64,000 nucleotides of DNA, from the NCBI GenBank assembly GCA_008690995.1, contig VRMN01000003.1:124001-188000 (forward strand), given 5' to 3'. The stretch is from Porphyridium purpureum (Eukaryota; Rhodophyta; Bangiophyceae; Porphyridiales; Porphyridiaceae). Made by a program: the position numbers and the translations under genes. Shown one piece after another: positions 1 through 64,000 of the stretch (the first letter of the stretch is position 1; every line of letters starts with the position of its first letter). The notes under the pieces are model-generated. The model worked only from the letters and a program-made list of their open reading frames with translations, searched no databases and was not told the DNA's origin.

Positions 1-1
1 G

Positions 2-1461
2 TGGAGTATCGGGCCGCGGTTGACACTTCCAGTACACGTTGACCATGAGCAGGCTCTCAGCTCTTCGATAGAGGCGGAGCGTGTAGTCCATAGTATCGTC
101 AACTCGCAGGGAGACCCCTGGACATCTGTGCGCGAATCCGAAAGGGCTTGCATCTTGGAACTGTGCGTAGTCTTCAAATCACTCGCAGCGAGGGCTCAGC
201 CACGCGCAAGAAACAGCCCCTGCAAAGTCCGTGGCATCGGCAATGGCGGAGCATTAGATCTAGTCCAGCACTTCATCCAATACGTGTACAAGAACCCAAA
301 TCTAAGCCATTCGCGCGTGGAGCTCCTGGCCGATGGACTCAAGCGCGCTGCGCTGGATGACTCTGATTTAGACCTTGTCGCAGACCATATCCGTGCCTGC
401 CTTGATGAGCAGCTTGAGCGGATTGTCTCGGCACGCGCTGGCGAGGCGCCGCCGGAATGGGTATGCTTTGCACTGATTTCGTTGTACGAACCTTTTCTGA
501 GGCTACCGCACGGCACCCTGGCACTTTGGAGCCTCGTGGATCGTGCCAAGAAACTAGCGCTCCGAGCTAATTTGCTTTCATTCCGCTTGTTCGAACTCTG
601 TGCCACCAGGAGCAGGCGGGAACATGTCAGCGCGGACGATCGACGGCTTCCTGAGACGGGAGGCGGCTGCTCTTTGAACGGTTCCAAATGAAGGATGGTA
701 ATGAACCGGCCTTTTTTAGATGCCGAATGTCTGGCTATCAATGCATCGCTTTACGAACATGGCCGACCGTGAAAACAATGACTGTATAGAACATGCGAAA
801 TCACTGATGGCGCTTCGTATCGCAAGCAGGTACTATGCGTTGGGCCAATTGATCAGCAAATATTACCGGCCGAATTGTCAATCATGCTATCCCTTCTCAC
901 GGAAAGCACCACGCTTCGTTTTCGACATGCTCGCACGAGCAGGCGTCGAGGAAACCAACTCAAACGGTCAAAGTAAGCTTCGCTTTTGTGTGTACTTCGA
1001 ATGCTTTGGGGCAGGGCTTGCAGCGCGAGCATCACGTCACACATCGCGAGCTTGTGGCGGCAGCTACCGCGACGATAGAGACTGTGCGCGGCGGTTCAGG
1101 CATGTCCCTTTTCCGAGGCACTTGGATTTCCCATGTGACGATGTACGTGCCGCACATGCGTGCAGTGAGTATGTGACTATGGTACAGGTCTTCGAAATCG
1201 GTTGGCCACCAGCGCGTATGGGCTTGATGTAGCGGTTTGGCTGCCTCCCGCGATATCGTGCCATGATGGTGCGCACTGACAGGCGAGCGAAAACTTGGTG
1301 ACGCGCGCAGATTCATGGCTAGGCCGGTTCCATCCGCTGCTGCTAGCTGGCCAGATGCACACTATTGCGGCCGTGCTAAAGCTGGATGACTCGCATGATG
1401 TTGAAGAGCACCACCTGTACGAAGCTACGTCGATGTCTTGGCATGCTATTACGCATCATTA
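2..1461 (+). pseudogene. Frame-broken gene remnant of unknown function
   Basis: From the left edge a frame stays open to position 691 and reads like a helical soluble protein (for example LVQHFIQYVYKNPNLSHSR and EWVCFALISLYEPFLRLPHG). Protein-like sequence then continues in other frames: ALFERFQMKDGNEPAFF near 668-715, FLDAECLAINASLYEHGRP near 712-770, and ENNDCIEHAKSLMALRIASR near 776-835. A last open stretch ends near 1461 with LGRFHPLLLAGQMHTIAAV. No GT...AG introns that would join these are evident to me, and the neighbouring genes are uninterrupted. I read it as a decayed host gene whose 5' part lies outside the window. A spliced gene or sequencing errors are the alternatives. I do not recognise the family. 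Confidence 0.4.
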
Positions 1462-1728
1462 AAAACCTGTTGATCTCGCGTGAGTGAATGAATAGAGGCG
1501 GCCATGGTCGAACACACGATATGGATGCACAGCTGTTTTCCGACCAGAATCAACCCGAATCGTAAATCCTCCGCTCGGCCAACATAGTTCCCAAGGACAC
1601 ACATGAGACTTTACTGCATTTTTGGTTTTGCCAAGCCAATCGAACTACTGCATCTGACACTATATGGTTTCAAAAGAAAAGAGGAGGAGCAAGAGGAGGA
1701 CTACAGTGGAGCCGTTCCGTTTCGCAGC

Positions 1729-2436
1729 TTACATTACAAGCTGCATCTGGCCGCGAATCAAACCTGCGGGAGCGCACGACGTGTGAATATTGACGTAATA
1801 GTTGGACGGGTTCTCCACCAGGTCCATCAAACTTGCGTCCTCACTGCTTGGGGGAGCTTCCGCGATCCCCATGCTCCACGGACCCATGTTCATCGTCGGG
1901 CACGGAACGCCGGGGCCACCGCAGAGGAACCACCTGGCCGGTCCCGTCGTGGATCCCTCTGACTGAATATGAATGTGCGCCACGGTGATCGGGTTCTCCT
2001 GGCACTCAGGCGTCGTATTCTGCTCAATGAAGAAAGTACCGTCAAAGTACATCGTTCCGTTCCAGATCCAGAACGAAAATTGTGCGTTCGAGGTTCCTGA
2101 AATTTCAGGAGTAGAAGAGGGGGACACCATATCAACAGCAGAAAGCATCAAGGTTGACCACAACGGAGTTGTGCTCAGGGCCTCGGTCACGCCACAGCCG
2201 CCCGGAATGATCTCGTACGCCACGCCCAGGACGTTCTCGCACAGATAATCACCACCCGGCGTGCACGAAGCCCCTGCGCACGGCAGCACTTGACACACGC
2301 CCGGCTCTGCCTGCGCGAACACGCACGAGCTAAACTCTGTGTTTTCGCAGCGGCACAGCGATGGCACCACCTGCGCCGTGGCCATGCCCACCACCGCCAG
2401 CACGGCGATCACAACTACCACTCCCACCTTGGCCAT
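1729..2436 (-). CDS. Secreted CHRD-domain protein (copy 1)
   Basis: A 235-residue protein with an N-terminal signal peptide (about residues 1-21, hydrophobic VVVVIAVLAVVGMATAQ). It is followed by a cysteine-rich segment (about 27-65) and a CHRD domain (about 90-235). The CHRD hallmarks are the VAHIH motif in the middle and the terminal block YYVNIHTSCAPAGLIRGQM. CHRD domains are beta-rich extracellular modules found in chordin and in many bacterial and algal secreted proteins; their biochemical role in algae is unknown. Its paralogue lies just upstream at 3023-3727 in the same orientation, so the pair arose by tandem duplication. A role in the mucilage or cell envelope would be inference. The start is the ATG that opens the signal peptide. 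Confidence 0.85.
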   Translation of the reverse strand: MAKVGVVVVIAVLAVVGMATAQVVPSLCRCENTEFSSCVFAQAEPGVCQVLPCAGASCTPGGDYLCENVLGVAYEIIPGGCGVTEALSTTPLWSTLMLSAVDMVSPSSTPEISGTSNAQFSFWIWNGTMYFDGTFFIEQNTTPECQENPITVAHIHIQSEGSTTGPARWFLCGGPGVPCPTMNMGPWSMGIAEAPPSSEDASLMDLVENPSNYYVNIHTSCAPAGLIRGQMQLVM

Positions 2437-3022
2437 CGTCGCAGGATTCTGATTTCCCTAGTTCACGACCCACCACTCAAGTCCAAGACCGCAGCCTTCT
2501 TCTCCTTTTCTTTGTGCTGTGGCCTCCAGCAGTCTGCGTGTCATTCGGCGACTTGCAGTTGGCCCACCTCAACTTATAGCCAAACGACGGGCTCGGCTGG
2601 TGGCCTCCAGACGGCTGCCGTAGAAGCGTTACGGCGCCATCTCCCAGTGCCAACGACGCCGTGTCCGACAGAACGCGTCCAATTTGCCAGTTTCATTCCT
2701 CCAGTCCTTTTGTTTTCAAATCATTCTGCAAAAAGCGAAAGTGTTCGCGGCAAATCGTAGGCAGCTTGTCTCATTTTCCGTACAATAAGAAAGTGGATTC
2801 GGACTTTGCCGGGCCTCGGAAGCAAACACGCTGACGTTCAGAAATGCCTGAAGAAAAGTACTCATCTTTCTTTACCTGATTCAAACGTCTGGAAGCAAAA
2901 AGATTCAGAAGGGTGCTTGCCAGAACCGACCGAAAACGAAAGTGTTCGTTATCACGGACTCACCACTGCTGGGCCTGACAATTCAGGCCTCGCAAGTCCG
3001 CACAGCCCCAACGCCTCGCTTC
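2437..3022. other. Intergenic region between the two CHRD genes
   Basis: Between two same-strand genes. It holds the promoter and leader of CHRD copy 1 at its left end and the 3' flank of copy 2 at its right end. I see no additional gene; the plus-strand open frames here have no recognisable protein character. Confidence 0.6.
2573..2578 (-). promoter_or_regulatory. Putative TATA box of CHRD copy 1
   Basis: The minus strand reads GCTATAAGTT here, 137 bp upstream of the ATG at 2436. The leader between the two is purine-rich on the coding strand. The paralogue carries TATATAAA at nearly the same distance (130 bp), which supports a real core promoter. Confidence 0.5.
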
Positions 3023-3727
3023 TTACATCTCCATCTGCATCTGTCCGCGGATGAGACCTGCCGGCGCGCAAGTGGTGTGAATGTTGACGTAGTACTCGGA
3101 GGGGTTCGCCAACAGTCCCGCTACGTCCGAGTCCTCATTCGCTGGTGGAGCGTTGGACACGCCCTCCTCCCAGATGCCCATGTTTGTCGTCGGGCATGGC
3201 ACACCAGGCTCACCGCAGAGGAACCACCTGGCCGGACCCGTCGTGGATCCTTCCGCCTGCTCGTGAATGTGCGCAACGGTGATCGTGTTCTCCTGGCACT
3301 CTGGCGTCGTGTTCTGCTCAATGAAGAAGGTACCCGAGAAGTAGATTGTTCCATTGTTGATCCAGAACTTGAAGTCGGCGTTCGAGTTGCCCACCGTTAC
3401 AGGGTCCGAGGCAGATACCTCATCGACAACCGAGATGAGCGTGTCCGACCACAGGGGCGAGGTGCTGATCACTTCAGTCAGCTCACAGCCTCCCGGAACA
3501 ATGACATAGCCCGGCGCTGGCGCGCTCATGCAGAGATGCTCACCAGTTGGCGAGCAGGTGGCGCCCGCGCACGGGAACACCTGGCACACACCTGGCTCGG
3601 CCTGTGCAAACACGCACTGAGAGAACTCAGTGTTCTCGCAGCGGCAGGCAGTCGGAGCGTGCGCAGCGGCCGCCAAGCCCACGAGCATCAGTACGCCCGC
3701 GGCGAACAACATCCCATGCTTCGCCAT
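3023..3727 (-). CDS. Secreted CHRD-domain protein (copy 2)
   Basis: A 234-residue paralogue of the protein at 1729-2436. It has a signal peptide (about 1-21), a cysteine-rich segment whose CRCENTEF and FAQAEPGVCQV blocks match copy 1 almost exactly, and a CHRD domain ending in VNIHTTCAPAGLIRGQMQ. The block GTFFIEQNTTPECQEN is identical between the copies. Divergence is concentrated in the middle (about residues 66-115), while the cysteine pattern and C-terminal half are kept, suggesting both copies are under constraint. It is predicted to be secreted; the molecular function is unknown. The start ATG immediately precedes the hydrophobic signal segment. Confidence 0.85.
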   Translation of the reverse strand: MAKHGMLFAAGVLMLVGLAAAAHAPTACRCENTEFSQCVFAQAEPGVCQVFPCAGATCSPTGEHLCMSAPAPGYVIVPGGCELTEVISTSPLWSDTLISVVDEVSASDPVTVGNSNADFKFWINNGTIYFSGTFFIEQNTTPECQENTITVAHIHEQAEGSTTGPARWFLCGEPGVPCPTTNMGIWEEGVSNAPPANEDSDVAGLLANPSEYYVNIHTTCAPAGLIRGQMQMEM

Positions 3728-3856
3728 CTTGATCTTACAATTTGGATCTTCACCTACTCTACTCTCCTTGCTTCTACCTCTGCCCTTTCCGTCCCTTCTC
3801 TGCAGCTTCTACCTCTCCATCTCAGTCTAGCGCAGAAACCAGGCGACGACTTCGGC

Positions 3857-3864
3857 TTTATATA
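3857..3864 (-). promoter_or_regulatory. Putative TATA box of CHRD copy 2
   Basis: The minus strand reads TATATAAA, 130 bp upstream of the ATG at 3727. A long pyrimidine-rich stretch on the plus strand (about 3752-3821) lies between them, giving a purine-rich leader on the coding strand. Confidence 0.55.
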
Positions 3865-4711
3865 GGCGAGCCTGAGGCATGTCTCGGCATCGATCTGGAC
3901 GCCAACGGTAGCCTGCTTTGCATCTGCGCGCGTCCATGGGACCACCAGCATCGCGCAAATGCGACTGCGGGCGTGGACACGCGCCTGCTGCGCGCCAGGA
4001 AAATCTGGGCTGTAATGCTGCATCAGCTTCTACGCCCGCGGAACATGCCTGCCACCGTCACTCGCACACGCGCCGAATGTGCACGCTACACACGCGCCAG
4101 ATCACGCACCAGCAGCAGCACAACGGCGGCCGTGATCGTATGTGCGCATTCGATCGATGGACGCGCGTGTTCTGTCCACTCTGGAAACCACCGCGCTTCA
4201 TTTTTCGAACGCCACTTGGACGCCACAACCACGTTCCAACGCTCGCGTGGACAAAATCTTAATCGATGTACCAAGCCCCCTTTTCTCCCTCCTGGCGAAA
4301 AATTAAACGAAAAAAATTACGCCTGGCAATTAAACACGGCTGGAAATTTTGAGTTATTTTTGGCAGACAGTTGAATCGCACAAAGAAGGGTAAAAAGAAG
4401 ACACACGCGAACATGATCACTTGGGATGCGGTAACACCCCACAGGGATTGGGATCCAGCTGATCGCGGTATAGGGGTGAGAGCGAGTGTGAGCGAGTGAG
4501 GCTGGCGGTTTTATTTGCGTTCCGCAGATTCGCTGTGTGCGTGTTCGTGTTCGTTCGACTATGTGGAACACTCTGCGCAAGGGGAGCGAGCTGGTCACGC
4601 AAGATCAGGTCACTTCCACACGCGCGCACCACAAGGCATCCAGCGTCCGCGTTTCAAACATGCGGGACGCGCATTACACGCATTACAGCCGCCGCGCGGC
4701 GCGGCACACCG
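3865..4711. other. Intergenic region without recognised gene
   Basis: Lies upstream of CHRD copy 2 and downstream of the FAD oxidoreductase stop codon. Several open frames cross it on both strands, but none shows a known domain, signal peptide or convincing amino-acid composition. No RNA gene is recognised. Confidence 0.5.
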
Positions 4712-6205
4712 TTACACCCGTCGCCGCGCCGGAAGAACTTCTTCCTCCGTGTCAATAGGCGCACGCGGAAACCCGCCCAGCGCAGTGTTCGCCCTTGGAA
4801 GCACAAACTTGGCTCGCAGCCCACGCTCCTCCCTTGGGCCGCCGGCTCGAGAAAAATCGCGCATGATCGTGTCAGCCAGCTCTATCCCGCTCATGGCCGC
4901 GCTCTCCATCGACGCCTGCTGTCCGAGCCAGTCGCCACACACTCCCACTTTGACGGCGCCATCCCATATGCACCGCTCCTCGGCGAGATAATTTAGCGGA
5001 ACTGCTGCGCCCCAGAGCTGTGCGCGCACAAAACAAGGAGTCAAGGAACCGGGCGCTCGCGCTAGGGCTCTCTCAAATGCAGAGAGCAACTCCTTGACGA
5101 CGATCGCCGCTGTTTCGTCCGGGACGGCCTCCTGCGGCACTTTAAACTTGGTTGCAAATGCCGGAGTGGACAGCAATGTCCAGCATTCGGCGACGCCGCC
5201 CGTACCAGCGTCGCCGTCTTCATGAAGTGGCTGCAGCAGCTTCTTCGAATTGTTCGAAACCCAGGCTAGGGCAGGACAGTCCGGGATGAAGGCGCCCTCG
5301 AAATCAGCAGCGACAGGCTGCTCAAAGGCAACCAGCACTGACCACAGTGAGCTCATCTGCATCTTACTGTTTTTCTCCTCGCGTGCAGAGCAGGTGAACA
5401 GTGTGCGGAGGAAGCGCTGGATATGAGGGATATGCGCCGTCCCAACCAGTCGGTCGGCGCATTTTCCGTTGTGGGCGATGACAACCGCATCGTACACGCC
5501 CATGGCCGCGCCTTCCTTGGCCTTGTGGCGATTTCGGAACAATTTCCACGCTCCCGCTGCATCCTCATCCCTCTGCATCACCGAGACCCAGGCAGGACGT
5601 CGAATGTTCAGCTTCTGACTCAATGCGGAGCTAATGGCCCCAATGCCGCGAGTTCCAATGTAGTATGGCGGTGCGCAATGAAGTGAAGCATCACTGCGCT
5701 TGCCGTTGCTCAGAGAAACCACTGCTGCCTCGCCCCATTCGCGCAAGACGCCAAGACGCTTCCACTCGTCCACATAGGCCTGCAAACGTCGATTGCCATG
5801 CGAAACCGTGAAAAACTGAGCCGCGTGATCTACCACCATGGATGCGCCCTTGACCGTCACCGCTCGACTGGACGCGCGCCCGCCTACATTGTGCACGCCA
5901 GTGTCAAACACTTCTACATCCATATCGAGCGCGTTCTGCTCATTCGCTTGACGCACAAGTTCCGTTGCGCACATCAGGCCGGAGATTCCACCGCCAAGGA
6001 TCGCCACCCGGATCCGCTTCCGCGGTAGGGGCGGCGTGAGCGATGGCCCGTCATGCTCTGCGTGGACTGTGCCATTCATCCGGACGGTCACGCGTCGCGT
6101 ATCGACCGCCGACGGGCATTTTCGCGCAAAGGATTGCACCTGCGCTCTCGTCCAGTTCCGCGGGGGGCCCGCGGGCGTGCGCACATGCAGGACAAACGCC
6201 GCCAT
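4712..6205 (-). CDS. Renalase-like FAD/NAD(P)-binding oxidoreductase, probably organelle targeted
   Basis: A 497-residue flavoprotein. The FAD-binding Rossmann motif is VAILGGGISGLMCA (GGGISG about residues 71-76). It is followed by the FDTGVHNVGGRASS segment typical of the amine-oxidase/renalase superfamily, and by a C-terminal FAD-contact region with VGVCGDWLGQQASMESA near the end. Its length is above bacterial homologues because of about 65 extra N-terminal residues beginning MAAFVLHVRT and rich in Arg, Ser and Ala, which look like a transit peptide. The open frame extends 14 codons further upstream but only to a GTG; the first ATG at 6205 has a good start context (GACATGG). Its stop-distal end lies only 56 bp from the stop codon of the upstream CBM48 gene. 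The substrate is unknown. Confidence 0.8.
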   Translation of the reverse strand: MAAFVLHVRTPAGPPRNWTRAQVQSFARKCPSAVDTRRVTVRMNGTVHAEHDGPSLTPPLPRKRIRVAILGGGISGLMCATELVRQANEQNALDMDVEVFDTGVHNVGGRASSRAVTVKGASMVVDHAAQFFTVSHGNRRLQAYVDEWKRLGVLREWGEAAVVSLSNGKRSDASLHCAPPYYIGTRGIGAISSALSQKLNIRRPAWVSVMQRDEDAAGAWKLFRNRHKAKEGAAMGVYDAVVIAHNGKCADRLVGTAHIPHIQRFLRTLFTCSAREEKNSKMQMSSLWSVLVAFEQPVAADFEGAFIPDCPALAWVSNNSKKLLQPLHEDGDAGTGGVAECWTLLSTPAFATKFKVPQEAVPDETAAIVVKELLSAFERALARAPGSLTPCFVRAQLWGAAVPLNYLAEERCIWDGAVKVGVCGDWLGQQASMESAAMSGIELADTIMRDFSRAGGPREERGLRAKFVLPRANTALGGFPRAPIDTEEEVLPARRRV

Positions 6206-6261
6206 GTCGTTTCTTTCCCTCTCTGCCACTTTCTGAACTTCAGTCACCCTTTAGTCATGTT

Positions 6262-7929
6262 CTAAATGCCGAGATAGACAACGTTATTTTTTGAGCCATA
6301 CCCATCAGGTTCAGCATCCACGTCGACGTCATACCACCGATTCGACTGGTCCACAACAAATTTGTACGACAACTCGCCTGGCGGAAGCCCCATGCCCAGC
6401 GTCCACGCACCGTCGTCTGCATTCTGACGCATGGGGACCGGCTTCCACTCTGTGAAACTACCTACCAGCTGCACCGTCGAGGCCTTGGTCTTGTCCCAGC
6501 GAAACTCGTGAAATATCTTACCAACTGCGATGAGATTGTTCTGATTGAAACCAGAGGTGTACGGCAAGGTGACGTCAATGAACCAATTTCCGTCGACGAT
6601 AAATTTGACCTCGTATCTCCCCGGGGGCAGCGGAAGTTTCAAGCTGTGTACACTAGCGCCCTGCGCGGACTGCGCGCCGACGCCAGGCGACATTTTATGC
6701 TTCCCCTGCCAGCCGTCAAATGATCCTGTCAAAAGCACTTCGCGAGCGCTCGTTTTATCCCAGCAAAAGCTGGCCTCAAAGACACCCACGCGCAGCACGT
6801 TGTTCTCATTGCCGTAGGGATCGCGACGCCTCTCCTGCTTCGGGTCACATGTCCAGACGTCGTCGACAATAAACTTGCACGAATACACGCCCGGGCAGAG
6901 CACGAGATTTGCGCTCCAGACTCCAGGCGATGCTTCAATGAGCGGAATGCGCTGCGTCCACTTTGAAAATGAACCGACGATAAGCACAGATCTGTGCTTC
7001 TCGGGATCCAAAAAGGTCACGGGACACGAAATGGCAGCGTCTGGCGCTGCATTCGTACCATGCCTCGGTCGCGGCTTTGCGTCTGGACTAGGCACCGGCA
7101 GCGAAGCAGACAGGCGTTCGGATGCCGCGCGCAGATCGTCCTCCTTGCGCGCTTGTCGAGGCCCCGTGGAGTCGCTCGCACCACAGATGACATGAGAAGT
7201 CGGGTCCACAATCTCAATGATCCTTTTGCTGCGACAAGGTCGCGAGCGAGCGCGAGAGTTCAAGCTCCTGCGACCCCGACTGCTTGTGCTCCTCCCGCTT
7301 TCGCTGTTGCGCTCAGATACGTCGTCGGCAACGTCCTTGTTTGATGCTGCGTTTGCCGTGAGCCGATCGAGGATGGAATTTCTTCGAGCAGTCGTATCGG
7401 CTGCATCCTTTTCCAGAGCTGCGCGCGTCTCGACCACTTCCTTCGGCATGAAGTAGTAGCCGCGACTCTGGTTGCTCATGACATCCCAAGGAGCGAGCTG
7501 CTGGTGCGGCACGCTAGGCTGCAGCGGCTGCGGACACTGCGGCGCATCCGGGAACAAGGGATCCTCCGGCGTAATATCGGAAAAATCGGTCATCGACGAG
7601 TCCCTCGAGCTGAATGCCATTCCCGAACTGGGGCCGCCGTTCTTCAAGGATGAGCAAGCGGAGAGTTCCCGAGCCATACTCGAGCCCATCGGCCGCGGCA
7701 CGTTTGGCAGCGGGGGCTGGGACCGCGCTCCGTCTGCGCCGCTCACATCCCAGGACGCAAACGCACCGTCGAGAACCGAGCATGACCGCGAGTCGCCCAG
7801 TGTCATTGAGGGAACGGCGGCGTCCGCATCGCGCGGCGCGTCGAGGTGAGGCGACAGCAGCCTGGTCATCTCCGTGCACCCGGTCGAGCGCGTGCTTCTG
7901 ACGCTGTGGCTGCTACTTGATCGCTCCAT
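6262..7929 (-). CDS. Protein with three tandem CBM48/AMPK-type glycogen-binding domains
   Basis: A 555-residue protein. The N-terminal half (about 1-285) is disordered, rich in Ser, Arg and Pro. The C-terminal half carries three CBM48-like modules at about 290-375, 377-465 and 467-555. Each has the family signature: VLIVGSFSKW...YSCKFIVDDVW, VLLTGSFDGW...YEVKFIVDGNW and VQLVGSFTEW...YKFVVD, each followed by an N-N-V/L-I block. No catalytic domain is visible. In plants and algae such domains target starch-modifying enzymes to glucan; in AMPK beta subunits they sense glycogen. A scaffold or starch-surface adaptor role is inferred. The frame opens upstream only from a GTG, so the ATG at 7929 is taken as start. 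Confidence 0.85.
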   Translation of the reverse strand: MERSSSSHSVRSTRSTGCTEMTRLLSPHLDAPRDADAAVPSMTLGDSRSCSVLDGAFASWDVSGADGARSQPPLPNVPRPMGSSMARELSACSSLKNGGPSSGMAFSSRDSSMTDFSDITPEDPLFPDAPQCPQPLQPSVPHQQLAPWDVMSNQSRGYYFMPKEVVETRAALEKDAADTTARRNSILDRLTANAASNKDVADDVSERNSESGRSTSSRGRRSLNSRARSRPCRSKRIIEIVDPTSHVICGASDSTGPRQARKEDDLRAASERLSASLPVPSPDAKPRPRHGTNAAPDAAISCPVTFLDPEKHRSVLIVGSFSKWTQRIPLIEASPGVWSANLVLCPGVYSCKFIVDDVWTCDPKQERRRDPYGNENNVLRVGVFEASFCWDKTSAREVLLTGSFDGWQGKHKMSPGVGAQSAQGASVHSLKLPLPPGRYEVKFIVDGNWFIDVTLPYTSGFNQNNLIAVGKIFHEFRWDKTKASTVQLVGSFTEWKPVPMRQNADDGAWTLGMGLPPGELSYKFVVDQSNRWYDVDVDAEPDGYGSKNNVVYLGI

Positions 7930-8806
7930 GCTCGCGGCACCGGCGGTTCCGGCCGTTCGCCACCGTACCGGACACCGCACCGCCCACCTCACACCGTTTC
8001 CACGACGCGCGCACCCACCGCACCGCCCACCTCACACCGTTCCACGACGCGCGCCACCCACCGCGCGCGCCATGTCACGCAAACGACCGTGCTTTCTCAC
8101 CTGCGTGAGATTTTTTTTCTTCCCCCTTTCCCATTTTTCGCCTCCGGTTTGTTCCATGCTTCTTTTCCGATTGCGTGGAATGGGCGTGAAGATAGATTCG
8201 TTCATTTCTTCAATCATTCCGAGCGTCGATCTGGAGGGTGTACAGTTTCGTGTGCGCGCCGTGGTGTACACCGCGCGGCTCTGTCCCGAGTCCGGCCCGC
8301 GATCTGCGTTCGAAAAAGCCGTATCGCGCGAATTCTGTTGTGCGCCTCGCGCGTGTGTGTCCCGCTTGGCACACGACACGTATACACAAACACACACAAA
8401 CGCACGTACCAAAAAACACAGACATCCTCTTGATGTCGACGTGATATCAGCTGCGCAGCGCGTTTTTGCGGCACGTTGCTGTCGGGCCGGTCTTTCTGCA
8501 CTTACGTGTCTGTTCTTAGCGCTGCTGCTTCTGTTTTGCCTGGGCTTGCACGGCGTTCGATCGCGGCAGCATACGGTCTTGGGGACAAGCCCAACTTTCT
8601 CCACACTCAAGAGCCAAAATAGGTGTGTCGGACACGCAGAGTTGGTGGTACATCGGTTCGCAACAGCGAGCAAGCGACCGGCCTTGACTTCTCGCGTGCG
8701 GAAGGAGCGCGCATGTTAGGACAGACGGCAGTGGCGGTGCGACGCAGCAACTCAGGCCACCGAACGGAAGCGCGACGCGGGCGCGCCGAACCAGGAGAAC
8801 CCGAGC
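7930..8806. other. Divergent promoter region, CBM48 gene and RING gene
   Basis: An 877-bp spacer between two divergent genes. It contains a 43-bp tandem duplication (7973-8058), a run of ACAC dinucleotides near 8380-8400, and no recognised gene. The long plus-strand frame over part of it lacks domain support. Confidence 0.55.
7973..8058. repeat. 43-bp tandem duplication
   Basis: Two adjacent copies of a unit beginning CACCGCACCGCCCACCTCAC start at 7973 and 8016. They differ by small indels. The unit sits 44 bp upstream of the CBM48 gene start on the minus strand, within its probable leader or core promoter. Confidence 0.85.
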
Positions 8807-9811
8807 ATGGCCGTCGTTCGGCCCGCGGCCGCAAACGTGTTTGACTTTGAGCGGAGCGCGTCAAGAAGCTCGACTTCGACGACCAATGCGTGCCACGTGT
8901 GCTTCGATTCTCGAGAGACCGCCGTGCTCTCGCCGTGCCTGCACGAGCTGTGCCTGAGCTGCGTCGCGCAGCTCATTCGGCCAGAGTGTCCATTCTGTCG
9001 CACGCCACTCACCAGCGTCACGAGTAGCGCGGCGTCTGCGCCATCATGCACGTACGCAGCGCTACGAAATTCAAGGCTGGAGCGCGACCTCGTGCAGTAT
9101 CGCAACGTTCTCCAGGTCGTGCTCGTGGGGACGGACACTGCCAAAATGAAGACGCTAGCGCGCAAGCTGTGCCAAGCGTACCGCCTTGAAAACATTCCCG
9201 AAAGCCTGCCCGATGAACTGCTGCTTGCGGGCGCCGGATCTTCAAACTGCAGTCGCTTTCTTCCGAACGCCCGCGTGCGCAACGCTCTGGTGCGGTTCTG
9301 CGTGGTTCCGACCGTCTCAAGCGCGAGCGAGCACCGGCCCGACCTGATCCTTTTATGCGGGGGGCTGAATCAGGGCCAGTTTGACCGTCTGACCGAAATT
9401 GATACGTTCCTCAGTACGTCATGTGCTGGCGTACCGAGGCTGTGGGCGTTCATCGCCAGCCCAGAAAAAGACGAGTACCCGAACTCGCTGCTTCTGCTGA
9501 AGCAGTTCCAGCAAATCATGCTTGCAAACGACCCTGCGCTGCGGCCGCACGGCTACCAGGTTGTGTACCCTGCGGTGCAGTTTCTGCGCTCGGTCACTGC
9601 GTTCATCAGCACACTTGTGTCCGCCGCGTACCAGCACGCGCGCGTGTGCCGGGCGCCGCAGGATTCTTTCCAGACGCGTCTCGACGACCGCATGGAGCTC
9701 CGACCCGGCAGCGACCGCTTTCTCAGCCTGCCCACATGGCTACGTCGCAAGGGCAACACCAGCAGCAGCGGCTACAACCATGGCACCTCGACTCATTTCG
9801 CAAACTCGTAG
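8807..9811 (+). CDS. RING-finger protein with a C-terminal GTPase-like domain
   Basis: A 334-residue protein. A C3HC4 RING finger occupies residues 29-64 (C29, C32, C44, H46, C49, C52, C61, C64), so E3 ubiquitin-ligase activity is expected. After a short linker the segment at about 100-275 begins LQVVLVGTDTAKMKTLARKL, continues with PDLILLCGGLNQ and later WAFIASPEKDEYPNS, and resembles the beta-strand and helix order of small Ras-like GTPases. A canonical GxxxxGKS P-loop and NKxD motif are missing, so GTP binding is doubtful. The stop is only 163 bp from the next gene's ATG at 9975. The RING call is firm; the second domain is a tentative fold impression. Confidence 0.82.
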   Translation: MAVVRPAAANVFDFERSASRSSTSTTNACHVCFDSRETAVLSPCLHELCLSCVAQLIRPECPFCRTPLTSVTSSAASAPSCTYAALRNSRLERDLVQYRNVLQVVLVGTDTAKMKTLARKLCQAYRLENIPESLPDELLLAGAGSSNCSRFLPNARVRNALVRFCVVPTVSSASEHRPDLILLCGGLNQGQFDRLTEIDTFLSTSCAGVPRLWAFIASPEKDEYPNSLLLLKQFQQIMLANDPALRPHGYQVVYPAVQFLRSVTAFISTLVSAAYQHARVCRAPQDSFQTRLDDRMELRPGSDRFLSLPTWLRRKGNTSSSGYNHGTSTHFANS

Positions 9812-9974
9812 ATAGAATATGAATAAGGCATTACACTGTCATCTGAATTGAATTCCCATGCCATTGTCATCTTGCGTGCGCGATGCCAGCACCTGGTGGT
9901 GGCAACCACCCGCGAACAGGTCGAGCCGAGCGCAGCGCGTCGTGAGAAGTTGTTGCAGCAGTAGCAGCGGCACG

Positions 9975-11390
9975 ATGGCGCGCGCCAGTGTCGTGCTCGT
10001 GACGCTGGACGAGGTCGATAATCATCGGAAGGATGTGCTGAAGATCGAGGTGACTCCGGCAACGACGCTGGCGGCCGTGCGCGACCAGGCAGTGGCGGCA
10101 TTGCGACCAGCTCCCGCGCACGCGCACGCAGATGCCGAGGCCGGTCCCGACGCCTCGGAGCCCTCGGCCGCGTCCCAGTTTGCACTGCTCGATAGAAATG
10201 GAAATCCAGTGGATCTGTCGCTCCCCATGCGTCTCGCAGGGCTACCAGCCAACTCAAAGCTGCGGCTCGCCACCGCGTCCAAGTACAGAATGGGGAAACC
10301 GGTGCCCAGCGCAGCGCGCCAAAAGGGTAGTGGGCCTGGACCTGCTTCTGGTCTGGTTTCAGTGGCGGTCTTGTTTCACACCTCTGACGCATGCAGAAGA
10401 CGCGTCGTGCTACGCGTCCCCCCGAACACAACGGTAGCACAGTGCTTGGCAAGGGCAGAATTGGATGCCACTTCTATCGATCAGATACTGCTGGATGACA
10501 AGCAAGTGTTGAACAAGAACAGCATGCTTTCCGAGCTCGGCGTTCAGAGTGGGTCGGCCGTGATCCAAGTTGGAGGCGTGGTTCAGGTCATCAAAAAGCT
10601 GTCGTCGACAGTGTCCCAACTTCCGCCGGGATCACAGATGCCTGAGGACTTTGAGACGCCCGCTGAGGATGATGCGATGGTCAAAAATGAGAAAGAGCAA
10701 GAAGCGATCATTCCTGCAGCACACGAAACGATTGTTATTCGCCCGCCGCGTGGCGACCAGCCCGTTGCCATTCCAGCCGAGGACGACTCCTTTTTCGAGC
10801 TCGGCGCCGCAGAGCTGAAGGCGCTTGCGGGCGAATTTCATAAGGACAAGGATGCAGACGTCCTCATGACGAAAAAGATGCGCGAGCAACGCAAAGAAGC
10901 AAAATCGACCGGCAGAAAAATCATAAGTACTCGCATTCGGTTGCAATTCCCTGACAGATGGTGTATTGAGAAAGTGTTTTCCGTGGCTGCGACGGTCGGC
11001 GATCTATACGACCTTTTAGAGTCGAGTTTGAAGGCGGAGGTACTGGCCGCTGCCACAAGGGAAACTTCTGATGAGATGTACTTGTTTGTTGCCCCTCCCG
11101 TGCGGAAATTGACAGACCGCACAAAGACTCTCGCGCAAGAGCAACTTACGCCGGCAGCGCGCATCATGGTACATGTTGCCTCGCAACCGACGGATACGGT
11201 GCTGCTTCTAAAGCCGTCTCTGCTGGACTGCGCTGTAGACCATCCTGTGAGCGGGCCAAACGCAGGAGCATCATCGCAGAACGTAAACAAGGACCAACCA
11301 GCACGTGCGATGCAGGCCGCGTCCAACGGAACATCCGCTGCTGGTGCGGCGGATGGAAAGAAGAAAGTGCCGAGCTGGTTTAAGAAGTAA
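9975..11390 (+). CDS. TUG/ASPSCR1-like UBX-domain protein (p97/Cdc48 cofactor)
   Basis: A 471-residue protein. An N-terminal ubiquitin-like domain starts right at MARASVVLVTLDEVDN, a second ubiquitin-like segment lies at about 125-205, an acidic linker follows, and a UBX domain (about 315-400) contains RIRLQFPDRWCIEKVF and YLFVAPPVRKL. The protein ends VPSWFKK, like other TUG and UBX family members. The architecture matches TUG/ASPSCR1 (yeast Ubx4), which binds and remodels the p97/Cdc48 ATPase in ER-associated degradation and membrane trafficking. An upstream in-frame ATG at 9858 would add 39 residues of low-complexity Ser/Trp/Arg sequence before the domain. The ATG at 9975 is preferred because it sits at the domain boundary with a good context. 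Confidence 0.82.
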   Translation: MARASVVLVTLDEVDNHRKDVLKIEVTPATTLAAVRDQAVAALRPAPAHAHADAEAGPDASEPSAASQFALLDRNGNPVDLSLPMRLAGLPANSKLRLATASKYRMGKPVPSAARQKGSGPGPASGLVSVAVLFHTSDACRRRVVLRVPPNTTVAQCLARAELDATSIDQILLDDKQVLNKNSMLSELGVQSGSAVIQVGGVVQVIKKLSSTVSQLPPGSQMPEDFETPAEDDAMVKNEKEQEAIIPAAHETIVIRPPRGDQPVAIPAEDDSFFELGAAELKALAGEFHKDKDADVLMTKKMREQRKEAKSTGRKIISTRIRLQFPDRWCIEKVFSVAATVGDLYDLLESSLKAEVLAAATRETSDEMYLFVAPPVRKLTDRTKTLAQEQLTPAARIMVHVASQPTDTVLLLKPSLLDCAVDHPVSGPNAGASSQNVNKDQPARAMQAASNGTSAAGAADGKKKVPSWFKK

Positions 11391-11744
11391 AATGAAGCAG
11401 AAATCTGAACACGACAAGCCCCGATGTTTGATTCATGCCGTCGTGTGAAAAATATCACTCGCATAAATAGTCAATTCATAAGCATGCCACCCACTTGAAC
11501 TTGTGTGAGAAATTTGCTTGTGGCGAGTGAGAACGAGACACGTGTGTCTGGCTGGAAAGGCTCAGACTCTTTCGGCAACGGGCCCCGCCCGAAACCCGAC
11601 TTTGTATTCCGTTTCTTCCGGGGTTATAAGCGCTCCTTGCGCTTTGACCACCGAAAACGGCTCGCGAGGAGGGTGCACAAGACAGGAACACGTTTCTGAC
11701 GGACTCGCGAATCTGCGCACACCGGCACGTGGAACCAGTGCATC
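11391..11744. other. Intergenic region with promoter of the glycosyltransferase gene
   Basis: A 354-bp spacer between two plus-strand genes. It contains a TATA-like box at 11625-11630; nothing else is recognised. Confidence 0.5.
11625..11630 (+). promoter_or_regulatory. Putative TATA box of glycosyltransferase gene
   Basis: TATAAG in the context GGGTTATAAGCGC, 115 bp upstream of the ATG at 11745. Spacing resembles that at GapA, the DEP gene and both CHRD genes. Confidence 0.5.
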
Positions 11745-13760
11745 ATGGCTGTGGGATCGGCAAAGGAAAAGGTACAAAACGGCGCGGACGGCGCGGACCA
11801 CGACGCTTCTGCGAAAGTGTCGCGCGACTTGGTGCGTAAGCTGCTTCTGGCAGAGAAGTCAAGGAAAAAATGGCGATGGATCTTTGCCTCGCTTATGCTA
11901 GGGTGCGTGGTGGTGCTGGTGCTGGACCGCACCGGCTCACTGTCGCGTAGATCAATGGACACGCTGCACTTGCATGGGACAGCGATGGTCCGAAAGGGTG
12001 CGGCGCTGTTCCGCACATTCGAGCGCGATTTTTTCGCGAACAACCTCGACCAAGCGCTGAAACGACAGGTGCTGCATGACGTATACTTGATCCCGGACGC
12101 CTTTCTGGATGAAGTAGAACGTCAGGACAAACTACACCTGCTGTTCAGATTTCTGACTCAGGAAACGCTCGACGTGACAACGAAAAAGGTGACACGCCTG
12201 CTTGTCGTGCAAGTCGCGCACTCGCTAAACGACAAGCTGTGGGCGATGGGTTCGGCGCTGGCATACGCCAAGAACACAAAGCGCTCAGTTGTAATTCTGT
12301 GGGAGCGTGACTCCTTTTTTTACCCTTCTTTTGATGAGGTGTTCGCACCCCAAGAAGATGTCATCGTTCTAGAAGTTCGCGACTTCAAGGCGCATCGGGT
12401 CTGGAACCCGTCACCAAATGATTGGGCTCGCTTGAATTGGATCGAGCATGATGCCATTGTGAGCGGCTCAGCACCGGAATCGATGCTTAACCCGATCTTC
12501 AATGTTGACAAGAACATTTTCATCCGCACGGGCAGCAGACTAGTGAGCGAGTATTCATCCGACTTGCCGATTCGGCGCGCTCTTAGTTCGCTGGTTCCTC
12601 TGCCCTTTGCTGCAGACCGTGTGCGCAAGCTCACTGACACGTTGCGCTTTGTACAGCACGACTCGGAGGTAATCAGCAAGCTCTATGAAGATTTCGACGT
12701 GCCCAAAATCATGCTTGCGCAAATGAGTCGCTCGCAGAGGATGGATTTGTACGATCAGCTAATATCGATGCAGAAGGAGCTCGACGAGCGTTTGGGAGCC
12801 GCCAACCGAGGGAAGGCCTCGAATGCTAAGCAGCACCGCGCTCGGGTTCTTTTTGCTCATGTACAGTACGGACTAGGGAACCGCATGCGTGCGCTAGGCT
12901 CAGCGATTGTGTTCGCTCAAAAGACTAACCGAGTGCTCGTCGTGATTTGGGAGAGTGACCACCACGTGGAAGGGCAGTTCGATGATTTCTTTGTGAACGG
13001 CTTTGTGATAATGGACCGATTTCCCATTGCGTGGCCGCTTCGAGACGATGGTGACTCCAAGCTCAAGACCTTCATGGACTCGTACAATTTGATGAAGAAG
13101 GAGAACAAGAACATCAAGTCGGCCGCCAGCTTTCATCTCAAAGACAGCCCGAGCAAGCACATTTACATCAAGACAGCCTACATTATCAAGTCAGCATTCA
13201 CAGGTACCGACAGTGTCAAAAAGGCCAAGAATTCGCCGGTGAGCAAGGCCATGCAGACGTTGACGCCTGTATTTGCCGTGCAGCGCCTCGTTGCCCGGCA
13301 CCACGCCAGTAATCTCGACAAGATGGTTGGCGTTCATGTGCGCGCCAAGACTATTGAGAAGGATATTTCCAAGGTGGATCCCACCAAGGAATACACCTCC
13401 GAATCGTCCAAGATTACAAATCTGTGGCGGAAGACCACCTCTCTTCCGGTGTTCGTGGCGAAGATGGCGTCGCTGCTCTCGGCACCTAACTTTTACGTGG
13501 CCACAGACACAGACGAGGCGCTGGCGGAGCTGGACGAATTGTTTCCCGGTCGCATTTTCTACACATACCGGCGGTGCGACGACCGCAGCGCGACGTGCAC
13601 ATTGTATGCCCTGGCCGACATTCTGTGCCTGAGCAAGACGAGGTACATCCTCGGCAGCCACTGGAGCTCGTTCACAGAGGCTGCAGTCCGGCTGGGTGGC
13701 AATGGCGTGCTGTTAGCTGGAGTAGATTTCGGGCCCAAGCCGAAACAAGGGAAAAGTTGA
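11745..13760 (+). CDS. Type II membrane glycosyltransferase, fucosyltransferase-like, with duplicated module
   Basis: A 671-residue protein. A short cytosolic tail, a basic stretch and one membrane anchor (about residues 44-60, WIFASLMLGCVVVLVL) give the type II topology of Golgi enzymes. Two related modules follow. The first (about 145-215) contains LNDKLWAMGSALAYAKNTKR and VVILWERD; the second (about 365-660) contains YGLGNRMRALGSAIVFAQKT and VVIWESD. After the second come GVHVRAK, NFYVATDTDEA and YALADILCLSKTRYILGSHW, the pattern of GT-B fucosyltransferases (O-fucosyltransferase/NodZ-like). The first module lacks the later motifs, so only the C-terminal half should be catalytic. A role in cell-wall polysaccharide or glycoprotein synthesis is inferred; the sugar is not determined. 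Confidence 0.75.
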   Translation: MAVGSAKEKVQNGADGADHDASAKVSRDLVRKLLLAEKSRKKWRWIFASLMLGCVVVLVLDRTGSLSRRSMDTLHLHGTAMVRKGAALFRTFERDFFANNLDQALKRQVLHDVYLIPDAFLDEVERQDKLHLLFRFLTQETLDVTTKKVTRLLVVQVAHSLNDKLWAMGSALAYAKNTKRSVVILWERDSFFYPSFDEVFAPQEDVIVLEVRDFKAHRVWNPSPNDWARLNWIEHDAIVSGSAPESMLNPIFNVDKNIFIRTGSRLVSEYSSDLPIRRALSSLVPLPFAADRVRKLTDTLRFVQHDSEVISKLYEDFDVPKIMLAQMSRSQRMDLYDQLISMQKELDERLGAANRGKASNAKQHRARVLFAHVQYGLGNRMRALGSAIVFAQKTNRVLVVIWESDHHVEGQFDDFFVNGFVIMDRFPIAWPLRDDGDSKLKTFMDSYNLMKKENKNIKSAASFHLKDSPSKHIYIKTAYIIKSAFTGTDSVKKAKNSPVSKAMQTLTPVFAVQRLVARHHASNLDKMVGVHVRAKTIEKDISKVDPTKEYTSESSKITNLWRKTTSLPVFVAKMASLLSAPNFYVATDTDEALAELDELFPGRIFYTYRRCDDRSATCTLYALADILCLSKTRYILGSHWSSFTEAAVRLGGNGVLLAGVDFGPKPKQGKS

Positions 13761-14738
13761 ATGACCACAGTGCAAGCGAATGCATTAGATCTGACTCAGC
13801 GTTGGCGTCCGAAATGTAAAAGTTCGTGGGGCCGTGGGCCAGCTGTAACCTGCCTACAAATTGCTCCACGCTGGAAATGAGCACGTCTTGCCAAACGTGT
13901 TAACGCGGCAGTGCGCCAAGCTGGAAAAACGGTTCAGTTGTTGATGCGTCAGGCCTGTCACGATATGCGATACATTTAGCCGACGTCGATTCACGAACCG
14001 ATTACGCCTCCAAACGACGCGGTATGCGCTGTCATCCCTTCACAAAATGCTGTACTACGGATGAATTCGAACCCTTCGGACAGCACACGGCCAACATCAA
14101 CCATCCATCCCACCCAACCACCTCCCAAAAACCCATGGGTGGAAACAGAGAAGCTTGTACGACACTAAGTTGTAGCCATACGCTCCACGTCCTGCTTTTA
14201 TCCGCCAGACCCCTGCTCTCTCTCTCTCCCTCCATTTCGCAAGGGTCATTCCAGAACCCGGACAAACCCCCTCGAAAAACCCGGCGTGGCGAAATAGGCC
14301 TCAAAATGGCCCCACAAAGCCGCACACGGTTTGAATTTGTCCATCGGCAATAGAAAAACATCGGAATTTCGGCGTGTTGGCGGTGACTCGTACGTGTAGG
14401 GTGCGGAGTGCGTCTGTGTGCCTTGTTTGAGGCTGGTGGGTATGCTACTGCTGCTGGTGGTAGTCTGGAGAGTTAGTTAGATGGGGCTCGCCTGAGAATA
14501 CGCTCCTATCAACACGACCCGGTTTCACGTGCCCATCCCGTACGTACGCAACGACAAAGCGGGAAAGCCTAGTTGTCAGCTGTGGTTGCCTGCTTGCTGC
14601 ATCTATAAAGTGGCGAGGCGCGTTTCGTAACTCCCGGCGAGCGCCGCGTGGTCGAAGGCAAGAGTTGTCACGCACGATTCGGGTGCGAACAAGTCATTGG
14701 TACGTTGGTGTGTTCCGGCCACAGACGCAGCAGTGACA
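13761..14738. other. Intergenic region with DEP gene promoter
   Basis: A 978-bp spacer between plus-strand genes. It has a CT-rich run near 14215-14234 and a TATA box at 14604-14610. No gene or structured RNA is recognised. Confidence 0.5.
14604..14610 (+). promoter_or_regulatory. Putative TATA box of DEP gene
   Basis: TATAAAG lies 129 bp upstream of the ATG at 14739. Confidence 0.55.
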
Positions 14739-15980
14739 ATGAGCGGAATATTCGACCGAAGTTCGCTCGTCCTAGCGGACTTTGGGAAGATGGTCGAGGC
14801 ATCCATCTCTCCAATGCCACACTCTCCGAGAGGCTCGACAAGCATCCGCAGCGCGGCAGGCAGCCCCAGAAGACACCGCGATGGAAGCGCCGAGCAGCGC
14901 TTTGATCGCGCGGAATCCGGCACGAGTCCCAGTCTCAGCATGGGCCCACGCGCCAACTCGGGCTCAAAGACGCTGCGGATGAATCTGTTTCGCTCGGGCT
15001 CAAGTTCGCAGGGGGCGAGCCGTACAATCGGCATCGACACGTCTGAATCGGGCGTGCCAATGAGTCCGCTATCGCCAGACAGCGGCGCCCGAAAGTCAGG
15101 CAGCGGGACGTGGGCCCGAGGGACGCGCAGACACGCTGGCAGTTCCAGCGAGATTATCGACTCGAAGGGGCTTGCGTCGCGTCTAGCGCCCTCAAGCAGT
15201 CTTCCAGCCGCAGGTGCGGTGGCCTTCGTGGCAGGCTACCTTAACGGCATTGATCTATTTGCGCTCGCAGAATCGCTCAGGCGGGAGCTGGACATCAGGG
15301 ACCGTGTCTTCCGACTCAAGACACACGCAAACACATTTCTGGCGATGGATCTGATTCGCTACCTCATCCACAATCGAATTGTCGCGAACCATGCCGACGC
15401 GCTAGAGGTCGGTGAGCGGCTGATCACGAGCGGTCTCATTTTTGATGTACTGGAAGAAGACGAACCGTTCAAGGGCGGCTACCGCTTGTACCGTTTTGCC
15501 GCGGACGAGCGCGAGCTGAACGAGCAGGAGCTCGATATCCCGGGAATCTTGCAGACGCTGCGGGAACGCATTCGGCCGCGTGATCGGAGGCAGGGCCTCG
15601 TTGTTGTCGAGGACTGCTTTCTGGGCGTGGAAGTTGTTCGCGAGCTTATGGCGAGCCAAATGGCAGCTAGTCGGCCAGAAGCGCAAAAAATCGCTCAGAA
15701 GCTGGAGGACCAGGGCCTGCTGGTCAAGGCGAAGGGGAAGGACATGGTCTTTGTGGACGGTGTGTGCTGCTACCGATTCAACTTGTACCCGATGAGCACG
15801 AGCAGTATTGCCGAGTCCTTAAAGAGCGAGACGCACCGATCTGACGAGACGGACACTGAACTATCTGGCGGTTCGCTTGGCGATCTGGTGGGAGGGTTTG
15901 GAGTGAGTGGCCGAACGAACGGCGAGATGGTGTCGGGTCGCGTGTTCCCGAGCGTGTCGTCCAAACTTGTACTGACATGA
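14739..15980 (+). CDS. Protein with two DEP domains
   Basis: A 413-residue protein. The first about 160 residues are Ser/Gly/Arg-rich and probably disordered and phosphorylated. A first DEP domain spans about 163-255: helical core with DRVFRLKTHANTFLAMDLIR, then EVGERLITSGLIFDV and YRLYRF. A second, diverged DEP domain spans about 272-350: EDCFLGVEVVRELMASQMA, AQKLEDQGLLVKA and DGVCCYRFN. DEP domains bind membranes or membrane receptors in G-protein and Wnt-type signalling; no RGS, GEF or kinase domain accompanies them here. The open frame reaches further left only via TTG, so ATG at 14739 is used. The exact pathway is unknown. Confidence 0.75.
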   Translation: MSGIFDRSSLVLADFGKMVEASISPMPHSPRGSTSIRSAAGSPRRHRDGSAEQRFDRAESGTSPSLSMGPRANSGSKTLRMNLFRSGSSSQGASRTIGIDTSESGVPMSPLSPDSGARKSGSGTWARGTRRHAGSSSEIIDSKGLASRLAPSSSLPAAGAVAFVAGYLNGIDLFALAESLRRELDIRDRVFRLKTHANTFLAMDLIRYLIHNRIVANHADALEVGERLITSGLIFDVLEEDEPFKGGYRLYRFAADERELNEQELDIPGILQTLRERIRPRDRRQGLVVVEDCFLGVEVVRELMASQMAASRPEAQKIAQKLEDQGLLVKAKGKDMVFVDGVCCYRFNLYPMSTSSIAESLKSETHRSDETDTELSGGSLGDLVGGFGVSGRTNGEMVSGRVFPSVSSKLVLT

Positions 15981-16591
15981 TCGCGAGGACGCGTGTACAG
16001 CACGGCGCAAGTCTATGATTAACCCAGTCCGGAACGCGGAAGTATGTACTAAAACGCAGTAAAATCAACGCATGTAACACGATCGCCCTCGCCCTCAAAG
16101 CTCTGCGCGACGTCGTGACGACGCGACCGCAGTGCGCGCGCCATCACAAAGTCATCTGGAACCACATGTGCCGCGAACCGCTCGCGCGCCGGTTCGGCGG
16201 GTGTACTGCACGTCGCGATCGCCGTACCCACATGTACAGGTGGAGGAGTGTGTGTGTTTGTGATCGCGAACGCGCCGGTAATCTCCGCAGGCGCGCGTGA
16301 TCGAGTCGTGTTTGTGTGGCTGCGCGGGGTGGTTGTGGATGTGCTGCGCCGCGCGTAGCAAAGCGGAGCGCTTTCAGAAGCAGCCGCAGCCGCCAGGCCG
16401 CGCGCCGCCACAAAGAACATGGCGGTGCTGCTGCGGCTGCTGGTGGTGGTGGTGGTGGTGGATCTGCTGTGATCGAACGTGCGCTTATTGAGGGGGGGGC
16501 CGCTCTATATGCGGTGCGAGTCGTTCCATCCATGTGTGGACGCGTGCGTTCTTGGTACATGGTTCATAGGTGCGTTACGTCGTGTGGTGAA

Positions 16592-16597
16592 TATAAG
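16592..16597 (+). promoter_or_regulatory. Putative TATA box of GapA
   Basis: TATAAG in the context GAATATAAGAAGCG, 159 bp upstream of the ATG at 16756. Confidence 0.55.
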
Positions 16598-16700
16598 AAG
16601 CGCGGGGTTGTGCGATAAGGCTTCATAAGGATTGTGGTGCCGAGTGGATAAGGGGAGGTAGAGTGGCGAGATCGGGGCAAGAGGGTGGGGAGGAAGAGTA

Positions 16701-16733
16701 GAAGAGAGAGAAAGAGAGAGAGAGAGAGAGGGT
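16701..16733 (+). repeat. GA microsatellite in the GapA leader
   Basis: An almost pure GA dinucleotide run on the coding strand, ending 22 bp before the start codon. Similar purine runs precede UBC12, BAG6-like and kinase start codons in this window. Confidence 0.8.
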
Positions 16734-16755
16734 TGAGGGAATTGAGTAGTGCAGC

Positions 16756-17949
16756 ATGGCGTTTGTGTCTAGCTTCTCCACCGTGTCGTCGGCCGCGGCC
16801 ACGCGCCCGCAGAATGTGTGCGCGCAGCGCAGCTTTGTGGGCGCGCCGGTCGGCCGCGTGAGCACCGTGTCGCCGGTCGTGGCCAAGGCCTCGGCCTCCA
16901 GGGCCGCGGGCAGCGCCGGTGACCTGACCATGAAGGTCCGCGTCGCGATCAACGGCTTTGGCCGTATTGGCCGTAACGTGCTCAGATGCTGGGAGGGACG
17001 CGCGGACTCGCCGCTCGAGATTGTCGCGATCAACGACACCTCGGGAGTGAAGACCGCCGCCCACCTGCTCAAGTACGACTCGATCCTCGGCACCTTTGAC
17101 GCGGACGTCAAGGTCGTCGACGACAACACGATCTCGGTGAACGGAAAGAACATTGCCGTGGTGTCGAGCCGCAACCCGCTCGAGCTGCCGTGGAAGGAGA
17201 TGAACATTGACATCGTCGTCGAGGGTACGGGCGTGTTCGTCGATGGCCCCGGAGCCGGCAAGCATCTGCAGGCCGGCGCGAAGAAGGTGGTGATCACCGC
17301 TCCGGGCAAGGGCCCGGAGGTCCAGACCATCGTGGTTGGCGTCAACCACGAGACCCTGGACTGCTCCAAGTTTGACATTATTTCCAACGCCTCGTGCACC
17401 ACGAACTGCATGGCGCCGTTCGTCAAGGTCCTGGAGGAGGAGTTTGGCATCGTCAAGGGCTGCATGACCACCACCCACTCGTACACTGGTGACCAGCGCC
17501 TGTTGGACGCGGGCCACCGCGACTTGCGCCGCGCTCGCGCCGCTGCCCTGAACATCGTGCCCACCACCACCGGTGCCGCACAGGCCGTGGCTCTCGTGGT
17601 GCCGTCGGTCAAGGGCAAGCTCAACGGCATTGCGCTCCGCGTCCCAACGCCGAACGTGTCCATCGTGGACTTTGTGTGCAACGTTGAGAAGAAGACCTTC
17701 AAGGAGGAGGTGAATGGTGCGCTGCTGAAGGCATCGCAGGGCTCCATGAAGGGCATCCTCAAGTACTCGGACGAACCGCTGGTGTCTGCGGACATCAAGG
17801 GCGAGAACTGCTCGTCGGTGATCGATTCCTCGCTTTCCATGGTGATCGGCGACGATCTGGTCAAGGTCGTGGCATGGTACGACAACGAATGGGGCTACAG
17901 CCAACGCTGCGTCGACCTGTGCGACTTGGTCGCGAAGCAGATGCAGTAG
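16756..17949 (+). CDS. GAPA: Chloroplast glyceraldehyde-3-phosphate dehydrogenase, GapA type
   Basis: A 397-residue enzyme of the Calvin cycle that reduces 1,3-bisphosphoglycerate to glyceraldehyde-3-phosphate, normally with NADPH, in the plastid stroma. The first about 57 residues (Ser/Ala/Val/Arg-rich, few acidic residues) are a transit peptide. The mature part begins near [19 protein letters not shown], with the NAD(P)-binding motif. The active site is [13 protein letters not shown], catalytic Cys at residue 214, followed by [20 protein letters not shown] and the terminal [11 protein letters not shown]. The frame ends just after the domain, without the GapB-type C-terminal extension, so thioredoxin control would be through CP12. 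Codon use is strongly G/C-ending, consistent with high expression. Identification is very secure. Confidence 0.98.
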
Positions 17950-18261
17950 ACAACTGACCTCGTCTAGGTTGTGCCTCGTGGCGCGGTTGACCTCTGCTCA
18001 CAGTACAGTTGGTTAGTAAAAGTAAAAAGGTTGCAGTGGATCTCACTTTTCGATTTATATCTTTTGCATTCGCACCGCTGCGGTCACGCGTGGATTTATT
18101 ATCGCATGATTGACTCCAATGAAAGGGACTGCCGAGCTCGCGCCATTGCATTGCTCGTGCGACACCTCGTGAAAATGAATGTCTGCGTCACGTGGGGCGC
18201 TGCTTATTGAGCCAAGGTGCGAAACATGCCCAGCAGTCTCTTGCGGTGTGCGAATAAGGCT
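17950..18261. other. Convergent 3' flanks of GapA and TALE gene 1
   Basis: A 312-bp spacer between two convergent genes. No gene is recognised. Confidence 0.6.
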
Positions 18262-19482
18262 TCACTCGCGTGTGCCAGTTCTTGCCTTCTTCGGCTCGGT
18301 GGCTGCATCTCCCGATTCTGACGATTCGCCGTGCATGTCAAGCGATCTGGAAGAACGTGCCTGTGGGCTCGCGACCGCTAACTGCAGCGATCGCTTCGGA
18401 GCACGCGCCGGCGAAAACGTTGAAACTGGCCTCACGGCATCGTGATGAAGATTCAGAGCCTGTGCACGTGGTTCCGCCAGGGATAAGTGCGAATGCAACG
18501 GCAACAAGTGCGGGTCCGTCACTGCTGTGTGCTGGGTTCTTGCTGATTTCTGCGACCGCTTTGGTGGCGGCAGAGTTTGCACCTCCGAAGACTGCATTCC
18601 AAACCGCTTTGGTTCAACGATCGCAAAGCGCGTCTCTGGCTGCACCGATGCAGGGTCTGTAGTCGCGTTTGAGGACAGCGGTACCTTTGCGGAAGAGGTC
18701 TCCGTAGCCCGCAGTGCTGCGGTTCTGGAGCCAATCACCAAGTGTCTGCGACCGCTTTTCCAGTCCCGCTTGCGAAAATTATGAAACCAGTTCCTCACTT
18801 GAGCAATCTCCAAACCCGTGTCCTGAGCCAGTTGGTGGCATTCCGGGTCTGACGGATACGGGTGGTCATCATGCGCGTCGGCCCATTCTCGAAGTAACGA
18901 CCTTGAGTCCGGGATGACGTTTCTTTTGGCCTCGTTCAACGTCTCTGCCTTCGAAAGCTTGGCGACCGCGGCATGAAAGCACTCACGTAGCATTCTGTCT
19001 TCGGCCGGGGAATACCACGTTGCATTGGGCACCATTTCTTGCACCAGCTCGAGCACGGTATCTTTGCACGCGTGCTCACATTGCGCAAGAATATCGTCCA
19101 GTCTTTGCTGGAAGACGTCCATTGTCTGGGGCGCAACTCCGGAGGACAGTTTTAGTCCTAAACCGTTGCCAGCCACAGTTGACGGTAAGACCTCTGGGTG
19201 CGCGTCTGCAATAGAATGATTCTCGAACCCCCTTTCCTCAGCACCCTGTCTCCTACCATTTCTACCAGCCCGGTCACCATCATCGATGACACTTCTAATC
19301 CTTTCCAACTCATTTGCATCCGAACCGACACGCGCTTGTGCGTCGTCCGCTGGACGAGGTTCACCATCCGATGCGTGCGCCATGGAAAGCTGCGTCAATG
19401 TGTCTGCGTCTCTCGCTGATCCTGGTGCTGAGGTGTGTCGCCCTCCGCAAACATCAGCCTGCGTCCTGCCACCCCGCTCCAT
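18262..19482 (-). CDS. TALE-class homeodomain transcription factor 1
   Basis: A 406-residue protein. The homeodomain (about 182-243) has the TALE-type three-residue insertion between helices 1 and 2, seen as HPYP at residues 207-210, and a recognition helix [14 protein letters not shown] with the invariant W, F, N and R. Residue 50 of the homeodomain is His, unlike the Ile usual in plant KNOX/BELL proteins. A helical segment before it (about 120-180, [20 protein letters not shown] through KLSKAET) may be a partner-binding domain. The rest is Ser/Arg-rich and low complexity. In green algae and plants TALE proteins act as heterodimers that switch on the diploid programme. The gene is transcribed away from a second TALE gene at 20101. 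The homeodomain is firm; KNOX versus PBX-like class is not settled. Confidence 0.88.
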
Positions 19483-20100
19483 TATGCTGGACTTGCTCGC
19501 CTGGCCTCACCGCGCCTCGTTTCTCGCGCTCACGTCGCTGCAGGTCACAACCTTTTCTTTTGAGACTAGGCTGACTCGCTCTATTAAAACAACATTGTTT
19601 TAGTATAAACATGAACTAGTCTCGATGTATGGAACGAGGCAGCTGGGGTCCAACGCTGACTGGGGTTGTTGCGTCGGGGCCAAGTGGCGCGCAGCCCTGA
19701 AAACGAAGCCGCCGCGCCGTGGCACTACTGGGTAGGGAGCGCGCCGCAAGAACCCAAACGTTTTGATGATTGAACATCTTGCTTTACTCCACACCGAACC
19801 AATAGCGGTCAGATCAGCAACAACACTCCTTGCCGGGCAAGCGAGTGTCTTGCGTCCAACCCTCGCCTACAACACTGTGCTTGTTATATTGCCTCGGGAC
19901 AGCACGTTCCTCGACCTCCACTCTACACTGCGCCCGGTCCACGCGCCCGCAGCAACCATCAGCCTCCGCCGAGTCCCGCAATAATGTTCGTAACGTGCTC
20001 GCCCACGTTACGTTATTCCAGCAGCCAAAGCAACCGAAAAGCCGACATCCTCGCGGCACTGTCGTGCGGCCTCGAGAGGAAGACGTGAGAACGGGGAGCG
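19483..20100. promoter_or_regulatory. Shared divergent promoter of the TALE gene pair
   Basis: A 618-bp region between the start codons of two oppositely transcribed homeobox genes. No other gene is seen. A TTATATT element lies near 19880 on the plus side. Sharing of regulatory elements is inferred from geometry only. Confidence 0.5.
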
Positions 20101-21648
20101 ATGTTTGACGTGGCCAAAGAAAGAGACGCGCACGCAGTGGCAATGATGTGCGAGCGGGCGCCTACCGCAGTGAGTGAGCGCGTCACGCATCGCGGCGATG
20201 AAATTAACGCGGGCTTCGATTCCTGTTTGCCAGATGAAGACGAGGCGTCGCAGCAGACGCAATGGCAGCTGAGAAGCCACACCGAGTACAAGCGTAGCAG
20301 GAGTGTTCGTCAGCATGAAAGTGCACATCAAGCCACCGCGAGGCACGCGCTCCCACGGTACCCCATGCTTCCTTACCAGTGCACGTATCAAGCCAACACG
20401 TCATGTGCCAACGCCTGGTTCTGGTATCCGACGCCGTCAGAGACATATGAGTACTCGCATACTCGTCATGACAATGAGCCTGCGCATCTGAAATATGCCT
20501 CTGGGCATCTGCGCGAGCTTGGAGTTTTGACACAACGTGGTGTCGGCTACCAGCCAGTGCCAGGCAAAAGAGCTCATGAAGCGCCACCGTGCCAGTCAGG
20601 TGGACTGCATCCTGGCCCAGGACGTTTCCAGTGCTCCAGCTTTCCTCACACTCCATACCTTAGGGGTTTTGCTTATGCTGCAGGACCGCAACTTGAGACG
20701 CGGCTCCCATTGTCGTTCGCGCGAAATGACGGAGCTGCTCACTTGGGTCATGGGACTCTAGAAGGCGCTTGTGAAGATCATGACATGCTCAATTCGCCTA
20801 TCATGCACTGCAACGACTCTCGTCACCAGCAATCTGTTTACATTCCAGGAGGCCCTAGTGTCAGAAATCTAGATGGCCCCAGGACGCACGGCGCCATGCA
20901 GCAGTTCGATTCGGCAAAAATAGACACAGCCACGGCGCTTCTTTTCGTCGCACAGCCTCAGTTTCTCGCAGACATGAAAGAGCTGGCGCACACAATGCAC
21001 GCTCCGTCACGTGGAGGCACGCGTGAAGTTGAAGGCAACAAGATCAGCGACAGTGCATTCAGCTTGGACTCTCCACTATCCAATGCCCGTGACATCCACG
21101 GGCGCACGAAAGAAAAGGAAATCCGAAAGGAAAACCCAGGGACTGCGAAGGCCTCCTCTCAAACTGTGATGCAAAAAATGGAGGAAATCCGCACCGTCTT
21201 TCAAGCCGCTATCATCGAGGAACTGCAAGAGCAGTCAAAATGTCGTATCATCTCACCGGGCGAGGAAAAAGAACGACTGCTTGCCGTTGCGGCGATTGCG
21301 CGCGCACATGCAGTGCGTGGAGAAAATGTTAGAAAAATGACCAAGGATAACATGTTCAGTCGCGGGTTCTTGGGCTTGGCATCCAAGCAAGGCTTTTCCA
21401 AGGAAGCGCACTTCGAACTCTTCAAAGCCTTTTTCGACATGATCTTACACCCGTACCCTTCCTCAAGCGAATTTAGAGACATTGCGGAACGCGCAAACCT
21501 CGAGTACGGGCAAACCGTACGCTGGTTCCAGAATATGCGCAAGCGTCTTTGGAAACCCGTTGTGCTTGCACTCCGAGGGCATGCCCCCGAACCGGATGTG
21601 ACCAAGTGGAGGCACGATATCTTCCGTCCTAAGAAAAAAAATGCCTGA
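20101..21648 (+). CDS. TALE-class homeodomain transcription factor 2
   Basis: A 515-residue protein. The homeodomain lies near the C terminus (about 425-484): helix 1 EAHFELFKAFFDMI, the TALE loop HPYPSSSEF, and recognition helix VRWFQNMRKRLWKP, with W475 as the invariant Trp. Homeodomain position 50 is Gln, not the Ile seen in most TALE proteins. Upstream, about 355-420 forms a charged helical segment (VMQKMEEIRTVFQAAIIEEL onwards) that could be a dimerisation region. The N-terminal about 330 residues are His/Ser/Pro/Gln-rich and look disordered. The C terminus RPKKKNA may be a nuclear localisation signal. It is not a copy of TALE 1: outside the homeodomain the two are dissimilar. Confidence 0.88.
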   Translation: MFDVAKERDAHAVAMMCERAPTAVSERVTHRGDEINAGFDSCLPDEDEASQQTQWQLRSHTEYKRSRSVRQHESAHQATARHALPRYPMLPYQCTYQANTSCANAWFWYPTPSETYEYSHTRHDNEPAHLKYASGHLRELGVLTQRGVGYQPVPGKRAHEAPPCQSGGLHPGPGRFQCSSFPHTPYLRGFAYAAGPQLETRLPLSFARNDGAAHLGHGTLEGACEDHDMLNSPIMHCNDSRHQQSVYIPGGPSVRNLDGPRTHGAMQQFDSAKIDTATALLFVAQPQFLADMKELAHTMHAPSRGGTREVEGNKISDSAFSLDSPLSNARDIHGRTKEKEIRKENPGTAKASSQTVMQKMEEIRTVFQAAIIEELQEQSKCRIISPGEEKERLLAVAAIARAHAVRGENVRKMTKDNMFSRGFLGLASKQGFSKEAHFELFKAFFDMILHPYPSSSEFRDIAERANLEYGQTVRWFQNMRKRLWKPVVLALRGHAPEPDVTKWRHDIFRPKKKNA

Positions 21649-24049
21649 AGTCTCTGCATGAAGAACGCCGACAGCAGCCGCACCTGTCACGCAGGCGATG
21701 GGTGCAAAAGCCATGGAGACAGAAGAGCTTCGGACACACAAAACAAGTGACAGACGCGGCATGGACAAACGACGCGCTAATTGAGAGAACGGCAGCGGCC
21801 TCTGGACCTGCACGGCCCATGGCCGCAGATGATACCTGTGCAACAGATGCTACCTTGGTTGGAGCAGACGTTGGAATTCCGATGGTGCATCGGCATGTGC
21901 AGTGATTGATTGGTTGATGATAAGGACCGGAGGAAAATGCCGTTACGCCTGCTAATCTCGGCCGTAACGATTATATACCAACATCCTGCGTCCATTCTTG
22001 GCAATGGCTTGCGACCGGGAAACGCTCGCATTCCTCAAGGCCTTGCAAAACGGCGTCCTTCGCAAACCAAGAACATCCCAGCATTTCTGGGCCCTTAATC
22101 AATCCCACGCTACCGGAAGCGAAGTGAAAATGCTGGACAAGGCTCCGTAAATGTCGACTCACGAAAGTAGAAATCAATACGATGAGGAGTCCAGAAGGAT
22201 GATAGTTGCATTCAATCTCCTCATCAAAACGTCTGACTCCGCAACGATGGCCATTTCTCAGCTTGGTCTCACGTAGCAACAGATAGGGAGCCGATGCTTT
22301 CTATGCCGGTTCACAAATGTACGGAGTGAGTTCAAGCACATCGTCAAGTAAATTAGTCACCGCCCCGCAATCATGTGCAATTTTGCCTTCCTTTCCGCGT
22401 CGACACAACCAATGGCCGTGCTCACACCTCCTGTAGGGAGCCAGATTTCCTTCCAAGTTGTTGTATACATTGGACTCGATCCTAAGGAGGCTCGCTTCCC
22501 ACTTCACCGTAAAGTCCGCTTGCAGAACGCGTGCTCAGAGCGACGTGTCCAGATCGGCTTCCGGACTCAGATTCTACGCAGTGCCACCACGCTTGCAAGC
22601 CATTGTGAAAGGCTGATGCGGTTCCTGGTTGCAAGATACACATAGTGCTCACAGAACTGTTCTCTGCACATCACGCAAGCCATCGATCTGATATTCCTGC
22701 CTCGCACCAGAGATGGGAATCTTGAACCGGACGCGCCTTTAGGCGCCGTCTGCGACGGCTCCTGTCCACGTGAAGAACGGGTATGAGGACACATTCTGCT
22801 TGCTTCTGGACAAACAGCAGACATCAGCTCTCGCAGAGGGTCGTGGGCCAGAGATCATCAGGGCTACAATACAGGTGTGCACGCGCTACGCTACTACACA
22901 CCGCTCGAGAAGACGCAACGAAGGTGGACGCGATCCAAGCAGCCAAGCTCGTGCGTCCTCTTTTAGCCTCCGGCGACAGCACAAAACCTCTCGCAAGTCA
23001 CCAACCTCAAGAATTCGGGAGGAGCGCATTGAGGTCCAGCTGCTCGTCCCGAAAGATCGCCTCGGCCTACATGCTCATGCTGTTCAAGTCAGACTTACGC
23101 GGGATCCAATATCAATAAACACAAGGGCTAGGATGTGCCGAACAAGCTGTTCATTGACTTCATTCTCAACGAAACTGCGCATCGCGTGACCTTCCTAACC
23201 TCCGCTGCTTTCTTTTGCCGTGCTCTTGCGCATGGCCACAGGATGTGTCAACCCAAAGCGAATCGAGGCAACATACGCTTTGGTGCGTTGGTATGATCCA
23301 TTCCCACCGCAGCTCTAGTCTCGAGGCAGCAGTCGTCCCTCTCAAGCCAGCCCAACCCAAATTCTCAGATCGGGTCATCGCATAAGGTGGACCGAAATAG
23401 AGGACGCACTTCCTCGCCGTGCTTTCGCCCAGTACGGTCGACGTAAATGGGGCCATCCGACTGAATATCACTTTCCATATCGGCCTGGGCAGCAGATTCA
23501 CTCATTCTACTGAAGCCTAGTCAACGGTCCGAAAGTTCTCAAGAGACGATTTTCTGAGTCACAGGACCCGCAGACCGTCGACCTTGCATCGCGCTGCGGT
23601 CTAAGCAAGCCTATGAAACGATGTGGGTTTCTGCCAAACAAAATTGGCGGTGCTCTCGATGGCGACCAGGTTAAAGTTTGATTTCAAAAGCTCATGAAGC
23701 GACCCGGAGCAAACACTACTGGTGCTAAAACTTGAGTCCCGTGAATGAATAATACCTCGGACCAGTCCGTGCAAGTACGATGCGCGCCCGGGGCGCGCAG
23801 GATGGATATTGAAAGTAAAGGCTTGCATTTCTCAGAACTGCTGCCCACAACAAATTTCCGCGCTTGTCGCTGATTGGAACCAAGTCCAAAAAACACCATG
23901 TACTTGGCATAGCTGCGTACCAAGATGCGATGCTCTCAAGGCCCAGTTTCCAACAGAACAGGAACAAGGGTAGAAGCCATACATTGTTTGCGAAAAACTG
24001 TTCTTCTCTTGAATTGCGAAAACGACGAGAGCGCACTAGGTCTTCAGAA
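21649..24049. other. 2.4-kb region without recognisable gene, beside the TALE pair
   Basis: The longest gene-free stretch in the window. Open frames are short (under 140 codons), overlap on both strands and show no domain, signal peptide or repeat. Base composition looks less G/C-rich than neighbouring coding regions. No tRNA cloverleaf, terminal inverted repeat or transposase remnant could be recognised. It may hold a long non-coding RNA, decayed sequence or simply long 3' flanks of the TALE 2 and BAG6-like genes. Confidence 0.5.
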
Positions 24050-27000
24050 CTAAAGCTTTTTTGACCGTGGGCCAACTTGAAACCGCTCGGAAGCATTTGG
24101 GAATAATGAAGGGTCAAAATCAGGATCCGTTTCGAGTCGCGCGCGAACGCCTTGCTCGATTGTGCTCATGTATAGTGGCCCTCCGATTGCATTGTTCGCA
24201 TCCAGTTCCGAACACACACGATCTATGTCGCGAGGATCCGCACGTACACTCATCATGGCACGTCGCACTAGTTGCGAGCCCATACGCGACGCGACTCGCG
24301 GCGAAAGCGTCTCTGGTGCGGATGAAACGGAGCTTTCAAGTGGATTTGCTTGCGGGCCACCCTCTCGATACACCGCACTACGATGCACTGACGCGCCGCC
24401 TCCGCTAGATCGCACCTTCCGCATTGCTTCAACGTCGTCGGCCAAGATCCGCTGCCATTTCTCGATTTGGTCTTCCGGCAGATCATTTCTTCTGAGCACG
24501 TCCCGAAAATCTTGAGAGACCTCTGTTCGTGTCGATGCTATACTTGCGACATCCGAGCGAGCGCTGTCCGTCGACGTCTCCAACGAGCCTGCACCAGACG
24601 ACCGCGCAACTTTGCGCGTGTTCCCTGCCGAAGAGCCTGAAAACGTCAAGTTCGAAGGGCGCGGGCGCACAGCGGGAATGGCATTATTCCGGGCGCTGAA
24701 TGCGTTCGCGCTACTCGCCAATCCAACTCCTCTTGGCACTGAGGTCGGGACACGATCCGCTCCTGATGAACCACCACGATCTGCCGCCATGGGCGCCACG
24801 GCCGCACTGGCACTTCCCAGTCCTGATTTTGACTCTGTTTGCACCTGAGGAGGCTCGTCGATCTCGTCTAGAAGTTCGTCCATCAAATCATCCATAATCA
24901 CATCGTCTTCCGGGAGGGCAGCAATCCTGATATTGTGTGATTGGTTCCCATGCCCCTGAGTCTGAGATTCCGGTGATGGGGATCCGGATGGCTCCATTGA
25001 TATAGTGCCTGATGCCTGCAGATTGGACGGTGTCTGTGCGTCTTGATCTGAAATTCGCCTGCCTTCTGCTTGTTCACCATGTTCCAGTTGCTCCCCGGCA
25101 TACAGGCGTTGCTCCCAGCGACTGAACGATTCCGTAATTCGCTGCACTATCATATTGTTCGCCATTGACACAATAACGCTCATTTGAGGCGTGGCCAACG
25201 CACCGCCCAAACCACCTACACCACACTCTAGCATCACATTCAAAAAAGATCGTACCAAATGCTGCGCGTCGGGCCATCCGCGCCGACAGAACAAATTCAA
25301 ATGATAGGCAAGCTCGCCCACCGTGTGATCAATCAACGCGACCATCGCGCGCGGAAACATGTCATCGCCAACTTCATCTGTCCGGACGACCAAGCACAAA
25401 ATCTCGACGATTCTACGTAGCATCATAGCTTCAAGTTGGACCGCAACAGCGTGCGGGCCTCCACCAGAGTAAAAGTCGCTTGCGCGAGGTTCGACGAAAA
25501 CGGCTTCAAACTCGTTCCACAGAGTTTGACGGTGTTCTGGCGTGATTCGCGACACCTCGGAGTCCCATATGGCTTGGGCATTGCTGTTGAACAACGCGGG
25601 CGACGCCGTCGAATCCAAGCCGTACTCTGACTGCAAAAATGCACACAGGGGCGCCCGTACGCGCGCCAAGCTTGTTGTGTTCCCGTGCAGAAGAATATCT
25701 GGCAGATCATTGATTGAAAGATGCTCCAATGCTGCCAAAAGCATCCTCTCCATTTCGCTCGCATGCTCTGGGTCACCAAGCACGTCTCCTTCGTCATTGA
25801 TTTGAATGCTTCGAACCAAATCCGCGGCAGTCCGGATCTGTGACCCGTCTCCGACTGTGAATCCGTCCATCAAGGCCAGCGATTGAAGAATCGGGTTCAT
25901 GGATGCCACTGCATCCGGCACTGGTGCATCAACAGAGCCAGAAAATGACGAGTTCGCGCCATTCGAAAAGGACCCTTCGAAGCTAAAGCTTGCGCTGAAT
26001 CCACCGCCCATGGAGTCCGCGCCTGCAGTCGCTCTTCCTGGATTAGTTACAGGAGGTACCTCCGTCGAGACTGAGGGTACAGGCATCGCAGCGCCACCGT
26101 GACTTGGACTTGGTGCCGTACCTGAAGGATGCATTCGAATTTGCACAGACGGATGCGATCCAGATTGGGCCTGACTTGCCTCACGCGTCGATGCCGCTGA
26201 AGGATGATTCACACGGATGTGGACGGACTGCGCCGGTGGTACCTGGTTCTGGTTGGTATTATTAGCGGTGCCCGTGGGCGCCACACGTGGATGCGACTGC
26301 AGGCGCACATGCACCCTTTGCGGCGCTGGTCTTGCTGTAGATGGTGTACCACCACTGAGGCCGCTTTCTGGCCCGGGCGCCGAGTTCAACGCGGCGGCAT
26401 TCACAGCACCGGCCACCTGCCCGATGAGTGGGCCGAGAGACTGGAAGAGAATTGACTGCAGGCCGACTTGCGGTCCCGGCATCCCACGATCGGCCGCGGG
26501 TGAGCCAGATGAAGCAGCATGGGGCACGCCATGTCCTGGCGCTCTGCCTTGTGGCTCTGTTTCGGAGGTCGGAGGCTGGGATGCCAAACCACTGCCCCTT
26601 GAACCCGGACCCGTGGCTGCTGCTCTCGGTTCCTCAGTGTACCGCTGCTGTTGCTCTTGTGCTTGATTCTGTTGTTGTTGGTCCTGGTGTTGAAATTGCT
26701 GTTGTTGCGATATTCCTTGGGAGACAGAGCTCAGAACTTGACCCACGAGTTGTCCCATAAGGTCCGCAATGTGCTGACCTCCTTGAGGCCTCATCGCACC
26801 GGATGGGAACCGTTGCTGTGGACCCTGCTGCTGCGTTTGTGAGCGTGACTGTGCGTGTCCCTCAGCGTGCGGCAAAGATGAAGAGGTCTCTGGGTTCGAC
26901 GGAGGACTTCCCAGTTCTCCATCCGCAGCAACCGAGGCCGACAGTGCAACCAATGTCGTGAGCAACTGGGATAATGCATTCATTCTCACATTCAAATTCA

Positions 27001-27817
27001 TGAGCGCAGCCCTTGCGCTGTCATTCTGCGGATTCTCGGCAAGCGCTCGGATTGAAGTCGCGGCCGCGTCACTCAACGGATCCTGCAGAACTGCGGGAGA
27101 AGCCAGTATCGCAGCCAATGACGAAAAAATGCCACTCAATGCCGCTGCGTCGTCTGCAGGCGGCTGCAAGGAAGTTAGAGCAGGCGCCTGGACGCTGCTT
27201 GCAAAGAAGGACAGGGCGTCCCAAGCCTGAGCGATGAGTTCGCGGCGACCCACGTGTCTACGTTCAGGCTGAGACGAGCCGGTAAGCGATGCCGCGGCCC
27301 CTGTCACTGCGCCACGCTGCGCAGCGTCTCGCGGGATTCCGTACGATTCCAGCGCGCCCACCAGGAAGCTGACAAGACCAGACATCCCGCTCCCGGAACT
27401 TGCATTCATCGTGCTAATACCGCCAAACACCCCCACGCCTGACACGCTTACGGGAACCCGCGTCCGAGTTTCGCCCGGCACCTGCCCAGGTTGCCTCGGC
27501 GGGACTGCGGAGCCCGGCGTCTGCTGCTGGGAAGCTGACGCCTGTGGTTGCGCGTGTGCCGCGGCTGCTGATCCAGAACCTTCCTGGGGCGCTCGCAAGA
27601 CGATGTGAATGGCGTGGCCGTCCTCGAGGCCGAGCTGCTCCAGCGTGCGGGTCTCAGCATCCTGCATGACCCTGCCCCTGAAAATCAAGCGCTGCGACGC
27701 TTCATCCAGACCTTTCAGCTCGCGGATCTGCCGCTTGAGCGCCGCCACGCTCGCGTGCGGATCCACCGACACGCTGAACTCGCTCGAGTCCAGCTGCTTG
27801 ACTCGAATTGTAATCAT
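24050..27817 (-). CDS. BAG6/Scythe-like ubiquitin-like domain protein
   Basis: A 1255-residue protein. An N-terminal ubiquitin-like domain (about 1-73) contains ALKRQIRELKGLDEASQRLI and LEQLGLEDGHAIHIV. A long Gln/Pro/Ser/Gly-rich disordered region follows. A helical central block (about 660-890) includes EHLSINDLPDILLHGN and HTVGELAYHLNLFCRRGWPD. The C-terminal about 60 residues, with IEQGVRARLETDPDFDPSLF and PNASERF, closely resemble the C-terminal BAG-like domain of BAG6. BAG6 is a chaperone holdase that hands tail-anchored and mislocalised proteins to the GET pathway or the proteasome. The frame opens upstream only from a GTG; ATG at 27817 begins exactly at the ubiquitin-like fold. Both ends point to the same family, so the call is good. 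Confidence 0.8.
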   Translation of the reverse strand: MITIRVKQLDSSEFSVSVDPHASVAALKRQIRELKGLDEASQRLIFRGRVMQDAETRTLEQLGLEDGHAIHIVLRAPQEGSGSAAAAHAQPQASASQQQTPGSAVPPRQPGQVPGETRTRVPVSVSGVGVFGGISTMNASSGSGMSGLVSFLVGALESYGIPRDAAQRGAVTGAAASLTGSSQPERRHVGRRELIAQAWDALSFFASSVQAPALTSLQPPADDAAALSGIFSSLAAILASPAVLQDPLSDAAATSIRALAENPQNDSARAALMNLNVRMNALSQLLTTLVALSASVAADGELGSPPSNPETSSSLPHAEGHAQSRSQTQQQGPQQRFPSGAMRPQGGQHIADLMGQLVGQVLSSVSQGISQQQQFQHQDQQQQNQAQEQQQRYTEEPRAAATGPGSRGSGLASQPPTSETEPQGRAPGHGVPHAASSGSPAADRGMPGPQVGLQSILFQSLGPLIGQVAGAVNAAALNSAPGPESGLSGGTPSTARPAPQRVHVRLQSHPRVAPTGTANNTNQNQVPPAQSVHIRVNHPSAASTREASQAQSGSHPSVQIRMHPSGTAPSPSHGGAAMPVPSVSTEVPPVTNPGRATAGADSMGGGFSASFSFEGSFSNGANSSFSGSVDAPVPDAVASMNPILQSLALMDGFTVGDGSQIRTAADLVRSIQINDEGDVLGDPEHASEMERMLLAALEHLSINDLPDILLHGNTTSLARVRAPLCAFLQSEYGLDSTASPALFNSNAQAIWDSEVSRITPEHRQTLWNEFEAVFVEPRASDFYSGGGPHAVAVQLEAMMLRRIVEILCLVVRTDEVGDDMFPRAMVALIDHTVGELAYHLNLFCRRGWPDAQHLVRSFLNVMLECGVGGLGGALATPQMSVIVSMANNMIVQRITESFSRWEQRLYAGEQLEHGEQAEGRRISDQDAQTPSNLQASGTISMEPSGSPSPESQTQGHGNQSHNIRIAALPEDDVIMDDLMDELLDEIDEPPQVQTESKSGLGSASAAVAPMAADRGGSSGADRVPTSVPRGVGLASSANAFSARNNAIPAVRPRPSNLTFSGSSAGNTRKVARSSGAGSLETSTDSARSDVASIASTRTEVSQDFRDVLRRNDLPEDQIEKWQRILADDVEAMRKVRSSGGGASVHRSAVYREGGPQANPLESSVSSAPETLSPRVASRMGSQLVRRAMMSVRADPRDIDRVCSELDANNAIGGPLYMSTIEQGVRARLETDPDFDPSLFPNASERFQVGPRSKKL

Positions 27818-28592
27818 GCTTCCCTGAGCTCCCTCTCTTCTTCCCTTGTCTGTCACGAAAAATCCCTCTGTCTAACGCCCTCTCTTTCCCTCTCTCTCCC
27901 CCCTCTTTCCTTCCATCTCTAACCATCCTGCTGGCACATCAAGCGACCACAGTTTCGATACGCGTCTGGAAGTATTTATCAAACGGTGTGTGTGTGTGTG
28001 TGCGTTCCTGTGGTTCAACCTTGTTGTGACAAGCGAAGAGGAGTGGAACCGCAGAGACCACAGCGATGCCGCATCTGCCAACGCACGCCAGCAGCCCGCG
28101 CGCAGAAATGGCGCCGTCATGAGCGATGCGTGCCACAGCTAGTCCCGTACCTGCGCGCGCGATTCTACGAGACAGCCTCTGTGAAGCGGGCGCGTACAAC
28201 TGCGGCGTGGGTGGGAGTCGTCGTAGCCCGCATGGTCAGTCACGTGGGGCGCACGGCCGTCTGCAAGTTCGACGGGATGCAGGCATCGTGTTGTCTGTAC
28301 ATGACACGTTGCTATGCGCTGCGACGTGGAGGCAGTGATGAACGCGCCGACACCACCGCCGTCCTGCACATCAGGAGCGCGTGAGAAGATAAGAGCTGGC
28401 GTGCGTGAGCGACAACGTCGCGTGGCTCCCCGACCATTTCTTCGGCTGCTTCGTGAATCATCAAGCGCGTGTGTTTTAGAATGCGAAGCACTGTACCTTG
28501 GTGAAGATTGGTAGTGCCACTCGTGGTTGGATTGAGGGTGCGCGTGGTCCGAGACGGTTGGCGTGGTACGACGAGCGCGGAGCGATTGAACC
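27818..28592. other. Divergent promoter region, BAG6-like and purD
   Basis: A 775-bp spacer between divergent genes. A CT-rich run at about 27878-27905 forms the purine-rich leader of the BAG6-like gene. A TG dinucleotide repeat lies at about 27986-28002. No other gene is recognised. Confidence 0.55.
27986..28002. repeat. TG dinucleotide microsatellite
   Basis: About eight TG units in the spacer between the BAG6-like gene and purD. Confidence 0.8.
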
Positions 28593-30095
28593 ATGTGGGC
28601 TGCTGTATGCTTCACTGAGGTTGGCGGATGGGTGCTCGGCGCACCCGGCCGAAGCGCGTTTACAAGGGTAGCGATCGATGGGCATGCGCCGCGGTCGCCG
28701 TGTCGTCAGCGAGCGCGGCGGCGAGCGCGGCTGGTGCTGGCTGCGGCCGATGCGACGAATCTGGCGCAGAAGAGCTTGTCCGTTCTCGTCGTAGGGTCTG
28801 GTGGACGTGAACACGCGCTTGTCCGAGCAGTGAAAAAGTCGCCGTTTCTCAAGGATTTGTACGCTGCGCCGGGAAATCCGGGTATAGAGGCTGACGGCGC
28901 GACGTTGTGTGCTGATGTAGGCGCCGAGGACGTCGACGCGCTGGTCGCGTGCGCCAAGGAGAAGCAAGTGGATTTCGTGATTGTTGGACCCGAGGTTGCG
29001 CTAGTGAAAGGACTCGTGGATCGGTTGCTTGATGAGCGCATTGTGGCGTTCGGCCCGACGCAAGCCGCCGCCGTGCTAGAGGGCTCCAAGGTGTTCACAA
29101 AGGAGTTCATGGTCCGACACAGCATCCCTACTGCTTGGTATGCAAAATTTGACGGCGCCGACGCTGCCGCCGCGGCAAAGCAGTTTGTGCGGGAGAAAGG
29201 TCTCCCGATCGTGATCAAAGCGGACGGGCTTGCAGCTGGCAAAGGCGTGATTCTGGCTCACACCGTGGAGCAAGCCGACGCGGCGATCGACGATATTCTC
29301 GTCAAACAGGTGTTTGGTGACGCTGGGAGTAGTATGGTGATTGAAGAATTTCTTTTTGGCGAGGAGGCAAGCTTCTTTGCGATTCTGGATGGCGAAAACG
29401 CTGTGGCGCTGGCATCCGCACAGGACCACAAAGCGCGTGATGACGGAGACAAGGGACCTAATACAGGTGGCATGGGCGCTTACTCGCCTGCTCCTGTATT
29501 GACGGCGGAAATGCAGGCGGCGGTCATGACGGATGTAGTACTTCCCACTGCTCGTGGCATGGTGAAAGAAGGGCGCTCGTTCCGAGGTGTCTTGTTTGTG
29601 GGCCTGATGATCACGTCTGAAGGCCCCAAGGTGCTCGAATATAACGTGCGCTTTGGTGATCCAGAGTGCCAGGTGCTATGTAGTCGCATTCAGAGCGACA
29701 TGCTGCAGCTGCTTTACGCGGCGTCCACTGGCAAGCTCAAAGAAGTGGGTGATATTATTTGGGAACCGTACAAGGCACTTGTGGTTGTCATGGCCACTAA
29801 AGGCTATCCCGGCAGCTACACCAAAGGCTCCAAAATCAGCGGGTTGCACGCCGTGGACAAAATGGACAAGGTCAAAGTTTTCCACGCCGGCACGGCGCGA
29901 AATAGCGATGGCGCCATCGTGGCCAACGGTGGGCGCGTGCTCGGCGTGACAGCGCTTGGTAATTCAACGTTTGAGGCACAGCAACGCGCGTACGCGGCAG
30001 TTGATGCTATCGATTGGAGCGAGGGCTTTTGCCGAAGAGACATTGGCTGGCGCGCGGTCAAAAGAGAAGAGGAAGAAAAGGCTGTTCCCCAATGA
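28593..30095 (+). CDS. purD: Phosphoribosylamine-glycine ligase (GAR synthetase), probably plastid targeted
   Basis: A 500-residue ATP-grasp enzyme that joins glycine to 5-phosphoribosylamine, the second step of de novo purine synthesis. The first about 65 residues (Arg/Ala/Ser-rich, no acidic cluster) look like a transit peptide. The mature enzyme starts at LSVLVVGSGGREHALVRAV and has the full family order: YAAPGNPGIEADG, DFVIVGPEVALVKGLVD, VIKADGLAAGKGV, MVIEEFLFGEEASFFA, DHKARDDGDKGPNTGGMGAY and LEYNVRFGDPECQ. It is monofunctional, as in bacteria and plants, not fused to AIRS/GART as in animals and fungi. The short tail ends EEEEKAVPQ. Identification is very secure; the plastid location is inferred. 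Confidence 0.97.
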   Translation: MWAAVCFTEVGGWVLGAPGRSAFTRVAIDGHAPRSPCRQRARRRARLVLAAADATNLAQKSLSVLVVGSGGREHALVRAVKKSPFLKDLYAAPGNPGIEADGATLCADVGAEDVDALVACAKEKQVDFVIVGPEVALVKGLVDRLLDERIVAFGPTQAAAVLEGSKVFTKEFMVRHSIPTAWYAKFDGADAAAAAKQFVREKGLPIVIKADGLAAGKGVILAHTVEQADAAIDDILVKQVFGDAGSSMVIEEFLFGEEASFFAILDGENAVALASAQDHKARDDGDKGPNTGGMGAYSPAPVLTAEMQAAVMTDVVLPTARGMVKEGRSFRGVLFVGLMITSEGPKVLEYNVRFGDPECQVLCSRIQSDMLQLLYAASTGKLKEVGDIIWEPYKALVVVMATKGYPGSYTKGSKISGLHAVDKMDKVKVFHAGTARNSDGAIVANGGRVLGVTALGNSTFEAQQRAYAAVDAIDWSEGFCRRDIGWRAVKREEEEKAVPQ

Positions 30096-30248
30096 CGCTG
30101 TGATAGTATTTGACAATGAGAGGGCGAATTTCCGCGGATGATAGATCATAGGAGGGCAAGAATTTGAGAATTGTGCACGCACGGTTCTGCAAGCAAGATA
30201 TTAAAATATGAGCTCATGTACTCTCAGCGTCTCCAGGGCTGCCGTGAC

Positions 30249-32468
30249 TCAAAATCGAGTGACGTCGTTCAGGACAAGCGTCTCTTCCGCACCGACCTCG
30301 CAGAATCGATTTGGGCCCTTCTCCCAGTAGACCTCCCCATTCTTCGATACCACAACGTACTTGTACTCAAGATAAAAGTCGCCGGACGTCAGCTCAACTT
30401 CGAGCATTAACAAATCGTTCCGCTTGGCATGAGCAAATAGCGCGGGGGCATCGCGGGCGGACCATGTGCCGAGCTGCGGAATGTTTCCTACCATACGTAA
30501 TTCCGAACCATTCAAAATGAGGGATGGGTGCTGTAATTTGGTCTGGACCCGAAGGCCCGCCAACGACACGCCTGACTTTGCTGCAGTGTCGCTCAGACTC
30601 AAGCTCGTTGACTCTTCCGCCGTATCAGCGGCGACAGGTGACAAAGCAGCGGCAGTACGCGAGGACGAGGTGCGCGGGCCCGTCAAACTTTCGTAATAGC
30701 CAACTTTCTCGCGCACCGATTTCCGCGCTCTAATCCTGGCTTCTTCCTCCTGCTGCTCCTGCTTTTCAAGCATGCGCCTCTTCTCTTCTTCTCGTTCGGC
30801 AGTCAAGACACGGAGCATATTTTCCACGGTGTTTAACTGGCTGACCATTTGAGAAATCTCGCGCTCGGAAGGCGGCGCCATGAATGAGTCTCCGCCCGCA
30901 CTATGCCGATCGTCTTCAAGATCGTCCGCGACTCCGAGCCCTGATCCTCCTTCACCAGTCCCTACTAGTCTTGATGGAGATCGTTGCCTTTTGTCGTCAA
31001 CGAGCGCAGTCCCACGTCCGTTCGACGCCGTGGCGTTCGGGGCTCGACTCGACGACTGTGCCTCGCTTATTTGAGACGCTTCGCAGTCTGAATCATGCAC
31101 CGAGAAGTCCAAGAAGCCGGTCGCACTCCCATCTGGCAGTTTTGGCCTCGAGTCTCGATGCTCAGCCACTGCTGGATGCAGGGGGGCGCGGAAAAAGGTA
31201 ACGTACACGGTCTTGCTACTCTTAGATGGAGCAATTCGGCCATAATTGGCCTCGGAATCGCCCAGCTTGGTGACGCGCTCGGCTTCAAGGCCGAAAGACG
31301 CGATAAACGAAGACGGATTTGGGCACGCCCACTGAAAGTGTTGGGAAAGTTTCAAATCAACGGTCCGCTTGTCCTGAGCAACTAGGCCTCCGTCGCCAGT
31401 CTTGCACAAGTACGGGAGCGCCTCTACATTGAGCACATCGACCGTGGAATTGTAAATGTCTAGCAAGTGGTCAGATGCGCGCTCGTACTTGTCGATCAAA
31501 TAGTCGGCGATGGGTGGATACTTTGCAAAGGACGAAGGATAGTACTCATACGCAGCAAACAGGTCTTGCACGTAGTGGCAAGTCATCTCGATCATCGTTG
31601 CCGCGCGCTCGACTGCGGGAGGCACCATGGAGGGGCTGCTTCCGGGCTGTACGACGGCTGCTGAGGCCGTTGCTGACTTTTCGCGGGCAGACAGCTCCAG
31701 AACCATGCTTGCAATCATGCGACTGCCAGGGGCGCTCAAGTCGGCCACATTCTCGAGCAAGCGCACCACGGCTCCTTCAGGCAAGTAATATAAGAGGCCC
31801 TCCATGACCCACAAGGACGGGCGCGCGGGGTTGAATCCAGACAGAATGAGGCTACGCGCCCAGGAAGAGTGGCACAAGTCGCACGGGATGCGGATCACAG
31901 CTCGGCACCTGGGCAGTGGTGGCATACCTTGTGCGTACTCTTCACGTAAAACGCGAGTTTTCTCACGGATGATCTCTGGCAGGTCAAGCTCAAACACGAC
32001 TGCGTCGTGCAGCGAAGGCAACCGGAAAGCGCGCGCGTCCATGCCGGCACCGAGCATGACGACCTGACAGATGGCCGGATTCTCCCGCATCGCATGCACA
32101 ATCCACTCGTCGAAATACTTTGAACGAACGACGATTCGCGAGCCTGCCGCCTGCGAGGAAGCGTGCGAGCCCGGCGCCGTCGCGCTTTGCGCGAGCTCCA
32201 GCTGCCGCCTTTTCGCGCGCTGCAGCGCGGCCGGCCCGGCCAGCTTTTCGGCAAACTCATCATGCAACAGCGCATCCATGCGCTCGGACTCGAGCGCGCG
32301 CCACGACGCGACGAGCTTTGCCGACGACACGACCGCGTACCGCCGTTCACGTTCCCTGCGATGCCGCGCCTTCTGCACACCGCGCACCGCGTACTCAATA
32401 AGCACGTAGCCGCATAGTGCCGAGCAGCAGACGGCGGCTGCCACACCCGCGCCGCTCTGGATGCCCAT
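30249..32468 (-). CDS. PPM/leucine carboxyl methyltransferase-family enzyme fused to a CBM20 starch-binding domain
   Basis: A 739-residue protein with unusual architecture. The N terminus has one hydrophobic segment (about 5-28) and a basic stretch. A class I SAM-dependent methyltransferase follows (about 50-430): SAM motif VVMLGAGMDARAFRLPS at about 137-153, FELDLPEIIREK, and LWVMEGLLYYLP, typical of the leucine carboxyl methyltransferase/TIGR00027 group. Then comes a Ser-rich linker, a coiled coil (about 535-600, rich in EEEKRRMLEKQEQQEEE), and a C-terminal CBM20 domain (about 635-739) with MVGNIPQLGTWS, LEYKYVVV and EVYWEKGPNRF. CBM20 binds starch helices. The stop is 153 bp from that of purD (convergent). 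ATG at 32468 is used because the frame reaches further only to a TTG. The substrate is unknown; association with floridean starch granules is inferred. Confidence 0.85.
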   Translation of the reverse strand: MGIQSGAGVAAAVCCSALCGYVLIEYAVRGVQKARHRRERERRYAVVSSAKLVASWRALESERMDALLHDEFAEKLAGPAALQRAKRRQLELAQSATAPGSHASSQAAGSRIVVRSKYFDEWIVHAMRENPAICQVVMLGAGMDARAFRLPSLHDAVVFELDLPEIIREKTRVLREEYAQGMPPLPRCRAVIRIPCDLCHSSWARSLILSGFNPARPSLWVMEGLLYYLPEGAVVRLLENVADLSAPGSRMIASMVLELSAREKSATASAAVVQPGSSPSMVPPAVERAATMIEMTCHYVQDLFAAYEYYPSSFAKYPPIADYLIDKYERASDHLLDIYNSTVDVLNVEALPYLCKTGDGGLVAQDKRTVDLKLSQHFQWACPNPSSFIASFGLEAERVTKLGDSEANYGRIAPSKSSKTVYVTFFRAPLHPAVAEHRDSRPKLPDGSATGFLDFSVHDSDCEASQISEAQSSSRAPNATASNGRGTALVDDKRQRSPSRLVGTGEGGSGLGVADDLEDDRHSAGGDSFMAPPSEREISQMVSQLNTVENMLRVLTAEREEEKRRMLEKQEQQEEEARIRARKSVREKVGYYESLTGPRTSSSRTAAALSPVAADTAEESTSLSLSDTAAKSGVSLAGLRVQTKLQHPSLILNGSELRMVGNIPQLGTWSARDAPALFAHAKRNDLLMLEVELTSGDFYLEYKYVVVSKNGEVYWEKGPNRFCEVGAEETLVLNDVTRF

Positions 32469-32635
32469 CGCGCAAGTGAGGCAAACAGACAAACACGTGC
32501 GAGGAAAGCGCTGCCTTGTCGCTCACACACCGCCTGTCGTCACTTTCGAAAAGGCTGCAGCTCGGCTTATTTTTTTTTAAACGGTGTTTTAAGGATTGTC
32601 ATGTGAATAAATAGACGGCATTGCTCGGAATGTTA

Positions 32636-33895
32636 TCAAACGAGGTTGCAGCGCGTCAGAGCCTGCAAGAGGTCAGAGCCGCTTGTCCACGGCACGATGG
32701 TGGCGCGGCAGAGCGCGGGCTCCGACGCAAGCCTGCCAGCGAGTTTGAACCCGGAGCGCGGACATAAATAGTCGCACGCGAGAAGGCGCGTCCCAGGACA
32801 CAAGTCGTTGCCGCCGTCCCCTATGTACACGACGGTGGGCCGGTGGCCGAGCTGCTGCTCTTGGAGGATCAGGAGCTCTTCTAGAACCTTTCCCTTGCAT
32901 AGGTTTGCAGGGCAGTCTGAGCAGCGTGCCGGGAACGAAGTCTCTGTCTTCGGGTCTGCGTACGCTTGGATGCGCAGCTGTTCGTCATGTATTTGCGCCG
33001 AGTTGGTGAAAATGAGTTTGCGATCGAACACTGTGTCCTGCAGATGGTTGCGAGTCAGCACTGCGTTAATGTAAATCGAGTTTGAGTCTGAGATGATTGC
33101 CTGAGCCGCAACAAGTGAAGACGACCGCGCCGCCTGCAAAAGATCTTGCATGCCTGGAACTAGGGGCGTATCGGCAACAGCCGCGCAAATCTCGCCGGCA
33201 CCAATGCCACGACGATGCAACGTCCGAAGAGTTGCGTTCATGATGTCTGTCCATGGCTGCTCGTTGCGCACCTGCTCTGAAATGAAGTGCATTAAGCGCG
33301 GGTAAAAGCGCTTGGTCGGAACTAGGTCCGAGTTCCCGTCCAGAATCGTGTCGTCAAAGTCGTACACTATGAGCACGTACGGGCCGTGTTTTTGTGCAGA
33401 ATCCGGACTTCCTTCGTACGCACAATTGCTTTCCTCTTCTAGGCTTACCTCTGGCCGCGCATGCTTGTTGAATACGGGCAAAGCGCACTCTGTCTCTGAG
33501 CCTTCCCTTTGGCCGCTCGGTGAGTTCTCACCTACGGGCTCGTCCAGCACGCGGGGCGAGCGCCCAGTTTCCGAGTCGGGCTCAGAAAGATCATAAACGC
33601 TGGCATTCTCCTGTGTTTCTGAGGGGAGCGAGGGGGCCAAGACTGCATCGAGTTGTTCCGATTCTCGGTTCCACTCGGAGACCTGATCCTTGGGACTGGT
33701 TCTCGAGAATTCCCCTGCTGAGCCGCCGCCGGCGCTGGCCAAGGAACTGGAATCCAATTGGTATCTGGCCGTGATGTCCTGTTCATGAAAGTCGTCCGAC
33801 CGTGCCGCAACACGTGTCGTTTGCGGCCATGGCCACCACCACCACCACCACGACCACGACCATGCGTCCACGCGGTTTTTCTTCTCATTGATCAT
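32636..33895 (-). CDS. PHOSPHO1/2-type HAD phosphatase
   Basis: A 419-residue protein. The catalytic half (about 172-419) belongs to the PHOSPHO family of HAD phosphatases that act on phosphoethanolamine, phosphocholine or pyridoxal phosphate. The nucleophile motif is YDFDDTILDGNSD (D179, D181), motif II is IISDSNSIYI, a Cys-rich block is CSDCPANLCKGK, and motif III/IV is VYIGDGGNDLCPGTRLL followed by RSGFKLAG. The N-terminal 170 residues are disordered and acidic. Near the start lies WSWSWWWWWWPWP, encoded by a CCA/TGG repeat; no other ATG precedes the catalytic motif, so this odd run seems to be translated unless the true start lies in an unseen exon. The substrate is not determined. Confidence 0.85.
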   Translation of the reverse strand: MINEKKNRVDAWSWSWWWWWWPWPQTTRVAARSDDFHEQDITARYQLDSSSLASAGGGSAGEFSRTSPKDQVSEWNRESEQLDAVLAPSLPSETQENASVYDLSEPDSETGRSPRVLDEPVGENSPSGQREGSETECALPVFNKHARPEVSLEEESNCAYEGSPDSAQKHGPYVLIVYDFDDTILDGNSDLVPTKRFYPRLMHFISEQVRNEQPWTDIMNATLRTLHRRGIGAGEICAAVADTPLVPGMQDLLQAARSSSLVAAQAIISDSNSIYINAVLTRNHLQDTVFDRKLIFTNSAQIHDEQLRIQAYADPKTETSFPARCSDCPANLCKGKVLEELLILQEQQLGHRPTVVYIGDGGNDLCPGTRLLACDYLCPRSGFKLAGRLASEPALCRATIVPWTSGSDLLQALTRCNLV

Positions 33896-34869
33896 ACCGC
33901 ATGCCGGTCTTCCTTCCTCCCGCTACGTGCTCGCGGTTTGCGCGTTCCATTCCCCTGCCCCAATCCTCGCGAACATGGTTTGTATTCCGCGGCCTGCCCT
34001 TCCCCAGGTTTTCCAATCACTGCCAATCCCCCCGACACGTCTGTCCGTCTGTCCATGCGTCCGTCTGTCCGCCTCTCGTTTTGCTGTCCACGCAACCCTA
34101 ATCGTGCCTTTCTGGCGCTGCCGCGCAGCACGCGCTCGCGCCAGCTCGACGCAGCGAGCGCGGCACGAGCCACACAGACGCCGACAGCCGAGCCACCCGA
34201 ATTGGCCGCGTGCTTGCCACACCGCGCCGCCGCCGCAAAGCGCTGCCACTGCCGTCCAGCATCAGCACCAGCAGCACCAACAAGGACAAACGCCCACAAA
34301 CCACCCCACACCGCTGTTGTTTTCGCACGTACAGTGCGAGTCGCGCCCTACACGCCGCCGCCCACACACACACACCGCGCGGCGGGCAGCGCGCACTGTA
34401 CCGCGTGTCTGTGTGCGTGGACCCTTTGCATTTACGGCTTGTTTCTCATATCTTACGAGAGGTACTGTTAGCCCCGTACCTTTGGCTGTTGCTGTTGTGG
34501 TGGTTTTTGTGTGGAGGGTGCGCGCAGCTCAACCGCGCTCCGCTACCAAGAAAAAAAAGCGCGTCTCATATAAACGGCAGTTATTTTGTGATTGAGTCGG
34601 CTCGAACCGGTGTAACCTACCTACCCTGAATTCTATCATTCATTTATCATGGACAGCCCATGTTTATATAGAAAGACACAGCAGAGCGATGAAACACGGC
34701 ATGGTCTATTGATAGAAAAGGGCAACGAGAAAGTGAGCGGAGCGGGAGAAGAAGGAAAAGCGTGGAGGAGTAAGGACAAGTTGAAGGAGCGACGACGGAG
34801 AAGAAAGGAGTGGGAGGGTCGGTGGAAAGGGGGGGAGCTACCACCAGCCGTGCCCAGCAGTAGGAGAAG
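33896..34869. other. Divergent promoter region, phosphatase and PPR gene
   Basis: A 974-bp spacer. A CA repeat lies near 34363-34376, a TATAAA at 34569-34574, a second TTTATATAG element near 34662-34670, and a long purine-rich leader (about 34718-34865) before the PPR start codon. No additional gene is recognised. Confidence 0.55.
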
Positions 34870-37212
34870 ATGATTGTGGGACATTTGTTGAGCGGCTCGG
34901 CGTTCTTGCCGGTGCCGGGCTCGGTGATTAAGCTCGAGAATGCAAACGTGACAAATAAGCGGGAAGGGTATGGAGCAATAGCGGCGCCCAAGGGCTTGAG
35001 GTCAAGGGTGCAGCCGCAGCCGCAGCCGCAGCAGCAGGCGGACGCTGCCGCGCAAGCCGCGCCGTCGCTTGCGCATGAGCTGTTTTGGGGGTCTGGAAGC
35101 ACCGCGGCACATCTCGCGCCCGTCGTCGTTTCCGCGTCGGCGCACCGGACGGCGCTGGAAGCGACGCCCATGGCGGACGAGCAGCGCGTGCCAGCTGGGG
35201 GCCTGCAGCTGCTGGACTCGACGCCCTGGCGCTCTTCGCTTTTCGATGGAGCCCACCCCGGTTTGGCAACGCCGCGCCTTGCAGTGCACGACAGCGCGTT
35301 TTCGAGCGCGCGCGGTGCTGGCAGCGGAAACCTTTCTGCGAGCACGTACTTCCAGTCGCCGCAGCGCAACTATCACCTGCCAAAGATGATGAATTCCCCG
35401 GTGGCAAGTGGTCCATCACATCGAACCCGCCCGGAGGAGATGCTCACCGTGCGCCTGGGGGAGGCGACAATTCAACCGTCGCAGACAACGCCTATGCTTT
35501 ACAACAAATCGACACTTCCTGATGCAAGTGGAGAGACTGAGCACAGCGCGTCCTCATACGCAAGCGAAAGCTTACCCGCGCCTGCGTCCAATGCAACCTC
35601 GGCGCATGTTCCCAAGGCAACTCAGCGCCGACTTGCGGCGCGCCTTGAGTCTGCGCTCAGGGAGCGCAGAGTAGCGGATGCGTGCGCGTTATTGCACGAG
35701 TACGGGTCGATGCGTGTGTTTTCAACTCGCCACTACAATGCCGTGCTGGATGCGTTGTGCAAGGGGCAGAAAGTCGCGGAAGCGGAGCGTTTATTCTCGA
35801 GTCTGAGCTCACCGGACGTGGCTTCGTATTCAATCATGATTTCCATGTACGCGAAACTGGGTCGCGCAAACGAGGCAGAGCTGCTATTCGCCGTGATGCG
35901 GAATAGCGGCGGGAAGGTACAGCCAAACGCGTTCACGTATTCAGCGATGATTGAAGCCATGGGTCGCATCGGCCGTATCGGGCGGGCGCAGGAAATTTTT
36001 GACGAAATGGTTCGGGAAAGCGAACTGGGAATGGCGAGCAACGTCGTGGCCTGCAACGCCATGTTGAAAGTATTCGTCAAGGGTGGGCAGTTTGACGCTG
36101 CCATGCGCCTCGCGGACCAAATGGAAGCGCATGGCGTGCGCGCGGACGTTGTCACGTACGGCACGCTAATCGACGCTTGCAGCAAGGCACATGATGTTGA
36201 GCGAGCCTTTGCATTCTTCGATCGGATGGTACTGGAAAATGTGAGGCCAAATCGCGTGTGTTATGCGTCGCTGATAGACGCCTGCGGAAAATGCAAGCAA
36301 ATTGACCGCGCGTTCGAGGTCTTCGAGCAGATGAAGCGGGACGGAATCAGCCCGGATTTGTTCACGTTCAACGCGTTGATTGATTCGTGCGGACGATCGA
36401 GAATGGTGGAACGTGCCTTCGCAGCGTACGAAGAAATCGGGCGACACAACTTGAAGCCGGATCGAGTCACCTTCAACGCGTTGATTACGTGCTGCGCACG
36501 CGCGCGGGCGTTGTCGAGCGCATTCAAAGTGCTTGACGACATGACCCGTCTGGCGCGCATCCGCCCAGACCGTCATACCTTTAACTCTCTTATCGACGCG
36601 TGTGGCAAGTCTGAGAGGTTGGATCTGGCTGAAAATGTATATTCAAAGATGTGCGCCCTCAATGTAAGGCCATGTGTGGTAACTTTCAATGCGCTCATAG
36701 ACGCTTGCGGTCGTGCTCGTGCGCCCGAGCGTGCATTTTACTTTCTGCAGGAGATGGCAGCGCACGGCGTCGAACCGGACACTTACACGCTGAATACAAT
36801 GGTCGCGGTCTTATGCCGTTCAGGCATGTTCGATCGAGCGGTGAGCGTGCTTCGCGTCATGCGTGAACGCGCAGACGAGGTTAGCTACAATACGCTGATT
36901 GACTTTCTGGCGAAAGCGGGCGACGGTTGGGAGCAGACCGCAGCGTCATTGATGCTCGAAATGCAGACGAGAAATTTGAGCGCGAGTCGCAGTGCTATTG
37001 CGTCGCTGTCGACGGCGCTTGGTGTGTCGCTGGAGGAATCACGGCCCTCGGGCACTGGAGGAAGAAGCGGTATCGTTTGCGTCTGCATGACGGGTTCGTT
37101 GATTCTCAGAGTTGCGGTCAGCATTCTGCATGTACGTCCTAATAATTTTGTCTGTTGTCCAGGTTTTTGTTGTATGAGTAAAAAGAACACAAAGCAGAAG
37201 AACAAACTGTGA
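34870..37212 (+). CDS. Pentatricopeptide-repeat (PPR) protein, organelle RNA-binding
   Basis: A 780-residue protein. The N-terminal about 230 residues are low complexity (Gln/Ala/Ser) and may include an organelle-targeting sequence. From about residue 275 to 700 there are at least a dozen P-type PPR motifs of 35-36 residues. Clear examples are VVTYGTLIDACSKAHDVERA, VCYASLIDACGKCKQIDRAF, LFTFNALIDSCGRSRMVERA and VVTFNALIDACGRARAPERA. No PLS, E, DYW or SMR domain is evident. P-class PPR proteins bind single-stranded organelle RNA for stability, splicing or translation. The last about 60 residues (Cys/Val-rich, then KKNTKQKNK) do not look like PPR and may be an artefact of a missed intron or a genuine tail. 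Confidence 0.9.
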   Translation: MIVGHLLSGSAFLPVPGSVIKLENANVTNKREGYGAIAAPKGLRSRVQPQPQPQQQADAAAQAAPSLAHELFWGSGSTAAHLAPVVVSASAHRTALEATPMADEQRVPAGGLQLLDSTPWRSSLFDGAHPGLATPRLAVHDSAFSSARGAGSGNLSASTYFQSPQRNYHLPKMMNSPVASGPSHRTRPEEMLTVRLGEATIQPSQTTPMLYNKSTLPDASGETEHSASSYASESLPAPASNATSAHVPKATQRRLAARLESALRERRVADACALLHEYGSMRVFSTRHYNAVLDALCKGQKVAEAERLFSSLSSPDVASYSIMISMYAKLGRANEAELLFAVMRNSGGKVQPNAFTYSAMIEAMGRIGRIGRAQEIFDEMVRESELGMASNVVACNAMLKVFVKGGQFDAAMRLADQMEAHGVRADVVTYGTLIDACSKAHDVERAFAFFDRMVLENVRPNRVCYASLIDACGKCKQIDRAFEVFEQMKRDGISPDLFTFNALIDSCGRSRMVERAFAAYEEIGRHNLKPDRVTFNALITCCARARALSSAFKVLDDMTRLARIRPDRHTFNSLIDACGKSERLDLAENVYSKMCALNVRPCVVTFNALIDACGRARAPERAFYFLQEMAAHGVEPDTYTLNTMVAVLCRSGMFDRAVSVLRVMRERADEVSYNTLIDFLAKAGDGWEQTAASLMLEMQTRNLSASRSAIASLSTALGVSLEESRPSGTGGRSGIVCVCMTGSLILRVAVSILHVRPNNFVCCPGFCCMSKKNTKQKNKL

Positions 37213-37329
37213 ACAGGAGTCAAACGCTGTGTGTGTGTATAAGTGACTTTAAGTCCTATCAAATCTACTCGCAAAGACGGGGGGCCGCCGACGGGAACTG
37301 TCCGGTTGTGGTACTCACAATGAGTCTCC

Positions 37330-39015
37330 TCAGTCCCTCGTCCGATTCAGGCCGTCAAAGGCAGCGATGCGGAAAAGCTCGCTGAATGTCGGGGCGTTGG
37401 TAATCCCCTCCACAAAATAGTGCACGTTTCCTTCATGTGCAAGGACAGCTTGTCCAATATGGATCAATTCTGTGGACAAATGCCCGATGATGGCTGCTCC
37501 GTACAACGTGTGCGGCTCATCTGGACAAAACATGACCTTGAGGAAGCCTTCACGCTCATTCAGGATGTGAGCTTTGGCGAGCTCCTCAAACTTGGCATAA
37601 CCCACCTCGTACGGAATCTTGGCTTGAATGAGCTGATTCTCTGTCTTTCCGACCATGCTAATCTCCGGGCACGTATAAATGCCGTACGGCAAGACGGTAA
37701 ATTCCTTGCGTGAACCGCGTGGCCGCTTGAATCCAAACATAATGTTGGATGCCTCGCGGCCTTGTTCCATGCTGGTTGAAGCTAGTGCCGGAAACCCAAT
37801 GACGTCACCTGCTGCATAAATGTGCGGTACCGACGTCCGGTAATTCGCGTCTACGTCCAACAGGCCGCGCTTGTTCGGAACAATGCCTAGAGTTTCCAGT
37901 CCAAGCCCACTCACATTGCCAACGCGCCCGACTGCGTAGAGCAGGTTATCTCCATGCACGCGCCTACCAGAGGATAAATACACGTGGATGCGCTTGCGCC
38001 CCGACGTCGGGTCGACAATGCGTTCGACATTGACCACGGAGTCACCGAGCTTGAAGTTCGCACCCTGCTTGCGCATGATGTACATAAGCGCGCCGGTGAC
38101 ATCAGCATCAACAAACGACAGCAGCTCTGGACGCCCATCGATTACCGTGACACGTGTACCGGGCAACGTATTGAACATGCTAGCGTATTCAAGCCCGATG
38201 ATTCCACCACCGACCACAATCATGTCGCGAGGCAACTTCCAACGATCCGACAAAATCTGATCCGAATCAAAGATGGATTCGCCGTCAAACAAGTCGGACC
38301 AGCCGTCTGGGCGCACTGGCTTTGTACCGACCGAGATGAGCACATTTGCTGCACGCACCACGCGGCGGCGCACTGTGTCTTCCGAAGACAAGACTTCAAT
38401 ATGGTGTGGATCCAAGAAGCGGGCTGCGCCATTCATGATTTGAACGTCATTTCTGCCCAGCTGACTCTGCACAACCTGACTCTGCCATTGACCAACGGTT
38501 ATCACGCGCTGCATGATGTCACCCATGCTCAGGTTTGCGATCTCCTTGCTGTACTCTGACATAAAGCCCTTACTCTTGACGCCTGTGAAGTGCACGATCG
38601 CCTCGCGGAAAGTCTTGGATGGCACGGTGCCCGTGTGCACATACACGCCGCCTAGGCTCGTGCCCTTGTCAATAACCACGACGCGCTTGCCATTTTTGGC
38701 CGCATTGATAGCTGCCTTTTGGCCGGCGGGGCCACTTCCAATGACGACCAAATCAAACTCGAGGCGGTCGGTGACAGTCAGAAAATCCTCCGCATACTGC
38801 TTGGCACTCGTTCGGACCGGCTCTTTTGGTCCCGCGCTCGCTGGAGCTTCCGCCGGCACAGGCTCCGTTTTCTTCGCCGTGCTTCCGCCATCGACCGACG
38901 CGGACAAGAATCTCGCCGCTGGCGCGCCGAGCGGCCGCGAGTATATTGCAGGATTGCCTCTCGTCACCTGACGAACGAGCATCCGCAGTGGTGCGGAGAG
39001 TAGTGCGTTCCACAT
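37330..39015 (-). CDS. sthA: Soluble NAD(P) transhydrogenase, SthA/UdhA type, probably mitochondrial
   Basis: A 561-residue flavoprotein of the pyridine nucleotide-disulphide reductase family. The order is FAD motif VVIGSGPAGQKAAINAAKNG, active region GGVYVHTGTVPSKTFREAI, NAD(P) motif VVGGGIIGLEYASMF, second FAD motif YAAGDVIGFPALASTSMEQG, and dimerisation domain ending HYFVEGITNAPTFSELFRIA. The redox CxxxxC pair of lipoamide dehydrogenases is replaced by V/T residues, as expected for SthA, which exchanges hydride between NADPH and NADH without a disulphide. The first about 80 residues (MWNALLSAPLRMLVRQVTRG onwards; Arg-rich, few acidic residues) are an organelle-targeting extension. The frame extends left of the ATG only to a GTG. 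Confidence 0.88.
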   Translation of the reverse strand: MWNALLSAPLRMLVRQVTRGNPAIYSRPLGAPAARFLSASVDGGSTAKKTEPVPAEAPASAGPKEPVRTSAKQYAEDFLTVTDRLEFDLVVIGSGPAGQKAAINAAKNGKRVVVIDKGTSLGGVYVHTGTVPSKTFREAIVHFTGVKSKGFMSEYSKEIANLSMGDIMQRVITVGQWQSQVVQSQLGRNDVQIMNGAARFLDPHHIEVLSSEDTVRRRVVRAANVLISVGTKPVRPDGWSDLFDGESIFDSDQILSDRWKLPRDMIVVGGGIIGLEYASMFNTLPGTRVTVIDGRPELLSFVDADVTGALMYIMRKQGANFKLGDSVVNVERIVDPTSGRKRIHVYLSSGRRVHGDNLLYAVGRVGNVSGLGLETLGIVPNKRGLLDVDANYRTSVPHIYAAGDVIGFPALASTSMEQGREASNIMFGFKRPRGSRKEFTVLPYGIYTCPEISMVGKTENQLIQAKIPYEVGYAKFEELAKAHILNEREGFLKVMFCPDEPHTLYGAAIIGHLSTELIHIGQAVLAHEGNVHYFVEGITNAPTFSELFRIAAFDGLNRTRD

Positions 39016-39569
39016 GACGCGAAGCGAGCGCGTGCGATATCTCACGTCTGCCTATCAGTCGGCCTGTTGCGGTGTGACGCCGACGAGCTCTCCAATGTGA
39101 GCAGCGCAGCGACAGCGTTCCATCGGCCTCCATGTAAAGGGGTTCGAGACTAGCAAAATGCAGCCGCAAAATGAGGCAAACGAGTTGCGAGATTTTTTCG
39201 GGTCTGGGACGTGGAAGCGGGGTCCGAACGCGCAGGTGCGTGGAAGGCGGTTTGTCTTTTTTGTAGGCATTGAAAAGCAGAACGCGGAACAAGATGTTTC
39301 ACTCAGCTGTGGCCATGCGCGATTTATGGACATTTTCGGAATGCCGCACGGAGCGCGCTGTCTTGTGCGTGAGATCGAAGAACCATCCAGGCATTCCCCA
39401 TGGCTTTGTTCATGATACTGCTGCCCACGGGGTATGGAAAGAACAGACAGGCGAAACGAGCGTGTGCGGAAAACGTGAAGACAGATGATCAAAAGCGACA
39501 TTAATCCCATGCCCTGTAATACAACAAAAGCACCCGGTGGGCTCGCAATGTTTGTGCGAGACCTTCTCA
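39016..39569. other. Spacer between transhydrogenase and secreted orphan
   Basis: A 554-bp spacer between two minus-strand genes. It must carry the promoter of the transhydrogenase and the 3' flank of the orphan. A small plus-strand frame at 39158-39415 has no recognisable features. Confidence 0.5.
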
Positions 39570-40790
39570 TCACATCATTCCCATCTCCTCCGTCGGGACA
39601 TAGTAGACGCACTCAATCTCATCAGTGCACTCTGGGGGCGTTACGCAGAAGCGCTCCACCGGTGCGCACGGAATCGTCCCGGATGGACTCGGAATGTAGC
39701 GGAAGTCCATGACTTCCGGCTGACATGCAGACTGTACTTCCAGTCGAATGCACAAGTCTCCAAATCCGCAATCCTGGGCGGAAGCCAAGTCCGTAAAAGT
39801 CAGCAGGGCTCCTGACTCCGGGTCAAAGAATCTGACATAGTCTACACCTTCAGTTCCGAGTTCGCCGTTAGCACCCGTCGCCGTGTTCACCACTGAGAAG
39901 ATGCCCAGACCGGCGTTTTGGGAGATCAGCGCGCCACTGATCGAGAACGCCAGCTGTTCGGCAGTTGCAAATCCAGTGAGTGAACTATCTGGTGGAGTGT
40001 CCTGATGGATGAGACTGTAGTCATAAATATCAGACTCTCCCGGCGTCAACTGGAGAGAGAAAAATCGCTTTGGAGCGCCGTTCACCATGTTGCCCACAGA
40101 AGAGCCGTACAAAATGGCCGAGCAGTCGACGGTCTGATCGCCTGCGATGTAAAAGAAATTAATTGGCCCGACTGCATCCGGGTTTGGTCCCGTGCGATCG
40201 CGAAACTGGTTAAATACAACTGTTTCGGTTGCCTTTCCTGTCACGCGATCTAACAGCGACGCAATGAGGGTCAAGATGCCGGCTGAAGGTGCTCCCTCGC
40301 GGATGTACACGAAGATGTATTGCTCCTGCAAAAAGGCAGCCCCTGATACCACAGCATCGGGCAAGTCCTGCACATAGAAGAAGGCCGGCGCCCCGGGGAC
40401 TCCAGCGCTAATGATGTTCAGGAAGCACAAACGCGCTGCTCTCGCAACATCCGAATTCCAAGCTACAAAGAAGACGCGGGAAATTCCATCGTATCCCAGA
40501 GCGTTCGGTGCAAACAGGTTGAGCGGGGCGCCCGGTCCTGTATTGGCACTGGAAGAATACCCGTAGCAGTTGTACGGAAATGGATCCTGAGTGGTTTCGT
40601 ACGTTGCCATGTTGGCCACCAAAGTGACACTCCCGGTGGTGGTACTCGTATCGACTGCCCAGAACGACTTGTTGGCGGAGCTTTGAGTCGCTCCGAATAC
40701 GACGCCGGGCAGATTTGGGACAAACTGCGCTTGCAGTCCCATCGCCGCCAAGGCCGCGAGGGCAAGAATCGGAAGCACGAATCGCGACAT
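39570..40790 (-). CDS. Secreted protein of unknown function
   Basis: A 406-residue protein. The signal peptide is clear (residues 1-22, MSRFVLPILALAALAAMGLQ then AQ). The mature part has no membrane segment. It is rich in Gly, Ala, Thr, Phe and Tyr with repeated hydrophobic beta-like strands (for example SFWAVDTSTTTGSVTLVAN and FFSLQLTPGESDIYDYSL) and looks like a beta-propeller or beta-sandwich. Cysteines cluster at the C-terminal end (CGFGDLC, then CQPEV, CAPVERFCVTPPECTDEIEC), suggesting disulphides. I do not recognise the family. The alternation of about 50-residue strand blocks recalls secreted beta-propellers, but that is an impression only. Confidence 0.75.
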   Translation of the reverse strand: MSRFVLPILALAALAAMGLQAQFVPNLPGVVFGATQSSANKSFWAVDTSTTTGSVTLVANMATYETTQDPFPYNCYGYSSSANTGPGAPLNLFAPNALGYDGISRVFFVAWNSDVARAARLCFLNIISAGVPGAPAFFYVQDLPDAVVSGAAFLQEQYIFVYIREGAPSAGILTLIASLLDRVTGKATETVVFNQFRDRTGPNPDAVGPINFFYIAGDQTVDCSAILYGSSVGNMVNGAPKRFFSLQLTPGESDIYDYSLIHQDTPPDSSLTGFATAEQLAFSISGALISQNAGLGIFSVVNTATGANGELGTEGVDYVRFFDPESGALLTFTDLASAQDCGFGDLCIRLEVQSACQPEVMDFRYIPSPSGTIPCAPVERFCVTPPECTDEIECVYYVPTEEMGMM

Positions 40791-42051
40791 GTTGTTGGAT
40801 CACGTGCCACCGCCGCCTGGCAATCTTGTCCTCGGAGCCCCAACCGCACGAGCTGCGCTGCTCCCGCGTACCTTGCTCGAAAGTCTTCCACGCCGCTTAA
40901 CCCATGCCTTCCGGCGCTTATCGTTTCCAATTATACAACGACCTTCTGCTGCCCAAATTGGCGCGCGTCGTTGGACTCGTCCGTTTGCGCTCCGCGCCGG
41001 GTGGCAACACGTGCGTGTCCATGCTGCGCATCTTGGAACATCAGAACCGACCTGCTTGCATAGACACGAACCGAGCAATTCTTCGATGCGTTACTTCCAC
41101 AGCACGAATCCTGAAGGCGCCACCTGGACGCTCACTGAAGAACACGCCAGACCCACGCGGAATTTTGGCACGTGGGCTTTAATCGAGTGTCAAGCGTGCG
41201 GCGCGCGGAAATTGCGGTCGCACCAACGGACACGCTGTTGGGATCGATGAACGCATCAGGCGACAGTTAACGGCGTAACAGCATAACGTCCGTCCTCGAA
41301 CCGATAAGACGCGTGGCGGAGATGTGAGACGCTATGCGGCCTAGGTCAGTCACGGAGCACACACAGCAACACAAGATGGAAACATTCGTTGGTGCGGCGA
41401 GCGCGCATAGAGATTGACGACGAGCGTGGTCTCTGCGGTCGTCGTCGAATACGGAATGAACGCCCGTTGGAATAGTCGTACGTGTAGCGGCGGCGTGAAC
41501 AACATGGCTTTCGGATCGCGCCGCGACATTTCCATGCATGCGTACACGCGCAATGGGTTCGGCGTATGAGCTGAAAGGCGCAGTGAGAAATCCACTCATG
41601 CACGCGTCCTGCATCTGTGCCTTTACCTGCCGCCACTGGCTTTAACCACCGGCAACTGTCAATGCCTTGCTTTATCATTCGGATGGCAATATGTCATACT
41701 TTCGCTTGGTCCGGCGGCGTCGTCGTGATGCCGGGTTTAGAAGAAGAAAAAAAGGTGCGAGATGGTCATGTAGCAGTTGGGTTCTGTTTGATTCTCCGGG
41801 ATCCGGGGCACTTATTGCGGGTATTCTCGACTGCACACGCTTACTTATCTAGCCACTCTTCCACCAGCTTCTTGCACCGTTGCCTAAAGGCGCAATGCGC
41901 CACGCGCATCTCTGTGCCTCACTCAGCGTGATGTCCCGGTGACGAGACCTACCCTTCCACTTGATTTGGGCCAGGTGGGTTATTTTCCCGAGACAGGTAA
42001 GGAAAAATTCACCTGGGAAGCAGCTTGGCCACCCTCCGAACATTACCTCCT
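40791..42051. other. 1.26-kb region without recognised gene
   Basis: Lies between two minus-strand genes. It should contain the promoter of the secreted orphan. Short frames on both strands lack support, and no RNA gene or repeat is recognised. Confidence 0.5.
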
Positions 42052-43566
42052 TCAAGCGGATTTCAGGTTCTCGCCACGGTCGAGTGGCGCACTGATGGGC
42101 AGCTGAAGAACTCCCCTCAGCACAGATTCGCCACGCTCGACGGCAATGAGCGTGAAGACGACGAGATAGAGCATCCAAGTCCATTTGCCGAACATAACAG
42201 ATTCATCCATGATGACAGGTTTCCACAGATGCACGTAAAAGTGGGCAAATACGCATAAGCTTGCGACGAGCTGAGAAACGTGCTGAGGGTCACGTACTTG
42301 CACCATGGTGCGAATGATCATGCCTAGCAGTGATAAGAAGGCAAACAAGTACCACGACGCGCCATGTGAGCACAGCGCGGGATACCGCTTCTGCAGCTCA
42401 CTCACCACGTCGCCGTTCATGGAGACCGATGCGACAAGGCACACCATACTCGTCAAACTCAGGTATGCGCTGCACAGCAGAATAAAATGAGGCAGCTTGA
42501 GTCGCCGCACGCGTCCAATCAGGTGGCGCGCAAAGCTGAGCAGCATGAGCAGGGGGAAAAGAAGGATCACGTAGAACCATATGCCCTTGACAAGCTCGTC
42601 GCCGGCATTCGTATCGTGTATGCTGACGCGGCCGCCAACGTCATTCACGTCCACTTTGTTGCCGCGCGCAGCACTACGGCCGTCGCCCCACATCACGTTC
42701 ATACGCTGCTGAACCTCATCAGCGAGCTTACTGTTCATGCGCGCCGCAGACTTCACACTGCTGACGAAAGGGTCCACAAGGGCGGAGGACGATTTGCGGA
42801 GGGCCGCGCGCAGCACTGGATTGAGGCGCCCGACGCGACGCTCCAACCAACGCTCGAGCGCAGGGTGCTCTCGCAGCTCTCCCACCAGCTCGTGGTATTC
42901 AGACACCAGCTTCTTGTAGGTGGCCTGCAGCAGCTCGCTCTCACCGTACAGCCGCTCCATCTCCTCTCGCAGCACCTGAAGCTGCTCTTCAACCTGCGGC
43001 AACTCGCTCTTCACCATCTGGGCGCGCTGCTCCGCTCGCTTCTTCTGATCTGCCTCGCTCTCGCGCGAATCTTCGAATGCCCTTAGCCGCCGTTGAGAAA
43101 GCTCAAGGGCTCGCAGCGCGGAGTCTAAGGACTCCTGGGCCTTTTCCTTCTCGCTCTCCAGAAGCTGCAGCTGCGCAAATCGATGCTTCACGAGGCCGAC
43201 CAACTGTGACTTCCCGTGGTCATTCGGATCCCATTTCGGCCGCGTCCCTACATGAGACGCCGTTTTGTCCATCCCCAGGCCCTCGGTTTTTGACAACGGA
43301 GCTAGCTTTTCGCGCTCCATGTGTTTCTCCTGCAGCTGAATTTGCTCTTCCAACGCTTTCAACTTGGCGCCCTCTTGCTCCTGCATATTATTCTGGGGCA
43401 CCTCTTTCTGCAAGCCCTGATCTTGGAGCAAAGCCTGAAAGTTGCCGTCAAAAGCCGCAGCGCCCGGACCGCGCGCCAAACATCTGAGTAACAGCACAAT
43501 CACCGCCAACTGCATCAGCAGTAACTTATCACCACACCCGCGCGGACGTACAATGGAGTCCAGCAT
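42052..43566 (-). CDS. Coiled-coil membrane protein of unknown function
   Basis: A 504-residue protein. A hydrophobic N-terminal segment (LLLMQLAVIVLLLRCLARGP, about 15-34) acts as signal or anchor. A long, highly charged coiled coil covers about 55-225 (for example SEKEKAQESLDSALRALELS and LPQVEEQLQVLREEMERLYG). The C-terminal part (about 315-485) has five or so hydrophobic segments, including IWFYVILLFPLLMLLSFA, LLCSAYLSLTSMVCLVASVS and WMLYLVVFTLIAVERG. The topology is an extracytosolic or lumenal coiled coil followed by a multi-pass membrane domain. No family is recognised. The frame reads left to 43701 with another ATG, but the ATG at 43566 places the hydrophobic segment near the N terminus and is preferred. 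Confidence 0.72.
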   Translation of the reverse strand: MLDSIVRPRGCGDKLLLMQLAVIVLLLRCLARGPGAAAFDGNFQALLQDQGLQKEVPQNNMQEQEGAKLKALEEQIQLQEKHMEREKLAPLSKTEGLGMDKTASHVGTRPKWDPNDHGKSQLVGLVKHRFAQLQLLESEKEKAQESLDSALRALELSQRRLRAFEDSRESEADQKKRAEQRAQMVKSELPQVEEQLQVLREEMERLYGESELLQATYKKLVSEYHELVGELREHPALERWLERRVGRLNPVLRAALRKSSSALVDPFVSSVKSAARMNSKLADEVQQRMNVMWGDGRSAARGNKVDVNDVGGRVSIHDTNAGDELVKGIWFYVILLFPLLMLLSFARHLIGRVRRLKLPHFILLCSAYLSLTSMVCLVASVSMNGDVVSELQKRYPALCSHGASWYLFAFLSLLGMIIRTMVQVRDPQHVSQLVASLCVFAHFYVHLWKPVIMDESVMFGKWTWMLYLVVFTLIAVERGESVLRGVLQLPISAPLDRGENLKSA

Positions 43567-44110
43567 TGTGACAACGTTGCCGTCCAACCTGACCAACAAC
43601 AGATGTCTAGCCACAGCGTCCCTTCCCCGAGCGAGTGAAAGTGGTAAAACAAGGGGTGCGCATCTTGGTCGGGACATCGAACCTGGTGTTGAGATAAGCA
43701 AAAGGGATGCATAGTACCGACAGCGTTGCCTGATCCCAGCAGAATGGCCCCAAGCGATGTGAAGGCATGAGTGTCGACGCCAACAGCAAACGCGGCTGCG
43801 AAAGTATCACAGAGCCGTTTCTCGCGCAAAGGCCTTAATCCTCGTGCTGCGCACCGAAGGCGCACGGCTTGTTTATAGCAGACCGGACGGTGCAGCTTTG
43901 GTTGTCACTCAATCTGCATCTCGGTTACGAGCAATCGCATGAGTAGCCGTCTGATGCCGAAAGTGTTCGCTCAAGAGCCGCGGATACGCGGCAGAGCGTG
44001 TGTAGTTTGACGATTTCATAAGTAAAGACTATCGGAAGCAGCGAGATTGTCGGACCTCGCCGGACAGCAAACGAGACGTGGCCACAGCACGCGGAAAGAG
44101 CCGCTAGATT
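43567..44110. other. Divergent promoter region, coiled-coil protein and MCU homologue
   Basis: A 544-bp spacer between divergent genes. A TATAAAC element on the minus strand near 43871-43877 could serve the coiled-coil gene. No other gene is recognised. Confidence 0.5.
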
Positions 44111-45076
44111 ATGTGGCGGAATTCACCAATGCGACTCAAAGGATGGATCGATGCTGCGCGGAAAAGTTCATCGCTAGTAGCGGTGCCTTCCAATCCGCTT
44201 CGGTCGCCGGCGAGCTTCCATTGGCATCGGAGCGGGTTGCTGAGCTGGCGGAAAAGTTTGGATCATGGACATCGGGGGACAGATCAAAGTGCACGCGCGT
44301 GCTTCTCTGACTTTAAGAGTGAGGTACCAGATGGGGATCGCCAGCCGGAAATCGAGCTCTCTGATGCTGATTTGAAGCAGATCATCAATCGGTCAACGGT
44401 GATTCGACTTCGGCGGCACTTGGAACTGCAGGAAAGGCAAAGCATGAGCAAGGCAGAATTTCTAGAGCTATGCTCACACCATGGTTTGGAAGATGCCGCT
44501 GCGGAGCAGCTGCTGACTGATTTCGATGCAGCGGGCGTCGTGTTTCATATGCCCAGCGCAACGGCACAAGAGCTCAGGAATAGCGTTCTGCTTGAACCGG
44601 ACAAGTTGCTGCCCCCTGTGGCGCATGCATATGAATCCACTCTAGAAGAGCATGTGCGTGAAGAGCTGGTCCAACTGGAGGCCGAATTTGAACCATACCG
44701 GCAACCTCTAGCGCTCGTGCGGAGTAAGGCGAAGCAGCGAGCAAATGCAGTGCTGTGCGGAGGGTTAGCGGCGCTTGTAGGACAGACTGCATTGTATTAC
44801 CGTCTTACATTTGTGGACTTGTCATGGGAAGTGATCGAGCCGATTGCGTGGTTCACGGGTCAATGTGTCATGCTGGCCACGTACGTCTACTTTATTCGCA
44901 CAGGCCGGGAAAATTCGTACCAAGATATGTGGAGTCGCGTGTATAAGAAGCGATTCTCCAAGCTCGTTGTGCGCGGTGTCGACGGCTTAGATCTCTCACA
45001 TGGCCTTGCTCTCGAAACCAAAATAGCGAACTACAAGGAGTTCCTCGCAAAGTCTGTGGCGCTAACTTCACAATAG
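44111..45076 (+). CDS. Mitochondrial calcium uniporter (MCU) homologue with altered pore motif
   Basis: A 321-residue protein. An Arg/Ser/Lys-rich N terminus (MWRNSPMRLKGWIDAARKSS) fits mitochondrial import. A helical matrix-type domain follows, with coiled-coil character (LEEHVREELVQLEAEFEPY, about 178-197). Two membrane segments (about 211-233 and 245-264) flank the pore motif WEVIEPIAWF at residues 239-248, then YVYFIRTGRENSYQDMW. In well-studied MCUs the equivalent is WDIMEP, whose acidic residues form the calcium selectivity filter. Here Asp is replaced by Glu240 and Met by Ile242, while Glu243 and Pro244 are kept. Topology, spacing and the post-TM2 aromatic block support the family. Whether it conducts calcium is open. 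Confidence 0.82.
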   Translation: MWRNSPMRLKGWIDAARKSSSLVAVPSNPLRSPASFHWHRSGLLSWRKSLDHGHRGTDQSARACFSDFKSEVPDGDRQPEIELSDADLKQIINRSTVIRLRRHLELQERQSMSKAEFLELCSHHGLEDAAAEQLLTDFDAAGVVFHMPSATAQELRNSVLLEPDKLLPPVAHAYESTLEEHVREELVQLEAEFEPYRQPLALVRSKAKQRANAVLCGGLAALVGQTALYYRLTFVDLSWEVIEPIAWFTGQCVMLATYVYFIRTGRENSYQDMWSRVYKKRFSKLVVRGVDGLDLSHGLALETKIANYKEFLAKSVALTSQ

Positions 45077-45637
45077 TACTACTTGTAGCTAGAACGTGAC
45101 GCGCGTGCTTTCTTCTCGACTGCATGCGAAATCCTCTGCGACAAATTTAGAGCACGTGCCTGCACTCTGATGAATCGATCCCGTAAATGCCTTCGCTGCG
45201 ATCTGGCGGCAAAATCAGTGCAACATGTCAAAATTGTCAGCTTTTCCTCGCATGACATCTACAGGGCATCTCTGCGTTGCTTCAACACATGCCCAATATC
45301 ACCTTGTAGTCAGGTGCACACGTTTCGAGCATGCTATCAGCGTCGATAAACCGTTGGACTAGATTACGCTCCTGGTATCGAGCAAGTTGGTACGGCTTGA
45401 GTGATACTCAAGAATGCTATTCTGGCGTCAAGCTGACTGCACCGCACCACAAATGCTCTCAAGTCATGTGACGTTGTTCCATCAAGGATAAACGCAGGTC
45501 CGCGTTGAAAAGTGAACAACCTTGCTGTCCCTCTCGGTGGGTCATGAATCACCACCTTTTCGCCTTGACCTTTATGCCACCTTCTCCAGCGCCATGTCAC
45601 AGGAACTCCAGGGCAAGCGAAACAAAAGGACTAAATC
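45077..45637. other. Convergent 3' flanks of MCU homologue and RidA gene
   Basis: A 561-bp spacer. No gene, repeat or RNA is recognised. Confidence 0.5.
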
Positions 45638-46435
45638 TTAAAGCCTGGCAATAGCATCAATCATCACGAGAGCCTCCTTGGGAAGTGCGGCGACCTGGAA
45701 CGCAGTACGCGCCGGTTTAGGATATTGGCCTTCATGATAATTATTCAGAAACGCCCCATAGAGATCGTTGATCCTACCGAAATCGCGCATATCTTTCACC
45801 ATTAGAGTCATTCTTACAATACGCGGTGACACCGATCCTGAAGCCGAGTTCTTCAAGACTGCTTCCAAATTTGCAAGCGCACGAACTGCCTGTGTCTCGA
45901 TTCCGCCATCCACGAGCGTATCCGTCTTCGGGTCAAGTCCCAGACATCCACTCACAAACACATACTCGTCCTCCACAACTACAGCCTGACTGTACGGCCC
46001 CACTGCCTTGCCCGCGAGCTCAGTCTGCACACTTCGAAGGCACGGCTGCTTTGGCAACGCGCCCGACTGGTCCGCCGCACCGACGGCGGCCACGACTTGT
46101 ACCTCGACGAGCAACGTGGGTCGCACGAGCTTGGCCTCCACGGTAGCACGAACAGGTTTACACTCGGGATCGACCCATGCATTCCAAACAGCGTTCATCT
46201 CTGCCACTGTCGCGATATCTGCTAGCCACACACTGGCGCTAAGAATAGACGACTTGTGGCCGCCGCCCATTTCTAACAGCCTGTCGATCTTCGCAAGACA
46301 TGAGGAAGTCTGCTCTCCGACCGTGGTTTTCTGGTGCTCGTCGTCGGTCACCTGTCCGGCTAAATAGATTATTCCGCCGTGCACAACCATCTGGCTGAAC
46401 GAAGTACCCGGTTCGTATCGCACAATCGTTTCCAT
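45638..46435 (-). CDS. Protein with two fused RidA/YjgF domains
   Basis: A 265-residue protein made of two RidA-family domains. The first (about 1-125) contains YEPGTSFSQMVVHGGIIYLA, GQVTDDE and CKPVRATVEAKLVRPTLLVE. The second (about 135-265) contains VGPYSQAVVVEDEYVFVSGC, LGLDPKTDTL, and the signature PARTAFQVAALPKEALVMID with the Arg that contacts substrate in canonical RidA. RidA hydrolyses reactive enamine/imine intermediates of amino-acid metabolism to ketoacids. The first domain also has an Arg at the equivalent place (PVRATVEAKL). The ATG at 46435 has an ideal context (CGCCATGG). The same frame stays open for about 183 more codons upstream without recognisable content, so a longer N-terminal targeting extension cannot be excluded. 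Confidence 0.85.
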   Translation of the reverse strand: METIVRYEPGTSFSQMVVHGGIIYLAGQVTDDEHQKTTVGEQTSSCLAKIDRLLEMGGGHKSSILSASVWLADIATVAEMNAVWNAWVDPECKPVRATVEAKLVRPTLLVEVQVVAAVGAADQSGALPKQPCLRSVQTELAGKAVGPYSQAVVVEDEYVFVSGCLGLDPKTDTLVDGGIETQAVRALANLEAVLKNSASGSVSPRIVRMTLMVKDMRDFGRINDLYGAFLNNYHEGQYPKPARTAFQVAALPKEALVMIDAIARL

Positions 46436-47931
46436 GGCGATGAATTCCCCACCGCTACGCTCGACGGCGTCACCGAGCGACAGAAACTTCTCAAGCCACG
46501 AGGCTGCGTAAATGACACGGTTCCTGTTTTGATCTTGCTCACACTTGTGGCAACATTCGACAAGGGGTTGTCTGGGTGCTTTTTTTTGGCGTGCTTCCGT
46601 AAGGGAGATGATGCAAGAAATGCCGACCAGGATATCGACAGGCGCCCTGTGCATTCTGTGAAGCAAATTGGGATCGCCGGGTGCGCAGAGCTGGTTGTGC
46701 TGTGGAAATACTCTCGTAGAAGCGCGAAAGATCCCTCTGCTTGAGGCAGCCTCGTGTACGTTCGCGCAAATGCTCGAATGATGAAGGCAAGGTGTGGCTA
46801 GTATTTTCAAGTCCAAACGACCATTTGGAAGGTACGCAAAGTTTCGCCACGTACAAACACTCGTGGGAACACGGGCATGAACAAGGCTCTGTTCGCTTTC
46901 AATGCGAGCATGATGTAGATCAGACCCACTACGGCAAATGCACACGAGCGTGTCCTCACAATTTAGCACGGCAAGAAGGAACATGTTTCAGTCCTCGAAA
47001 AGACCATCGGTGTTTGGAAAGGCAGCTTTGTGCCCAATCTGCACAATATGCTTTGCTAGTGGCACATTGGAAAATGACAGACAACCAGGACCCCAAGCCC
47101 TGTGCGCGAAATGACGACCTTGTGGTGCAAAATCACGACGATGCTCGACTGCACATCATTGCTCGACACTTTCCAATCTCCTCGAAGAGCCGCTGATCGC
47201 ATGGAGTACCTGTGAAAGGTACCGTGGTCGTCCACATCTTTGAGAAGATGCACTGAATGAAACATACACGCAGCACAAAGGGGCTGATTGCCGACAAGAA
47301 GCGCTTGCGTGGGTATATAGCAATACTGTCAAGTCTGCTTTGCTCATGATGCTCGTCCACGTGCCGTGTAAGGAGCTCGGGAGTTCCTGTCGCAAACACG
47401 AAAGGTGCGCGTTGATGCGGTGCATTCCGGTCGAACCGCGGGACAATGCCACGGCGCAATCGCGATGCGCTGGCCGTGCACCGTTCGCTTGACCAGCTGC
47501 ATGCCTCCAGTGCCACAACCTTGCCCACTCGTCCGTTCAGCGACTAGCCCCTGGCCTGCAACATCGCGTCTGCCATCTTCGCTCCAGCTTCCCGCATTTC
47601 ATCATCACATGGTCATCATTGAAAATGTGAACGCTGGGTGTACAGCGTGGCCACCACAGAGCGTGAAGCCAAGGTTCAGTTTCATGTACACCCGGGAGTA
47701 CAGTCCATCATTGCGGGGGGAGGTACAGTCATCCGCGACGGCGGCGCTGCGAGTGGTTTTGTGTTTCATAGTAAAAGGTGTCTCTTTGTCAGAACTAGGG
47801 TCGAGGGTGTGCGTAGAGAAGAACCGAGGTGTGGCCGCTCATGTACGCATGTTTCAAGGCTTGGGTTTGGGCAACGGAGTCGAGGCGGAAAGGTAGAGGG
47901 GTTGGGAGGGCAAAAGTAGTTCTTGGGCAAG
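46436..47931. other. 1.5-kb divergent region between RidA gene and eL29
   Basis: Holds the promoter of the RidA gene on the left and of eL29 on the right. The coding-strand leader of eL29 (about 47880-47912) is purine-rich. Open frames in between have no recognised features; the 183-codon in-frame extension of RidA (to 46984) is the only one of note. Confidence 0.5.
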
Positions 47932-48099
47932 ATGGCGAAGAGCAAGAATCACACTAACCACAACCAGTCGCGCAAGAACCATCGAAATGGGATCAAGAAG
48001 CCGCGCAACCATCGGTTCAAGTCCACCAAGGGCATGGACATCAAGTTCCTGAAGAACCAAAAGTACGCACGCAAGGGCAATAAGGTCGAGTCTGCGTAG
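47932..48099 (+). CDS. RPL29: 60S ribosomal protein eL29
   Basis: A 55-residue, extremely basic protein reading [20 protein letters not shown] at its N terminus, then [20 protein letters not shown] and [11 protein letters not shown]. The N-terminal half is nearly identical to eL29 of animals, fungi and plants. It is an intronless cytosolic large-subunit protein and full length compared with yeast (59 residues). It is too small for usual length cut-offs, but the family match is unmistakable. A purine-rich leader precedes it. Its context (CAAGATGG) is a strong start. Confidence 0.97.
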
Positions 48100-48586
48100 A
48101 GTGGACAACGCAACGCCGCGGCGGTGAATGAACGACCGGGTATGAGACTTCGGCTCTTGGCTGGATCGCGAGCGGACCTTGGCGAGCGTGTGCGCGTCGC
48201 CCGGGCACTAGGTTCTTTGTGAGAAATAGCCCGCTGCTTTTTTTGCAGCGGGATTCTGAACTTTAGAGACTCGGGAGGAAAGCGAGTGCGAAAAGCTGTG
48301 TTCCTCATTCTTGGAAATTTCCAGGACATACTAAAAGCTTGGGCAGAACCATAGCCGCAACGTTCACGGAGCTCTGCGGACGTATTTTAATGACTGATAG
48401 CGTGTATGAAAACACAAAAAGACAAGGAGTTTGATAAATACAGCGGTCTTTATTGGCTCTCGAAAACTTAACGACATGTCCCCAGGACGTGGCGCGCCCC
48501 ACGATGCGTCTTCTCAGGAAGGATCTCACGTCAGGAAGTCGAACCTGAAGGTGCAAATGAAAAGAGAGAAAGAGGATACAAGTCCA
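48100..48586. other. Convergent 3' flanks of eL29 and syntaxin
   Basis: A 487-bp spacer. Apart from the hairpin at 48230-48252 nothing is recognised. Confidence 0.55.
48230..48252 (+). other. Perfect 8-bp hairpin with a seven-T loop downstream of eL29
   Basis: CCCGCTGC, seven T, GCAGCGGG: an uninterrupted stem about 130 bp after the eL29 stop codon. It may form in the 3' untranslated region or belong to a separate small RNA. Function is unknown. Confidence 0.6.
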
Positions 48587-49507
48587 TCATTTCGTGACCT
48601 GCGTGATAACGATGGGAATTACGATCGCGCAGATAATCAGGATGACGCAGATCAGCAGGAGGATTTTCTTCTTACGCGCCGATAGCTGGTTTTTCCGTGC
48701 CTCGACAAGTTCCACCTCTGCAGACCTAGCTTCGTCCTTGGTTGCCTTCACGTTATACTCAATGTTGTTCAGGAGCTCGCCCTGGTTCTCCACTAGAATG
48801 CTTAGGTCCACGAACATCTGGTTCAGTTCAATGATTTGCTTTTCCAGCTCTTGGACGTCTCTGTTCCGTGATTCAATTTCCATGAGCCGCGTTTTCGTGG
48901 TCGCATGCGCACCACTGAGCTGCTGAGCGTTAATGAGATGACCGTACTCATTCGACTCGACTGCTTTTTCAATGTCGCGTTCCTTCATGTCGGGATTCAA
49001 GGCCTGGAGGTCCTGCACAATTAGCTTTTGGTTGTTCTTTTGCTCCCTTTCCTGTACCTTTTCAAAGTTTTGAACCGCGGCCATGAACTCCTTTGTCGTT
49101 GACTGGTGCGTGGTGACACGAATTCTGCCAACAGCCACGCTATTTGGATTTTGCTCTAAAAACGCCTTGTTCTCGGTGGCCAGCCTCTTGAGGCGCTTCC
49201 GGATCGCCTGCGCCTTTGCGTCCGTATTTGCGACGAGCGCCTTGATTTCGGCTTCCCGCTTGGGATTATCGTGCGCAATATCTTCGTAAATAAGCACAAG
49301 CTTGTCTGTGTTGACGTTGATACGGTTAATGGCCTGCGCAAGCGCGTCCATCTCACGGTAGAACTTCTTCAGCTCCTTGTTTTCTTCCTCGGACGCGCCT
49401 TCAACCGCGGCGCGCGACCCGCCGGCCTCTACGTCGCCCGCCGCCGGCGCGTCCCCCACGTCGATGTCATCATCCAGACCCGTCTTCAGATCCGCCAGCC
49501 GGTCCAT
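48587..49507 (-). CDS. Syntaxin, Qa-SNARE of the plasma-membrane (Sso1/syntaxin-1) type
   Basis: A 306-residue membrane-fusion protein. The order is an acidic N terminus (MDRLADLKTGLDDDIDVGD), an N-terminal three-helix Habc domain (about 48-170), a linker, the SNARE motif (about 210-270) with the zero-layer Gln in SILVENQGELLNNIEYNV, and a C-terminal tail anchor (KKKILLLICVILIICAIVIP then IVITQVTK). These are the standard parts of a Qa-SNARE that pairs with Qb, Qc and R-SNAREs to dock vesicles. The frame stays open upstream of ATG 49507 for 74 codons, but that part is unrelated to syntaxins and a Met-Asp start is typical. The family is secure; the exact compartment is inferred. Confidence 0.95.
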   Translation of the reverse strand: MDRLADLKTGLDDDIDVGDAPAAGDVEAGGSRAAVEGASEEENKELKKFYREMDALAQAINRINVNTDKLVLIYEDIAHDNPKREAEIKALVANTDAKAQAIRKRLKRLATENKAFLEQNPNSVAVGRIRVTTHQSTTKEFMAAVQNFEKVQEREQKNNQKLIVQDLQALNPDMKERDIEKAVESNEYGHLINAQQLSGAHATTKTRLMEIESRNRDVQELEKQIIELNQMFVDLSILVENQGELLNNIEYNVKATKDEARSAEVELVEARKNQLSARKKKILLLICVILIICAIVIPIVITQVTK

Positions 49508-49725
49508 CGTGTTCCGGACTCCACTCACGCCGTGCCTCGCCCTCACATCCGCAGCACGCACCTTTGCAACCTTGCTGGCTAAACACCTCCTTGCTAGCCT
49601 AATTGTCTTTTCTCCTCTTGTATCAAAACATCTCGTTTTAGTTATGGCGCTGTAACGGGTCAACATCACGCGCTCGCGCACACGCCATGGCAGTCGAGTT
49701 CGTGGCACCAGTGTTTCTCGCTGTC

Positions 49726-50667
49726 TCATTCCTCGTCCGACTCGCTGTCAGAGAAGTCGAGATCGCTGTCGTCGAAATCCGACCCGTTTTCTTCTGCATT
49801 GTCCAGCTCAAAGTCGAGCTCATCCTCAAATTTGGCTTCGAGCATCTCGAGGATAGACGACGTCCGCACCCGGAACGCCAGGTTGCCCGGAAATCGCGCG
49901 TATCTGCGAAGTAGATTGCCGTATCGCGCCACAAAACTGTCCCAGTCAAGACCAACAAAGTCGACTGGGATTTCGACGCACAGACTGCTGGGGTGCATGT
50001 CCGCGCCGAGCGAGCTTTCGAGTTCGCCGAGCAGCACATTGATGTCCACACACGAGGCGTTGGACAGAGCGGCACAGCTCAAGCCTTTGAATGAAAGCGT
50101 GCTCGACACCTGGACCCGCTCTACCAAATGCTTAACATCCTCCGAAGATTCCTTGGCGGCGCTGACAAAAACACGAAAGCCAGCCGCGCGCTTCTCCCGA
50201 TTCTGCGAGAACACCTTTTCGAGATCCTCAATGCACGTCATCGACGCAACCTTGCATACATCCTCAAGATTCGGTAACTGACGCAACTCACGCGTGTACT
50301 TCATAAACATTTTGTGCGTGCCTGAGTACCGCCAAATACTCAGCGGCAGCATGGTCGCCTTGTCCTGCAAGGCACGCGGATCGCTCTCTGCAAACTGCAC
50401 GACGCCTCGATCGGACATGACTTGCGCCGAGATCCACTCAACCCCAGAAACATCAAGCACAACAGCAAACTGCTTGACGAGCTTTTGGTCCAAGGATGTT
50501 TCGGAGCACAGCCGCTGAAGGTTCAAATGGACCTCGTCGGCCACAGCGTCTGCCGCCATCAACTCGCGGACCGAGAGCACGAGGTCCAAATCATCGATCT
50601 GTTTTTCTTCCCTTTTCTCCTCTCGCTTTCTTCCAAAGCCACTGAAAGAATCCGATTCAGCGCGCAT
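49726..50667 (-). CDS. Protein of unknown function with acidic C-terminal tail
   Basis: A 313-residue protein if the ATG at 50667 is used. The body (about 15-270) is alpha/beta: VLDVSGVEWISAQVMSDRGV, LPLSIWRYSGTHKMFMKYTR, and FVGLDWDSFVARYGNLLRRY. The last about 40 residues are almost wholly Asp, Glu and Ser, ending SDSESDEE, a likely CK2 target and typical of nucleolar, histone-binding or nuclear-transport proteins. No family is recognised. The frame continues 140 codons further upstream (to 51087), but that part is Arg/Ser/Gly-rich and looks like non-coding leader. Its stop lies 218 bp from the syntaxin start, so syntaxin's promoter must be short. Confidence 0.68.
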   Translation of the reverse strand: MRAESDSFSGFGRKREEKREEKQIDDLDLVLSVRELMAADAVADEVHLNLQRLCSETSLDQKLVKQFAVVLDVSGVEWISAQVMSDRGVVQFAESDPRALQDKATMLPLSIWRYSGTHKMFMKYTRELRQLPNLEDVCKVASMTCIEDLEKVFSQNREKRAAGFRVFVSAAKESSEDVKHLVERVQVSSTLSFKGLSCAALSNASCVDINVLLGELESSLGADMHPSSLCVEIPVDFVGLDWDSFVARYGNLLRRYARFPGNLAFRVRTSSILEMLEAKFEDELDFELDNAEENGSDFDDSDLDFSDSESDEE

Positions 50668-51169
50668 TCGAGTGCTCACCCGCGCCAGACTTCTCGAGCT
50701 ATTCGGGCCTGAGGAAGCTATGCAAATGGCTTTCTGTGTCAGCACCCACGCGCCCGGCACAAGACGCCTTGCTACCGAACGAACTTCCCTATTCCGCACC
50801 CGAAAGCCATCTCCATGCGTGCATAGCCCTAGTCCCAGCCCCGTCCGGCTTGGCTTGGATTTGTGTCTGTCGTCCTGCGTCTCCGTCCGGCCACTACAAC
50901 GACCGTGTTGATAACACTTATCTGCCCTTCGCCCACAGTGGTGCGTTCGGGTGCTTCCCCGACTCCCGCATGGACCAACAGACACCACAAAGGCCAGTGA
51001 GGCGTACTGCGCGAGCTGCGCGCCAGCCGATTGCGAAGCCAGGCTTTGTCTATGCGAGTCCATTCCGAGTCTCCGACTGCTCGTCATGTTTGCGATGACT
51101 CAAGAATGGCCACATCGATCTCCGGCACTCCAAAACCTTTTGGCCGCCGTGTGAAAGCGAACGACCAAC
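50668..51169. other. Divergent promoter region, acidic-tail protein and OPR-like gene
   Basis: A 502-bp spacer under the preferred starts. No TATA box or gene is recognised with confidence. Confidence 0.5.
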
Positions 51170-53368
51170 ATGAATGGGCTGGTGCGGGGAGAGGACATGG
51201 TGGCGTGGTCGGTGGCATTGAGTGAAGTGGCGGATTCCGCGCCATTCACACGGCGGAATGAGATTCAGAGACTGACGTGTTTGGCACCGCAAAGACCTGG
51301 GAAATGCTGGAAAGGCCGGGTGCGGCGCTGGTCCACTCACCCTCCCATGCAGATGCAGCAGATATCAGACGCCTTTGAACGACCACGCGAAATGGCGAAT
51401 CTGCCGAGGAGGAGGGCAAATCAACTACCGCTGGGTCCAGGGGCGCGGACGGCGCCTGGGCTCGGCACACCGGTTTCGCCTACCGTGTCCTACTTTAAAC
51501 GGCTCGAGCACATACCGTCGAGCAGTGAGCGAGACACTCTGGGTTGGACTGAATGGTTCGAAAAGGTGACTGCGGCTTTCAGATTGCAAGGATATGATGC
51601 ACTTTCTGCGGCTCGGCATATTCGCGTGCTCGCCAAATTCGCAGTGACCTCACCTGAGCATCGCGAGGCGGTGATGGCTTACTTGGAAACATCGGCTTTT
51701 CTGACGCTTTGGAGGGAGAGGATGAACGTGCTGATGGGCGCCATGAACGAAGCGCAGCTTACAGATGCGCTGTACAACATGGCATACCTCGAAATCCGTT
51801 CTGATCGGTTGTTTGGCTCGCACTTTTTTGAACAGTGGTTCATTCATGTTTCGAATCTCAGCGATCTTACTGCGCCGGCGCTGGCCAGGATGGTGTGGGC
51901 ATTAGGTATACTGCGCGTTTGCCCGGACACCATTTTCTTACAAAACGTAGCCCTTGCGTTCAATCGCGAGTTTGGTGATTTTCGCAGCTATCACTTGGCC
52001 GACATGATGTGGGCACTCGGTCGCTGCGAGGCACAGCTACCAGATGAGCTCGTAGAGCTTTGGTTTTCCGCGTTTGAAAAAGAGTGCAAGAATTTCTCTG
52101 CAAACGATCTAGCGGTGTCGCTGTGGGGTCTTGCTCTCGTGAATGTGCGTCCAGACCGCTTGGTTTCCCAGTATTGGATGGAGAACGCTACTCGGCTGTT
52201 TGACGAGATGACTCCGCTCGACTTGTGTAACATTATGTTTGCCCTCGGAAAACTCGAATGGAATCCTGGCACGCAGTTTCTGAAGCTGTGGCTTTCTCGA
52301 TGGATGAGAATGACCATCGAGGCAGATGTGCAAGGCTTCGTGGATTCCTTTTGGGGATTGACAAAGCTTGGAATCAAACCGAATGCTGCTTTCCTGGACG
52401 AGTTCTACGATGGCTGGCGTCGTGAACGAACTTTTATTCGAACACCGCAGGTGAGAAACTCTCTCTACGCGTTTGCTCGATGCGGGATTCTACCGGAGCG
52501 CGACTACTTTGAGCACTGGTACGAGGCATTTAAGTCCAATCTATCGGATTATGACTACGCCGCTATGCCGCTTTACCAAGTGGAGCGCCTTCGTGGCAAT
52601 GGACCAACTCTTGCCATTATCATCTGGAGCTTTGCCAAGCTGGATCTCACGCCGTCTTCCAAATTCATGTTGAAGTGGTACAAAATGGCCGAGTTCTTTG
52701 TACCGTACATGGGCGCACAGGATCTAACAAATTGCGCGTGGGCATTCGCTCGGCTTTCGCTGGCCCCTTTGCCGCGCTTTTCAAATGATTTGCTGAAGCA
52801 ATTCTATTTGAGTCGAAAGGAATTCCGCGCAGATAATCTCGTCCTCTTTCTCTCAGCATTAGTTGGCATGGGTATCAGCTTGCCGGATGTGTTTTTGCTC
52901 CAGTGGTCGCGACGCTTCCGAAAGTTGGTTAACGACGCGTCTCCACATCATCTGACAGAGACCATCAAATCTTTTGCCTATCTCGAGCTGAAGCCGTCGC
53001 TTGTGTTGTACGAGGAGTGGAAGCACCTTCTATCCGCATGGTCACTGCACTTTATTAGTTCCCTGGATTCCTTTTCATTTCAGCAACTAGTAACGTGCCT
53101 GTGGTCCTTTGCAACGCTTCGATTAAGTCCTCCGACGCCGGTTCTGGACGGTTTGCTGAGCGCTCTTCACGGCAAGGGCCTGGATGGCGCAGACTCAGTA
53201 ACTCTTGCCAATGTTGCTTGGAGTTTTGAACAACTTCGTATTCGACCTCCGCGGGACTTGTGGAGAAGTTGGAATCGCGCCTGGAAGCGTGAGGTAGACT
53301 TCGCTTCCGAAACCGTATCTGCTCGCGCTGAGCGATCACGAGAAAAGATTGAGCTGATGGCCACATAG
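51170..53368 (+). CDS. OPR-like (octatricopeptide-type) helical-repeat protein, probably organelle RNA-binding
   Basis: A 732-residue protein. From about residue 140 to 715 it is built of degenerate 35-40-residue helical repeats with a recurring core of the form AWA-F-A-L-x-L-x-P. Examples are ARMVWALGILRVCPDTIF, LADMMWALGRCEAQLPDEL, LTNCAWAFARLSLAPLPRF, IIIWSFAKLDLTPSSKF and LANVAWSFEQLRIRPPRDL. This resembles the OPR repeats of Chlamydomonas and related FAST-kinase/RAP-type proteins that bind organelle RNA. No RAP domain is evident at the C terminus. The N-terminal about 90 residues are Arg-rich and could target an organelle. A later Met (residue 74, MANLPRRRAN) is a possible alternative start. 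The repeat class is inferred by eye. Confidence 0.75.
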   Translation: MNGLVRGEDMVAWSVALSEVADSAPFTRRNEIQRLTCLAPQRPGKCWKGRVRRWSTHPPMQMQQISDAFERPREMANLPRRRANQLPLGPGARTAPGLGTPVSPTVSYFKRLEHIPSSSERDTLGWTEWFEKVTAAFRLQGYDALSAARHIRVLAKFAVTSPEHREAVMAYLETSAFLTLWRERMNVLMGAMNEAQLTDALYNMAYLEIRSDRLFGSHFFEQWFIHVSNLSDLTAPALARMVWALGILRVCPDTIFLQNVALAFNREFGDFRSYHLADMMWALGRCEAQLPDELVELWFSAFEKECKNFSANDLAVSLWGLALVNVRPDRLVSQYWMENATRLFDEMTPLDLCNIMFALGKLEWNPGTQFLKLWLSRWMRMTIEADVQGFVDSFWGLTKLGIKPNAAFLDEFYDGWRRERTFIRTPQVRNSLYAFARCGILPERDYFEHWYEAFKSNLSDYDYAAMPLYQVERLRGNGPTLAIIIWSFAKLDLTPSSKFMLKWYKMAEFFVPYMGAQDLTNCAWAFARLSLAPLPRFSNDLLKQFYLSRKEFRADNLVLFLSALVGMGISLPDVFLLQWSRRFRKLVNDASPHHLTETIKSFAYLELKPSLVLYEEWKHLLSAWSLHFISSLDSFSFQQLVTCLWSFATLRLSPPTPVLDGLLSALHGKGLDGADSVTLANVAWSFEQLRIRPPRDLWRSWNRAWKREVDFASETVSARAERSREKIELMAT

Positions 53369-53634
53369 TACTCAAGGAAATCGTGTGGAGCAAACACAGA
53401 TCCACAGAATCCCAGTATCCCGGGCCTTGATCCCGTGCCTGATTTCTTAGTAGAGTCTAGTACTTGACAGGTCCGGACCGCCGAAGTGAAGCGACTCTGA
53501 TTTTTCAAGATCCTTCTCCGATCCCATGTGAACACAATTGATGCGGTTCTGCGCCTAGAGAGAGGTGTGGCCCGTCGGCAAGCGGAAAGGAAATTCAGTA
53601 GAATATCACTTGAGGCACGTGGAAAGCAGGGTCT

Positions 53635-56600
53635 TCACGACCAATCAGAATCCTGCCAGTCAGGATACTTTGCCGGAAGAGACTGACGATTCTTAGCACC
53701 AGGACCTGTAGGCGTCGCTCCTCTTCCACCACCAAGCCTACCACGGTTTCCAACGCGTGGCTGCGAATCCAGTCCGGAGTGATCTAGATTTTCACCTCGC
53801 GAACTTGCGAATTCTTTGCTCGCATCTCCTCGTGAGAACCCTCTCATTTCCGAAGTCGGTGCTGATGCAGGTGGCGAGGGTCCAGCTTCATCCATCGTGT
53901 ATCCTTCTGACCATGCCGGTGCACGGGCTTTTCCACGCCTTTCCTCAGCACTCGCACCAACACGAGCAGGCTCCAATCGCGTGGTTGCCGGCACCGCGCC
54001 ACGTGGAGCTGCGGAAGCGCCGCTCGCAGGGGTCGGAGTATTCACATCTGCAGCACTGCCTGAGAGCCACGCAGGTAAAGGAGCCTTTCCACGTCTTTCT
54101 TCTGCACTTGCACCAGCACGGGCTGGCTCCAATCGCGTCGCCGCCGGAACCGCGCCACGTGGAGCTGCGGAAGCGCCGCTCGCAGGGGTCGGAGTATTCA
54201 CATCTGCAGCACTGCCTGAGAGCCACGCGGGTAAAGGAGCCTTTCCACGTCTTTCTTCTGCACTTGCACCAGCACGGGCTGGCTCCAATCGCGTGGCCGC
54301 CGGAACCGCGCCACGTAGGGCTGCGGAAGCGCCACTGGCACGGGTCGGAGTATTTACATCTGCAACATTGCCTGGTAGCCACGCAGGTAAAGGAGCCTTT
54401 CCACGCCTTTCTTCTGCGCTCGCACCAGCACGGGCTGGCTCCAATCGCGTGGCCGCCGGAACCGCGCCAAGTGGAGCTGCGGAAGCGCCGCTGGCAGGGG
54501 TCGGAGTATTCACATCTGCAGCATTGCCTGAGAGCCACGCAGGTAAAGGGGCCTTTCCACGCCTTTCTGCTGCACTCGCACCAGGACGGGCTGGTTCCAA
54601 TCGCGTGGCCGCCGGCACCGCGCCACGCGGAGCTGCGGAGAGGCCTCCGCTCTTCGTCGCTGACCCATCAAACAATACCTCGCGCAAGTTTCTATCTGGT
54701 GGGAATACCGATTGTGCTTGGGCTGTTGCGGTTACTTGCAGGGGATCTGGTCCAGAGAACGGTGCAACTTCTTCGTAAGGCCTGTCGTCGGCCCGCCCCA
54801 CACTGCCTCTCTTTCCAGGTGGAGCACCAGCGTCGACAGCCTCCGCCTCTTCCCGAGCCAAATGCCGCTTCCCACGTCTTTCTTCGGCGCTTCCACCAGC
54901 ACCTGCTAGCTCTCGAGAGCCAGCAATATTCACACGCTGGTCCACCACAGAACGGCTCCTTGCTTGTCCTATTATTGATGAGGACGGCTGATCTAATGGA
55001 CGCGTTGCTTCATGTGGGTCTGACACAGAAGAAGAAAGGGCGCGACCGGGAATCGCGGTAGCTGGTCGCTGTGGCCAGGTACCGGTGGCACGTTCTTGGG
55101 TTTCATTCTCCTGGACTATCCTTATCTGAGAGTTGCCACTCTGTGCCAGCGGCAACCTCTCGCTTTCTTCCCGACTTGCCCGCACGCGTGTTTGCGTGTC
55201 TCCGGGCGTTCCTAATCCGTCACGGTTAGAAATCAACTCGGATGGATGCGGGTTGTAGAAATTGGCATCGGCTACCGCACGAGGCCGCTTTGGGTAAACA
55301 GAATCTTGCACTTCTGCTGGTTCTCTTACGCTACGAAAAGGGCGACCAGGCAGCGACGATGCACTGGGCAGCGCACGACCTGGAAACCCCACTCCACTAC
55401 CAGATGTACCTTGCCATGATGGATCAGACCACCCGAACGGTCTTGCAGACAATGGTTCCGTACGAGGGAGTCCGTCTGAAAACCCATGACTATGATGTTC
55501 AGCCCATCCCGAAGGAGGCGCTGCTTCAGCAACAGGGGAGGCGCCTGCGCGTTCGGTGTAATGCCCCGGACCTGGATATTCAGCATGCGTGTGATCATAA
55601 GAATTGGGGGCCCAAGCCCTTGGAGCATCCCATTGCGCACCCTGATGGAAATCCTCGGGCACAGATTGACGCGCGGTGAAAGTGTCGGCACCACGCACCG
55701 AAGTATGCCCGAAATCACCTCTGGCCGAGTCAATGTACGCCTGCGCCTGTGGCGCTGGTTGCATGTAAGCCATGGTGTGCCCTGGCCTCGTGTCAGCGTG
55801 CAGTGCGTCTTGATCATATTCGTAATTCTGAACATGCACATGAACACGAGGGGAAGCTACTCGGTGCGGCGCTTCATGCGTTGGGAAAGGCTCCTGATCA
55901 TATTGCCTTTCAAAAGAACCGCTCCTAGGTATCACAGCGGTAGCTAGAGTATCTTCTGGTGACTGAAAATCAGGAGAAGGGTCTTCCATAACCACTTCCG
56001 TTGCCGATATCCTCGCCTCGACTGCAAATGTGTACGTGACCTGTGCTGTACCGAACTTCAGCACGTTTCCTGGATATAGCTCCACCTCTTCGTCCGTGCC
56101 GAGTATAAATTCATCTCCGCCTCGTGCGATACGTGTGATCTCGCCGTGGTCCGCCTGTTTAATCATGACTACCGGACGTGCTCCGTCAGGAAGAATGGTC
56201 CAGTAGCAGGCTGAATGAATATCCTTGACTGAAGGATGACCGACAAGTTCCCATTTGTCATGAAACGTCAAATCATCGTACGGCGACTCCAAGCCGAACA
56301 TCATCATGTATGGGTGGCTGCCAAACAACAGCAGCGACTTCTGGCCCGGCCTGTCTGGAATGGGGATGCGAGTTTTCTCCGACTCCTCATCCGGATCGCC
56401 AGGGCGCATTTTCCCGCGATCTCTCCAAAAGTATGCCTGGTACGCATGCGGTTGCGGCTGTGCGCGGCCCCAGATGTACTTTTTAAAAATGGTGGCGTTG
56501 GTATCTGTCTGGGCGTCCACGTCTGGCACATTTTCCAGTCGTCCGAAGAACTTGGCCAACTGCTTCAACTTGATCTCGCGCGCGCGCTGAAGCACCGCTT

Positions 56601-56664
56601 TCAGGTTCACTCGTTTCCCGCGTGGGTCCGGCAAAGTCTCTGTCTCGTTTCCATTTGATGTCAT
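53635..56664 (-). CDS. Large disordered protein with a five-fold 52-residue tandem repeat
   Basis: A 1009-residue protein. An N-terminal folded region (about 1-225) contains NLKAVLQRAREIKLKQLAKF, HPYMMMFGLESPYDDLTFHD and ILGTDEEVELYPGNVLKFGT; the last part recalls a beta-sandwich such as an FHA domain, but this is unproven. A long Pro/Ser/Gly/Tyr-rich linker follows. Residues about 675-920 are nearly five copies of a 52-residue unit with core GAVPAATRLEPARAGASAEE then RRGKAPLPAWLSG. A diverged single copy (GGSAEERRGKRHLA) lies N-terminal to the array. The C terminus is Gly/Arg-rich and ends YPDWQDSDWS. No family is recognised; a nuclear scaffold is possible. The start ATG is followed by a conserved-looking charged helix. 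Confidence 0.75.
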   Translation of the reverse strand: MTSNGNETETLPDPRGKRVNLKAVLQRAREIKLKQLAKFFGRLENVPDVDAQTDTNATIFKKYIWGRAQPQPHAYQAYFWRDRGKMRPGDPDEESEKTRIPIPDRPGQKSLLLFGSHPYMMMFGLESPYDDLTFHDKWELVGHPSVKDIHSACYWTILPDGARPVVMIKQADHGEITRIARGGDEFILGTDEEVELYPGNVLKFGTAQVTYTFAVEARISATEVVMEDPSPDFQSPEDTLATAVIPRSGSFERQYDQEPFPTHEAPHRVASPRVHVHVQNYEYDQDALHADTRPGHTMAYMQPAPQAQAYIDSARGDFGHTSVRGADTFTARQSVPEDFHQGAQWDAPRAWAPNSYDHTHAEYPGPGHYTERAGASPVAEAAPPSGWAEHHSHGFSDGLPRTEPLSARPFGWSDPSWQGTSGSGVGFPGRALPSASSLPGRPFRSVREPAEVQDSVYPKRPRAVADANFYNPHPSELISNRDGLGTPGDTQTRVRASREESERLPLAQSGNSQIRIVQENETQERATGTWPQRPATAIPGRALSSSVSDPHEATRPLDQPSSSIIGQARSRSVVDQRVNIAGSRELAGAGGSAEERRGKRHLAREEAEAVDAGAPPGKRGSVGRADDRPYEEVAPFSGPDPLQVTATAQAQSVFPPDRNLREVLFDGSATKSGGLSAAPRGAVPAATRLEPARPGASAAERRGKAPLPAWLSGNAADVNTPTPASGASAAPLGAVPAATRLEPARAGASAEERRGKAPLPAWLPGNVADVNTPTRASGASAALRGAVPAATRLEPARAGASAEERRGKAPLPAWLSGSAADVNTPTPASGASAAPRGAVPAATRLEPARAGASAEERRGKAPLPAWLSGSAADVNTPTPASGASAAPRGAVPATTRLEPARVGASAEERRGKARAPAWSEGYTMDEAGPSPPASAPTSEMRGFSRGDASKEFASSRGENLDHSGLDSQPRVGNRGRLGGGRGATPTGPGAKNRQSLPAKYPDWQDSDWS
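53900..54640. repeat. 156-bp minisatellite inside a coding region
   Basis: About 4.75 copies with landmarks GGAGCTGCGG near 54005, 54161, 54317, 54473 and 54629. The period is a multiple of three, so it encodes a 52-residue repeat and keeps alternative frames open on both strands. Confidence 0.9.
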
Positions 56665-56947
56665 GATCGTTATCGCTTGACCTTGTCTCCCTCGGTGTCC
56701 CGCAAGCCGTATATCTCCACTTGCGCTTCGGGTGTTTCTCTCGGCAACTACTTACCCGGCGTTTCATAATAAAATAGGGGTGTTTTAGTATGCATTTGCG
56801 CACATGGGTTCGCTGCTGGTGGTGGTGGGTTGTTTTGTGGGAGTGTTGAGGTAGCGGGCGAACAGTGAAGAGAGAGAGCGAGAGAGAGAGAGGGCGGAGC
56901 AGGAAGCGAGGAACGAACGTGCGTGAGTTGGGTTGACGAGGCGTAAG
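56665..56947. other. Divergent promoter region, repeat protein and UBC12
   Basis: A 283-bp spacer shared by two divergent genes. A GA-rich tract (about 56866-56893) lies in the UBC12 leader. Confidence 0.6.
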
Positions 56948-57487
56948 ATGTTTACATTGAAGCGGCAGGCAAAGGAGACAGCGGAACGTAAGGCCTCGGG
57001 ACAGGAAGGTAATAAGCAGACGGCGGGGGAGCTGCGCGTGCAGAAGGATGTGAGCGCGCTGGACGTGCCGAGCTCGATGCAGCTCGAGTTTCCAAACCCG
57101 GACGACCTGATGCTGTTTGAGGTGACGCTCGCACCAGAGGAAGGCCTGTACAAGCCCGGGAAGTTCAAGTTCCAGATCAAGATTCCGCCAGACTATCCGT
57201 ACTCGCCGCCAAAGGCCACGTGCCTGACCAAGGTGTACCATCCCAACATCGACCTGCAAGGCAACGTGTGCCTCAACATTCTTAGACAAGATTGGAAGCC
57301 TGTTTTGACGCTGAACGCGGTGCTTTACGGCTTGCAACTGCTGTTCATGGAGCCAAACCCAGACGACCCGCTGAATAAGGACGCCGCCGAGCTCATGCGC
57401 AACAGCCCGAGCGCATTTCGTGCAAACGTGTACACATCGCTCAGAGGGGGCTATGTTGCAGGCGAATATTTCCAAAAGTGCATCTAG
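56948..57487 (+). CDS. UBC12: NEDD8-conjugating enzyme UBC12 (UBE2M)
   Basis: A 179-residue E2 enzyme that transfers NEDD8/RUB1 to cullins. The N terminus MFTLKRQAKE matches the short docking peptide that binds the NEDD8 E1 in UBC12 proteins. The UBC fold follows: FQIKIPPDYPYSPPKATCLT, the HPN motif in KVYHPNIDLQGNVCLNILRQ with catalytic Cys108, and DWKPVLTLNAVLYGLQLLF then PNPDDPLNKDAAELMRNSP. These blocks distinguish UBC12 from other E2s. The frame opens five codons earlier only with TTG, so ATG 56948 is the start. Identification is secure. Confidence 0.96.
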   Translation: MFTLKRQAKETAERKASGQEGNKQTAGELRVQKDVSALDVPSSMQLEFPNPDDLMLFEVTLAPEEGLYKPGKFKFQIKIPPDYPYSPPKATCLTKVYHPNIDLQGNVCLNILRQDWKPVLTLNAVLYGLQLLFMEPNPDDPLNKDAAELMRNSPSAFRANVYTSLRGGYVAGEYFQKCI

Positions 57488-57709
57488 ATGTGAAAGAAGC
57501 GGATTTTGGTTTTGGAGCTCGCATTCCATTCCTGTGACGCTAACATTTGAGCATTTCGCACGGCAGTGATGCGTTAGGATGCACGCAAGACAAGAGGAGC
57601 GGGAGCAAGAGGGAAAGTTATCCAATTAGCGTTCTGCGGGCTTGAGTGTTTTGTGTTTCGTACATGCTGTATATTGAGCCATCTTTCCGCTCATTCCAAG
57701 GTTTCTTTC

Positions 57710-59491
57710 CTAAACCTTTGTTGCGTCTTGCTCATCCCGAAGCTCTTTAAACCAATTACTTTGCAGCGCCTTTTTTGCATCCATGCGCCGCAGGGGATTT
57801 GCTTGCAGCAACCCTTTCAATAATGATATCACATCCGCTGAAAACACCGGAGCCAGGGGTGAAAAGTCTACTCTGGGATTCGCCGCAATCATCTGCAGAG
57901 TCTCTTCTGTCGAGCCGCCATCCACCGGATAGCTGTACGTCAGCAAGTAGTACAGCAAAACGCCGCAAGACCATGCGTCCACCTTCTGGCCATACGGCTC
58001 TTCGCGGGCGCATTCTGGTGCGACGTACCACGGACTGCCCACGAGCGAGCGCACGTCCTCTTCCGCGTACCCTCCAATTCTGCCCCATGTGTAATACCGC
58101 GCCAGTCCAAAATCACAAAGCTTGCATTGTTTGAAATGTATGCTGTCGACGACCAGAACGTTTTCCGGTTTTATGTCCCGATGCATAATGGATCGAGCGT
58201 GCAGTTCGGCCACGCCAGAAAAGACGCAGTACATGACTCTGCAAGCCTCCGCCTCTGACAGAGGGCCTGACCTTGCACCAAGCACGCGATCAAGTGAGCC
58301 GTTCGGCACCCACTCACTCACAAACACGATCGAGTGCGTATCAACCATAATATCGTAGAATTGCAGCAGGTATGGACAACTGACCTGACTGCTCACAATA
58401 TCGGTCACGATGCGCACCTCACGAAGCAGCAAGGACGCAGTAATCTCTTTGCCTTCTGCAACGTCAGCTATCTTCAAAAAGCGCAGTGCGCGCAAAAGAT
58501 TCTCATCATCGGTTCCGCGACGGCGTGCAAGGTAAATATTCGCGTAGGCTCCGTGGCCTATTGGTCTTTCAATGGTATACGTATTCAGAAAGTTCCACGT
58601 TATGCCCACCTTGATCACATTGTACCAAAGCATGTGCACGTGAGGGGCGCTGAACGAGAACGAGTACTCCGCTGCCGCAGCAAGTTTCGGATCGTCTCGG
58701 CAAGAAACTCTTTGGTCTCGCAAAGTGATTTTTAACGGGTCATGATAATCAATGACCAGCTCCGCCACAGCCAAGTTGAGCCACCACGAAACTTCCGGAG
58801 TCTCTTCCTTGAATCTGCAAAAGATCATGCTACCCCACACCAATTCGACGTATCTCCTCGCCGGGTACGGGGCTTGAGGGCTCTTCACCAGCACGTACTC
58901 GCCGAGCATGCGCTGGCTGGAGCTTCTGCTGGGCTTCAGATCAGTCAGGTCGTCCGAATGGGGCTTCAATACGGGCATGTTTGTCTCGGACGTTGCGCGC
59001 TTCATTGAGTAGCTGCCCTCTTGGTCCAGCTTCAAGCTCTCAAATGCACCGGGCAAGCCGCGCTTTTTCGCAGCATTCAGCCTGCGGCCCAATGCAGTAC
59101 CACCAAAGGAGGAGAATGTACTGCCGTCATTTGATCTCAGGGTCGAGGGGGTCCGGTCACCCGGAGTATCCCCACTCGACGACAGATCCAGAAAGGACGG
59201 CAGCGAGCAAATACTTGCGGAGCGCTGGCGGCTGAGAGGCGGCGGACGCACGTCGGCGTCTGCGTCGCCCTCCAAGGATTCCGAGTCTCGTGTTCTGTCG
59301 CGCGAGTGATGCGGACGCAGCTGCGTCTCGGCGGCGGCGGCGGCGGGCGCGCGCGGTGGCGGCCGGCTGTGCGCCGCGAGACGGCCATCCTCTGCAATTT
59401 GCCTGTCTGCGGGCCCCACGCTGGGACCCGCGAGCGGAGACAACGGGGACGGCATGTGGAACCGCGTGTTACCGTCTTCCTTCATTCTCAT
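57710..59491 (-). CDS. Serine/threonine protein kinase with N-terminal PH-like region and atypical beta-3 lysine
   Basis: A 593-residue protein. Residues 1-195 are disordered and Ser/Arg/Pro-rich. About 195-295 (GEYVLVKSPQAPYPARRYVE onwards, with alternating strands) looks like a PH-type domain. The kinase domain spans about 300-590: glycine loop IGHGAYANIYLA, alpha-C LLLREVRIV, catalytic loop MHRDIKPENVL, CDFGLARYY, and SPWYVAPECARE. The HRD Asp and DFG Asp are present. At the beta-3 strand, where VAIK is expected, it reads RALRFLKI, so the catalytic Lys position seems to be Arg (codon 58481-58483). PH-then-kinase order recalls PKB/PDK-like kinases but it is not a clear orthologue. The first ATG is 59491; the frame reaches further only to a GTG. 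Confidence 0.85.
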   Translation of the reverse strand: MRMKEDGNTRFHMPSPLSPLAGPSVGPADRQIAEDGRLAAHSRPPPRAPAAAAAETQLRPHHSRDRTRDSESLEGDADADVRPPPLSRQRSASICSLPSFLDLSSSGDTPGDRTPSTLRSNDGSTFSSFGGTALGRRLNAAKKRGLPGAFESLKLDQEGSYSMKRATSETNMPVLKPHSDDLTDLKPSRSSSQRMLGEYVLVKSPQAPYPARRYVELVWGSMIFCRFKEETPEVSWWLNLAVAELVIDYHDPLKITLRDQRVSCRDDPKLAAAAEYSFSFSAPHVHMLWYNVIKVGITWNFLNTYTIERPIGHGAYANIYLARRRGTDDENLLRALRFLKIADVAEGKEITASLLLREVRIVTDIVSSQVSCPYLLQFYDIMVDTHSIVFVSEWVPNGSLDRVLGARSGPLSEAEACRVMYCVFSGVAELHARSIMHRDIKPENVLVVDSIHFKQCKLCDFGLARYYTWGRIGGYAEEDVRSLVGSPWYVAPECAREEPYGQKVDAWSCGVLLYYLLTYSYPVDGGSTEETLQMIAANPRVDFSPLAPVFSADVISLLKGLLQANPLRRMDAKKALQSNWFKELRDEQDATKV

Positions 59492-59863
59492 GCTCTTCAA
59501 CTGCCTCCACCATGAGCTCACACGCTCTCATTCTCCCTCTCTCCCTGCGCTCCCTCCAATGCCAACCGACGACACCACCACCGCCACCACCACCACCACC
59601 CAGTCTCACCTTATTTTTTTACTGCGTCCAGTGTCGCTGTCCCGCGGAGAGTGTAAGTACGAGCGGACTGTACTCGCGCATGTGGAAAAACCGACTTTCG
59701 CATAGAATTCGTGAGTGATGAAGCAAACACACGCGTTTCGGAGAAGACGTTTGATGATAGGAGCGGTACAGTTAAGAGTACAGTGCGTGGTTTCAGTTTC
59801 TGCGTGCTTTTTTAATCAACAGCAAACACGCGAACGATAAGCAACTGACTGCTGCCGGGGGGA
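59492..59863. other. Kinase promoter and FHA-gene 3' flank
   Basis: A 372-bp spacer between two minus-strand genes. It has a CT-rich run (about 59524-59556; purine-rich on the coding strand) and a CAC trinucleotide repeat (about 59572-59602). Confidence 0.6.
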
Positions 59864-62281
59864 TTAGAGCGCCATGCTGGCGCGTCGCCGTGCGCGTTGC
59901 GAAAAGGTGGGTGCGGCCTTGGCAGCGGAAGAAGGCGCCGACGCGGCTGACGACACTGCGCGTGAGACATCCTCCTGGTCGCGGGGAGAGCTCATGCAGC
60001 TCGAGATGTCCGCAAGCGACGAGCGCGGCGGGTAGTCGTGGCGCTCGCATGGCTTCGCAACAGGTCGGTGCTGCTCGGCTGCATTGTCGGCCGGTCGTGT
60101 GTTCTGGTGATCCACACTGCTGCACTCGTCCTCTCCCTTGGTGGACCCTTCGCCTTGCGCGACCTCAAACTCGAACAGCCGGCACACGAGATCCTTCTTC
60201 AGGCCTGAAGAATCTATGCCATGCGACTTGAGAGCACTCCTCAGTTGCAGCACCTTCATGGATGAAAGTTCCGTCATCTTTCGCTCCTTTGCAGCAGAGG
60301 AGATTGTAACAACGCCCGCGTCTCCATGAGCGGCTTCTTCAGCCTGAGGCTCGTTGGTCTCTGTACCATCTCCGCTTGACGCATCTTGCTTTTCCAACGG
60401 TGGTGATGGGCTCTGGTCAAAGTCGATGGTTCTGGAAGCTACACACCCGTCGCGCTTGACCGACGCTTCCACGGCGCGTTCAACGAGCGCGGCCTTCTTG
60501 CCCACAGTGGAGAGCGACAACTCCTTCAGAAAGAGACGAAGCTCGGCGACTTTCATAGTCGACATTTCCGCACGCACCTTGGTGGACGGGCAGTGCGAAT
60601 CGGAGGATTCCCGAGCTGCAATCGTCGGTGTCGACTCTCCTGCATTCATCTCCGGCGGGTGAAGCGGCTCGCCTCCTTCTCGCAGGGTTCCTTCATTCAT
60701 GGTCTCCTCTGCACATGCAGCAGAGATAGGTTGCTCGTCGTTCTCTTTTGTTTCGTCTCCGCGTGAATCCTCACTCATGGTCATGGTGCCCGGCTCCACG
60801 CCAAGAGTCGGCTCCTGCTCAGGTGCCTTGGTGGTCATACTGTCATCAGAAGTCTCTGAGGCAGATGGCGAAATGCTGCGAAACGAGCCGAACAGACCTT
60901 TCATGGGAGAAAACGCGCCGGAAATTCTTTCCAGCCGGGAGCGGGACGGTTCCGCTGCGGTTTGCACCGGAGGTGGCTGGAGCGGCGCAGACGACGACGG
61001 CTTCCCAGCGTTGCCTTCGGGTTGTTCCGAAAATAGGGATCGCCTCAAAGTAGGAAGCATACTCATCACGCGCGAGCGCACCTGCGACGCCCGTCCAGCC
61101 ACACGAACGCTCGCTGGTGAGTAGTGCGGCCCCTGTTCTAGCTCGAGCATGCTTGAAAAGGCGACTGATTTGCGCTTCGCCTGAGTGGCCAGGACAGCTG
61201 CGCAGTCTTTGTGCGTGCCGATCACCGCGGAGCCGCGCGCTCGAAGGCCAGAGCCCTTTTTCAAAAATGTATGTCTCTTCTCGATGCGGTCCACCGTCCG
61301 ATGCATCCAGGAAAAGGTCTGAGCCTTGTAAACACGCGGAACACTCCCAGGAGGGGCCGACGTCGGAGTGTCGCTGTTTCCATTCTCCATGAAATCGTCT
61401 GCGTTCGAGCCGTGCTCTGCAGCAGCCTTTCCGGAGGAAGCGGCGTCGCCACACTGCAAATCCGGCGTATGCAGCTCAGGTTTCTCCTTTGCAGCACGCT
61501 TTTCAGACTTTGTCGGTCGCTTAGAGCCTTTTGCCTGGCGTGGGTCCACAAAGGCCATGGAAGCCTGGAAAATATTCTGGGCATTCGCGCCAGGTACCTG
61601 CGCGCTCATGGAGGTTGCAGGCAAGGACAAGCGCCGAGGAGCGTCCTCGTGGTTCATCGCTGGCAAAGATCTCCTGCGCTCTGTTGCAGGAGCAGAAAGA
61701 CACGCACGAACACTTTTCAGAGCATCGAGCTCATCCGACACCAGCAGCGAATTGCGACGGCGCTCTGTGGACTTCGCCACGGTGTCCTCCGCAATATTGA
61801 GGGATGAGGCCTGCTCCACCGCAGGCTGAGCGTCCTTGGTCATGATTTCATGGGCCGACGTGAAGACAAAGCAGCGGTTTGAGATCCACAGCTTGTCGCC
61901 ATTTATGAGGGCTACTTCTTGCCCTGGTCCCAGAATATTCTCATTCACCGCCATGACAAGATCCTCACTCATGACCTTGATCCGCGCCGCTTTGGATGCT
62001 GGATCCACAGAAATCATCGCGTGCAATTTGGAAACATCCTTTCTACGAATCTGTACATCACAACGCTCATCGCGGCCAATAAGGCAGCAGGCCTCGTCCA
62101 GAATGAGAGAAGCACCTTTCTCTCCTGGGGGGTCAGTCCGCAGGACCGTGATCACTCCGTATACTGGGCCGTCAAATCTTTCCACCGCACGCTCTACTTT
62201 GGTGCCTAACTGCTGTTCATTCTTCTGGTTCGCTCTGCGCTTTCCGCGCAGAGCTTGTGAACGAGAAGCCTTGCCCACCAT
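59864..62281 (-). CDS. FHA-domain protein with two SAP motifs and a PP1-type RVxF motif
   Basis: An 805-residue protein, probably nuclear. An FHA domain (about 35-140) contains CLIGRDERCDVQIRRKDVSK and HAMISV, the phosphothreonine-binding signature (GR, S/H). The middle is disordered and Ser-rich, with KRKSVAF resembling a protein phosphatase 1 docking motif (K/R-x-V-x-F). Two SAP-type DNA-binding helices lie at about 575-615 (STMKVAELRLFLKELSLSTV) and 685-720 (LSSMKVLQLRSALKSHGIDS). FHA plus PP1 docking recalls Ki-67 and NIPP1, but SAP motifs are not part of those proteins. ATG 62281 is used; further left is only a TTG. The role (chromatin or DNA-damage signalling) is inferred. Confidence 0.82.
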   Translation of the reverse strand: MVGKASRSQALRGKRRANQKNEQQLGTKVERAVERFDGPVYGVITVLRTDPPGEKGASLILDEACCLIGRDERCDVQIRRKDVSKLHAMISVDPASKAARIKVMSEDLVMAVNENILGPGQEVALINGDKLWISNRCFVFTSAHEIMTKDAQPAVEQASSLNIAEDTVAKSTERRRNSLLVSDELDALKSVRACLSAPATERRRSLPAMNHEDAPRRLSLPATSMSAQVPGANAQNIFQASMAFVDPRQAKGSKRPTKSEKRAAKEKPELHTPDLQCGDAASSGKAAAEHGSNADDFMENGNSDTPTSAPPGSVPRVYKAQTFSWMHRTVDRIEKRHTFLKKGSGLRARGSAVIGTHKDCAAVLATQAKRKSVAFSSMLELEQGPHYSPASVRVAGRASQVRSRVMSMLPTLRRSLFSEQPEGNAGKPSSSAPLQPPPVQTAAEPSRSRLERISGAFSPMKGLFGSFRSISPSASETSDDSMTTKAPEQEPTLGVEPGTMTMSEDSRGDETKENDEQPISAACAEETMNEGTLREGGEPLHPPEMNAGESTPTIAARESSDSHCPSTKVRAEMSTMKVAELRLFLKELSLSTVGKKAALVERAVEASVKRDGCVASRTIDFDQSPSPPLEKQDASSGDGTETNEPQAEEAAHGDAGVVTISSAAKERKMTELSSMKVLQLRSALKSHGIDSSGLKKDLVCRLFEFEVAQGEGSTKGEDECSSVDHQNTRPADNAAEQHRPVAKPCERHDYPPRSSLADISSCMSSPRDQEDVSRAVSSAASAPSSAAKAAPTFSQRARRRASMAL

Positions 62282-62835
62282 TGCGATCTGCTCGCGATGC
62301 AACTCAAAATCGTGGCTGGCGACCTCAAGCCTGGTCCAGTCCTTCTAGCGCTCAATACGGTATAGCACGAGGTACCCGATCCAAGCTGGTTTCCTCACCA
62401 AAGCAACACCCAAACTCGACACTCACGAGGACCACTCTCTCTTTTCACACCCTCTGCACCTTCCTGGCTGACCGACCTCACTCGCCTTCCTTATATCCTC
62501 TCCTTGCCCAGATTGCGCGTGGAGCAACCGGATCTAGTTCAAATGTCTTCATCGTCGTCTTCCACATGATGCAACAGCTAGCGCCGTGCGCCATACGCAC
62601 AAAGGACATCATCCAACTCGTGGTTTCATCGCAAAACACGCATCGACTCGTTGCAGTTTCGGTCCTTCTTGCCAGAGCGGCGCGTCCCACGTGTCCCATC
62701 TGGTGGTGTCCCGACTGGAGCCGTAACGGTCACTTCGCTGTACACTATCGCACTGCCACGCAGGCGTGTACAGCACTGGGGTACAGTTATGTATCGAGCC
62801 CACAACAGGAGGTACAGTGACAGCCTCGAGCGGTG
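62282..62835. other. Divergent promoter region, FHA gene and Ser/Arg-rich gene
   Basis: A 554-bp spacer. TATAAGG on the minus strand at 62489-62495 lies 208 bp upstream of the FHA gene ATG. No other gene is recognised. Confidence 0.5.
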
Positions 62836-64000
62836 ATGATTTCTGGCGAGGAGACGACGCAGGTGGGTGGTGGCATGGAGCAAGGGGCGCAAGGTGGGGA
62901 AGAAGGCCAAGGTGCTTGCATGGCGGGCTCATCTGCAGGGACGGGGAGTCGCGCAGGAAGCGGACGCCCAAAGGAAGAAGAAAAGTGCAATGAGCTGGTA
63001 GCCAGGTCGAAAAGAAGCGGCAGGGGAAAGACGCGGGAGCCTGAAGAAGCGGCGCAGAAGAGAGGTCCAGAGATGAGCGCCCGCGGAGAGTCAGATCTTG
63101 AACATGAAGGGAACGGAGGTTCTGGTAGGCTAGGAAGGACAGTAGTTGGCTCATCCCGGAAGGTTACTCGGTCGCACGGTGACAGTGGCTCGGAAGCTCG
63201 TGGATCGCGTAAGAGGCGTCGTTCTGAGCGCGAAAATGAGCGCAGAAGGTCCACGAACCGTCACAGGAGGGACTCAGCCAAGAATCGCAGCAAAGAGGCA
63301 GATTCGGATTCTGAAGCCCAGTCCCAGTCCCAGTCCCAGTCCCAGTCGCAATCAACGCAGTCCGAATCTGAATCGAGGTCGCGGTCCGACTCAGTGTCAG
63401 ACTCGGAATCTGAGTCAGAAGCAGGCTCACGCACGCGTCGGCGAAGAGCAAGAGCGCAGTCGCACTCTAGCACCGGCACATCTGCTGCCCATTCACGAGC
63501 AAATGATCTTGCAGCGCGCACGAAGCGGGAGCGGGAGCACCGTAAGGGTGAACGACGCGAGGTGAAGCGATATTCATCTTCGGATTTGTCTCGAAGTGTC
63601 GGGGCTACGCGCCGCCGCCACCGCTCCCGTCGAGACCAAAATGCGCATTCCTCTGATTCGTCGCACGGTTCGAGTACTTCCTCGTCGTTTTCTTCCTCTT
63701 CCTCTCGTGCATCCTCCGCATCGGCGTCGGATGCATCTTCGCTCTCATCGCAATCGAGCTCGTACAGCTCTCGAGACCGTAGGAGAAGGAGGCGTTCGGA
63801 GAAACCTCAAAAGAGTTTCAAGCCGCTGTACGAAAAACGGCGCGCGACATTTTGGCACGTGCGGCAGTCGCCGTACGGGTTCCCGCTTCCATCACCTGAT
63901 GCTGTTGCGGAAGGTGCAGGAGTGCGAACGCCGCTGTCGCGCTTGGATAAATTTGATTCTCGGTACGATGATACACCAAGACTTCCGTTGAAGGAAGCAA
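62836..64000 (+). CDS. Serine/arginine-rich (SR-like) protein, truncated by the window edge
   Basis: The frame is open from the ATG at 62836 to the right edge, at least 388 residues. It begins MISGEETTQVGGGMEQGAQG, then becomes Arg/Ser-rich (SRKRRRSERENERRRSTNRH), with an exact alternating Ser-Gln run of six or seven units, Ser-Glu and Ser-Asp blocks, a poly-Ser stretch and another Arg run. The last visible part, with KSFKPLYEKRRATFWHVRQS and PYGFPLPSPDA, looks like the start of a folded region. This composition is typical of splicing factors or SR-related nuclear proteins. No RRM is seen in the visible part. The C terminus is missing, so the family cannot be named. Confidence 0.72.
   Translation, partial: MISGEETTQVGGGMEQGAQGGEEGQGACMAGSSAGTGSRAGSGRPKEEEKCNELVARSKRSGRGKTREPEEAAQKRGPEMSARGESDLEHEGNGGSGRLGRTVVGSSRKVTRSHGDSGSEARGSRKRRRSERENERRRSTNRHRRDSAKNRSKEADSDSEAQSQSQSQSQSQSTQSESESRSRSDSVSDSESESEAGSRTRRRRARAQSHSSTGTSAAHSRANDLAARTKREREHRKGERREVKRYSSSDLSRSVGATRRRHRSRRDQNAHSSDSSHGSSTSSSFSSSSSRASSASASDASSLSSQSSSYSSRDRRRRRRSEKPQKSFKPLYEKRRATFWHVRQSPYGFPLPSPDAVAEGAGVRTPLSRLDKFDSRYDDTPRLPLKEA

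Follow-up and report, generated by a model that had tools for sequence, protein, structure and literature searches.

Do two dissimilar TALE homeobox genes that lie head to head in the red alga Porphyridium purpureum encode partners that govern its life cycle, or do they mark a sex locus? It has been proposed that entry into the diploid phase was ancestrally switched on by TALE heterodimers, and a preliminary description of the 64,000-nucleotide stretch of DNA that was analyzed (the window) had singled out the pair, here designated HD-A and HD-B, as a candidate sex or life-cycle locus.

Layout of the gene pair and its surroundings

HD-A (406 aa; positions 18262..19482, minus strand) and HD-B (515 aa; 20101..21648, plus strand) were recognized as TALE homeobox genes from ORF calls, PDB matches, and matches to the Pfam family Homeobox_KN (E = 8.4e−12 for HD-A and 7.7e−6 for HD-B, both exceeding the Pfam curated cut-off). 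The two genes are transcribed divergently, head to head, from either side of a common intergenic region of 618 bp (19483..20100; GC content, 0.57). Both ORFs are intact, and each ATG is preceded by an in-frame stop. The layout first proposed for this locus, two intact divergent TALE ORFs with 618 bp between them, was therefore borne out at these coordinates. Because codon bias is weak in HD-A and HD-B, the support for both genes rests on homology and not on codon usage. Codon scores of HD-B residues 51-250 (20251-20850, plus strand) are neutral to slightly negative, with the frame open throughout, and may reflect a mis-set start or rapid evolution of the N-terminal half.

The P. purpureum genome has 9,898 genes (PMC6811547). 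Because two given genes would adjoin in only ~2/9,898 of cases, or ~2 in 10,000 (an estimate that assumes a genome of ~9,898 genes), the two TALE genes are unlikely to lie side by side by chance. Divergent transcription is commonplace within the window, where 6 of the 24 neighboring gene pairs are divergent, with a spacing of 82 to 974 bp.

The pair is flanked on its low-coordinate side by a DEP-domain gene and a gene for a plastid-type GapA, and on the high-coordinate side of HD-B by a 2.4-kb stretch followed by a ubiquitin-like-domain gene. No other gap between neighboring called genes of the window is as long as that stretch (21649-24049), which has no repeat, tRNA, Rfam, or Pfam matches. 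The plastid-type GapA, the starch-binding modules, and the long ORFs free of introns agree with a red-algal source such as Porphyridium.

Several other ORFs of the window have features of their own. A single ORF at 30249-32468 (minus strand) joins a leucine carboxyl methyltransferase (LCM) domain to a C-terminal starch-binding CBM20 domain, a combination that seems unusual. Three consecutive AMPK-type glycogen-binding (CBM48-like) domains are encoded at 6262-7929 (minus strand), where no kinase or AMPK-beta C-terminal domain was found. A mitochondrial calcium uniporter (MCU) family protein is encoded at 44111-45076 (plus strand), and a protein with a long N-terminal extension followed by two RidA-type (Endoribonuclease L-PSP) domains at 45638-46984 (minus strand). 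The ORF of a syntaxin and the ORF upstream of it (48587-49729 and 49726-51087, minus strand) share 4 bases in the gene calls; the true syntaxin start probably lies further downstream. Finally, a 1009-aa ORF at 53635-56664 (minus strand) contains 4.6 copies of a 156-bp tandem repeat (53930-54639), and a frame on the strand opposite to it likewise stays open for 398 codons (53865-55061).

Classes of the two TALE proteins

As the preliminary description had it, the PYP loop and the WF-N-R recognition helix are present in both homeodomains, the latter as WFHNFRKR in HD-A and WFQNMRKR in HD-B, so that residue 50 is His in the former and Gln in the latter. The dissimilarity claimed for the rest of the two proteins also held up: there is no detectable similarity outside the homeodomains, and the match between the two upstream regions was equaled by 666 of 1000 shuffles. 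Across both proteins, the Pfam models PBC, KNOX1, KNOX2, ELK, and MEIS and the NCBIfam models found no match. No relatives of either protein were found in viral contigs, and none of HD-B in prokaryote genomes. In a homeodomain tree, HD-A and HD-B formed long branches without useful support, and the tree was left out of the classification.

The homeodomain of HD-B (aa 426-487; 21376..21561, plus strand; delimited by alignments) matches extradenticle, PKNOX1, and MEIS2 about equally well among PDB entries (~23 bits). It has the PYP loop, Q50, and K54, and A19, M23, and F31 in place of W19, H23, and K31. Divergent homeodomains without W19, H23, and K31 have been described for PBX-Red proteins (PMC6219170), and HD-B shows the same pattern. 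These proteins are the red-algal non-KNOX TALEs, defined by a segment that resembles the second half of the animal PBC-B domain (PBL) and is their predicted heterodimerization domain (Joo et al. 2018, PMC6219170).

We found such a PBC-B-like segment in HD-B, ahead of the homeodomain (aa 355-396, VFQAAIIEELQEQSKCRIISPGEEKERL; 21163..21288, plus strand); it aligns with the PBC-B domain of PBX1 and was supported by pairwise and profile tests. Of the reference sequences used here, PBX1, MEIS1, and KN1 were confirmed through their Pfam domains. The alignment of HD-B to PBX1 scored above all 1000 shuffles (z = 5.3). When compared to PBX1 PBC-B alone, HD-B ranked first of the 25 window proteins (z = 6.0; next protein, 2.4), and in the PBC-B profile comparison none of 40 shuffles equaled it (z = 7.2). 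SP and PYP are separated by 67 residues in HD-B, the same spacing as in PBX1. A plain HMM built from three PBC sequences gave HD-B only E = 0.21, yet placed it ahead of 2000 shuffles; the Pfam PBC model, as noted above, does not match it. With a three-residue loop extension and a PBL-like segment upstream of the homeodomain, HD-B appears from its sequence to be of the PBX-Red type, the segment being the hallmark of that class.

The TALE homeodomain of HD-A (aa 186-244; 18751..18927, minus strand; delimited by alignments) is better conserved than that of HD-B and is MEIS/KNOX/BELL-like, with the PYP loop, W19, H23, C31, H50, and K54. Its best PDB matches are MEIS1/2 (~45 bits), and its identity is 46% to BEL1/ATH1, 42% to MEIS1 and KN1, and 36% to PBX1. 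Of a KNOX signature that was drawn from land-plant KNOX proteins only, HD-A keeps K54, while W20, W23c, K31, I45, N46, I50, and Q52 are absent. W19 and H23 were considered as a KNOX mark of HD-A and dropped, since these residues are common to BELL and MEIS proteins too. The region upstream of the homeodomain has no match to MEIS-B, PBC-B, or the land-plant probes for KN-B and ELK. Models made with AlphaFold without an alignment contain helices only (mean pLDDT of 52-54 for HD-A and HD-B), and a predicted helical region of HD-A (aa 118-182; 18937..19131, minus strand; single-sequence model, pLDDT ~52) is a candidate dimerization region. As far as its sequence goes, HD-A is a TALE protein of unassigned class.

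A KNOX identity for HD-A would nevertheless be favored by elimination, because the red algae examined all have KNOX-Red1 and most have one non-KNOX gene (Joo et al., PMC6219170), although the residues disagree. On balance, we consider the chances that HD-A belongs to the KNOX group to be about even. The other possibility is that both genes are non-KNOX, that each protein is paired with a KNOX protein encoded elsewhere, and that their adjacency is due to an old local duplication or to shared regulation. This would agree with the lack in HD-A of W20, W23c, I45, N46, I50, and Q52 and of a KN-B or ELK detectable with land-plant references, with a homeodomain as near to BELL (46%) as to KN1 and MEIS1 (42%), and with the gene set of Pyropia, in which a single KNOX gene is accompanied by two of BELL type (PMC6685973, PMC12906010). 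However, most red algae have a single non-KNOX gene, and the PBL that is said to be in all red-algal non-KNOX TALEs (PMC6219170) was not detected in HD-A. Moreover, any duplication must be ancient, given that HD-A and HD-B have no similarity beyond the homeodomain. We regard this reading as a real possibility, though less likely than not.

Proposed expression and function of the pair

The 618-bp region common to the two genes suggests that HD-A and HD-B are co-expressed. It has no excess of TGAC sites and no inverted repeats. A single TGATTGA at 19767..19773 (plus strand), similar to a PBX half-site, was found where 0.05 were expected from mononucleotide shuffles; this pattern was one of 12 tried and was picked post hoc, so we treat it as a weak lead and do not count it as evidence.

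We tentatively propose that HD-A and HD-B are linked, co-expressed TALE partners whose heterodimers control the haploid-to-diploid programme, a reading to which we give somewhat less than an even chance. Transcribed from one region, the two genes would probably be expressed together, and their products would most likely be partners in one TALE network. Through helical segments that precede the homeodomains, the proteins would make contact, bind DNA as heterodimers, and thereby control the programme. Red-algal heterodimers have been predicted between KNOX and PBL domains (PMC6219170). Against such a partnership, HD-A may not be of the class complementary to HD-B, because its sequence has few KNOX signature residues and no KN-B, ELK, MEIS-B, or PBC-B match. 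If HD-A is not a KNOX protein, HD-B would pair with a KNOX protein from elsewhere, since no binding between two non-KNOX proteins was seen in tests with three prasinophytes (PMC6219170). The most likely role of the pair, in our view, is that of co-regulated life-cycle factors, of which at least HD-B would act via heterodimers.

The pair could instead regulate a non-sexual matter, such as a stress response or the cell wall, with a sexual function absent or lost. TALE factors of plants and animals serve diverse purposes besides the life cycle, and the pair could be a further instance. We nonetheless consider this improbable, as both ORFs are intact and without decay, and the algal functional data presented in PMC13353863, PMC6219170, and PMC12906010 concern life-cycle transitions. 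The preliminary description had likened the pair to the unlike homeodomain proteins that start the diploid programme in other lineages. What stands of this likeness is the presence of two unlike head-to-head TALE genes in a lineage that, judging from PMC6219170 and the studies cited in PMC13353863, probably has such regulators; control of the programme by this pair is the tentative part.

Comparison with mating loci and other TALE systems

The fungal parallel drawn in the preliminary description holds in part. The HD1/HD2 loci of basidiomycetes also contain a divergent pair of homeodomain genes with a short common upstream region (PMC8305134), and HD-A and HD-B are likewise divergently transcribed. 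In contrast, HD1 is a TALE protein and HD2 has a classical 60-residue homeodomain (PMC8305134), whereas HD-A and HD-B are both TALE, and their spacing is typical of the window. In a locus of the fungal type, each haplotype would carry the two genes, as alleles that have diverged; HD-A and HD-B are seen in one haplotype.

These similarities raise the question of whether the pair is a sex or mating-compatibility locus, with alleles that differ by mating type and with only non-self combinations giving an active heterodimer, as in fungal HD loci. Homeobox genes are associated with sex in other red algae: Gracilaria has a conserved male-specific homeobox gene (PMC12502185), and the sex-determining regions of Bostrychia contain TALE genes (cited in PMC13353863). 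Bostrychia moritziana therefore resembles P. purpureum in having an unlike TALE pair, but one gene is on the female and the other on the male sex-determining region (Petroll et al. 2025, in PMC13353863), while HD-A and HD-B share a haplotype. No repeats, degenerate genes, or extra domains were found around the pair, and a scan of 21.6-24.1 kb for signs of a sex-determining region found no genes, repeats, tRNA, or Rfam matches. Together with the ordinary divergent spacing and the TALE identity of both proteins, these observations make a mating-compatibility locus quite unlikely. Less likely still is that this unicellular, supposedly asexual red alga uses the pair as a compatibility locus, with strain-variable alleles of which only non-self heterodimers would start the diploid programme; such a layout, with two TALE partners, would have arisen independently of fungi. 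The 2013 Porphyridium genome paper is said to have reported evidence of sexual reproduction.

Co-expression of life-cycle partners from the 618-bp region would fit a one-genome system of the Galdieria type better than a system with one partner per gamete type. Galdieria is likewise a unicellular red alga with KNOX and BELL-related genes in one haploid genome (Hirooka et al. 2022, in PMC13353863). The function of its TALE genes was shown by deletion, whereas HD-A and HD-B are known from their sequences; linkage of the Galdieria genes is unstated in the account of PMC13353863. The closest counterpart of HD-B is in the KNOX-Red/PBX-Red network (Joo et al. 2018, PMC6219170), which also consists of TALE genes of unlike sequence and has the PBL segment together with a divergent homeodomain. 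HD-A differs from that network in having no KN-B or ELK detectable with land-plant probes. Head-to-head linkage, which is present in the P. purpureum pair, has no mention in the main text of PMC6219170, and we found no report of a similar TALE layout in the literature searched. The new part is the linkage of the TALE pair, its components being ordinary. If HD-A and HD-B are partners, they offer one small target for testing for a hidden sexual cycle in a unicellular mesophilic red alga, and they would be an example, outside the fungi, of homeodomain partners that are linked.
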